Notes under the pieces: model-generated
Databases searched by the model: none
Told to the model about the DNA's origin: nothing
The model's input: only the letters and a program-made list of their open reading frames with translations
Program-made: the position numbers and the translations under genes
In this document: one piece after another, positions 1-39,515 of the stretch
Numbering within the stretch: position 1 is the first letter of the stretch
How the letters are laid out: each line of letters starts with the position of its first letter
Assembly (NCBI GenBank): GCA_937944405.1
Contig: CALDYR010000133.1
Coordinates: 1-39,515 of the forward strand
Direction of reading: 5' to 3'
Length of the DNA: 39,515 nucleotides
Source: an uncultured Pirellulaceae bacterium
GTDB taxonomy: Bacteria > Planctomycetota > Planctomycetia > Pirellulales > Pirellulaceae

Positions 1-345
1 AGAACTGGGTCCGGCTGAGCCGGAAACTGTCTCGTCCTAACTTCGCCAAGGTTTCTAGTTTCTACGTTTCCACGTACTGTTCCGTAGCCTCACCGCGCCA
101 ATCCTCACCGCGCCAATCTTCACTGCGCTACGACGGTTACAATCCACCATCTGTTGGACATCAACCGGAGTGACGATTTATGAAGTGACGATTTAGGCGC
201 TCGCGCTGCGAGCGCCTGCTGACACCGCTTCACGAACTCACTTTGACGATCAACGATCCTCAGACCGAGTCTTCGCGCATCTTCGTAACCCGCTGACTTC
301 GCAGAGCACTTAGCGGCTCACATGGCAGGGTATAAGCGAAGCAAC
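1..345. other. Gene-poor left edge with short tandem repeats
   Basis: No gene could be assigned with confidence. A 15-nt unit (CCTCACCGCGCCAAT) occurs twice in tandem at 88-102 and 103-117, with a diverged third copy at 118-130. The 11-mer GTGACGATTTA occurs at 170-180 and 185-195. A perfect hairpin with a 10-bp stem (195-204 with 208-217) and a 3-nt loop lies downstream of cysC, but no T-run follows it on either strand, so it is at best a weak terminator. Two short plus-strand frames are open from the left edge (to stops at 38-40 and about 173) and could be gene ends; neither is recognisable. Confidence 0.4.
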
Positions 346-984
346 TTATTTGAGTTTGTCGATAGAACGTAAATAAGCGACCACTTCATCGGCCAATTGA
401 GCCACCGGCAAATCGCCCTGCAGATGGACTTCTGGATTCAGCGGCGCCTCATACGGCGCGTCGATACCAGTGAAGCCCTTGATCTGCCCTGCCCGTGCCT
501 TCTTGTATAACCCTTTGGGATCGCGCTGTTCACAAATCTCGATCGGCGTATCAACGAACACTTCAACGAAATCAACATCCCCTCCTGCGGCCACAACCAT
601 TTTCCGCACCAGATCACGGTCCTTGCGATAGGGGCTCACGAACGCCGTCAACGCCAACATGCCTGTTCCGCACAAGATCTCCCCCACGCAGCCGATCCGG
701 CGGATGTTCTCGGTTCGATCTTCCGCCGCGAATCCCAAACCAAAACGCTTTGCGAATGCGTCACCAAAAATGGGTGCAAGAATCTCAGCGCTGGCGCTAA
801 GGCCGTGCCGAATGTTGTCCCCATCTAGCACGAAGCTGTTCTGATTCAATTCAAACAATTTTGCGTCAACGCAGTTTGCGACCGTAGATTTTCCGCTGCC
901 GCTAAGTCCGGTGAACCAAACCACGCAACCGCGCGGCCGCTGCACCGTTTGATCGTGCCAAGTAACCAATGTTTTCTCAACCAT
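346..984 (-). CDS. cysC: Adenylylsulfate (APS) kinase
   Basis: This 212-residue protein phosphorylates adenosine 5'-phosphosulfate with ATP to give PAPS, the sulfate donor for assimilation or for sulfotransferases, in the cytoplasm. The Walker A loop is GLSGSGKST (residues 26-34), followed by the family motif DGDNIRHGL (54-62) and, later, AEDRTENIRR (87-96). The segment PYRKDRD and the GLYKKARAG / FTGIDAPYE region near the C-terminus are also typical. In most CysC proteins HGL is followed within a few residues by the G-F-S/A-x-x-DR motif; here about 18 extra residues sit between them. It stands alone, with no sulfurylase gene nearby, and is divergent from the radical SAM gene across a 153-bp gap. 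The assignment is firm; whether the PAPS feeds assimilation or polysaccharide sulfation cannot be told here. Confidence 0.95.
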   Translation of the reverse strand: MVEKTLVTWHDQTVQRPRGCVVWFTGLSGSGKSTVANCVDAKLFELNQNSFVLDGDNIRHGLSASAEILAPIFGDAFAKRFGLGFAAEDRTENIRRIGCVGEILCGTGMLALTAFVSPYRKDRDLVRKMVVAAGGDVDFVEVFVDTPIEICEQRDPKGLYKKARAGQIKGFTGIDAPYEAPLNPEVHLQGDLPVAQLADEVVAYLRSIDKLK

Positions 985-1137
985 CTTTATCCGCCATTAA
1001 AATTAAGCCGGCCCGCGCAGCGCGGCGCTGGTCTACCATTACGCCTTTTCCCCATCGTATTTCAGCGATAGGAAAAACGGAAGTCGGCACGTATAATCCC
1101 AGTCGTCCCAACCCAGAGCTAATAGAAAACTCACGCT

Positions 1138-3210
1138 ATGCAACTTCCCATCGTCGAAGCCAAAAAAGCCTGCGCCCGTTTGGAAACGCTTAAAGGCACT
1201 GCCGTTGCAACACCGGTCGGAAAACAAGAACTGCCGATGTCGATGGACGAAGCCCGTGATCGCGGTTGGGACGAACTCGACGTCGTCTTTATCACCGGCG
1301 ATGGCTACATCGACCATCCCAGCTTCGCGATGGCGATTCTGGGACGCACCTTAGAAGCCGCCGGGTTCCGTGTCGGCATCGTCTCGCAACCCGACTGGCG
1401 GAACTGCAACGATTGGAAGCGCTTCGGCAGGCCGCGGTTGTTCTTCGGCATCAGCGCCGGAAACATGGACTCGATGATCAACCACTATACCGCCAACCGC
1501 AAGGTTCGTAACAGCGACGCTTACTCCCCGGGTGGGCGGATTGGACTACGCCCCGATCGAGCGACATTGTCGTACTGTCACCGAGCGCGTGAGGCGTACA
1601 AAGGCGTCCCGGTCATCGCCGGCGGCGTCGAAGCCTCGCTCAGACGTTTGGCTCACTATGATTTCTGGGGCGACAACGTCCGCAAATCGATTCTGTTAGA
1701 CAGCAAAGCCGATTTAGTCTGCTACGGCATGGGAGAAAACCCAATCGTCGAAATCGCGCAACGACTCGACGCCGGCGAATCGGTCAAAGATCTCCGCGAC
1801 ATGCGGGGCGTGGCCTACGTCGCCGGCGCCAAAGACGTTGTGCCCGACGACACGATCGCCCTCCCCAGTTTCGAAGAGGTGCGCGATGATAAGATGGCCT
1901 TTGCCGAAGCCACCAAAATCATTCACAACGAAACCAACCCCTACAACGCGCGGCGACTGACCCAGAAACACGCCGAACTGACCGTCGTCGTCAATCCACC
2001 TCAGTTTCCCATCAGCCAACAAGCGATGGATCAAATTTATGGATTACCTTACACGCGCCAGCAGCATCACTCCTACACCGAGAAAATCCCCGCTTTCACC
2101 ATGATCAAAGATTCGGTCACGATTATGCGTGGTTGTTTTGGAGGCTGTACTTTCTGTTCGATCACGGCCCATCAAGGACGTGTGATCCAATCGCGCTCCA
2201 AAGATTCGATTATCAAAGAAATCGACACGATGGCCAGCGCCCCTAACTTCAAAGGCACCGTCAGCGACATCGGTGGCCCCACCGCCAACATGTACGAAAT
2301 GCAGTGTACGCGCCCCGAAGTAGAAGCTAAATGCCGTCGGCAATCATGCGTACACCCCAAGATCTGTAAATTACTGGGCACCGATCATGGGCCTTTGATC
2401 CAGTTGATGAAAGAATCGCGCGCAGTCACAGGCGTCAAAAAAGTGCTGGTGGCCAGCGGTATCCGCATGGACCTTGCATCTCGTTCGCCAGAATACATGA
2501 AAGAGCTGACCGAACATCACGTCGGGGGATTGCTTAAAGTGGCCCCCGAACATGCTTCGGACGATGTTTTGGACAATATGCGAAAACCGCCAATCGAGAA
2601 CTTTGCTAAATTTTCAGACCAGTTCCGCGACCAATCCAAAAAGGCGGGGAAGAAACAATACATCGTCCCCTATTTCATCTCCAGCCACCCCGGCAGCGAC
2701 GTTAACTCGATGATCGATTTAGCCGTGTTCCTAAAACGTAACGGCTATAAACCGGATCAAGTCCAGGACTTCATCCCTGCACCATTGGATGTCGCGACGT
2801 GCATGTACTACACCGAGATGGATCCGTTTTCCAAAAAACCAGTCTACATCGCAAAATCACTCAAAGACCGCAAAATGCAACGCGCCCTGATGCAGTTCTT
2901 CAAACCGGAAAATTATTTTGATGTCCGCAAAGCACTCCAAGATGCCGGTCGTCACGAACTTATTGGCGGTGGATGCGACTGCCTGATTCCTGCCAAAGCC
3001 CCACAAGAAGCCATTAAGAAACGCCGCGCCGATGCCAACAAAAGGTTTCGAGGCGAATACGTTCACACCATGCCCGACGGTTCTGCCGCAGGCAAAAAGG
3101 ACAACCACGACAAATCTCAGGGGAAAAAAAAGGGCAAGAAAAAACAATCGCGATTCAAGCCCGGCGAAGGCTATCGCCCGGACCGAAAAAGCATCAAAAA
3201 GAAGTCCTAA
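1138..3210 (+). CDS. ygiQ: YgiQ family radical SAM protein
   Basis: The 690-residue product has the full architecture of the YgiQ (UPF0313) family. The N-terminal half (about 1-320) is the conserved YgiQ region (LDVVFITGDGYIDHPSF, GGVEASLRR). The radical SAM cluster motif is C333-x3-C337-x2-C340 in the context RGCFGGCTFCS. The C-terminal domain (about 560-640) matches DUF3362 of these proteins and is followed by a Lys/Arg-rich tail of about 40 residues, which could bind nucleic acid. The 4Fe-4S cluster would cleave S-adenosylmethionine to start radical chemistry; the physiological substrate of YgiQ is, to my knowledge, unknown. The ATG at 1138 is taken because homology begins at once. A TATAAT hexamer at 1092-1097 is a possible -10 box, but no good -35 accompanies it. 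It converges with tatD. Confidence 0.93.
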   Translation: MQLPIVEAKKACARLETLKGTAVATPVGKQELPMSMDEARDRGWDELDVVFITGDGYIDHPSFAMAILGRTLEAAGFRVGIVSQPDWRNCNDWKRFGRPRLFFGISAGNMDSMINHYTANRKVRNSDAYSPGGRIGLRPDRATLSYCHRAREAYKGVPVIAGGVEASLRRLAHYDFWGDNVRKSILLDSKADLVCYGMGENPIVEIAQRLDAGESVKDLRDMRGVAYVAGAKDVVPDDTIALPSFEEVRDDKMAFAEATKIIHNETNPYNARRLTQKHAELTVVVNPPQFPISQQAMDQIYGLPYTRQQHHSYTEKIPAFTMIKDSVTIMRGCFGGCTFCSITAHQGRVIQSRSKDSIIKEIDTMASAPNFKGTVSDIGGPTANMYEMQCTRPEVEAKCRRQSCVHPKICKLLGTDHGPLIQLMKESRAVTGVKKVLVASGIRMDLASRSPEYMKELTEHHVGGLLKVAPEHASDDVLDNMRKPPIENFAKFSDQFRDQSKKAGKKQYIVPYFISSHPGSDVNSMIDLAVFLKRNGYKPDQVQDFIPAPLDVATCMYYTEMDPFSKKPVYIAKSLKDRKMQRALMQFFKPENYFDVRKALQDAGRHELIGGGCDCLIPAKAPQEAIKKRRADANKRFRGEYVHTMPDGSAAGKKDNHDKSQGKKKGKKKQSRFKPGEGYRPDRKSIKKKS

Positions 3211-3365
3211 CCCTCGGCCAGATGATGCCAACATTTTGGTCGGCATGTTGGCCTGGTGGTGGCCTTGCGGGTTAAATGCAAATTTTAATTCTCAGTCCGG
3301 CGGGCTGATCAATCACCAGACCTACGGCTTTTCCGTTGAGTCAGCCAACGCCACATCGCGATGGA

Positions 3366-4139
3366 CTAACACTGAAAAACGCGACGCGCGTTGGCCGTCG
3401 TGATTGCGCCCAAACGCTCGGGGCTGATGTTTTTCACGTCCGCTAAACACGCTGCGGTGTGGACCAGATAACTGGGTTCATTGGGCCGTTTACTACGCAG
3501 CGGATGGGGCGACAGATAGGGCGCATCGGTTTCGATCAGCAAACGATCATCGGGAATCGACGCTGCGACCGATCGCAACTCATCGGATTTTTTAAACGTG
3601 ACCATCCCTGCAAAACTGATGTACATCCCCAGTTTCAAACACCGCCGTGCCGTTTCGGCCGAACCGGTGAAGGAGTGCATGATGCCGATGATGCGTCCCG
3701 CGACCGCGGCCTGTTCAAGCATCGTGACGATTTCGGTTTCGCAGTCCCGCATGTGAACCACTAACGGCAATCCCGTTTCAAACGACAGATCAATATGGCG
3801 CTGAAACCAATTCTTTTGAAGTTCGAACGTCGACGTCTCCCAATGTAAGTCCAAACCTGTTTCGCCGATCGCGACAACTTTGGGATGCGAAGCCATTTCA
3901 ACAATCGCCGGCCATACTTCATCCGCAACAAAGTTTTGGCAGACCGTTGGATGGATGCCAACGGCCGCATAAACGTGTTCGAACTGTTCTGTAATTTCGA
4001 CACACCGTACACTCGTTGGTACGTCGGTCCCAATCGCAGTCATCCTGCTGACGCCGGCCGCGGCGGCGCGCTGGACAACCTGTTCAACGATTGGAGAAAG
4101 TTGCTGGTTGTCCAAATGAGCGTGCGTGTCGAAGTACAT
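3366..4139 (-). CDS. tatD: TatD family metal-dependent hydrolase / DNase
   Basis: This 257-residue TIM-barrel hydrolase has the expected metal ligands: H6 and H8 in FDTHAHLD, E93 in GETGLD, H129 in VVHMRD, H155 in MHSFTG and D205 in ETDAPYL. TatD enzymes are divalent-metal 3'-5' exonucleases implicated in repair and DNA turnover; substrate details differ between paralogues. The length is normal for the family (about 255-265). The gene starts 17 nt after the stop of the DUF2203 gene on the same strand, so the two are probably cotranscribed. It converges with ygiQ, and I saw no clear intrinsic terminator in the 155-bp gap between them. Confidence 0.93.
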   Translation of the reverse strand: MYFDTHAHLDNQQLSPIVEQVVQRAAAAGVSRMTAIGTDVPTSVRCVEITEQFEHVYAAVGIHPTVCQNFVADEVWPAIVEMASHPKVVAIGETGLDLHWETSTFELQKNWFQRHIDLSFETGLPLVVHMRDCETEIVTMLEQAAVAGRIIGIMHSFTGSAETARRCLKLGMYISFAGMVTFKKSDELRSVAASIPDDRLLIETDAPYLSPHPLRSKRPNEPSYLVHTAACLADVKNISPERLGAITTANARRVFQC

Positions 4140-4156
4140 TGACAGAACGTCGCGAA

Positions 4157-4654
4157 TTAAAGGCTACTGGTCAGTTCGTTTTTCGCCGGCACTAAATTGA
4201 GGTCCACCGGGCGACGCGCGCTACAAGGTTCGGATTGAGGATGCCAATACTGAATCCTTTCCTCACCGATTTTCCAACAGAGACAAACGTCCTTGTCATC
4301 GTAAATGGCGGGAAAATCAACGAACGGTCGGTCCACTTCCGGGGCCACCAGATTTAAATCTTCTAACTCTTTGACACAATCATCCAAACGCTCTTGTTTT
4401 TTGTCGACGGCGGCAACAATCGATTCGACTTCCTTGGCATAGGGAGTCGTTTTGGGATCGCTGGAATTGGGCGTTCTACTGCTGGCAGGTTTCGTGATAT
4501 TGATCGCCGCCAGACGCTCTTGGGTGTCGCTGATGTTTTTAAGCAACTGGTAAACGTCCTTCGCGATCGAACGGACCAGTGGCAACATCGCATTGGCAGA
4601 GTGGAAAGAGAACCGATGCGTGTGGGAAGGCGGCGTTTTGGGGGCGTCGTTCAT
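4157..4654 (-). CDS. DUF2203 family protein
   Basis: This is a small cytoplasmic protein of unknown function. The N-terminal part holds the pattern FSFHSANAMLPLVRSIAKDV typical of DUF2203, followed by a charged helical segment that is probably a coiled coil, then a C-terminal block (VDRPFVDFPAIYDDKDVCLCW and EERIQYWHP) matching the family ending VDFP...V.LCWR.GE..I.YWH. The ATG at 4654 is preferred (165 residues); an in-frame TTG at 4699 would add 15 residues, and neither start has a strong ribosome binding site. It lies immediately upstream of tatD and is likely its operon partner. No enzymatic motif is visible. Confidence 0.85.
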   Translation of the reverse strand: MNDAPKTPPSHTHRFSFHSANAMLPLVRSIAKDVYQLLKNISDTQERLAAINITKPASSRTPNSSDPKTTPYAKEVESIVAAVDKKQERLDDCVKELEDLNLVAPEVDRPFVDFPAIYDDKDVCLCWKIGEERIQYWHPQSEPCSARRPVDLNLVPAKNELTSSL

Positions 4655-5508
4655 CGTCAAATGCTTTCGCTCGTTAATTCCATCGTGACGGAAAATCAAA
4701 TCTATCGCTGCTCAACTGTCTCTCAATTATCAATCGGAGGCGACATTGATCGCCATCTCCCTGCTATTTCAACGCCAAGGTTGGCAATTCGCCTTCCCGG
4801 TTCGTGTTTGAGCACCGTTCGATCGCACGCACGGCATTATCTAAACACATTCTTCTCACGTTTTACTACAACCTCTGACAATATTTCCATAGTCTATTTC
4901 GGATTTGCTACCACGGGAGGGTTGCGACAACAATGCCCACTAGATTTAACCTTTTATCGGCTTGTCACCGAGGAATGAATCGGTTTTATTGGGAAATTTG
5001 CGTCAACGTGCCCGAATCGTGGATGCTTTACAACGCTGATAATCCGTAAAAAAGTGCTATCATGCTGACCGCGAGCGAACTTTTTGCATGTTGTGGTCGT
5101 CAGAGAGGTAGTCGAATCAGGGCAATGAGCTTGAAAAAGCACAAAATGCGCAATTGCGATGCCAAATAACGGCTCATTCCCGGTATCTATCGGGTTTTCG
5201 GCGCGGTTCGACGATTTGGTTTCATTGACTATGGGTTCCGCTTGAGTAGAGTAATTAGTTGGGAAACATAAGATTATGTGGTTTGTCAAGCTTTGATTCT
5301 AGGTGCGTGGGGTCCGGCAGAATTCAGGCCCGTTGGGAAAAACGGAAGCCAGACTACTGCCGCCGCCCGTCCGCGCCCCGATTGAATCCTGAAAAAACCA
5401 CTAGCGACGGTTTTCAAGAAGTTTCGGTTCCGGCAATCGTTCGGTTACGACCGCCCCAAACGGCGGTGTCAAACTCTTGCACGCGCAGGTGCAATAAAGG
5501 AAAGTTGA
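4655..5508. other. Long gene-poor region upstream of csrA
   Basis: About 850 bp between the divergent DUF2203 and csrA genes hold no gene I can support. Frames that stay open here either lack an ATG, have compositions unlike the neighbouring proteins, or overlap real genes. Isolated promoter-like hexamers occur (TTTACA at 5027, TATCAT at 5058) but their spacing is wrong. The stretch is long enough for a small RNA or a complex csrA regulatory region, but I see no diagnostic structure. Confidence 0.4.
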
Positions 5509-5724
5509 ATGTTAGTTCTCTCTCGGAAGAAGAACGAAAGTATCGTAATCAACGACAACATCTCGATTGTCGTTGTAGAAATCCGTGGCGATAAGGTGCG
5601 TTTGGGGGTGGAAGCTCCCAAGGAAATTCCTGTCCATCGGCGCGAAGTTTACGACGCGATCAAAAAATCAGTTGACCAAAGCAACGCACAGGTCTTCGGC
5701 ACCGGCCCCGCGACTGCCGAGTAG
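5509..5724 (+). CDS. csrA: Carbon storage regulator CsrA
   Basis: This 71-residue RNA-binding protein is the post-transcriptional regulator CsrA/RsmA, a homodimer that binds GGA motifs in mRNA leaders. It begins MLVLSRKKNESIVI and carries the conserved RLGVEAPKEIPVHRREVY stretch; the RNA-contacting residues L4, R6 and R44 are present. The tail after residue 55 (SVDQSNAQVFGTGPATAE) is variable in the family. A good Shine-Dalgarno sequence (AAAGGAAAG, 5496-5504) precedes the ATG. In many bacteria csrA sits with flagellar genes and fliW; here it is alone, followed by a tRNA gene. Confidence 0.95.
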   Translation: MLVLSRKKNESIVINDNISIVVVEIRGDKVRLGVEAPKEIPVHRREVYDAIKKSVDQSNAQVFGTGPATAE

Positions 5725-5966
5725 CCATTGTTTTTCAAAGGCTGGCTGGTGGAAGAGTTGAATAATGACTTTTTTCGGATGTCAATTAAGGCTTTGTCAA
5801 CGCGCCGGCCGAAGTATCTAATAATTTGCAACCCAGCAGGCAAGCAGCCCTTGACGTGAAGGCGATTGAGACTGTATTCTGTTGCACCTGAGATCAATCA
5901 ACTTTTTGAGTGTCTGGTCCGGAAACGAATCGATTGTTTTTGTTTCAACCAGCATCCATCATTGAC

Positions 5967-6038
5967 GGCCCCTTCGTCTAGTGGTTAGGACACCGGCCTT
6001 TCACGCCGGTAACACGGGTTCGAGTCCCGTAGGGGTCA
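5967..6038 (+). tRNA. tRNA-Glu (anticodon TTC)
   Basis: A 72-nt cloverleaf is visible. The acceptor stem GGCCCCT (5967-5973) pairs with AGGGGTC (6031-6037) with one G-U pair, and A6038 is the discriminator base. The anticodon stem CCGGC/GCCGG (5993-5997 with 6005-6009) encloses the loop CTTTCAC with anticodon TTC at 6000-6002. The T arm contains GGTTCGAGTCC. The CCA end is not encoded. The sequence closely follows bacterial tRNA-Glu, and an intrinsic terminator lies directly downstream. Confidence 0.97.
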
Positions 6039-6051
6039 TTTTTAGCTTTCT

Positions 6052-6086
6052 AAACCTCGGTAGACTTTTGTTTACCGAGGTTTTTG
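6052..6086 (+). terminator. Intrinsic terminator of tRNA-Glu
   Basis: An 11-bp perfect stem (6052-6062 AAACCTCGGTA with 6073-6083) closes a 10-nt loop and is followed by T residues through 6085. It begins 14 nt after the tRNA 3' end. Confidence 0.85.
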
Positions 6087-6330
6087 CATTCTTGCCCTGC
6101 CTATTTTGTGCTGTTTCGAACAGCGTGTGGCCACCGGTGTAGCCATCATCGCGTGCGACTACATTTCTTTTGGGGATTGCAGAATTGCTGAACGGATCAA
6201 CCGCCAGCGCTTTGCAGAAGTCTTGTTGAGTCGTCCGGGAGAAGTGGTCGCAGCCTTGGGGAGAACAGCGCCCTAATTGCCGGGCAAAATTGCAATGAAG
6301 CGACTGATATTGAGGAAACTCACAGCACCA

Positions 6331-6903
6331 TCACGCTTCTTCACTCAAATCCAGTTTGTGCGGCATCAAATACAAGTTATTTTCCTCAAACTCGGGTAAC
6401 CGTACAAAGTCGAACCGCTGGTAAACTTTTTGCGCCGCCACGTTATCCTTGTGAACATGCAAAAACAATAAGCTGACGTGTTTCTTGGCAGGCTTTAAAT
6501 CACGAATCTCAATCGCCAGCATTCGCGCCTCATAAATCAAATGCTCCATGATTTGACTAGAGAAACGCCAACGCGCATCCTCCGGTTTGCCATGGAATCT
6601 GGAGTCGATGCCGAGCTGCGGAATGTAAAGCAGGCGGATACGTTTTTTGCCCTCTGGTGGTGGCCACTTTTTGTCTCGGGTGGCATTGAGCGCGCCGAAC
6701 CCAACAATCTCATCAGACGTATTTCTAAATACCCAGACGCGTGTTTCGTTCTTTTCAATGGAGTTACAAGCCTCAGAACCCTTGATCCATTCAGTGGCGG
6801 CGCGCGATCATGCAGAGTCCCCGCAATTCAAACCAGTCATTTCAGACTGGTCTTCAATCGTAAACGCATCTGCAAATAATTGGTGGTCTTCCTTGCCAGC
6901 CAA
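6331..6903 (-). pseudogene. GNAT N-acetyltransferase, interrupted by in-frame TGA
   Basis: The minus-strand frame encodes a GNAT-type acetyltransferase of about 190 codons. The C-terminal half carries the acetyl-CoA-fold signature VHKDNVAAQKVYQRFDF, and the middle reads WVFRNTSDEIVGFGALN and LGIDSRFHG. The frame is open upstream to 7000 but broken once, by TGA at 6808-6810, in the context NCGDSA-(TGA)-SRAATEWIKG. As I recall, related proteins have a Trp in this CGD..W.R/A..W.KG segment, so a TGG-to-TGA change would explain the break. Downstream of the TGA the first ATG is at 6549, which would give only a 72-residue fragment. A TTG at 6903 is a plausible original start; an ATG at 6984 is possible. 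Selenocysteine is an unlikely alternative, as no redox motif surrounds it. Confidence 0.65.
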
Positions 6904-6907
6904 AGGA

Positions 6908-7108
6908 TCACTTTCCCTTTCGAGACGGAAGTCGACGCCCTTTGGTCTTCGCAGGAGGACGTTTGGATGCTTTCTCAATCGCATTGGCCTTTTCTTTGGT
7001 CAATTCCTGCTCCTGCTGGAAACGGGCCACTGAATCAAGCATACCAGAAACCTCAAGGTCCGGCCAAAGCTCAGTTGGCTCAACATCGAGCGCAGCGGCC
7101 GGACTCAA
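6908..7108 (-). CDS. Small basic-tailed hypothetical protein
   Basis: A 66-codon frame ends 4 nt before the proposed GNAT start and may form a two-gene unit with it. It has an acidic N-terminal half (ALDVEPTELWPDLEVSG), a helical middle (ARFQQEQELTKEKANAIEKA) and a Lys/Arg-rich end (KTKGRRLPSRKGK). The only upstream start is TTG at 7108; an internal ATG lies at 7042. A different frame beginning with ATG at 7169 runs into this one and would join by a single-base shift near 7095-7115, so the gene may be frameshifted. An antitoxin-like role beside a GNAT gene is conceivable, but no ribbon-helix-helix motif is recognisable. Confidence 0.3.
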   Translation of the reverse strand: MSPAAALDVEPTELWPDLEVSGMLDSVARFQQEQELTKEKANAIEKASKRPPAKTKGRRLPSRKGK

Positions 7109-7784
7109 TATGGTCTTCTATTTGAGGGCGACAAGTTTGGATTGTGACGGGCTGGCGTTTGACTGTCATTGATCGGCACGACTTATCTTTTCCATTTTCT
7201 CAAAAAGCGCTCGCTAATTGATGCGGGTCGCGCGCTGTCGCTCTCCGCGGCCAGGCAATCCCGACTTGGCCGCGCCAAAGACAACGACACCGGAAACAAG
7301 CTGGCAGGTTTTCGCCATTGCGCGGTCCGGGGGCTAACCTATCGACCTCCAAATTTTCATCCAAAACCACCCGCGCTGCGTTAGATCGCACAACCGTATC
7401 GGGCCCTCGCAATGTGACGGCGATACCTGTCGTTTTGCGGTCGAAGCCCTGAACGGGCTTGTTACGCGTTAAACCGCGTTCGAAACCAGGGGCTAAGGTC
7501 GTGCAGAAGGGTGATTATCGAATCGTCCCGTTTCGACTAAAGTAGTGGGTGCCGTTTGCACGATCGATTTGTCTGGATTCAAGAATTAAAGTGTGGGGGA
7601 TTGGGAGTCGCCAGACTTTGCTGTTTCCCCTGGCCTGAATTCTGGTGATTCCAGCCACCCTGAAATTAAGACTTGGCGAACCACTGTTTCCGTGCAATCG
7701 GTGACCGCCTGCGGACGGGCCAGAGGCGATGGATTCCTTCAGCCGCGCTCCATATATTTGCCCAAACATACAATACCAACAACC
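7109..7784. other. Gene-poor region upstream of serS
   Basis: About 675 bp lie between the small basic protein and serS. No frame here resembles a protein I recognise. The serS frame is open upstream to 7593, but the added 64 residues show no SerRS similarity. I saw no T-box-like element, tRNA or clear terminator. Confidence 0.4.
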
Positions 7785-9062
7785 ATGCTCGACCGAAAAT
7801 TTATCTTTGAAAATGCCGACGCCGTTAAACAAAATTGCGTTAACCGAAACCTTAGTATTAAGGTCGACCAATTGGTTGCCTTGGAAACTGAACGCCGCTC
7901 GAAAGCTCAAGCGGTTCAAGACCTTAACACCCAGGCCAACGCAAAATCGAAACTGATCGGCAAAGCCGCCGATGACGAGCAACGAGAATCACTGAAAACT
8001 GAAGCCAAAAAATTGCGTGATCAAAAGACCGCCGGTCAGGAAGAATTAGAGAAAATCGAGCAACAGATTTTGGCGATCCAAACCCTGATCCCCAATATGG
8101 CCCATCCAGCGGCTCCGGTCGGAAAAGACGACAAGGCAAACCTCGAGATCACAAAAGGGAAGACTTCCCCCCGTGTTTTTGATTTTGAAGTGCTTGACCA
8201 TTTGGATTTAGGACAACATCACGATTGGATTGACTTCGAAGGCGGGGCGCGGACAACGGGCGCGGGTTTCTATTTTCTTAAAGGCGATTTGGTGCTGCTG
8301 GATTTGGCGTTACAACAATTCGCGATCAGCACGCTGACCCAACGCGGCTTCATTCCGATGATCACGCCGGATCTGGCTCACGACAGTGTGCTGGAGGGGA
8401 TCGGATTCAACCCGCGTGGCCCCGAGACTCAGATCTATAGCATCGAAGGGACGAATTTGTCGTTGATCGGAACGGCGGAAATCACGTTGGGCGGTTTATA
8501 CAGCGGCAAAACGCTGGCCGAGGAAGACTTACCGATCAAATTATGCGGCATCAGTCACTGCTATCGCACCGAAGCCGGTGCCGCAGGACGGGCTTCACGT
8601 GGGCTTTATCGGGTGCATCAATTTACCAAGATCGAAATGTTCGCCTACACGTTGCCCGACCAAAGCGACGCCATGCACGAGGAGCTGCGACAGATTGAGT
8701 GCGATCTATTTGACGCCATTGGAGTCCCCTACCGCGTGGTAGATACCGCGACCGGGGATCTGGGCGGTCCAGCATCTCGCAAATTCGATCTGGAAGCTTG
8801 GATGCCCGGGCGAGGAGAAGCAGGGGAATGGGGGGAAGTCACCAGCACCTCTAATTGCACCGATTACCAAGCCCGCCGGCTGAACATTCGCTACAAGAAA
8901 ACGGGGGAAAAGGGCACTCACTTCGTCCATACCCTCAATGGCACTGCCTACGCACTGAGCCGTGCTTTGATTGCCATTTTAGAAAATCACCAAGAGGCAG
9001 ACCGCAGCGTCATCGTCCCTGAAGTGCTCAGGCCGTGGGTTGGCAAAGATAAAATTGGTTAG
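7785..9062 (+). CDS. serS: Seryl-tRNA synthetase
   Basis: This 425-residue class II synthetase charges tRNA-Ser (and, where present, tRNA-Sec) with serine. The N-terminal 100 residues form the long helical arm, rich in Lys/Glu/Gln, that contacts the tRNA extra arm. The catalytic core shows motif 2 (CYRTEAGAAGRASRGLYRVH, then FTKIEMF) and motif 3 (HTLNGTAYALSRALIAILEN). The segment EVTSTSNCTDYQARRL is also a family hallmark. The ATG at 7785 is chosen because it yields the normal N-terminus (MLDRKFIFENADAVK) and length. The gene converges on fhs with a 77-bp gap. If the selenoprotein at 26.7 kb is real, this enzyme also supplies Ser-tRNA-Sec. Confidence 0.97.
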   Translation: MLDRKFIFENADAVKQNCVNRNLSIKVDQLVALETERRSKAQAVQDLNTQANAKSKLIGKAADDEQRESLKTEAKKLRDQKTAGQEELEKIEQQILAIQTLIPNMAHPAAPVGKDDKANLEITKGKTSPRVFDFEVLDHLDLGQHHDWIDFEGGARTTGAGFYFLKGDLVLLDLALQQFAISTLTQRGFIPMITPDLAHDSVLEGIGFNPRGPETQIYSIEGTNLSLIGTAEITLGGLYSGKTLAEEDLPIKLCGISHCYRTEAGAAGRASRGLYRVHQFTKIEMFAYTLPDQSDAMHEELRQIECDLFDAIGVPYRVVDTATGDLGGPASRKFDLEAWMPGRGEAGEWGEVTSTSNCTDYQARRLNIRYKKTGEKGTHFVHTLNGTAYALSRALIAILENHQEADRSVIVPEVLRPWVGKDKIG

Positions 9063-9139
9063 AATCGTACCACCGTTACTACTTTTATTACCAACTCCAC
9101 GACGTTCAACCTTCGTCAGGGAAAATTCACCGCCGACGA

Positions 9140-10810
9140 TTAAAACAGGCCCGTGATTTCTCCATCGTCTGAAATATCAATGCGTTCTGCGGCCGGCGTT
9201 GCGGGCAACCCCGGCATCCGCATCATTTCACCCGTGATGGGCACTAGGAAACCTGCCCCTGCGGCGACTTCGATTTCCCGTACCGTGATTTGAAAACCGG
9301 TTGGGCGTCCTATTTTCTTGGGGTCGTCGGACAACGATTTTTGCGTTTTCGCGATGCACACCGGTAGGCCCTGAAGCCCCAATTTCTCAATGCGCCGAAG
9401 ATCCGCGATCGCCTGGCTGGAATACTTGACGCCTTCGGCCCCGTAGACTTTTTTGCACACCGTGTCAATTTTCTCTTTGACCGGCATCGCCCAGTCGTAA
9501 AGTGGTGCAAAGGATTTTTGGGTCGATTCAATTGACGCGCTGACAGCCTGAGCCAAATCTTGGGCTCCCTCGCCGCCGCGCCCCCACACATCAGCTACCG
9601 CGACAGGATACCCTAACTCTTGGCAGCGCGATTTCACCACTTCGATCTCTTGTTCGGTATCGCTGGTGAATCGATTGATGGCCACCAAGGCATCCAAATT
9701 GTAGTGGCCGGCGTTTTCTAAATGTTTGTCCAGATTGCACAGGCCTTTTTGAACGGCGGCCGGATTGGGCGTTTCCAGATCATTCAAATTGGCTCCACCG
9801 TGATATTTCAAAGCACGAATCGTTGCAACGAGCACTTGGATTTTTGGCTTTAGCCCTGCTGATGCACACTTGATGTCAAAGAATTTTTCGGCGCCCAGAT
9901 CCGACCCAAACCCGGCTTCGGTGACGACGTAGGGCGACAGCGACATGCCCATCCGCGTTGCGATGACGGTATTGGTTCCTTGGGCAATGTTGGCGAAGGG
10001 ACCGCCATGAATGATCGCCGGTGTGCCTTCGATGGTTTGAACGAGATTCGGTTTGATCGCGTCTTTGAGTAAGGTTGCCATCGCCCCTTGGGCATTGAGA
10101 TCGGCGGCAAAGACGGGCGTTTTATCGAACCGAAAACCAACAAAAATTTTCGCCAACCGCTGTTTCAAGTCTTTCAGATCGTTCGACAAACAAAGGATCG
10201 CCATAATCTCAGAGGCGGCAGTAATGTCAAACCCAGATTCCCGCGGCACGCCGTTGCCGGTCCCTCCGAGTCCAACGACAACGTCTCGGAGCGAACGATC
10301 GTTCATATCAAAAACGCGTTTCCAAGCCACCGTTCTGGGGTCGATCCCCAACCCCCGGGACTTCGCTTGGAGGTTGTTATCGATCAGTGCCGCCAACAGG
10401 TTGTGAGCTTTTTCGATCGCCGCAAAATCTCCCGTGAAATGGAGATTGATGTCTTCCATTGGGAGGACTTGAGAATGTCCGCCACCGGTCGCGCCCCCCT
10501 TGATACCAAACACCGGCCCCAGTGAAGGTTCGCGCAGCACTACCGTGGTTGGTTTACCGATCTTGTTCAGGCCTTGGGTCAAACCAATCGACATCGTCGT
10601 TTTGCCTTCCCCTGCTGGCGTCGGCGAAATCGCGGTGACAAGAATCAAATTGCTTTTCTCAACCGCAGCGTCATCAATCAGATTCAGCGGCAGTTTGGCC
10701 TTAAAACGACCGTAAGGCTCGACCAATTCCGGGGAAATTCCCAACGCATTTGCGATTTCTGAAATAGGAGCAAGTGTTGCTTGTTGAGCGATTTCAATAT
10801 CGGTGGGCAT
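9140..10810 (-). CDS. fhs: Formate-tetrahydrofolate ligase
   Basis: This 556-residue enzyme joins formate to tetrahydrofolate using ATP, giving 10-formyl-THF for one-carbon metabolism. The start MPTDIEIAQQATLAPI is typical. The nucleotide-binding loop is TPAGEGKTT (residues 64-72), followed by REPSLGPVFGIKGGATGGG and, further on, the EAGFGSDLGAEKFFDIKC stretch. The C-terminus LVPITGEMMRMPGLP is standard. The ATG at 10810 is preferred over an in-frame GTG at 10846, which would add 12 residues outside the conserved start. The sulfatase gene lies upstream on the same strand with a 94-bp gap, but a functional link is not evident. Confidence 0.97.
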   Translation of the reverse strand: MPTDIEIAQQATLAPISEIANALGISPELVEPYGRFKAKLPLNLIDDAAVEKSNLILVTAISPTPAGEGKTTMSIGLTQGLNKIGKPTTVVLREPSLGPVFGIKGGATGGGHSQVLPMEDINLHFTGDFAAIEKAHNLLAALIDNNLQAKSRGLGIDPRTVAWKRVFDMNDRSLRDVVVGLGGTGNGVPRESGFDITAASEIMAILCLSNDLKDLKQRLAKIFVGFRFDKTPVFAADLNAQGAMATLLKDAIKPNLVQTIEGTPAIIHGGPFANIAQGTNTVIATRMGMSLSPYVVTEAGFGSDLGAEKFFDIKCASAGLKPKIQVLVATIRALKYHGGANLNDLETPNPAAVQKGLCNLDKHLENAGHYNLDALVAINRFTSDTEQEIEVVKSRCQELGYPVAVADVWGRGGEGAQDLAQAVSASIESTQKSFAPLYDWAMPVKEKIDTVCKKVYGAEGVKYSSQAIADLRRIEKLGLQGLPVCIAKTQKSLSDDPKKIGRPTGFQITVREIEVAAGAGFLVPITGEMMRMPGLPATPAAERIDISDDGEITGLF

Positions 10811-10904
10811 AAAAGTTCTGGCTATCGTTTCAGGTAGATTGGGCACATTAGTAGCATCCCGCCAAAATCAACCGTCGCAGCAGGAGCCGATCGCTATCTA
10901 AAAA

Positions 10905-12437
10905 TCACTCGTAGTCCCACTTCATGATCCAAGGATCATTCAACAATTTCTGACGATCTTTAAGCTTATCCTTATACAGTTGCAAAACTTCGGCAAACTC
11001 CTCTTTCTCCGCCAAATTGTATGCTTCGTCGGGATCGGATTGCATATCGTAAAGTTCGAACTGTGGACGTTGAATGTACTGTCCGACCGTTTTGTTTCCG
11101 TAAGACGCATCCAATCCTTTTTGAAATTGAGCTTGCCAGCTGGACGCTTTCCAGAGGTCGGCGGCAAATGGGTAATCCAGTTTATAAGCGATGTTCCAAA
11201 TCAGTTTGTACTTCCGGTCTCGCAAGACACGCATGGGATAGTACATTTGAATTTCGTGAAACGTGTGTGATGCGAAGATCGAATCTTGATGATCGGGATC
11301 GGTATCGCCCAAAATTCCCAGCCATGACTTGCCGTGCCAAGACTTCATGCCTTTTTTGGGGCCACGATTTTCGTTGACGTAACGTCCCTGTTGTTTCCAG
11401 AATTTGTCGGGATTGACCCAGTTCTTGGGGCCATTGGTTTCAGGATTCAACTGCCCCGCAAAATCCACCAGCGAGGGGGTAATATCGACGTGGCTGATTA
11501 ACGCTGAACTTTCGATCCCGCGATTTTGTTGATAGGGATCGCGGACAACAAACGGAACTTTCAATCCGGCTTCGAAAACGGTTGTCTTGCCACCGGCAAA
11601 CGCCATCCCGTGGTCCGATGTCACCACGATCAATGTCTTGTCGTACACACCGGCATCTTTGAGGATTTCAACAAGCCTTCCCAAACCGCGATCGACCCGG
11701 GCGCAGGATTGGTAATACATCGCCAATTCTTCGCGCGTCTCTGGGGTGTCGCTTAGAAACGCAGGGACCGGTAGTGTTGCAGGGTCGAATATCGTTTCGG
11801 GCGAATCTTCCCCCAACGTGTCTTGGCGCGGGTTTCCAAACAGGTTCGGTTTCAGATCCCGTTTCGAAGTTTGGTCGATGCCACCGCTACGATGTGGATC
11901 GGATGTCCCGAAATACAAAAAGAACGGCTGATCGCTGCTTGCTTTGATAAACTCTTCGCAGGCGTTTGCCATCTGTGTCGGCTTTCGCGCGTCAGCGCCC
12001 TTTAAAACCGTTTCAAAATAGAAAACCTCTTCTGGGGCAACGTGATACTTGCCGATGCGGGCGGTTCGATACCCCGCATTGCCCAACACCCTCGGCAGCG
12101 ACAGCGCGACGACGTTGGGAAAACTATTGAATTTATGAAAATTGTGCGTGTGCCCGTACTGCCCGTTGGCATGATTGTGCAGACCAGACATCACCACCGA
12201 ACGGCTCGCGCTACAACTGGCGGTCGTAGCAAATGCATTGCGAAACATCGTTCCGTCTTTGGCCAGCGCATCCACGTTAGGGCTGACAGCGGCTTGGTCA
12301 CCGTAACACCCGAGTGTTGGGCTTTGGTCATCGGCGATAAAAAAAACGATATTTCGGTCTGCCGCGTTCGTTTGAGCAGTCGTCGCCGTAATCGTCCAGA
12401 AGCACAGCAGTAAGTTGATAATGATTTTTTTTTGCAT
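10905..12437 (-). CDS. Secreted type I sulfatase
   Basis: This 510-residue arylsulfatase-type hydrolase is exported. The first 26 residues (MQKKIIINLLLCFW...TNAA) form a signal peptide. The mature part opens with the alkaline-phosphatase-fold motif IVFFIADDQSP; D36 and D37 are likely calcium ligands. The sulfatase signature is C75-S-A-S-R79, whose Cys must be converted to formylglycine by a maturase. VVTSDHGMAFAGG supplies further metal-site residues, and the C-terminal region RKYKLIWNIA is typical of the S1 family. The substrate is not predictable here; planctomycete sulfatases commonly act on algal polysaccharides. An upstream in-frame start at 12518 would place 27 hydrophilic residues before the signal peptide, so ATG 12437 is used. 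No sulfatase partner genes are adjacent. Confidence 0.92.
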   Translation of the reverse strand: MQKKIIINLLLCFWTITATTAQTNAADRNIVFFIADDQSPTLGCYGDQAAVSPNVDALAKDGTMFRNAFATTASCSASRSVVMSGLHNHANGQYGHTHNFHKFNSFPNVVALSLPRVLGNAGYRTARIGKYHVAPEEVFYFETVLKGADARKPTQMANACEEFIKASSDQPFFLYFGTSDPHRSGGIDQTSKRDLKPNLFGNPRQDTLGEDSPETIFDPATLPVPAFLSDTPETREELAMYYQSCARVDRGLGRLVEILKDAGVYDKTLIVVTSDHGMAFAGGKTTVFEAGLKVPFVVRDPYQQNRGIESSALISHVDITPSLVDFAGQLNPETNGPKNWVNPDKFWKQQGRYVNENRGPKKGMKSWHGKSWLGILGDTDPDHQDSIFASHTFHEIQMYYPMRVLRDRKYKLIWNIAYKLDYPFAADLWKASSWQAQFQKGLDASYGNKTVGQYIQRPQFELYDMQSDPDEAYNLAEKEEFAEVLQLYKDKLKDRQKLLNDPWIMKWDYE

Positions 12438-12697
12438 GACACCGTAATTGAAGCAAGAAATAAAACTGAAGTAGAAGCTGTCACGCAGCCCCTCCGCCAT
12501 TGAGTTATCGCGCGACACGCAACTGTGACGTTAGAACCGTTATTTTAATCAAATTTTTGCTGAAACGGTAACCGCAGATCGCATTGACGCTATTTAGTCC
12601 ACCGGCGCGCCAATCATTGGGACGCTAGGTCGCCAAGATCGTCAACGATAATCGGAGACAACGGCCGCAATACCAAACCGGGGCGGCCGCTTACCGA

Positions 12698-14788
12698 CTA
12701 AAACAGTTTGCTAATTCGTCCGATATCCATTGCCACGACAAACAGCATCAGCCCGATAATGAACACGAATCCAAACAACATCAGCAGATTCTGAATCCGC
12801 GGCGTAACGGGCCGCCGAAACAGCCCTTCGTAGGCCAGAAACACCATGTGTCCGCCGTCGAGCACGGGAATGGGTAGAAAGTTGACCACCGCCAAATTTG
12901 CGCTCAACAGCGTCAAAAACAGCAGCAACCGCGATGTTCCCTGAGACGCTTCTGAGGTTGCGACAACGGCGATGGTGCCCGGTCCGCCCAGATTTTTAGG
13001 GGACACTTTTCCAACGAGCAGCGTTTTCAAGAACTTCAGAACGCGCGTGCCGTCGTTTTTGACCTGGCGTGCCCCGACCGCAAACGCGTTCTCCCAAGTC
13101 GCCGCCTGGTAGTGGTCTTCTTTGACGGTTAAGGAGATACCGCGCATCTGCGAATAATACTGCTTGGACGCGAAGGACTCTAGTTCGATCGACTTCTCTT
13201 CCATTTGACGTACGACTTTCAAACGGACCTTCGTACCCGGCGCAAAAGTTTGGGCTCGTCCGACCAGTTCCACCACGTTCGCATCACCATTGACGACATC
13301 GACGACTTCGCCGTCTAACGCTGGATCATCTTTCTTTTGTTCTTCGGTCAACAGGAATTCAAAGGTTTTGATTTCGTCGCCGACCGTTAGCCCCGATGTT
13401 TCGGCAGGTGTTCCGGGTTCAATCATTTCAATCACATTGGTGTAAGCGATCGCGATTCCCAACGCGTCAACAGGCACCACCTGAAAGGGTGGGGCGTTCG
13501 AAATCACATTTGGCACGACAGGTTGGACGGTAATTGTTTGATCTTGGCCATCGCGTTTGATTGTCAGTTCGATCGTTTTGTTGGACCGCGCGGCTTTGGT
13601 CAATTGATTATTAAAGACCAACAGATCGCCGCGCGTTTGCCCGTCGACCTTCAGAATTTCATCGCCCACTTTTAATCCTGCGGCAACTGCAGGGGACTCC
13701 TGCTGGATCGCGGTGATTGACCCCCACGTCAATCCAAAACCGAATCGACGAAACGGGTTGGGTTTGACATCGGTTGTGATTTGAGTGGTTTCTCCGTCTT
13801 CGGTAACGCGCTGAAGCACGAATTGAGCGACTTTATCAGCGTCGCGCATCAGGACATGCCGTAGATCGATATCGGTTTCGATTTTGGTTCCATTGAGTTC
13901 GACGATGCGATCTTTGGGCTCGAAGGCGGGTTGGGCGTCGAAGGCGGTGTTACCCTTAATCGCGCCTTGTTCTCCGATGATCGGTTCTAAACGAAATCCG
14001 GAACCAATGAACGGCAGGTCCGGGGCCGCCCTCAAAACGCCTTTGCGAGGGGTGATTTGTACGATCGACGTTTCCGATTGATTGTACCGTTGGACTTCGA
14101 ATTCCAATGGACTTTCATCGCCATTGAAAATAATTTCATTGGACATGTCGGCCTGGGTGAAGTAGTTGCCTTCGACCTGTTGTGTACCGATGCGTTTAAT
14201 GTCCGCACCAACCAAGTTATTTTCCCATGCCGGGCCACCGCCGATCACGGTGCCGACCGAAGGCGGTTGGTAGTCGACTCCCGCTTTGAAGGCCAACGCC
14301 GCAAACAGCACGGCAAACACTAAATTGAAAATCACGCCGGCCGAAATAATCATCATTCGTTGGACAACGGATTTTGCCAGATAGCTGCGCGGATCCATTT
14401 TTTCACGATCGATTAGGCCGGCGGACAGCGCTTCACTGACGTCTTCCCCGTCGGCCATTGAACGTTTGATTTCCTCTTCCATATTGGCCGGGTTATCGTC
14501 TTGGCCCAACATTTTGACGTAACCGCCGAAAGGCATGATTCCGATACCATATTCCGTTTCGCCCCACTGATACTTCAGCAACGATTTAGGAATGATGACA
14601 CGATCTCCGATTTTGATGTCAAACGCATCGAAGCCAACGTAAAATTTGTCGCATTTTACGCCGCACATTTTGGCGACCAAGAAGTGTCCCAATTCATGGA
14701 CAAAGATCACCGCCCCCAGCCCCATCACCATCTGAAGAATCGCCCAGTAAGAGGCGGGGTTGGCCCAAAAATTGTCCGCTAATATCAC
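12698..14788 (-). CDS. rseP: RseP-like site-2 protease with multiple PDZ modules
   Basis: This is a membrane-embedded zinc metalloprotease that cuts transmembrane segments, as RseP does for anti-sigma factors. The active-site motif HELGH lies in the first membrane helix (H31, E32, H35), and the second metal motif PVLDGGH is near the C-terminus (D644), followed by two more hydrophobic stretches. The product is 696 residues, against about 450 in E. coli RseP. Between the two halves I see four PDZ-like segments (about 173-248, 268-333, 353-413 and 443-533), two clear (SPAVAAGLKVGDEILKVDG; GTPAETSGLTVGDEI) and two weaker. The GTG at 14788 overlaps the dxr stop codon by 4 nt (GTGA), suggesting translational coupling; an ATG at 14824 would add 12 residues without homology. 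Confidence 0.93.
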   Translation of the reverse strand: MILADNFWANPASYWAILQMVMGLGAVIFVHELGHFLVAKMCGVKCDKFYVGFDAFDIKIGDRVIIPKSLLKYQWGETEYGIGIMPFGGYVKMLGQDDNPANMEEEIKRSMADGEDVSEALSAGLIDREKMDPRSYLAKSVVQRMMIISAGVIFNLVFAVLFAALAFKAGVDYQPPSVGTVIGGGPAWENNLVGADIKRIGTQQVEGNYFTQADMSNEIIFNGDESPLEFEVQRYNQSETSIVQITPRKGVLRAAPDLPFIGSGFRLEPIIGEQGAIKGNTAFDAQPAFEPKDRIVELNGTKIETDIDLRHVLMRDADKVAQFVLQRVTEDGETTQITTDVKPNPFRRFGFGLTWGSITAIQQESPAVAAGLKVGDEILKVDGQTRGDLLVFNNQLTKAARSNKTIELTIKRDGQDQTITVQPVVPNVISNAPPFQVVPVDALGIAIAYTNVIEMIEPGTPAETSGLTVGDEIKTFEFLLTEEQKKDDPALDGEVVDVVNGDANVVELVGRAQTFAPGTKVRLKVVRQMEEKSIELESFASKQYYSQMRGISLTVKEDHYQAATWENAFAVGARQVKNDGTRVLKFLKTLLVGKVSPKNLGGPGTIAVVATSEASQGTSRLLLFLTLLSANLAVVNFLPIPVLDGGHMVFLAYEGLFRRPVTPRIQNLLMLFGFVFIIGLMLFVVAMDIGRISKLF

Positions 14789-15933
14789 GCAGTGATCCAC
14801 TTCGCCATCTCCTGTCTCGCCCATCGATCGGCCGCCACTAGCTGCTCGAAGGTGGGGTGAGATTCAAAATTATGTTGTTCTAAAACTTCCCGGCATGCGC
14901 CGACGATATCGGTAAACGATAACTTCCTGTCTAAAAATGCTGACACCGCCGCCTCGTTGGCTGCGTTGACCACTGCCCCTGCCGAACCACCGGTCCGCGC
15001 GACTTCAAATCCTAACTCCAACGCCGGAAAGCGATCGAAGTCGGGAGGATGAAAATCAAATTGATGGGCCACCGAAAAATCAAAATCGGCCGCAGGCCCC
15101 GCAACACGGTCTGGCCAAGTCAGCGCATACTGAATTGGCAATCGCATGTCCGGAGGGCTCATTTGAGCCATCGTCGAATTATCCACAAAGGTGACCATCG
15201 AATGAATCAGCGATTGCGGGTGAATGACAACCTCGATTTGATCGGCACTGATATCGAATAACCACTTGGCTTCGATGATTTCCAGTGCCTTGTTCATCAT
15301 CGTCGCCGAATCGATCGAGATCTTACGTCCCATGTCCCATGTGGGGTGAGCGAGGGCCTGTTCGACGGTGACGCCATGCATTTCGTCGGCATGGAATTCG
15401 CGGAACGGACCGCCTGACGCGGTCAGCACGATTTTTTTGACTGCGCTTCGTTTGCCGCTTTGGATGGCTTGAAAAATCGCCGAATGTTCACTGTCGACCG
15501 GCAGAATTTCGGCTCCCGATCGAACCGCCGCGGCGTTAATCAAGTGACCGCCGACGACCAATGTTTCTTTATTGGCAAGGGCCAATCGTTTCCCGTGTTC
15601 GACAGCTGCGAGCGCACTTTCTAAACCGGCAAACCCAACAATCGACGCCAACACGGTGTCAACGCGCGGGTCGCTGGCGATCGTTTTTAAATGTTCCGCC
15701 CCGATTAGGACTTCGGCGTCAGTGCGAAATTGAAACGGGGTTGCTGTGACAGGGTCGGCGGCAACGACATATTTGGGGTGAAACTCTTGGGCCTGTTGCT
15801 CAAGTAAGTCCAACTGCGATCGTCCGCTGATCGCGAACACTTCCATCCCGTCGATCGACTTAACCACATCAAGCGCGCTCCGACCGACACTGCCGGTAGC
15901 ACCAAGAATCGCGATATGTTGCGGTGAAGTCAT
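14785..15933 (-). CDS. dxr: 1-deoxy-D-xylulose 5-phosphate reductoisomerase
   Basis: This 382-residue enzyme converts DXP to 2-C-methyl-D-erythritol 4-phosphate with NADPH, the committed step of the non-mevalonate isoprenoid pathway. The Rossmann motif is ILGATGSVGRSALDVV near the N-terminus. The catalytic and metal-binding region reads ILPVDSEHSAIFQAIQ, and ISIDSATMMNKALEIIEA and IHPQSLIHSMV follow in order. The ATG at 15933 gives the usual start; the frame is open to 16104, but the extra residues would be translated through a terminator hairpin and are unlikely to be real. It is the first gene of a dxr-rseP operon, an arrangement also known elsewhere next to the isoprenoid and outer-membrane genes. 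Confidence 0.96.
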   Translation of the reverse strand: MTSPQHIAILGATGSVGRSALDVVKSIDGMEVFAISGRSQLDLLEQQAQEFHPKYVVAADPVTATPFQFRTDAEVLIGAEHLKTIASDPRVDTVLASIVGFAGLESALAAVEHGKRLALANKETLVVGGHLINAAAVRSGAEILPVDSEHSAIFQAIQSGKRSAVKKIVLTASGGPFREFHADEMHGVTVEQALAHPTWDMGRKISIDSATMMNKALEIIEAKWLFDISADQIEVVIHPQSLIHSMVTFVDNSTMAQMSPPDMRLPIQYALTWPDRVAGPAADFDFSVAHQFDFHPPDFDRFPALELGFEVARTGGSAGAVVNAANEAAVSAFLDRKLSFTDIVGACREVLEQHNFESHPTFEQLVAADRWARQEMAKWITA

Positions 15934-15997
15934 AGAAAAAGAAAGCCAAAGACAGCGGTTATGAAATTTAGTGTCTGCTTGAACCAACAAAGTGTTT

Positions 15998-16024
15998 AAA
16001 AAAATAAACGCTGCCATGCAGCGT
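15998..16024 (-). terminator. Minus-strand intrinsic terminator in the dxr leader
   Basis: Read on the minus strand, ACGCTGC-ATG-GCAGCGT forms a 7-bp, GC-rich stem with a 3-nt loop (16024 to 16008), followed at once by TTTATTTTTTT (down to about 15998). This is a textbook intrinsic terminator. It lies 65 nt before the dxr start codon, and no minus-strand gene is visible upstream before 18.6 kb. It therefore ends either a small RNA or an attenuated dxr leader transcript. Confidence 0.65.
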
Positions 16025-16474
16025 AAAGAGGACTCCCGGCTGACATTTGCCAGCAAAGCAATAGAATATCTAATTAGAAAGGTGTTTTCTGCGGTTTTGA
16101 ACACGACCTAGCGATTATCACCGCCCGCATTCTAAATTCAGGCTCTATCGGCCACAAGACGAACACGGGAACACCCTATCATTGTGAGTTCTGCGCTTCG
16201 GCCAATCGAGCCAATGGACAATACGCCCGGTTGAAAACATGGAAATTTTGCGGAATATGAACCAGCCCTGTGTGACGCGCGTAGCAAGTATGGCATCCCA
16301 TCTGCATCAACCGAAGTTCAGAGGTTGGTAGAACTGAAATTTGGCAGACCGACTTATTTGTGAAAGCGTCTTTTTTTTCCCTTTAAGCACTTCGGCCCGC
16401 CCCCGCTCCAGCGCTCTTACCAAACACCACGGCACTTCGCTGTTTTCCCATTTCGACATGAAACAGGCCTTTTT
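16025..16474. other. Divergent intergenic region between dxr leader and ftsH
   Basis: These 450 bp hold the divergent promoters of dxr-rseP and ftsH, though no confident -35/-10 pair was identified. On the minus strand, GATAAT around 16115-16120 is a possible -10 for the dxr leader. No coding frame with recognisable similarity was seen. Confidence 0.35.
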
Positions 16475-18529
16475 ATGGACAATGATCAGAAAAGAACTCC
16501 CGATTCAAAAAACTCTACCACGATGTGGTTCGCGCTTTTGGTGGTCGCATCACTGGCGGTGTGCTTATTCTTGGTGCTATCTCAGTCCAACCAAGAAATC
16601 AGCTACAGCAAATTCGAGCAGTTGATCGCCAATACAAAATACCTCCCCGATAGCGACCAATTGGCAGAAGGCTCCACCGGTGAAGCCACCATTTCGCAAC
16701 GGGCAGGAAAACCTTATCCGCTTGTTTTTGCCAAACCCAACGACCTGAGACTCAGCCCCACCAAGATCGAAGGGAAGTGCTTGGTCTATGAACAGGGCAA
16801 GGCCGACACCTCCGGCACAGCGCCCCTCAAGTCTTTCACTGTTTACAAGGACGACTCAGAACGGACCAACGAACAATTACGCAAATCGCTGACCGAGTCT
16901 AATATCCGTTGGGAAAACACCAGCGGCCCCGGATTTTGGGATCGCTACGGGTTCTTGGTCTTCTTGCTATTGGCGACATTTACGTTTTTCTATTACATGA
17001 TGAAACGATTGGGCGGGGCCGGCGGCCCGATGCAATTCGGACGCAGTCGTGGCAAACTCTACGCCGAAGAAGAACTGGGCGTTAGCTTCAACGATGTCGC
17101 TGGCATCGACGAAGCGGTCGAAGAAGTCAAAGAGGTCGTGGACTTTTTGCAGAACGCGGAAAAGTACCAGAAGCTGGGCGGTAAAATTCCGCGTGGCGTA
17201 CTCTTGGTTGGCCCTCCCGGAACGGGAAAAACACTTTTGGCCAAAGCCATCGCGGGAGAAGCCGGCGTACCGTTCTTCAGTCTCTCGGGTAGTGATTTCG
17301 TCGAAATGTTTGTCGGTGTCGGTGCGGCCCGTGTGCGTGATATGTTCCAACAGGCCGAAGCAAAATCGCCCTGCATCATATTTATCGATGAATTAGACGC
17401 GTTAGGGAAAACGCGCGGCAACGGAGCCCCCGGGGGACACGATGAACGCGAACAAACGCTCAACGCGTTGCTGGTTGAAATGGACGGATTCAGTTCCAAC
17501 AGCGGAGTGATCGTGATGGCGGCCACTAACCGCCCCGAAACGCTCGACCAAGCACTGATGCGGCCAGGACGTTTCGACCGCCACGTCTTAGTCGATCGCC
17601 CTGACATTCGTGGTCGCGAAGAAATCCTCAAAGTCCACGTGAAAAACGTTAAGCTCGACCCTAACGTCGAACTTGAAAAAATCGCCGCGATCAGCCCCGG
17701 GTTCGGCGGCGCCGAACTGGCCAATTTGGTCAACGAAGCGGCGTTGTTGGCCGCCCGTGGTAACCAAACCACCGTCGTGATGGACAACTTTAACGAAGCC
17801 GTTGAACGCGTCACCGCAGGTTTGGAGAAAAAACAGCGCGTCATGTCAGTCGAAGAAAAGGAGCGTGTCGCCTATCACGAAGCCGGCCACGCGCTGGTAG
17901 CGTTCGTGCTGCCCGACACCGACCCGGTTCACAAAGTCTCCATCATTCCACGTGGACTGGCTGCCCTTGGATACACCATGCAACGTCCCACCAAAGACCG
18001 GTTTTTAATGACCAAAGGGGAACTCGAAAGCGAATTGCAAGTGTTACTGGCTGGAACTTTGGCCGAAGAATTGATCTACACCGACATTTCCACCGGTGCG
18101 TCAAACGACCTTGAAAGGGCCACCGACATCGCCCGTTCCATGGTGATGCAGTACGGCATGAGCTCCATGGGACGCGTCAATTTTAAACAAGACCGCAGCA
18201 GTCCGTTTCTGGCCGGAGCTTCGGCCGGTCTCTCCAGCCGCATGTACAGCGAACAAACGGCCCGAGAAATAGACGAAGAAGTCAACACCATCGTCGAAGA
18301 AGCCTTAACACGGGTTCGGAAAATCCTCCGCGACCGCAAAAACGCTTTGGTGGCGTTGACCGATCGTTTAATCGACGTCGAATCAGTCGCCGGAACAGAA
18401 CTCCAAAGGATCATCGACGACAACTCGCCGGGGCCGCTGCTAGTTCCCGGCACTGAATCTACCGCCAATCGTAAAATCGACGTTACAGAGAACGCTCCGG
18501 CGTCAAACGATATCGCGCGAAATCAGTAA
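16475..18529 (+). CDS. ftsH: ATP-dependent zinc metalloprotease FtsH
   Basis: This 684-residue membrane AAA+ protease degrades misfolded and regulated membrane and cytoplasmic proteins. Membrane helices are at about 17-36 and 157-176, with a periplasmic domain of about 120 residues between them. The AAA domain has Walker A GPPGTGKT (246-253), Walker B IIFIDE (301-306) and the second region of homology [20 protein letters not shown], with arginine fingers. The zinc site is HEAGH (468-472). The Walker B-adjacent sequence reads [10 protein letters not shown] rather than the usual DEIDAVGR.R, a conservative difference. The C-terminal tail of about 40 residues is variable. It is monocistronic, ending at a strong terminator. 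Confidence 0.97.
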
Positions 18530-18540
18530 TCCACGATAAC

Positions 18541-18582
18541 GCCAGAGGGGCCATCATCAATGGCCCCTCTGGCATCATTTTT
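18541..18582 (+). terminator. Intrinsic terminator of ftsH
   Basis: A perfect 13-bp stem (18541-18553 GCCAGAGGGGCCA with 18561-18573) encloses a 7-nt loop and is followed by ATCATTTTT. It starts 11 nt after the ftsH stop codon. Confidence 0.95.
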
Positions 18583-18610
18583 GTCAACGCTCGGTCGAGG
18601 GAACGGAATT

Positions 18611-19375
18611 TCACGACCGGCACCACTGCCGCGCCCACAGTCCGATCAACGCCGCAACGTCGTCAGTATCGCATTTTTGATTGATCAACAAATGGTCGGC
18701 ACCGTTGAGGGTCACCAAAGACTTAGGCCCCCCGGTCCAGGCCAATAAATTCAGGGCGTGAGAATAATCGACCGTCTTGTCTGCTGGCGAATGCAAAATC
18801 AGATGCGGTTTCCCAAGCCTTTCAATGGAGGCTTTCAAATCAAAGGATCGTAGCACGTCGAGCATCTGTTTTTTGATCGTGTGCGTGATGCCGCCGATCA
18901 CCACAGCGCCCACCCCGTCAGTTTCGATTGCTGGATTCAAATCGTCCAACACGTCAGCCAAATGAAGCGTGTCCGACGGCGACGCCAGCGTTACGACGCC
19001 CCGCACCGTCTCCAAGTGCATTGCTAAAGCCATCGCCGCCGCACCGCCCAGGGAGTGCCCGACCAGCAAATCCACAGGCTCTTCGTTTGCAACCATCCAA
19101 GCAACCGCCGCGTCAAGATCTTGGAGGTTGGTTTGAAAATTCGACTCCGAAAAATCGCCCTGACTTCCCCCCAGCCCGGTAAAATCGAATCGCAAAACCG
19201 TTATTCCTAATGCCGCCAGAGCGCGGCTAATTTTCACGGTTCCCTTGAGGTCTTTGGTGCAGGTAAAACAATGAGCGAAAACTGCCGTCGCCTGCGACCG
19301 ACCAACAGGCCGTTCGATAATCCCAGCAAGCGGAACGCCTTGGTGATTTTGAAACGTAATGCGTTGAGTTGGCAT
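18611..19375 (-). CDS. Alpha/beta hydrolase (OsmC-fusion type, hydrolase half only)
   Basis: This 254-residue alpha/beta hydrolase has a complete catalytic triad: S108 in GHSLGG, D199 in HSPADKTVD and H228 in GADHLL. The stretch AVFAHCFTCTKD followed by FDFTGLGGSQGDF is characteristic of proteins in which this hydrolase is fused to a C-terminal OsmC-like peroxidase domain. Here the protein ends after the hydrolase, and no OsmC gene lies nearby. The substrate is unknown; no signal peptide is present, so it acts in the cytoplasm. It begins 16 nt after the PIG-L deacetylase gene on the same strand, so the two are probably one transcript. Confidence 0.88.
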   Translation of the reverse strand: MPTQRITFQNHQGVPLAGIIERPVGRSQATAVFAHCFTCTKDLKGTVKISRALAALGITVLRFDFTGLGGSQGDFSESNFQTNLQDLDAAVAWMVANEEPVDLLVGHSLGGAAAMALAMHLETVRGVVTLASPSDTLHLADVLDDLNPAIETDGVGAVVIGGITHTIKKQMLDVLRSFDLKASIERLGKPHLILHSPADKTVDYSHALNLLAWTGGPKSLVTLNGADHLLINQKCDTDDVAALIGLWARQWCRS

Positions 19376-19391
19376 ATTTTCTTGGCGTCGC

Positions 19392-20132
19392 CTATCCTAA
19401 TTTAGGCGTTAATTGAAGCGTTTGAAATAAATCGGTCGAACCGATCGCGCGTGTGGACGTGAAAGCTTCCCCATATTCAAAACCGGCAGCGATTCCACGA
19501 ATTTTACAGATCGTTTCGACTTTTTCAAACACGTGTGATTTTGCTGGCGGAAACTGAGTGGCATAACATCGCACTGCATCCATTTTTCGCCCCCAAGTCG
19601 CCGTGATATCCTGCACGAACTGCTTTGGACCGGTGCCTACGGTGTCCGATTCCAACATCAACGAAAAGTAAATCTGGCGGGCGATATTGTGAACCGGCAG
19701 ATCGTCAAACTGATCATCCCACTTACTTAACCGCGCGTAAAATACGGCCGCGTCGGTAATCTGCATGGCCTGCCAATGGTCGGGGGACGCCATCGGAGTC
19801 TTGCCGCCAATGCTCAGCACTAACTTCGGGCGATAACGCCGGAACTCAGTCGCCAGCGCTACCCGCGCTTCAAAACTGTCAAACAGCCGGCGATTGGGAA
19901 GGTCCAGAATGATACGCTTGGTGATCCCCAAGGCATCTGCGGCGGCATGGGCTTCGGCAATTCGCACCGCCGGCGAAGGCGATCCAGGCGTTGGTTCGCC
20001 GTCGGTCAGGTCGATAATCCCGACCGACAGACCCGTTGCCGCCAGCGCCGCCAACGTGCCGCCGCAACCAATTTCGCAATCGTCAGGATGAGCCCCTACG
20101 GCGATAACATCGAGAGTTTCCATCGTTACCAT
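19392..20132 (-). CDS. PIG-L/LmbE family deacetylase (BshB1-like)
   Basis: This 246-residue zinc-dependent N-acetyl-glucosamine-type deacetylase begins TLDVIAVGAHPDDCEIGCGG, with the metal ligands H15 and D18, and a third ligand H119 in ASPDHWQAM. The start and overall pattern are close to BshB1, the bacillithiol-pathway deacetylase, which removes acetate from GlcNAc-malate. No bshA or bshC is in this window, so the bacillithiol role is only a possibility; other LmbE proteins act on different amino-sugar conjugates. The ATG at 20132 is used; another at 20123 would shorten it by three residues. It is upstream of, and probably cotranscribed with, the alpha/beta hydrolase. Confidence 0.85.
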   Translation of the reverse strand: MVTMETLDVIAVGAHPDDCEIGCGGTLAALAATGLSVGIIDLTDGEPTPGSPSPAVRIAEAHAAADALGITKRIILDLPNRRLFDSFEARVALATEFRRYRPKLVLSIGGKTPMASPDHWQAMQITDAAVFYARLSKWDDQFDDLPVHNIARQIYFSLMLESDTVGTGPKQFVQDITATWGRKMDAVRCYATQFPPAKSHVFEKVETICKIRGIAAGFEYGEAFTSTRAIGSTDLFQTLQLTPKLG

Positions 20133-20198
20133 TGAATATCGTTAAATAAAGTTGATTTAAGCTTTTGCTTCGTTGCGTTTGTAAACCCGTTTTTTCAA

Positions 20199-22256
20199 TC
20201 AGCGATCGCCGAACTCGATCGATAACAGATCCGTTAAGGGAATATCCTTGGGGGGGCCATCTCGGTGAGCCACGGTGATGGTGCGTATCCCGATACCTTT
20301 AAGTTCGAACTGGCCTTGTTTTCCGAACGCCAACCGATGGCCGTCGGTCAGATGAATAAAGCTACCGTCGCTGGGTAGAACCTTGGGGGGACGCGTCCAA
20401 AGCGTTGGTAACTGATTTGCCAACGTATCGGAGTATTTAAACATTGTTTGTTGCGGTGTCGGGTCTTCATCGGTGTCTCGGTCGCCCAATTGAAGCGGCT
20501 GTTGTAACTTGCGATCTTCGACCCACGACACGCGGTCGGACAAAAACTCGGCAGACTTCGTACGCACACGGCAGGTCGGAAACACTACCAACGGCGACGA
20601 TTGACCGCCGTTAAAATCGTCGGCCACGGGCAAACGAGGCGCCGACGCGGCCGGCCAACAACCCACAAAATCGCCGGGCGTAAACGAAACCCCAAACCGC
20701 GCTGATTGAAACAATTTACCGGGTAACACATTGATGCGACTGCCGTCCTCAAACAGCGTTTGCCAAGCGGAGCTGGTTTGGCGCGGTCTACCAAAATAGG
20801 CCGAACGAATTTCTGTCAACGGGAACAGAAGCTCCATCGGTTGATCCACAACCTTCCGCACCAATAGACGCAGTTTTTGGTCCCTGGTGAAGTTCAACGC
20901 CGCCCAATTTATCACATCGCCGTTCTTGAGAACGACCTGAGTCATTCGCTCCTGCTCCTGCGGATGCACATTGGCCGCAATGGGCGTCGACATTCGCAAC
21001 GTGTCAATCGCATAATCGTCGTCAATTTTTCGTTCGATCGTTTTCAAATAAGGATTCGAAAGGATAAGAACTTTGGTGATCAGCTGATTTGATTTGACAC
21101 CGGCAAATACGCACTTTTGATCGGTGCCTTCGACCGTCGCCAGCAACTGACCTTGAGCTCCGTAGGCTTCTAAAATGATGTCGCGTCGAAAACCAACCTT
21201 CGCGATAAAGGTTCCGAATTCATAGACGCCTGCCGCAACCAGCGGATTACCAGGTTCGCAAAACCGAATCTCCATTACCCCTTTGTGGTTACGTCCCATT
21301 CGCTCCCCGTAAAGACACACCGAACGCCCGCCCACCGGCAGCGGATCAAATTTGAAAGGGTAAGACGATATCCCGACAAATCCTTTTTCGGCATGGCGAA
21401 ACAATAGCCCGTCATCGATGAAAAAATCATCCAGCTTCATTTTCAGCGCAAACGGTTTGCCGTCAGGCAGAATATCGAAGCGGAATTCTTTTTGCCCCGG
21501 CGCATTAAAGTCCTCAAAACGGTGAAACAAATTGACTTGGGCCAATGCTGGGCCTGCACCTGCACCTTCGCCGGTCGCGTTGGCCTCGTTAACCGCGCTA
21601 GGCTGCGCGGGTGTTGCTGTGGGACCGTTTCTCAGCCCCAGCACATTGCTTCGTTGCAGTTTGATCGTCTTCCCATAAGCGACCAAGTTCAACGAAAAAT
21701 TGGTCGCCTCACCTTCCCAGACCCTTCCATCGTTTAGCGTAATGCGATCCCACTGGTGTTTCGTTGACGCTGCGGTTTGGGAGTTTTTCTCCTTCAATAA
21801 CTGGTTCACGCGATAACGCACTTCAAACGACGAGTGATCGACGAAAGATTCGACGATGCTGCGATACTTCCCGACCGTAGTTTTCAACTGTCGCTGAGCA
21901 GATTCTCGTTTGTGATAGTCAGCATCATTGAGCTGATTGAGCAGTTGCCGGACACCGATCGTCTGCGCGCTCGATTCGGTTGCAGACAAAGCCAACGATT
22001 TGATTTGGTCGGTTTTATAAGTGAATTGGCTGACCGCACCGTTGGCAGCCACCGTTGTCCAGGCGATCGACTGGTCAGCAACGTCGCCGGTCAGGACCGT
22101 ACCGCTGCGGAAGTGAACCGTCAACTCCACCGCCCGGGCGGTGGAGATCGATACCCCTGAAACCGACACCGACACAACGAACAAACAAAGCAGCGCTGCG
22201 AAATCTGACGGCGCCAACCGCGTCGTGCACCATAACTTCCGAAGCATTCTTAGCAT
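20199..22256 (-). CDS. Secreted protein with repeated DG beta modules
   Basis: I do not recognise a named family for this 685-residue exported protein. Residues 1-42 form a signal peptide (MLRMLRKLW..., hydrophobic core, then ...TARAVE). A module of the form L-x-x-G/DG-x-x-x-x-G with a hydrophobic strand and a terminal I/L-x-x-L/F occurs about five times (roughly 43-90, 171-210, 438-487, 497-530 and 633-685). A helical segment (about 100-155) resembles one HEAT-type repeat. The centre (about 240-425) is beta-rich, with YEFGTFIAKVGF, ILEAYGAQGQLLATVEG and YAIDTLRM, resembling a jelly-roll ectodomain. ATG 22256 is chosen because GGATGGGGGG lies just upstream; the longer frame overlaps the VWA gene. 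It follows that gene by 62 nt. Confidence 0.75.
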   Translation of the reverse strand: MLRMLRKLWCTTRLAPSDFAALLCLFVVSVSVSGVSISTARAVELTVHFRSGTVLTGDVADQSIAWTTVAANGAVSQFTYKTDQIKSLALSATESSAQTIGVRQLLNQLNDADYHKRESAQRQLKTTVGKYRSIVESFVDHSSFEVRYRVNQLLKEKNSQTAASTKHQWDRITLNDGRVWEGEATNFSLNLVAYGKTIKLQRSNVLGLRNGPTATPAQPSAVNEANATGEGAGAGPALAQVNLFHRFEDFNAPGQKEFRFDILPDGKPFALKMKLDDFFIDDGLLFRHAEKGFVGISSYPFKFDPLPVGGRSVCLYGERMGRNHKGVMEIRFCEPGNPLVAAGVYEFGTFIAKVGFRRDIILEAYGAQGQLLATVEGTDQKCVFAGVKSNQLITKVLILSNPYLKTIERKIDDDYAIDTLRMSTPIAANVHPQEQERMTQVVLKNGDVINWAALNFTRDQKLRLLVRKVVDQPMELLFPLTEIRSAYFGRPRQTSSAWQTLFEDGSRINVLPGKLFQSARFGVSFTPGDFVGCWPAASAPRLPVADDFNGGQSSPLVVFPTCRVRTKSAEFLSDRVSWVEDRKLQQPLQLGDRDTDEDPTPQQTMFKYSDTLANQLPTLWTRPPKVLPSDGSFIHLTDGHRLAFGKQGQFELKGIGIRTITVAHRDGPPKDIPLTDLLSIEFGDR

Positions 22257-22318
22257 AAGGTTCGCCCCCCCATCCAAATCCCAAACATACAAATCCTCCA
22301 GCCAGCATGATAGCGTAG

Positions 22319-23383
22319 TTAACGTCTGCCGGACCGCCATTTATTGACGTCGATGTAACGGAAGCTGCCTTGGTTCTCCAAGGCAATTTTTTTCATAAAC
22401 GATGTCGTACGTTGCAAACTGCCGGAACCAAATTGAATACAGTGGATTTGAGTTTTCGCGCCCGCCATCTTTCTCACTCGTTTAATTTCATCGGGAGTCA
22501 AATCGGGAGAACCACCATCGGTCATGAACATTAAAACGTCCGGTTTAAATCCCAACCCCACCAACAACCCGTAAAAGTGGTTGGTCGCGCCAAACGCGCC
22601 GACGTTCTCAAAAAACGGTGCCACCCGTTGCTTGTTCATTGGGGTCGCAGGCAGCAACTTTCTTTCCGAAATGACAATCGTGCTGTCATGGTAGGCCACA
22701 ATTTGAAACTCATGATTGTCCTCCAATCCATCAATCGCAGTGATAAGTTCTTGACGCGCCCGGTTCAATACGCCCAACCCTTCGCCGCCCATACTGTGCG
22801 ACCGGTCGATCACAAAGACAAACTTGCGGCCCGACACTCCGCCTCCGTTGAAAATGCTGACGGTGGTCAGATCCCCTTTGGGACGCTGAGCCTCAAAGAA
22901 GGCGCGATCTTTGGCGATCTGCTTCAAATCGGCCTTGGACAGTTCATACTTCAACGTCTCCGGGGCAAAGGTGGGAACTTCTGCCATCGCATTGGCATTG
23001 GTTTCGATGCGCGGTGGCGCAACTCCCGGCAGATCCAGCGTCTGGGGAGTTTTTAATTCGGGGGCCGGCATCGCGGCGGCCATTTGAGCCGAAGTCGGAC
23101 CGGCGAGCTCAGTAGACAAATCCTCTAACTGCGCGACGTCGGTCTCAGTGAGGTACTCCGGTTCTTGACCAGCGGTTGACTGTGTCAAAACGATTCCGCC
23201 GGGACGTGGGGCGTCAGTCGTGCCCTTGGGCACAGTGAAGGTTCCGAAAAAGATCAGCGCAACAGCGATCGCCACATGGGTCACAATAGAAATAAAAAAC
23301 GAAGATCCAGGAGAGCGCCAGCGAAAGCCCCGTTCCTGTTCGGACGGCGGGGGAATGATATCGGAATTCATTTGAATCGGCAT
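22319..23383 (-). CDS. Membrane-anchored VWA-domain protein
   Basis: This 354-residue protein has a hydrophilic N-terminus, one membrane helix (about 29-50), a proline-rich linker (about 95-140) and a C-terminal von Willebrand factor A domain. The MIDAS metal motif is D193-R-S195-H-S197 in VFVIDRSHSMGG, and the later FMTDGGSPDLTP provides another metal-site element. The N-terminal layout (short cytoplasmic end, helix, Pro-rich stretch) recalls TonB-type anchoring. It probably presents a ligand-binding domain outside the membrane. Its gene is divergent from the first MoxR-DUF58 pair, which fits the known association of MoxR ATPases with VWA proteins. Start: ATG 23383 or 23371; neither has a clear ribosome site. 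Confidence 0.87.
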   Translation of the reverse strand: MPIQMNSDIIPPPSEQERGFRWRSPGSSFFISIVTHVAIAVALIFFGTFTVPKGTTDAPRPGGIVLTQSTAGQEPEYLTETDVAQLEDLSTELAGPTSAQMAAAMPAPELKTPQTLDLPGVAPPRIETNANAMAEVPTFAPETLKYELSKADLKQIAKDRAFFEAQRPKGDLTTVSIFNGGGVSGRKFVFVIDRSHSMGGEGLGVLNRARQELITAIDGLEDNHEFQIVAYHDSTIVISERKLLPATPMNKQRVAPFFENVGAFGATNHFYGLLVGLGFKPDVLMFMTDGGSPDLTPDEIKRVRKMAGAKTQIHCIQFGSGSLQRTTSFMKKIALENQGSFRYIDVNKWRSGRR

Positions 23384-23889
23384 GGTGGTATTATTTCATG
23401 CGGGGCACGATTAACCAGATCAACTTGGGATTAGAATTTCCAAAGTGAGCAAAAACAATTTCTCTCCGCAACCGCCTAAATGTGGGGCAACTGGGGAGAT
23501 GCAAAGATGGATTTGTCACGCGCCGCCATCTTAGAACGCGTTTTAAATGCGCCGCCGGGAGGCCAGTGAAGTCTAAATCGTTGGCCCGCAAGCTGGTTTT
23601 CAGTAGATTTTGAGGCCCAAAGGGGAACAGGGAAGGGAAATAAATTCGTTATCTTTCCCTTGACCTTTTACACTTTGGCGATGAAAACTGAAGCCGCAAC
23701 AGTGATAATATGCTCAGGCTTAAACTGCCCCGAAAAAAAAACAGCCAGAAAAAAAGTGGCGATTCCCGGACTTTAGCAGCAAACTTTGGGCGCACTCGGC
23801 GTCACAAAGTTGCGAAAATAACCAACAAAGAAGTTGCCACTAAAAAATAGGAACGCTGCCAAAGCGACCAATATAATTAGGAAACATAA
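23384..23889. other. Divergent intergenic region, VWA gene / first moxR
   Basis: About 500 bp with no supported gene. It must contain promoters for both directions. TATAAT occurs at 23872-23877 and AGGAAA just upstream of the moxR ATG serves as its Shine-Dalgarno; the TATAAT is too close to the ATG to be its only -10 element unless the leader is almost absent. GATAAT at 23704-23709 lacks a good -35 partner. Confidence 0.35.
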
Positions 23890-24960
23890 ATGAACGACCA
23901 ACCTTCCCCTGCCGGAACCGACCTTGCCGGCGACGACCTGGCCGCCCTCGAACGACTGAAAGAGGCTCACACAGCGGTGCGCAACGAACTCTCGAAAGTC
24001 ATCGTCGGCCAACATGAAGTCATCGAACAAATTATGATCGCGATCTTTGCACGCGGTCATTGCCTATTGGAGGGTGTGCCGGGACTGGCCAAAACGCTGA
24101 TGGTCAGCACTTTGGCCCGAACACTGAATTTGGACTTCAATCGTATCCAATTCACCCCCGACCTTATGCCCAGCGACATCGTCGGAACCGAAGTCATTCA
24201 AGAAGACAAAACCTCCGGCACCCGCGAATTCAAATTTCTTAAGGGCCCGATTTTTTCCAACATCGTGCTGGCTGATGAGATCAACCGCACCCCGCCCAAG
24301 ACCCAAGCAGCGTTGCTCGAAGCGATGCAGGAAAAACAAGTCACCATCGGCGGGCAACGCAACGAACTACCGGCCCCGTTCTTCGTGCTGGCGACGCAGA
24401 ATCCGATCGAACAGGAAGGCACCTACACCTTGCCCGAGGCTCAGCAAGATCGTTTTATGTTCAAAGTCTTTGTCAAATACCCCAACTACGATGAAGAATA
24501 CCTCATCGCGGCGACAACGACGGCGGACCTTGATTCGGACGTCAAACAAATTCTCTCCGCCGAAGACATCCTGCGGTTGCAGCAACTGGTTCGCAAAGTT
24601 CCCGTTGCCCCGCACGTGATTCACTTCGCCCTGCGTTTGGTGCGGGCGACAAGAGTCCTCGAAAACGACTGTCCAGAATTCGTCAAAGAGGCAATCAGTT
24701 GGGGCGCCGGGCCGCGCGGTGTACAGAACCTTTTATTGGGCGCTAAAGCCCGCGCGGTGCTCAATGGACGTACTTTCGCCAGCACCGAAGACGTGCGGGC
24801 GGTCGCGCTTCCGGTGCTGCGTCATCGCGTGATCACGAACTTCAACGCCGAATCTTCAGGCATTTCATCCGACGACATCATCACCCGGTTGCTCACCGAA
24901 CTGCCCGAACGAAACGATGGCGATCAAATGGTTCCCGAAGTGCAAAAAGCGTTTGGATAA
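23890..24960 (+). CDS. MoxR family AAA+ ATPase (copy 1)
   Basis: This 356-residue cytoplasmic AAA+ ATPase belongs to the MoxR group, chaperone-like proteins that act with VWA proteins in cofactor insertion or complex assembly. Walker A is GVPGLAKT (residues 62-69) and Walker B is IVLADE (125-130), followed by [18 protein letters not shown]; sensor 1 is in [16 protein letters not shown]. The lid domain includes [20 protein letters not shown]. The first 25 residues, rich in Asp/Ala, are variable. AGGAAA lies just before the ATG. A DUF58 gene follows 298 bp downstream. It is closely similar to the second copy at 32.0 kb. Confidence 0.95.
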
Positions 24961-25098
24961 AATTAGTGCCTATCGGAACTTTGTGGCACCAAGTACGCCG
25001 CAGGCTTGCCTTCTCCAGTGAATGTATTGGGATTCCCCCGGAATTCACTCAAATACAGCCATCGGGAATTCTGGCCGATCCCACTACGATTTTGAAGC

Positions 25099-25128
25099 TT
25101 GCCACTAAAATTCGGGAAACGCGATAAA
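25099..25128 (+). promoter_or_regulatory. Candidate sigma-70-type promoter for DUF58 gene 1
   Basis: TTGCCA (25099-25104) and GATAAA (25123-25128) are separated by 18 bp, 131 bp upstream of the DUF58 start. It would let the DUF58 gene be transcribed independently of moxR. This is a match by eye only. Confidence 0.3.
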
Positions 25129-25207
25129 CTTAGGATCGCCTTGGATGGCATCTTTCCCCAGCGGCGCGCTGATCGGGAGTTGACAATCGATTGGGGGTTG
25201 ATTGAGG

Positions 25208-25235
25208 GGCGCCCGCCGGGGCATGCCGTTTTTTT
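25208..25235 (+). terminator. Terminator-like hairpin between moxR and DUF58 gene 1
   Basis: GCCC (25211-25214) pairs with GGGC (25219-25222), and GGC/GCC extends the stem with a 2-nt bulge, followed by seven T residues at 25229-25235. It ends 23 nt before the DUF58 ATG, so as a full terminator it would block that gene; attenuation or chance is possible. Confidence 0.35.
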
Positions 25236-25258
25236 CTCTTACTCACGTGACAGCTTTC

Positions 25259-26176
25259 ATGGCCAAAACAGACAAATCAAAAAACTACTTGGACCCAAAA
25301 ACGCTGGATAAAATCAAGCGTTTAGAAGTCCGCGCTCGTTTGGTCGTTGAAGGTTTCATCACCGGCCAACATCGCAGTCCCTACAACGGATTCGCGATCG
25401 AATTCGCAGCTCACAGAGAGTATTCGCCGGGCGATGACCTGCGACACATCGATTGGAAAGTTTGGTCCAAAACCGACCGGCTGTATATCAAAGAGTACGA
25501 AGAAGAAACCAATCTCAAATGTCATCTCTTGGTTGACTGCAGCAAATCAATGCGGTACGGCGAAGAATCGGGGTGGAGCAAATTTGATTACGCGTCGACC
25601 GCTGCGGCAAGCCTTGGCTACCTGATGCAGCAGCAACAGGACTCCGTTGGGATGGTGACCTTCAGTAATCAAATCGACAAAACAACGAAAGCCAGTTCGC
25701 ACCCGTCGCACCTTAAATTGATCTTGCACGAACTGGAGGAAACTCAGCCCGATAATCAAACCGACATCAACGACCCGTTCATGGCGTTGGCGTCACAGAT
25801 TCGCGGACGCGGGCTTATCTGTTTGTTCTCAGATTTATTTCTCGACCCCGATCAATTGGGGAAATCGTTGCGACAGTTCCGCCTGCGGCGACATGAAGTG
25901 ATCGTCTTTCACATCATGCACCACGACGAATTAGAGTTTCCATTTCAAGAAAATACGCTGTTTAAGGGGATGGAGGTGGACCACCAACTCCACACCGAAC
26001 CGCGGGCGTTGCGAGCCTCTTATTTAAAAGCGGTGGACCAGTACATGTCGCGCGTGAAACAGGTCTGCTCCGCGGCGGGAATTGACCACGTGCTGATCGA
26101 CACCAGCCAGCCACTAGGCGCAGTGTTGACCAGCTACCTTGCGTTCCGATCCAAGTCCCGCCGCAAGCTGGTTTGA
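25259..26176 (+). CDS. DUF58 domain protein with VWA-like fold (copy 1)
   Basis: This 305-residue protein is the usual partner of MoxR ATPases. It has the DUF58 core (IKRLEVRARLVVEGFITGQH, YSPGDDLRHIDWKVWSKTD) and a VWA-type metal motif D93-C-S95-K-S97. No membrane segment or signal peptide is visible, so it is cytoplasmic, unlike many DUF58 proteins that carry two N-terminal helices. The ATG at 25259 gives the start MAKTDKSKNYLDPKTL, equivalent to that of copy 2; upstream in-frame starts at 25202 (TTG) and 25223 would add residues without homology. The role of DUF58 proteins is unsettled; cooperation with MoxR in assembling envelope complexes is inferred. Confidence 0.93.
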   Translation: MAKTDKSKNYLDPKTLDKIKRLEVRARLVVEGFITGQHRSPYNGFAIEFAAHREYSPGDDLRHIDWKVWSKTDRLYIKEYEEETNLKCHLLVDCSKSMRYGEESGWSKFDYASTAAASLGYLMQQQQDSVGMVTFSNQIDKTTKASSHPSHLKLILHELEETQPDNQTDINDPFMALASQIRGRGLICLFSDLFLDPDQLGKSLRQFRLRRHEVIVFHIMHHDELEFPFQENTLFKGMEVDHQLHTEPRALRASYLKAVDQYMSRVKQVCSAAGIDHVLIDTSQPLGAVLTSYLAFRSKSRRKLV

Positions 26177-26227
26177 TCGCAGGACATTTCCAACAGCAAC
26201 CCCGATTGCGATTGGCCCCCTGATGAA

Positions 26228-26551
26228 CTAGAGATCGGCTTCGTACTCCGCCCCACAGGACCAACACGCAAAGAACCCCTCGTCGACATCTTCGCCACAT
26301 TGGCATTTCCATGCCGGACAGGTTTGCGTTTGAGCGTCGTTTAATTCTGCCAACAAATGTTGGGCTTTTTCTAAGTTCGTTTCGGCGACGATGATCTCGA
26401 TTCCCGCCAATTCACCGATCCCAAGATCGAAGGCCCCGCCTTCATCATTCATTTGGGCCACGATACCATGTTCGGCCAGTAGATTGATTGCCTGTTGGGC
26501 TTCAACGTCGTTGCTGAATTCGGCAGCGGCCACTAAATCGTCGTCTTGCAT
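26228..26551 (-). CDS. DUF2007-like protein with C-terminal zinc ribbon
   Basis: This 107-residue protein starts MQDDDLVAAAEFSNDVEAQQ and continues with AINLLAEHGIVAQMND and IEIIVAETNLEKAQHLLAEL, the alpha/beta pattern of DUF2007 (a small ferredoxin-like fold of unknown, perhaps signalling, function). The C-terminal 30 residues form a zinc ribbon with C-x-C and C-x2-C pairs (CQCGEDV, CWSCGAEY) plus an earlier Cys. AAAGG lies 9 nt upstream of the ATG at 26551. It is divergent from the selenoprotein gene, with a 179-bp gap. Confidence 0.78.
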   Translation of the reverse strand: MQDDDLVAAAEFSNDVEAQQAINLLAEHGIVAQMNDEGGAFDLGIGELAGIEIIVAETNLEKAQHLLAELNDAQTQTCPAWKCQCGEDVDEGFFACWSCGAEYEADL

Positions 26552-26674
26552 TGGAGTCGCCTTTCGGGGGGGCGTAGGTCGCGCGGAAATTAACACAGTC
26601 GCTAAAATTATGTCAGGTCTTTAGTGAAACACCAAACACACGTGGCACAATATCAGACTAAAGGCGAAAGTTCC

Positions 26675-26698
26675 GCCCTCAGACAAACGTCTGAAGGC
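26675..26698. repeat. Inverted repeat in the DUF2007/selenoprotein intergenic gap
   Basis: GCCCTCAGAC (26675-26684) pairs with GTCTGAAGGC (26689-26698) with one mismatch around the loop AAAC. It sits 33 bp before the selenoprotein start codon. No T-run follows; an operator or an intergenic repeat are both possible. Confidence 0.4.
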
Positions 26699-26730
26699 TA
26701 CAATTGAGGGAAAACTAATTAGGAGCATCC

Positions 26731-27789
26731 ATGAAGCCAATTCCTATTTCTACAACCAACGTGAAAGCCGCGCCGATAATTTTGGCCCTGTGTTGCATTG
26801 TTTTTTGCGCAGCAGTTGTAATTGTTGCTTTTCTAGCCAATTCTAAAGCGTTTGCCAAACCGGCGCCGCAAGAACAAGCTCAAGACCGAAGCGGATCGGT
26901 ATCCCAACCGGTAGAACTTGGCAATGTCCGTTGGCAGCGCGATTTGAACAGCGCGGTTGCTGATTCGAAACAAAAAGACAAACCGATCGCGATTCTGTTT
27001 CAAGAAGTCCCCGGCTGACAGGGTTGTCAAAAATACGGCCAGCAGGTGTTGGCCCAACCTTTGATTGTTGAGGCGCTTGAAGAAAACTTTATCCCCGTCG
27101 CCATCTACAATAACGCTGGCGGGAAAGACAAAGAAGTCCTGAACCAGTTCAACGAACCGGCGTGGAACTACCAAGTGATGCGGTTCTTGAGTCCGCAACT
27201 CAACGACATCATCCCCCGGAAAGACAAAGTCTGGACCATCCATTCAACAGCGACTCGTTTGGTGAGCGCTATTGAGACTTCTGGTAAAACTGCCCCCGGC
27301 TACTTAACCAATGTACTGATCCCCGAATCCAGTCCTAGCAATCGAATCGCTGTTTTTGCGATGTACTGCTTTTGGACAGGAGAGGCCAAGCTTGGTTCGC
27401 TCGATGGGGTAATCGCGACTGAAGCTGGATTTTACGATGGACACGAAGTTGTCGTTGTAAAATACAACGACGAAAAGATCGAACTGATTGACTTGGTGAA
27501 AAACGCCGAAACATTTGATTGTGCCCATGCTGTGTTCCTGCCAACCAAAGTGGAACAACAGGAAATTGAACGGAAGACACGCCTCAAAAATGTCTCTCTT
27601 TTCAGCTTCGACGGAGGCTATCGACGCGCCCCGCAAAGCGATCAAAAAAGGCAAATCGCATCTAACGAAAAACTGAAAACACTCGGACTAACACCGATGC
27701 AGTTGACGAAAATTAACTCGCGGGTCGTCTCTAAAGACTCGATCGATCAGTGGTTGTCGCCGCGCCAGATTGCGAAACTGGAAAAATAG
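26731..27789 (+). CDS. Probable selenoprotein: thioredoxin-like plus MsrA-like domains
   Basis: One 352-codon frame runs across a single TGA at codon 96 (27016-27018). AGGAG lies 7 nt before the ATG. Residues 15-42 are a membrane anchor or signal peptide (IILALCCIVFCAAVVIVAF). Before the TGA the sequence KPIAILFQEVPG looks like the strand leading to a thioredoxin active site; read as selenocysteine, the motif is VPG-U96-Q-G-C99, a U-x-x-C redox pair. I recall a named family of thioredoxin-like (seleno)proteins with a VPGU motif, which this resembles. The C-terminal half has C213-F-W-T-G-E218, GVIATEAGF and HEVVVVKYNDEKI, corresponding to the MsrA motifs GCFWG.E, GV..T..GY and H.E.V.V.YDP, though the usual segment between the last two is missing. 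It would act outside the cytoplasmic membrane in thiol/selenol repair. The alternative, a nonsense-mutated Cys protein, is less likely given the motif and the hairpin after the TGA. Confidence 0.85.
27016..27054 (+). promoter_or_regulatory. Candidate bacterial SECIS element
   Basis: Downstream of the TGA, GGCCAGC (27037-27043) pairs with GTTGGCC (27048-27054) through seven pairs including one G-U, closing an AGGT apical loop (27044-27047). The loop GGT begins about 27 nt after the TGA. Bacterial SECIS hairpins, such as that of E. coli fdhF, present a G-U in an AGGU-like loop at a similar distance. A smaller hairpin, TGACA-GGGT-TGTCA (27016-27029), includes the TGA itself. The element lies within coding sequence, as bacterial ones do. 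Confidence 0.65.
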
Positions 27790-28227
27790 ATTCATGGGCT
27801 CTCCCAACGTTGGCGCTTCCAGAAAGGTGGTGCCTCCTCAACTAAGATGACGGGGAAGACATAACTAAGGCGCGTTTGCAAATCAGCAAACGCGCCTTGG
27901 TTCAATCATGTGCTAGTTCCCCAACTCGGTAGTCCTGTAAACTACTTGTTTTCGCTGGCCTGCCGCTGATTTCAGTTCCCGCCGGTGTGATCGTGGTTTC
28001 TTTTAGACACAACGCGCGGCGTGAAGATGGTCGATAACGCTCTCATTGACGATCGTGTTAAGGCGTAGCAGTGAAGCAACACTGCCGTCGGTTGATCTCA
28101 ACCATCTCCGTAAATCTAAACCGCACTCTGCGGTATTGTGCCCTTTGCATCAATCTTCCGATGGGCTATCGTCACCTCAGTTAACTTTGGCGGACTTCGA
28201 AAAATCAAAACACGAGCGAGACGCACA
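27790..28227. other. Intergenic region between selenoprotein and aldo/keto reductase
   Basis: About 440 bp without a supported gene. It contains the strong hairpin at 27867-27898 and presumably the promoter of the aldo/keto reductase gene, for which no clear hexamers were found. Confidence 0.4.
27867..27898 (+). terminator. Probable terminator of the selenoprotein gene
   Basis: A perfect 13-bp stem (27867-27879 AAGGCGCGTTTGC with 27886-27898) closes a 6-nt loop, 77 nt after the stop codon. Only a weak T-containing tract (GGTTC) follows, so termination may be less efficient than at ftsH. Confidence 0.6.
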
Positions 28228-29271
28228 ATGCAGCGACGACGACTTGGCAAAAGTGGATTAGTAGTTTCTGAAATCTGTCTTGGCACGATGACTTTCGGCG
28301 GGCAAGCAGATGAGGCGGAATCGTTTAGGATTATGGATCACGCCTATGAACATGGGATCAATTTCTTTGACGCGGCGGAAATCTACCCCGTTCCTCCATC
28401 GGCCCAAACGGTCGGGGTAACGGAGGAAATCATTGGCCGATGGCTTAAAACGAAACCTCGGCATTCAGTAATTATTGCAACAAAAGTTACCGGCGCTGGG
28501 CATGGCTGGTTCACCCCGCCTGTGCGTGACGGCATGACGACATTGGATCGCCACCAAATTCGTATGGCAGTAGAGCAATCGCTGGCGCGTTTACAAACCG
28601 ACTATATCGATCTCTATCAAACGCACTGGCCCGATCACGGGATGCGTTACCAAGACACCCTGACGGCGCTCTCTGAATTAGTCCAAGAAGGAAAAGTGCG
28701 GGTCGTTGGTTGCAGTAACGAAACCTGTTGGGGCGTCATGAAAAGCCTGCAAGCTTCTGATGAATACGGTCTGGTGCGTTACGACACGATTCAAAACAAC
28801 TTCTCGTTGATCAACCGGCGCTGCGAAAGCGAATTGGCTCAGGTGTGCCGCAAGGAGAACGTGAGCTTGTTGCCCTATTCGCCGCTGGGGGGGGGAGTAT
28901 TAACCGGAAAATACAACACCAAAGGCGATTTGCCAGCGGCGGCTCGTTTCAGTGAATACCTGATCAAGGGTGCGGGTCGTCAGAAAAAGATGGCGCTGCG
29001 ATTTGTCAACGAAAGAACCTTGGAAACGACTCGGCGATTGACCGAAATTGCGAACAGCCTTTCGATCAGTGTAACAACGCTGGCGGTCGCATGGAGCAAA
29101 CAACATGATTTCGTCGCCTCCACAATTATCGGCGTCAGCCAGTTAGACCAATTGGCTGACAACCTTGCCGCGTCTGATGTTGTGCTGGATGAAGAAACGC
29201 TGCAACAGATCGACAAACTCCACTTCGACATTCCTCTGGCGATGACCGAAGACGGCTTGCGTTACCTGTAA
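28228..29271 (+). CDS. tas: Tas-like NADP(H)-dependent aldo/keto reductase
   Basis: This 347-residue TIM-barrel oxidoreductase has the aldo/keto reductase tetrad D48, Y53, K86 and H133 in the contexts [19 protein letters not shown] and YQTHWPD. The EIYPVPP and GTMTFGGQ motifs and the overall order follow E. coli Tas rather than the potassium-channel beta-subunit type. The C-terminal NADP-binding part includes [14 protein letters not shown]. The natural substrate is not known. The ATG at 28228 gives the normal start ([15 protein letters not shown]); an upstream ATG at 28138 adds a non-homologous stretch. It converges with the DUF4159 gene. Confidence 0.92.
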
Positions 29272-29349
29272 ACCAATTCGGATTGCGCAGAACGCACTGA
29301 CGAAGCAAGTAACGACCGTTGCAGACGGCGTCTGATCAATCTATGCCGA

Positions 29350-31728
29350 TCAATCGACTCGCAACGCATATAACAACACGTTAAAGGCAATTTTTTCGGC
29401 GTCTTGGCGGGTCAGACCATCGCATTGGCTGACCGCCACGTTCTCCAACGCACAACTTAAATCGTATTTGGAAAACGCCACGACCATTCGACCGTTGAGT
29501 TCCAGTCCCTCGAATTGCGGCGGCACCTCGGAAGGGCGGAATCCGCCTGGGTAAGAAGCGTCTTTTGTACGCAGTGTCACGCGTTCAATCTTACGGCCCG
29601 AATAACGAGCACTCCACAGTGCGTGATCTGCTGGAATCTTCGCCAAACGTTCCCCGGTGATGGTAAGTATTTCTTGCTGGAAAGATCGGCGAAATGCTTC
29701 GTTACTGCAGATCGCATCGGCAAAAATAAACCCGCCAGAATCAAGATACGCGCGCAATGACTCGCGCTCAGCTTCGTCGAATTTGAACTTACTCCGTCCG
29801 TGCATGAAGATAATCGGAAAGTCGGCTAATTCTTCGATACGGGCGTTCACCATCTTCTTCTCTAAACTGACCTGCAAACCAACAGCATCCAACTGTTTAA
29901 GAATGTTTTTCCACGCGTTGGGCGCTTCGTCGCTGCCACCGGAATGAATCAGTTTGGGAAAATTCAGCGCACGATTAACCAGAACAGACGTGGCGTTATC
30001 CTCCTCCAGTTTGGGAGTTTCGCCTTTTTCGCGCAACTGTCGGCCCGTGGCGTACGCGATCACGTTCACCCCAAGTTCAGAACAGTAATTAACGCGCCCC
30101 TGCAACACGGGGTTGGGGTTGTCGGCGATGAATTTCTTAAACGCCGGCCGATTGACGTTCCAGTAACACGATAAATTCTTCGGGCAGTAAACGACGCTCG
30201 TTCGACAGCAGGCTTGCAGTCCCAGCAACGGTCGTTCTGGATTGGGCAAGATCGTATGATGGGCCGACCATAAGGGATGATCTGCCGGCAATGGCTGAAG
30301 GACGCTTTCAGGAAAAAGTTCCTCCATCAACGCCTCAAACGAACGACCAAACGCACGCGCGTCACCGCAGCCCTCACCTTCGCACGCTTCGGCAAAGATA
30401 AAGCCACCGGTTTCAACGTATCTTTTGAGATTCTGCTTTTGAAATTCGTTAAGCTCGATCGCCTGGCGTCCTGAAATATGCAAAACGGGTGATTCCAACA
30501 AATTGTCTACTGTTGCGTTTTGTGACCGAACGGTCTGCCAGTTGAGTTTGGTCCGCCATTGTTTTTCTAATTGGCGCGTCAAATAATGAATGCCTTTGGG
30601 GTGCTGGTTCCACTGGTCATCATCGCCATATTGATACTTCCCGATCGCAACGGGGCGTTTGCCTTTTGACAAAAACAACAATGCCATCGACGTCGCGATG
30701 ACTTCTACCTTTTCACCAAGCCCCACGCCGCGCCAGGCGCCAGTGATTTTATTTTGTTTGGAAACGATCGCTTTGGCTCCGGCGCGATACCAATCGTGGG
30801 GCCCAAAAAAACGTTGTCCCGACAATCTTCCGGCGCGTTCGAGAGCATAGAGGTAATAGTACTGCACGCCGTTGTTGGCTCGTACGCCGAAATTACGTCC
30901 CAAGGATTTGATCGATTTTTCGACCGGGCCCAAACGATTTTCCAAACCGCAACACACTGCCGATCCTCCGTCGACCAAATCACGGAAGTCGGCTAAATTT
31001 TCTTCGATGATAATCCAAGATGAAATCCCCGCGCACGTCATCGAAGATCGCACCCGGGGATCGCCGGGTACGTAACCGAAGCCGCCTCCTTCGTTAAAAC
31101 ACTCTTTCCAAAAACCTTGAGCACGCTCCCAAACGCGTTGATCAATTTCGATCCCCATCCGGGAGGCTTCGTGCAGTCCGAGGATCGCGAATTGGGAATT
31201 CGACGCATCGCCTTTACCGCCCCCATTCACCCCACCCCCGTAGCTCCAACCACCACTGCGCGATTGCTGATCGACTAACCATTGAACGGTTTTTTCGACG
31301 TCACGCCGATACTGTCTCCCTTCGGGGTCCGCCATCGCTAAGACCATGATCTTCAACCCCGCGCTGTAGGTCGTTAGGTTTTCAACATCCATCTGGGCCC
31401 TGATGTAGTCCAGTGAACTTCGCATCCACGGTGATTCAGGATCTTCTCCAGCGTTCAGCAGCGCCAACGTCGCCAACGCCGTGACGTCACCGGTCCGGGT
31501 GTGCATGGGCCAACTGCCGCCACGGATTCGTTGATCTTTAAGAAAGCTCACCCCTTGGGCGACCGATTGCCGAACCGCTTCGGCGGAGACATCCCTGATG
31601 ACTCTGTTGCGGCGATTACGTTGGGCCTGACAGGGTTGGACGGTCGTCACGGCGAATAACACCCAAACCGCGACCGTGATCGCAACGGCACCTGGCAATC
31701 CCAAGTTCAACTTTTTTGGCCAGTCCAT
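29350..31728 (-). CDS. Secreted cyclase-repeat protein with two DUF4159 domains
   Basis: This 792-residue exported protein begins with a signal peptide (hydrophobic about 12-32, then QPCQAQ). Residues about 45-385 form an alpha/alpha toroid of prenyltransferase/squalene-cyclase type repeats (RGGSWPMHTRTGDVTALATL, SGGWSYGGG, GGGFGYVPGDPRV, ITGAWRG). Two DUF4159 copies follow (about 395-600 and 600-790), each with the pattern L-R-x-Y-[VL]-[ED]-[TS]-GGFIFA, then R-x-F-x-x-E-[LI], then P-A-D-H-x-LWSA. No cyclase DxDD motif is apparent, so the repeats probably bind rather than cyclise. DUF4159 proteins in planctomycetes commonly accompany MoxR/DUF58/VWA clusters, as here, where the gene is divergent from the second cluster. 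The exact role is unknown. ATG 31728 is used. Confidence 0.88.
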   Translation of the reverse strand: MDWPKKLNLGLPGAVAITVAVWVLFAVTTVQPCQAQRNRRNRVIRDVSAEAVRQSVAQGVSFLKDQRIRGGSWPMHTRTGDVTALATLALLNAGEDPESPWMRSSLDYIRAQMDVENLTTYSAGLKIMVLAMADPEGRQYRRDVEKTVQWLVDQQSRSGGWSYGGGVNGGGKGDASNSQFAILGLHEASRMGIEIDQRVWERAQGFWKECFNEGGGFGYVPGDPRVRSSMTCAGISSWIIIEENLADFRDLVDGGSAVCCGLENRLGPVEKSIKSLGRNFGVRANNGVQYYYLYALERAGRLSGQRFFGPHDWYRAGAKAIVSKQNKITGAWRGVGLGEKVEVIATSMALLFLSKGKRPVAIGKYQYGDDDQWNQHPKGIHYLTRQLEKQWRTKLNWQTVRSQNATVDNLLESPVLHISGRQAIELNEFQKQNLKRYVETGGFIFAEACEGEGCGDARAFGRSFEALMEELFPESVLQPLPADHPLWSAHHTILPNPERPLLGLQACCRTSVVYCPKNLSCYWNVNRPAFKKFIADNPNPVLQGRVNYCSELGVNVIAYATGRQLREKGETPKLEEDNATSVLVNRALNFPKLIHSGGSDEAPNAWKNILKQLDAVGLQVSLEKKMVNARIEELADFPIIFMHGRSKFKFDEAERESLRAYLDSGGFIFADAICSNEAFRRSFQQEILTITGERLAKIPADHALWSARYSGRKIERVTLRTKDASYPGGFRPSEVPPQFEGLELNGRMVVAFSKYDLSCALENVAVSQCDGLTRQDAEKIAFNVLLYALRVD

Positions 31729-31995
31729 CAATTCACCAGTCGCTAGAAAACTCGGTCGTTAAAAACTCGGTCGCTAATAAATGAATACATCGATCGATCA
31801 CGCGCGTTGCTGTACCGTACTGTTGATCATACAATAGAATTAAATGTTGCGTAGATCGGCAACTTCATTCGCCCCAATCAGCCCCAACGCGCTGGTCCGA
31901 TGACGCCTGCTTAACGTCCAACGGATTCGGTTCACAATATTTTACGGCACGACACAAATTAAACTTTGTCCCAACCAAAGATCCAAGAGGAACGA

Positions 31996-33015
31996 GTGTC
32001 CGGAAAATCACGAAGTTTAGGCGACGTTCTGCAAGAGTTCAGCCAACACCGAAAAGTTATGGAGCAAGAACTCCACAAGGTCATCGTTGGCCAAGAGCAA
32101 GTCATCGACCAAGTGTTTGCGGCGATCTTCACGCGTGGACACTGCCTGTTAGAGGGCGTCCCCGGACTGGCCAAAACACTGATGGTCAGCACGATCGCTA
32201 AAATTTTGGATGTGAACTTCAAACGGATCCAATTCACGCCCGACCTAATGCCATCAGACATCACCGGCACCAACGTGTTGGACGAAGACGAAAACGGTCG
32301 ACGCCAATTCCGTTTTGTCGAAGGGCCTATTTTCACCAACATCCTGTTGGCGGACGAAATCAACCGCACGCCGCCCAAAACCCAAGCCGCACTTCTTCAG
32401 GCGATGCAAGAGCGCGAAGTTACCATCGGCACCAAGACCTTCAATCTGGCGCCCCCGTTTTTCACCATCGCGACCCAAAACCCGATCGAACAGGAAGGAA
32501 CCTATCCATTGCCTGAAGCCCAATTAGATCGATTCATGTTCAACATCAAAGTCGGTTACCCTACTGCCACAGAAGAAGAACAAATCCTCAGCGCGTCCAG
32601 TCGCGACGAAAAACAGGATGTGCGAAAGATTCTTTCCGCCAAAGCGATTGTGAATTTACAGAAGTTGGTAAATTCAGTCGCCGTCAGCGATTACATCATC
32701 AAATATGTGGCTCAGTTGGTCCGATCGACCCGCCCAGCCGACCAACAAGCGCCCGCGTTTGTGAAGGAATTAGTCGACTGGGGCGCCGGGCCGCGCGCCG
32801 GGCAGTTCTTAATCTCGGGAGGCAAAGCGATGGCGGCGATGGACGGACGATTTTCTGTCGGCATCGAAGACGTAAAAAAAGTTGCATTAGCAGTGCTTCG
32901 GCATCGCGTCAGCACCAACTTCCAAGCCCAAGCCGAAGGCATGACCACCGAAGACGTTATTCAGCGCTTGATCGACGAAATCCCCACCCCCGCAGTGCCT
33001 AAATATGAAGAATAG
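31996..33015 (+). CDS. MoxR family AAA+ ATPase (copy 2)
   Basis: A 339-residue paralogue of the ATPase at 23.9 kb. Walker A is GVPGLAKT (54-61) and Walker B is ILLADE (116-121), followed by [18 protein letters not shown]; sensor 1 is in [16 protein letters not shown]. The two copies are nearly identical in these blocks (for example [10 protein letters not shown] in both) and differ mainly at the N-terminus. The GTG at 31996 is preferred because AAGAGG stands 5 nt before it; a TTG at 31966 would add ten residues without such a site. It heads the cluster moxR-DUF58-BatA-like-amidotransferase-like, and is divergent from the DUF4159 gene. Confidence 0.93.
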   Translation: MSGKSRSLGDVLQEFSQHRKVMEQELHKVIVGQEQVIDQVFAAIFTRGHCLLEGVPGLAKTLMVSTIAKILDVNFKRIQFTPDLMPSDITGTNVLDEDENGRRQFRFVEGPIFTNILLADEINRTPPKTQAALLQAMQEREVTIGTKTFNLAPPFFTIATQNPIEQEGTYPLPEAQLDRFMFNIKVGYPTATEEEQILSASSRDEKQDVRKILSAKAIVNLQKLVNSVAVSDYIIKYVAQLVRSTRPADQQAPAFVKELVDWGAGPRAGQFLISGGKAMAAMDGRFSVGIEDVKKVALAVLRHRVSTNFQAQAEGMTTEDVIQRLIDEIPTPAVPKYEE

Positions 33016-33156
33016 GAACATATCGAAGCTTCAATCCGCCGCCACCTGAGAAACTAAACCTGCGGCACAAGGGCGTAATTTCACAGCCGCCCCAATCCCC
33101 TCGGGCCGCACCCCGCTGGTAAGGACGCACACGAAAACACCGCCGCGCTGTTGAAA

Positions 33157-34050
33157 ATGTCAGTCGAAAAATACCTCAAACCCGAAGTCATCAACCAGAT
33201 CAAACGGCTCGACCTGCGGGCCCAGTTTGTCGTCAAAGGCTTCTTGCACGGGCTCCACGCCAGCCCTTTTCATGGCTTCAGCGTCGAATTCAGCGAACAC
33301 CGCAAATACACCCAAGGTGACGACCTCAAAGACATCGACTGGCAGGTTTACGCAAAAACCGATAAGTACTACGTAAAAAAATTCGAATCCGAGACAAACA
33401 TCACCGGGTATCTGGTGATGGATCTCAGTCACTCGATGGGATACACCTATCGTCAGACGCTGACCAAGTTCGATTACGGGATTTGTCTGGCCGCATCATT
33501 GGCCTACCTGATGGTCAATCAGCAGGATCCCGTTGGCCTCATCACTTTCAACGATAAAATTCGGCATTCGTTGCCTCCGCGCAGCAAACGAACTCAGTTG
33601 GGTAATTTGATTTCGCTGCTCTCCAACCTCAAACCTGCAGGCGTTACAGATTTTCGCAACAGTATCTTCCAACTGGCCGCGATGCTAAAAAACCGCAGCT
33701 TGGTGATGATTTTTTCGGACTTCCTGATCGACGAAAAAGAAACCATGGACGCTGTCTTTCGCCTCCGCCACAGCGGCCACGACGTGATCATGTTTCACAT
33801 CCTTGACGAAGCCGAAGTCAGCTTCCCTTTCAATGGGGTCTGCAAAATGAAGGACCCGGAAACCGGCGACGAACTCCGAGTCGACGCTGACGGGTTTCGA
33901 AGCGACTACGTGGATCAGATCGAAGCATTTCGCGCATCATTGAATCGGCAATGTCAAAAAAACGGGATCGATTACGTCCCCATCGACACCAGTATGCAAT
34001 TCGACAAAGCGCTCTTGGAATACCTTATCAGTCGCAGGGCAAGGGGGTAA
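33157..34050 (+). CDS. DUF58 domain protein with VWA-like fold (copy 2)
   Basis: This 297-residue protein is collinear with the DUF58 protein at 25.3 kb (KYLKPEVINQIKRLDLRAQF and YTQGDDLKDIDWQVYAKTD). The metal motif is D89-L-S91-H-S93. No membrane helix is seen. ATG 33157 is used (MSVEKYLKPEV); a TTG two codons upstream is also in frame. The next gene starts 3 nt after its stop, with the Shine-Dalgarno AGGGGG lying in the last codons of this gene, so the two are tightly coupled. MoxR copy 2 ends 141 bp upstream. Confidence 0.93.
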   Translation: MSVEKYLKPEVINQIKRLDLRAQFVVKGFLHGLHASPFHGFSVEFSEHRKYTQGDDLKDIDWQVYAKTDKYYVKKFESETNITGYLVMDLSHSMGYTYRQTLTKFDYGICLAASLAYLMVNQQDPVGLITFNDKIRHSLPPRSKRTQLGNLISLLSNLKPAGVTDFRNSIFQLAAMLKNRSLVMIFSDFLIDEKETMDAVFRLRHSGHDVIMFHILDEAEVSFPFNGVCKMKDPETGDELRVDADGFRSDYVDQIEAFRASLNRQCQKNGIDYVPIDTSMQFDKALLEYLISRRARG

Positions 34051-34053
34051 GCG

Positions 34054-36468
34054 ATGACATTGGCCCACTTGAGTGTCTTAGGGCTTGGCGGCGTACTCCT
34101 TGCGGTACCGGTGTTGCTGCATTTCCTGATGCAGCCCAAACCAGTGGTGATGACGTTTCCAGCGCTGCGTTTTCTGCAAAAACGCAGCGCCACAAACCAA
34201 TCGCGCATGAGACTGCGACACCTGTTGCTGTTGTTATTGCGATGTTTGTTGATCGGATTAGTGGCACTGGCTTTTGCCGGGCTATCGGTCGCGTCGGCTG
34301 ATTTTGGCAAATGGTTGACCCTCGGAGGGATCGGTTTTGCGACCGTGGTGGTCGGATTGATCGCCGCTGCGGCTTGGTTTCGAGAAAACCGAAACCTTAT
34401 GCTGGTCTCGGTACTGGGGCTGATCAGCATTCTGTTGATGTTTTTTTTAGTTCATACGGTGATGCAGGTTTTCGGCAAAGACAGCGGCGGCAGATTGATC
34501 GGTCGCAGCAACGAACCGGTCGCGGCCATTGTTTTGGTCGACAACAGTCCAACCATGGAGTACCGTTTCGAAAATGAAACTCGTTTCGAAAAAGCAAAAG
34601 GCATCGCTGCGTGGCTGATCAACCAACTCCCGATCGAAAGCCAAGTCTGCGTCGCGGCGACCGATCACGACACACCGTTTTTCTCTGTCGACACCGCTGC
34701 GGCGGCGAAACGGTTAGGCAAATTAGATATTGTTTATCAGTCGGCGACCATTCCCGATACGCTCGATCGTGCCTTGCCATTGATTGAAAAATCTGAACTC
34801 CAACGCCGAGAGGTCTACATCTTCACCGACCTGACGGAGAAAAGTTGGACGACTGAGACGAGCGGCGCGGCGCTCAAACGATTGGTCGAAAACGATGACA
34901 CCAGCATTTTCTTAATCGACGTCGGTGTTAAAGAACCAAACAACCTCTCTCTACAGCCGTTAGAACTGAACGCAGCTTCGATTCCGCCGCGCGGCGAAAT
35001 TGTTGTCAGCTGCGACGTGGATCGTCTAGGGGCTGAAACGGTTCCTTCGATCACGTTTCAAATTCAAGCCAACGATCCGTCGCGCCCCGTCGTGCGCGAC
35101 GGGAAAACGCTGTACCCGCAGCAAATGCTGACTCAAACGACACTCACACCGACGATGGCACCAACCGGTCCCCGCACCGCAACAGCGCCTTTACGTTTCT
35201 CGTTCGCCGATGACTTGCCCGAGGGAACCTACCACGGCAGCGTCGCACTTAATAACGCCGATGGATTACCGGGGGATGACCGCAGGTACTTTTCATTCGA
35301 AGTGAAATCGGCCGTGCCGGTGCTGATCGTACACGGTCCCGATGCGCTGCCTGATGCCTTGGCCGCGTGCATTTCGCCCTATGAATCACAGGATGACGGC
35401 AAGTCGCAATTCGACGTCACAACGATCAATCAATTCGATTTGCAGTCGCCAGAACAGCTTGACGGTTTCGATATTGTTTACCTGTTGGATCCCGCGCCGC
35501 TGTCATTGTCGATGTGGGACGGGCTTCATGCGTCGGTGGAAAACGGAAACGCCCTGGGAATCTTTCTGGGGCACAATGCGCTGCGCAAAGGCGCCGCCGA
35601 AAAAAGTTTTTTACACCCCCAAGCAACAGAAATTTTGGGGGGGCGATTAACGTTTCCTTTTCGCGCTCCGGCAGGCGATGTCGCGTTCAGCCCTGACCGA
35701 TTGACCCATCCGATCTTCAAAATGTTTCGCAAATTTGAATCGTCGGTGCCGTGGAACACGAATCCTGTTTACTATCACTGGGGCATTGAACGTGATTCGA
35801 CTTGGGAGAAGTATCCGACTGAAATACCGCTGCGTTTCACCGACCGCGAACCAGCGCTGCTGGAAAGAACGATCGGATCAGGGGTGGTGATGGTGATGCT
35901 GACGCCCATCTCCGAACCCTCTTATTCCACGGAACGTGAGGTGTGGAATGACCTGTTCGTGGGGGATAACTGGCCCATTTATCAGCTGACCGTTGACATC
36001 GGGAAATACCTTTTGCAGGGCGATCGCGATTCGATCAATGTGCCGGTCGGGCAAGTTATTGCGTTGCGAAATGATGTAACCCACTTTCCAGAAACCTACC
36101 GTGCGTTTTCTCCGGTCTCCGAGAAGACTCCGACCAACATTTCGACCGTTAATGGACGCATCAGCTATAAATTTGCGGACACCCCAGGCAATTATTACTT
36201 GCAGGGAAACTACGATGGAATCCCCTTGCAACGCGGGTTTAGCGCCAATCTGTCCCTCCGGGAAACCGATTTGACGCGCGTCGGTCAAGACGACGTGGAT
36301 CTAGTATTGGGATCCGGGCGTTACCAAATCGCGACCGACCAAAACGCTATCGAACTTCAACAAGGCACCGCGCGGAAAGGGCAAGAGTTCTTTCCGCTGC
36401 TGATGCTGTTAGCCTTGGTGGTGATGGGAGTGGAACATTTACTGTCTAACCGGTTTTACAAGGGGTAG
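34054..36468 (+). CDS. BatA-like VWA membrane protein
   Basis: This 804-residue integral membrane protein begins with the BatA-type N-terminal region (helix about 5-25, then QPKPVVMTFPALRFL), followed by helices at about 56-80, 88-108 and 116-138. The VWA domain has D163-N-S165-P-T167, a DxSxT metal site, in VLVDNSPTMEYRF. A long, mainly beta periplasmic region follows, and a last helix lies near 780-797. Batteries of such proteins cluster with MoxR and DUF58 and are thought to support envelope integrity or complex assembly. It is translated from a site in the end of the DUF58 gene and is followed 35 nt later by the next membrane VWA protein. Confidence 0.88.
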   Translation: MTLAHLSVLGLGGVLLAVPVLLHFLMQPKPVVMTFPALRFLQKRSATNQSRMRLRHLLLLLLRCLLIGLVALAFAGLSVASADFGKWLTLGGIGFATVVVGLIAAAAWFRENRNLMLVSVLGLISILLMFFLVHTVMQVFGKDSGGRLIGRSNEPVAAIVLVDNSPTMEYRFENETRFEKAKGIAAWLINQLPIESQVCVAATDHDTPFFSVDTAAAAKRLGKLDIVYQSATIPDTLDRALPLIEKSELQRREVYIFTDLTEKSWTTETSGAALKRLVENDDTSIFLIDVGVKEPNNLSLQPLELNAASIPPRGEIVVSCDVDRLGAETVPSITFQIQANDPSRPVVRDGKTLYPQQMLTQTTLTPTMAPTGPRTATAPLRFSFADDLPEGTYHGSVALNNADGLPGDDRRYFSFEVKSAVPVLIVHGPDALPDALAACISPYESQDDGKSQFDVTTINQFDLQSPEQLDGFDIVYLLDPAPLSLSMWDGLHASVENGNALGIFLGHNALRKGAAEKSFLHPQATEILGGRLTFPFRAPAGDVAFSPDRLTHPIFKMFRKFESSVPWNTNPVYYHWGIERDSTWEKYPTEIPLRFTDREPALLERTIGSGVVMVMLTPISEPSYSTEREVWNDLFVGDNWPIYQLTVDIGKYLLQGDRDSINVPVGQVIALRNDVTHFPETYRAFSPVSEKTPTNISTVNGRISYKFADTPGNYYLQGNYDGIPLQRGFSANLSLRETDLTRVGQDDVDLVLGSGRYQIATDQNAIELQQGTARKGQEFFPLLMLLALVVMGVEHLLSNRFYKG

Positions 36469-36503
36469 GTCGATCGCCTGAGATAACGCGTTAGACCCAT
36501 TTC

Positions 36504-38825
36504 ATGGATTCGATTTCTTTACTACCGATCTTTAGCCCGCTGTTGCTAGCGCTGATCATTCTGGCGTTAGTTTTGTTGTTGCTGTTGGGGCCGAACTTTA
36601 AAACCTTGGCCCCGCCCAAATTGGCGACCCTCGTTGGGCTCAGAGCTTTTGCGATCGGGCTTGCGCTTTTGGCGTGTCTGCGACCGGGGTGCGTCAAAGT
36701 AACCGAGCAAAATCAATCAGCGGTGCTGATGTTTTTGCTGGACACGACACGCAGTATGGAGCTCCCCCACGTCAGCGACGACTCAACACGTTGGGCGGCG
36801 TTGGCGAAAATGGTTCAAGAAAACGGCAGTAAATTTCGCGCGCTTGAGGAAAACAAAATTGATGTAAAGTTCTTTGGTTTCGACACCCAAGCGTATCCGA
36901 TCGACGTTGTCGACGGTGTCGTGACGTTGCCCGAAAATCCACAAGGCAGCGAAACCGATCTGGCGGCGCCCATTTTTCAAGCAGGCATCGAATCACGTGG
37001 CGAACGTTTGATCGGGATCATCTTGGGCAGCGACGGCGTGCAGACCGCGACGTCGCCTAATGTGGATCTTGCCACCGCGATTGACACTCTCAAAGATCTC
37101 GAAATCCCTCTGTTCAGCGTGTTGTTTGGGTTGCCCGGAGACAACGGGCAATTGGCAGACGTGGCGGTCAAGAACTTTGCTGAACAACATGTCGTCAACG
37201 TCAAAAACAACCTAAACGCGACTGCAACTCTGGTCGCTCGCGGGTACGCCAATCAAGACATCAAGGTCCAAATGTACTTGATCGATCGCGACGGAAACGA
37301 ACAACTCGCGGGGGATCCGGTCTTCGTCCGCCCAACCGGCGCGCTTGAAGAAATGACCATCGAACTGACGTATAAACCAACCCAACCGGGCGAATACCGG
37401 ATTAAAATCCGGGCGCTTCCGATGCCGGGGGAACAGGCGCTTCGCAACAACGAACTCGATGCGTTTTTGACGGTCAACGACAAAGGGATGCGCATCCTTT
37501 ACGTCAACGGTAGTCTTGGTTTCGAACAAATGTCACTGCGTCGAGCGCTGGCAACGGCCGACTTCATTGAGGTAGATTTCCAATTAGTTGTACCTAAAGA
37601 AAGTGGGCCACCGACAGGACTGAAACAATTGGAAATGCTCTTCCAAGACCCAACTTACGACATTTTCATTTTAGACGATGTAGACGCTCGAACAATCAGC
37701 GACCGCAATAGCAAGGCTCGTCCGTTGGAGGCATTAGCCAAAGCGGTGAACGACGGAAAAGGATTGATCATGCTCGGCGGGACGCACAGCTTTGGAGCCG
37801 GCGCCTACGCTAAAACTCCGTTGGCTGACGTGTTACCGATCGAAATGACGACGGGTGAAAGCCAAGCATTCGGAGTAGATGTTCGCCGCGAATTGCACAT
37901 CAACCGCAATCTGAAACTGCGACCAACTCGTAATCACTACCTAACGAAACTAGGCGATTCAGGGTTGGATGCTTGGGCGGATTTGCCGCCACTGGCGGGG
38001 GCAAACCGATTTAAATCGGTGAAGAACAACGCACTTGTTTTACTCGAAAGCGATGACGAAACACGTAGCCCGATCCTCGTCTCCACCAGCGTCGGTGTTG
38101 GAGGACGCGTACTTGCCTTTGCCGGCGATTCGACTCGACGGTGGAATTATTTCCGGCTCAACAACGACCCCAAGCAACGTACTTTCAAACAAGAATACGA
38201 CCAGTTTTGGCGGCAAATTATTTTGTGGCTGGCGTATTGGGACTCTAAGAATGACGAAACGGTTTCCATTGATTTGCCGCAACGTCGGTTTTCGCCGCGA
38301 CCGCGAATTCGTTTTGGCATCAGTGCCAAAACGGTGGCAGGGGAAACCCAGAGTGACGTCGATTTTGAAGCACAATTGACCCATCCCAACGGGCAACAGA
38401 TCATGCTTCCGGTGCAACGATCAGGCAACGAATTTTATTCGGAGATCGATCCCGATGCGGTCAACACGGCCGGGCTTTACCGGGTTGAAGTCCGGGGGGC
38501 TCGGGCGGGCGCGATGATCGGTCAATCACAACGCGATTTTGTGATCATGGATCGGGACAAGGAAAAATCCAATCCTGTCGCTGACCCTGATAGATTAACC
38601 CGTCTGGCCAATGAAACTAAATCCTTCGGCGGTCGTGCCATGGTTCCCCAAGACGTTGGACCTTTGCTTGATGAACTGATTGCCCATCCGCCCATCGAAA
38701 AAATTTCCGTCCCCACGACGTGGAGAATCGGTGACACGCAAGTCGACGCCGGCGCGTTTGTGTTCTTGTTCGTTCTGGTTCTGTCAGTGGAATGGTTTTT
38801 GCGGAAAAAGTGGCAACTGGTGTGA
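36504..38825 (+). CDS. Membrane VWA / glutamine-amidotransferase-like protein
   Basis: This 773-residue membrane protein has two N-terminal helices (about 10-29 and 43-60), a VWA-like domain with D80-T-T82-R-S84 at its metal site (LLDTTRSMELP), a beta-rich middle and a class I glutamine-amidotransferase-like domain (about 335-560) containing FILDDVD, GKGLIMLGGTHSFGAGAY and LADVLPIEM. No G-x-C-x-G nucleophile is evident there, so it is probably non-catalytic, as is usual in this group. The protein ends with one helix (about 748-767) and a short basic tail. It is the last gene of the second MoxR cluster. Confidence 0.87.
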   Translation: MDSISLLPIFSPLLLALIILALVLLLLLGPNFKTLAPPKLATLVGLRAFAIGLALLACLRPGCVKVTEQNQSAVLMFLLDTTRSMELPHVSDDSTRWAALAKMVQENGSKFRALEENKIDVKFFGFDTQAYPIDVVDGVVTLPENPQGSETDLAAPIFQAGIESRGERLIGIILGSDGVQTATSPNVDLATAIDTLKDLEIPLFSVLFGLPGDNGQLADVAVKNFAEQHVVNVKNNLNATATLVARGYANQDIKVQMYLIDRDGNEQLAGDPVFVRPTGALEEMTIELTYKPTQPGEYRIKIRALPMPGEQALRNNELDAFLTVNDKGMRILYVNGSLGFEQMSLRRALATADFIEVDFQLVVPKESGPPTGLKQLEMLFQDPTYDIFILDDVDARTISDRNSKARPLEALAKAVNDGKGLIMLGGTHSFGAGAYAKTPLADVLPIEMTTGESQAFGVDVRRELHINRNLKLRPTRNHYLTKLGDSGLDAWADLPPLAGANRFKSVKNNALVLLESDDETRSPILVSTSVGVGGRVLAFAGDSTRRWNYFRLNNDPKQRTFKQEYDQFWRQIILWLAYWDSKNDETVSIDLPQRRFSPRPRIRFGISAKTVAGETQSDVDFEAQLTHPNGQQIMLPVQRSGNEFYSEIDPDAVNTAGLYRVEVRGARAGAMIGQSQRDFVIMDRDKEKSNPVADPDRLTRLANETKSFGGRAMVPQDVGPLLDELIAHPPIEKISVPTTWRIGDTQVDAGAFVFLFVLVLSVEWFLRKKWQLV

Positions 38826-39428
38826 CGTTTACCGTAAAGCCCTCATAACAGCGCTTTGGTAAATTCCGACTCTAAAAACAAACGCAAAAAACCAGTGGCG
38901 AAGTCTGAGAAAAGCTCGATAGGGTGCGGAACTATCGCGCTGAAAATCGACTTCCTAAACCTTATTTTGAGAAATCTCCAGAACACCCCTTTCCTCTGGG
39001 AGGAAATTCCGATCTACTTCCGCCCTCTTGAGCAAACGAGTTTTTGAAAAGTTGATTCAAGTCAATACTTCAAAGTTCCGATGTTTGGGAAACCAAGTTA
39101 GCACTGGCACCTCCAGTGGCAGTTTTTAGCAAAACTTGGTGGAGCAGAAACGTCTGGTTAATTCCGACAACTTGCTCAGTGAAGTATTTTTCGAAAAACG
39201 GCAATTGGCTGTTGACGGTTAAACTTCACTCAGTAAGATCTGGCCTTCATGACTGGCACTTAGCTTTTCCAGTCATTGCTTCTCACGAAGCACCGATCTT
39301 TGACAATTTAGTAGAGACCTCTTGTAAATTCGTTTGAGGAGTCAAGTGTTGGGTTTTCCCGGCGTTTGATTTCAATCAAGCAAATAGTTTTTTAAGCACA
39401 AGATCATATGAACTAAGTCGGGTAGCAA
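38826..39428. other. Gene-poor region after the second MoxR cluster
   Basis: About 600 bp without a supported gene; short open frames here show no recognisable similarity and are more A/T-rich than the neighbouring genes. Besides the terminator candidate at 39102-39127, a 7-bp hairpin at about 39364-39381 is followed by TTTTTT after six bases. Confidence 0.4.
39102..39127 (+). terminator. Candidate terminator of the second MoxR cluster
   Basis: CACTGG (39102-39107) pairs with CCAGTG (39113-39118) around a 5-nt loop; a G-C pair with a bulge extends it, and TTTTT follows at 39123-39127. It lies 277 nt after the last stop codon. Confidence 0.45.
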
Positions 39429-39515
39429 TTATTCCAGCTGCTCGACCCGGTCAAACATTGCCGTGATGAGCGGCGTTGGCAGGGTTGGTTTAGTAAGCGG
39501 TGTGAAAGCATTGTT
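39429..39515 (-). CDS. 3' end of a minus-strand gene (partial)
   Basis: Twenty-eight codons open from the right edge and ending in TAA at 39429-39431 read NNAFTPLTKPTLPT, then PLITAMFDRVEQLE. The composition looks protein-like, but the fragment is too short to identify and the call rests on that impression alone. Confidence 0.35.
   Translation of the reverse strand, partial: NNAFTPLTKPTLPTPLITAMFDRVEQLE

Follow-up and report, generated by a model that had tools for sequence, protein, structure and literature searches.

Gene structure at the locus

The window, by which the whole analysed stretch of 39.5 kb is meant, carries on its forward strand a reading frame that begins with ATG at 26731, closes with TAG at 27787-27789 and is open but for a single TGA (Table 1). 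Recounting by translation gave the same 95 codons before and 256 codons after this TGA as the original prediction, which had also claimed a Shine-Dalgarno sequence at the upstream ATG; an AGGAG indeed precedes the ATG by 5 nt. Read with TGA as selenocysteine (Sec, U), the frame yields 352 residues with one U at position 96 in the context ILFQEVPG-U-QGC-QKYG. Under translation table 11 the earliest start codon 3' of the TGA is GTG at 27046, beyond the active site. A survey of the entire window for frames in which a single TGA is preceded by 60 or more codons (from a start codon) and followed by 100 or more recovered only this frame and another at 6001-6549 on the reverse strand. Because the N-terminus is strongly hydrophobic (19-residue mean hydropathy of 3.3 for residues 16-34, with no segment starting after residue 60 above 1.6), the protein is likely to be exported.

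A MoxR-type ATPase followed by a DUF58-type protein occurs in two copies in the window, at 23890-26176 and 31966-34050, the first pair having been assigned with Pfam and the second by eye from the list of open reading frames.

Table 1: Positions of the gene and its features in the window.
Feature	Position	Strand	Basis
Shine-Dalgarno-like AGGAG	26721..26725	+	5 nt before ATG, read directly
Coding sequence, 352 residues plus TAG, TGA codon 96 read as Sec	26731..27789	+	translation; NF041383, 332 bits; selection on both sides
N-terminal hydrophobic segment, residues 16-34, probable signal or membrane anchor	26776..26832	+	hydropathy
Thioredoxin-like domain, residues 67-134	26929..27132	+	Pfam PF13899 Thioredoxin_7
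In-frame TGA, codon 96, predicted Sec	27016..27018	+	44 TGA, 83 Cys, 1 Gly among 128 readable sequences
Cys99, partner of Sec96 in UxxC motif	27025..27027	+	Cys in 124/129 distinct sequences
Bacterial SECIS-type hairpin	stem 27037..27043 with 27048..27054, loop AGGU 27044..27047	+	fold, shuffles, relatives
MsrA-like core, residues 207-240	27349..27450	+	PMSR 22.7 bits; A1 profile against solved MsrA chains
Cys213, aligned with Cys of MsrA CFW motif	27367..27369	+	TGA in 19 relatives
Glu239, aligned with a Glu of MsrA	27445..27447	+	Glu in 127/129 distinct sequences
Cys264, candidate resolving Cys for Cys213	27520..27522	+	Cys in 97/129 distinct sequences

Family membership and domains

Against the NCBIfam model NF041383 ('VPGUxxT family thioredoxin-like (seleno)protein, type 2') the window protein scored 332 bits, with a cut-off of 275, over residues 62-349 and profile positions 1-286 of 287. 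The same model was matched by all 13 rows of alignment A1 and by every scanned row among the relatives with two TGA codons (14 of 19 were scanned). The likeness to the family lies in this score, in the VPGU motif and in the presence of both Sec and Cys members. The window protein differs from the family name in its UQGC, Cys and not Thr standing three positions after U here and in 124 of the 129 distinct sequences compared; membership is judged here by the curated score rather than by the xxT of the name. On these sequence grounds the window gene is a new member of an already catalogued selenoprotein family.

The hypothetical protein OS_HP5 is said to have been first described in the paper on the Olavius symbiont. 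In the accessible portion of a 2026 review, the entry 'VPGUxxT family thioredoxin-like protein (hypothetical protein OS_HP5)', NF041383, is given with one Sec (PMC13188914), the corresponding portion of a 2022 review lists OS_HP5 without a motif (PMC9312934), that of a further paper contains no HP5 (PMC2398784), and Sec use in other planctomycetes is documented in part of another (PMC4807772). In the literature covered, outside of which lay subscription papers, the family name was met in the 2026 review alone, and among the matches to the four names searched selenoproteins were treated by the two reviews only.

The original prediction had placed the TGA at the start of a thioredoxin-like active site with a U-x-x-C motif, and had argued that a split into two genes would cut the domain through its redox motif. 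Both points held: Pfam PF13899 (Thioredoxin_7) matched residues 67-134 with 34.9 bits against a gathering score of 27, and the TGA lies within this range, U96 and C99 forming the UxxC.

Further downstream, the PMSR model (PF01625) scored 22.7 bits, narrowly missing its cut-off of 23.7, over residues 207-240 and profile positions 2-35 of 153, and TIGR00401 scored 16.8 bits, far below its cut-off of 108.1, so that only the first part of an MsrA domain is matched and no full domain surpasses a curated cut-off. Searched against solved structures, the A1 profile returned 18 sequences, each bearing the name MsrA or methionine sulfoxide reductase; the best E was 8.9e-9, and the matches span about 35-80 residues, less than the MsrA domain. 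In this alignment Cys213 coincides with the CFW-motif Cys and Glu239 with a Glu, which we take to be the catalytic residues of MsrA. Every one of the 127 distinct sequences readable at residue 213 has Cys or TGA there, and residue 264 is Cys in 97 of 129, another residue in 17 and unreadable in 15. Among the scanned relatives with two TGA codons, 13 of 14 matched PMSR at E 0.001, one of them (L027) with 31.1 bits. Judged by sequence, the second domain is homologous to the MsrA core. One genome with a TGA form (G027, locus L025) also encodes, as seen by eye, an ordinary Cys MsrA (L052).

Distribution of TGA and Cys among relatives

Of 199 genomes of its own family, the window protein matched 61 at E 0.001 and 12, its own included, at E below 1e-50. 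With alignment A1 as the query, 7 of 397 class genomes matched at 1e-15, and at 1e-30 matches came from 21 of 241 genomes of the family and 39 of 392 of the phylum, nine of the phylum matches being without a locus and unread. A pattern scan of genome contigs found at least 206 relatives, of which 80 were kept; both patterns required Cys codons at the active sites, which biases the scan to Cys forms and makes it blind to genes with TGA at both sites. The resulting 152 loci were reduced to 129 distinct sequences, window included, by dropping 23 duplicates.

Residue 96 was read by profile alignment across the loci. It is TGA in 44, Cys in 83 and Gly in one of the 128 readable distinct sequences, window included, so that the comparison of homologues proposed with the original prediction, which asked for U or C at this position, came out in favour of it in 127 cases. 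Paired with residue 213, the distinct sequences comprise 83 Cys-Cys, 24 TGA-Cys and 19 TGA-TGA forms and no Cys-TGA form; the rest are a one-domain paralogue with TGA (L051), a fragment without residue 96 (L050) and the Gly sequence (L111, 2244-2261). This last sequence, with HGGAVC around residue 96 and Cys at 213, is the sole one with neither Cys nor TGA at 96.

Named relatives of the Cys form belong to Verrucomicrobiota, Bacteroidota, Myxococcota, Thermodesulfobacteriota, Actinomycetota and Planctomycetota, those of the TGA form to Planctomycetota and Verrucomicrobiota. The nearest named relative, from a Pirellulaceae metagenome-assembled genome (L059), is 67% identical to the window protein and has the TGA too. 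A tree of 126 rows, built with both sites masked, implies a minimum of 14 label changes at residue 96 and about 5 at residue 213, counts which stem from a quick method that left 40 of 123 inner branches open.

The codons on either side of the TGA are under purifying selection. Between the window and its nearest named relative, pN was 0.36 and pS 0.67 over 98 codons before U, and 0.15 and 0.78, respectively, over 254 codons after it. In comparison with six close relatives, in all of which the residue aligned to U96 is likewise TGA, third positions differed most and pN remained below pS on both sides. Since relatives align through the TGA on both sides and nonsynonymous differences are fewer than synonymous ones, the frame with its TGA goes beyond what chance would produce.

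Selenocysteine machinery

The search for Sec machinery which the original prediction had recommended was successful for each component. In the draft genome (3.95 Mb, 161 contigs, 93.4% complete), selA scored 579.8 bits against a curated cut-off of 267.9, selB 343.5 against 242.25 and selD 254.4 against 125, and a tRNA-Sec was found with 66 bits against an Rfam gathering score of 47, its anticodon TCA being assigned by ARAGORN. The selD match (L057, G000:C29:1788-2708) lies within an open frame of 741 residues, and because this exceeds twice the length of the 311-position model, it may be fused with another domain.

Across relatives, selA was matched in 41 of 43 tested genomes with the TGA form (9/9, 7/7 and 25/27 by batch) and in 19 of 56 with the Cys form (1/3, 11/46 and 7/7), a difference for which Fisher's test gave p 8e-11, a value that overstates the evidence as the rows are related. 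From the 80 loci kept of the contig scan, 30 lay outside the second batch, 3 of them in genomes already tested and 27 left out. No selA was found in the TGA-form genomes G620 (89% complete) and G796 (77% complete), and G799, with a partial match below the cut-off, was counted as having it. As all seven Planctomycetota Cys-form genomes of the last batch have selA, the Cys form does not simply track loss of the machinery. The one-domain paralogue (L051, G065:C171), with TGA in its PGUQGC and a GGU hairpin, stands in a genome that gave no selA match (86% complete); selA may have been missed, or the contig may be a stray one.

Hairpins downstream of the TGA

The 51 nt following the TGA (27019-27069) fold with -17.5 kcal/mol into a hairpin with a 7-bp stem and an AGGU loop starting 25 nt past the TGA. 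This lies within the published limits for bacterial SECIS elements, which in the accessible text are a loop of 3-9 nt, a stem of 4-16 bp, G in the first two loop positions, a spacing of 16-37 nt and a minimum free energy of at most -7.5 (PMC13188914). Compared with dinucleotide shuffles, the fold showed a moderate excess only (z -1.88, 10 of 200 as good), and under synonymous shuffling a hairpin as good arose in 0.3% of 1000 shuffles if a GGU loop was demanded and in 2% of 300 if any loop with G was accepted. An Rfam search of 26400-28100 with E up to 10 returned two irrelevant matches far below their gathering scores.

Across relatives, hairpins accompany TGA far more than Cys. At residue 96 a hairpin score of at least 8 was reached by 34 of the 44 sites with TGA but only 3 of the 83 with Cys, and at residue 213 by 11 of 18 with TGA and 6 of 108 with Cys; with amino acids held fixed, p of at most 0.05 was obtained for 29 of 44 against 5 of 83 at the first and 6 of 18 against 2 of 108 at the second site. 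Ten of the 44 first-site TGA sites scored below 8, and all those below 6 (L173, L177, L180, L185, L192, L194) belong to relatives with two TGA codons. An earlier version of the motif test, based on the GGU loop, found the three second-site TGA rows that it covered no better than chance. The loop-motif tests, which were designed after the hairpins had been viewed and hence were not blind, separated TGA from Cys much better than a constrained-hairpin energy test, in which the separation was weak at the first site (mean z -0.97 for 17 TGA against -0.42 for 22 sampled of 76 Cys sites) and ran the wrong way at the second (-0.14 for three TGA against -1.04 for 10 sampled of 49 Cys sites).

The distance from the first TGA to the first G of the loop differs among groups (e.g., 18, 24 and 26 nt). 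In the close group of the window (7 of the 14 rows with G at 26 nt) pairing was 100%, with two cells changed on both sides: a compensatory change from C-G to U-A occurs in two of the seven rows, five of seven pairs are invariant, and the covariation, matched by 24 of 500 shuffles, rests on this one pair. Set A5, nine rows chosen for a loop G at 24 nt, showed 95% pairing and seven cells changed on both sides, a level reached by 0 of 500 shuffles; as the rows of A5 and of the close group were selected by hairpin, both percentages of pairing are biased in favour of the structure. Two Cys forms (L142, L080) keep a good SECIS-like GGU hairpin after the Cys codon, which may be a relic of lost Sec; selA is present in the genome of L142 and was not found in that of L080.

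Relatives with two TGA codons

While the window gene would use Sec at the first site only and has Cys at 213, a second in-frame TGA occurs at this position in 19 relatives (L026, L027, L028, L156, L158, L173, L175-L177, L180, L183-L185, L187, L188, L190, L192, L194 and L195), all found in Planctomycetota, the phylum of the window. Because the contig scan was blind to genes of this kind, their confinement to one phylum says nothing on other phyla. TGA at 213 was present in 19 of 43 sequences with TGA at 96 and in 0 of 83 with Cys at 96, and selA was matched in 18 of the 19 genomes. The hairpin after the second TGA has an AGUU or GGUU loop with its first G 19-20 nt after the UGA, and across all 19 rows (set A3) 92% of cells were paired and 14 cells had changed on both sides, with 0 of 500 shuffles as high.

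From these sequence patterns the 19 relatives are probable double selenoproteins. We consider it probable that a sizeable part of NF041383 in Planctomycetota consists of such proteins, with one Sec in the UxxC motif, another in place of the CFW Cys in a reduced MsrA-like domain of the same chain, and a separate SECIS hairpin after the second UGA. Against this weigh the small number of changes at 213 on the tree (about five) and the result that, with amino acids held fixed, no more than six of 18 second-site hairpins attained p of at most 0.05, despite a clear covariation of the stem. No description of a form with two Sec was found in the literature covered, subscription papers and the NCBI model notes lying outside that coverage; for this reason, such members may already be known to the curators of NF041383.

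Discussion

The gene at 26731-27789 is best read as a selenoprotein of family NF041383 in which the internal TGA encodes Sec, a reading to which we assign a probability of about 95%, because the machinery, the interchange of TGA and Cys, the hairpin, the selection on both sides and the family membership all point to it. The probable selenoprotein of the original prediction is thus upheld, and the catalogued family, the SECIS-type hairpin and the MsrA-like domain downstream go beyond it.

Three other readings of the TGA were weighed and rejected on the pattern at residue 96, the selection, the hairpin, the machinery and the Cys relatives in one frame. That the TGA is a real stop, brought about in a Cys-form gene by a nonsense mutation or a sequencing error and leaving a pseudogene, would suit a draft genome in 161 contigs and the many relatives with Cys at the site, yet it is extremely improbable, since 44 of the 128 distinct sequences, which come from many genomes and include all seven of the close group, share this TGA, the downstream codons are under purifying selection and the hairpin occurs with TGA far more than with Cys. 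Hardly more credible is a division into two genes, one for an exported peptide of 95 residues and one for a protein initiated at GTG 27046: table 11 does offer open reading frames on either side, but such a division would break the thioredoxin-like domain, which spans residues 67-134, at the redox motif, and G065 and G142 have Cys-form relatives that are whole in one frame with no stop. That TGA is generally decoded as an amino acid such as the Trp of code 4, or is passed by leaky read-through, deserves equally little belief, given that the 84 of 128 sequences without TGA have Cys (83) or Gly (one) and never Trp, that a dedicated tRNA-Sec is present with selA, selB and selD, and that a SECIS-type hairpin follows the TGA.

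For the selenoprotein thus preferred, codon 96 would be decoded as Sec by SelB and tRNA-Sec, directed by the hairpin whose loop starts 25 nt downstream, and the product would probably be exported and remain attached through the hydrophobic segment at its N-terminus. Sec96 and Cys99 would act as the UxxC pair of the thioredoxin-like domain, and Cys213 with Glu239 as an MsrA-like site in the second domain. In the likeliest chemistry, a sulfoxide or a similar oxidised sulfur substrate would be attacked by Cys213, a disulfide would then form, perhaps with Cys264, and Sec96-Cys99 would reduce it by an electron flow between the domains, so that a reductase and its own thioredoxin would be joined on one chain.

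An MsrA-like chemistry of the second domain is somewhat favoured over its loss. The less probable, though still considerable, alternative is a selenoprotein in which Cys213 and Glu239 serve another purpose, for instance metal or metalloid binding or disulfide exchange; it gains from the match to only the first part of the MsrA domain (profile 2-35 of 153) and from the TIGR00401 score of 16.8 against 108.1. It is countered by the constancy of both residues, Cys or TGA at 213 in 127 of 127 and Glu at 239 in 127 of 129 sequences, and by the 19 relatives with TGA at 213, as Sec occupies the catalytic site of MsrA selenoproteins in the part of the review available (PMC13188914).

The arrangement proposed for the window protein can be set beside three known systems. 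With selenoprotein MsrA (peptide-methionine (S)-S-oxide reductase) it has in common the C/U-F/Y-W motif and the aligned Cys and Glu; it differs in that the match is confined to the initial part of the 153-position PMSR domain and stands behind a thioredoxin-like domain, and in the Cys at the site of the window protein. PilB-type MsrA/B proteins have an exported N-terminal thioredoxin-like domain ahead of full MsrA and MsrB domains and are not known to contain Sec; the shared feature is the exported thioredoxin-like domain ahead of Msr domains, while the full MsrA and MsrB domains and the lack of a known Sec set them apart. 'Tandem use of selenocysteine', to go by its title, reportedly concerns a Sec-glutaredoxin acting on a Sec-MsrA, a Sec thiol-redox and a Sec MsrA module as proposed for the relatives with two TGA codons, the two being separate proteins there and one chain here. 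Compared with the family entry itself, for which the review lists one Sec, the 19 relatives with two TGA codons differ.

Since TGA at 213 was never seen without TGA at 96, and since selA is present in 18 of 19 of these genomes, the two-TGA relatives suggest that selenium could form a self-contained relay, a reductase site with Sec needing a reductant that also has Sec, both within one protein.

Through the window gene, NF041383, a catalogued family for which no described function was found, gains a well-supported selenoprotein and a possible role, i.e., an exported thioredoxin-like module coupled to an MsrA-like module. The hairpin, placed at several distances after the first UGA and accompanying TGA and not Cys, makes the family a good case for Sec sites arising and fading, and the series of Cys-Cys, Sec-Cys and Sec-Sec forms is natural material for asking why and in what order Sec was gained. 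The relatives with two TGA codons are the part most worth following.
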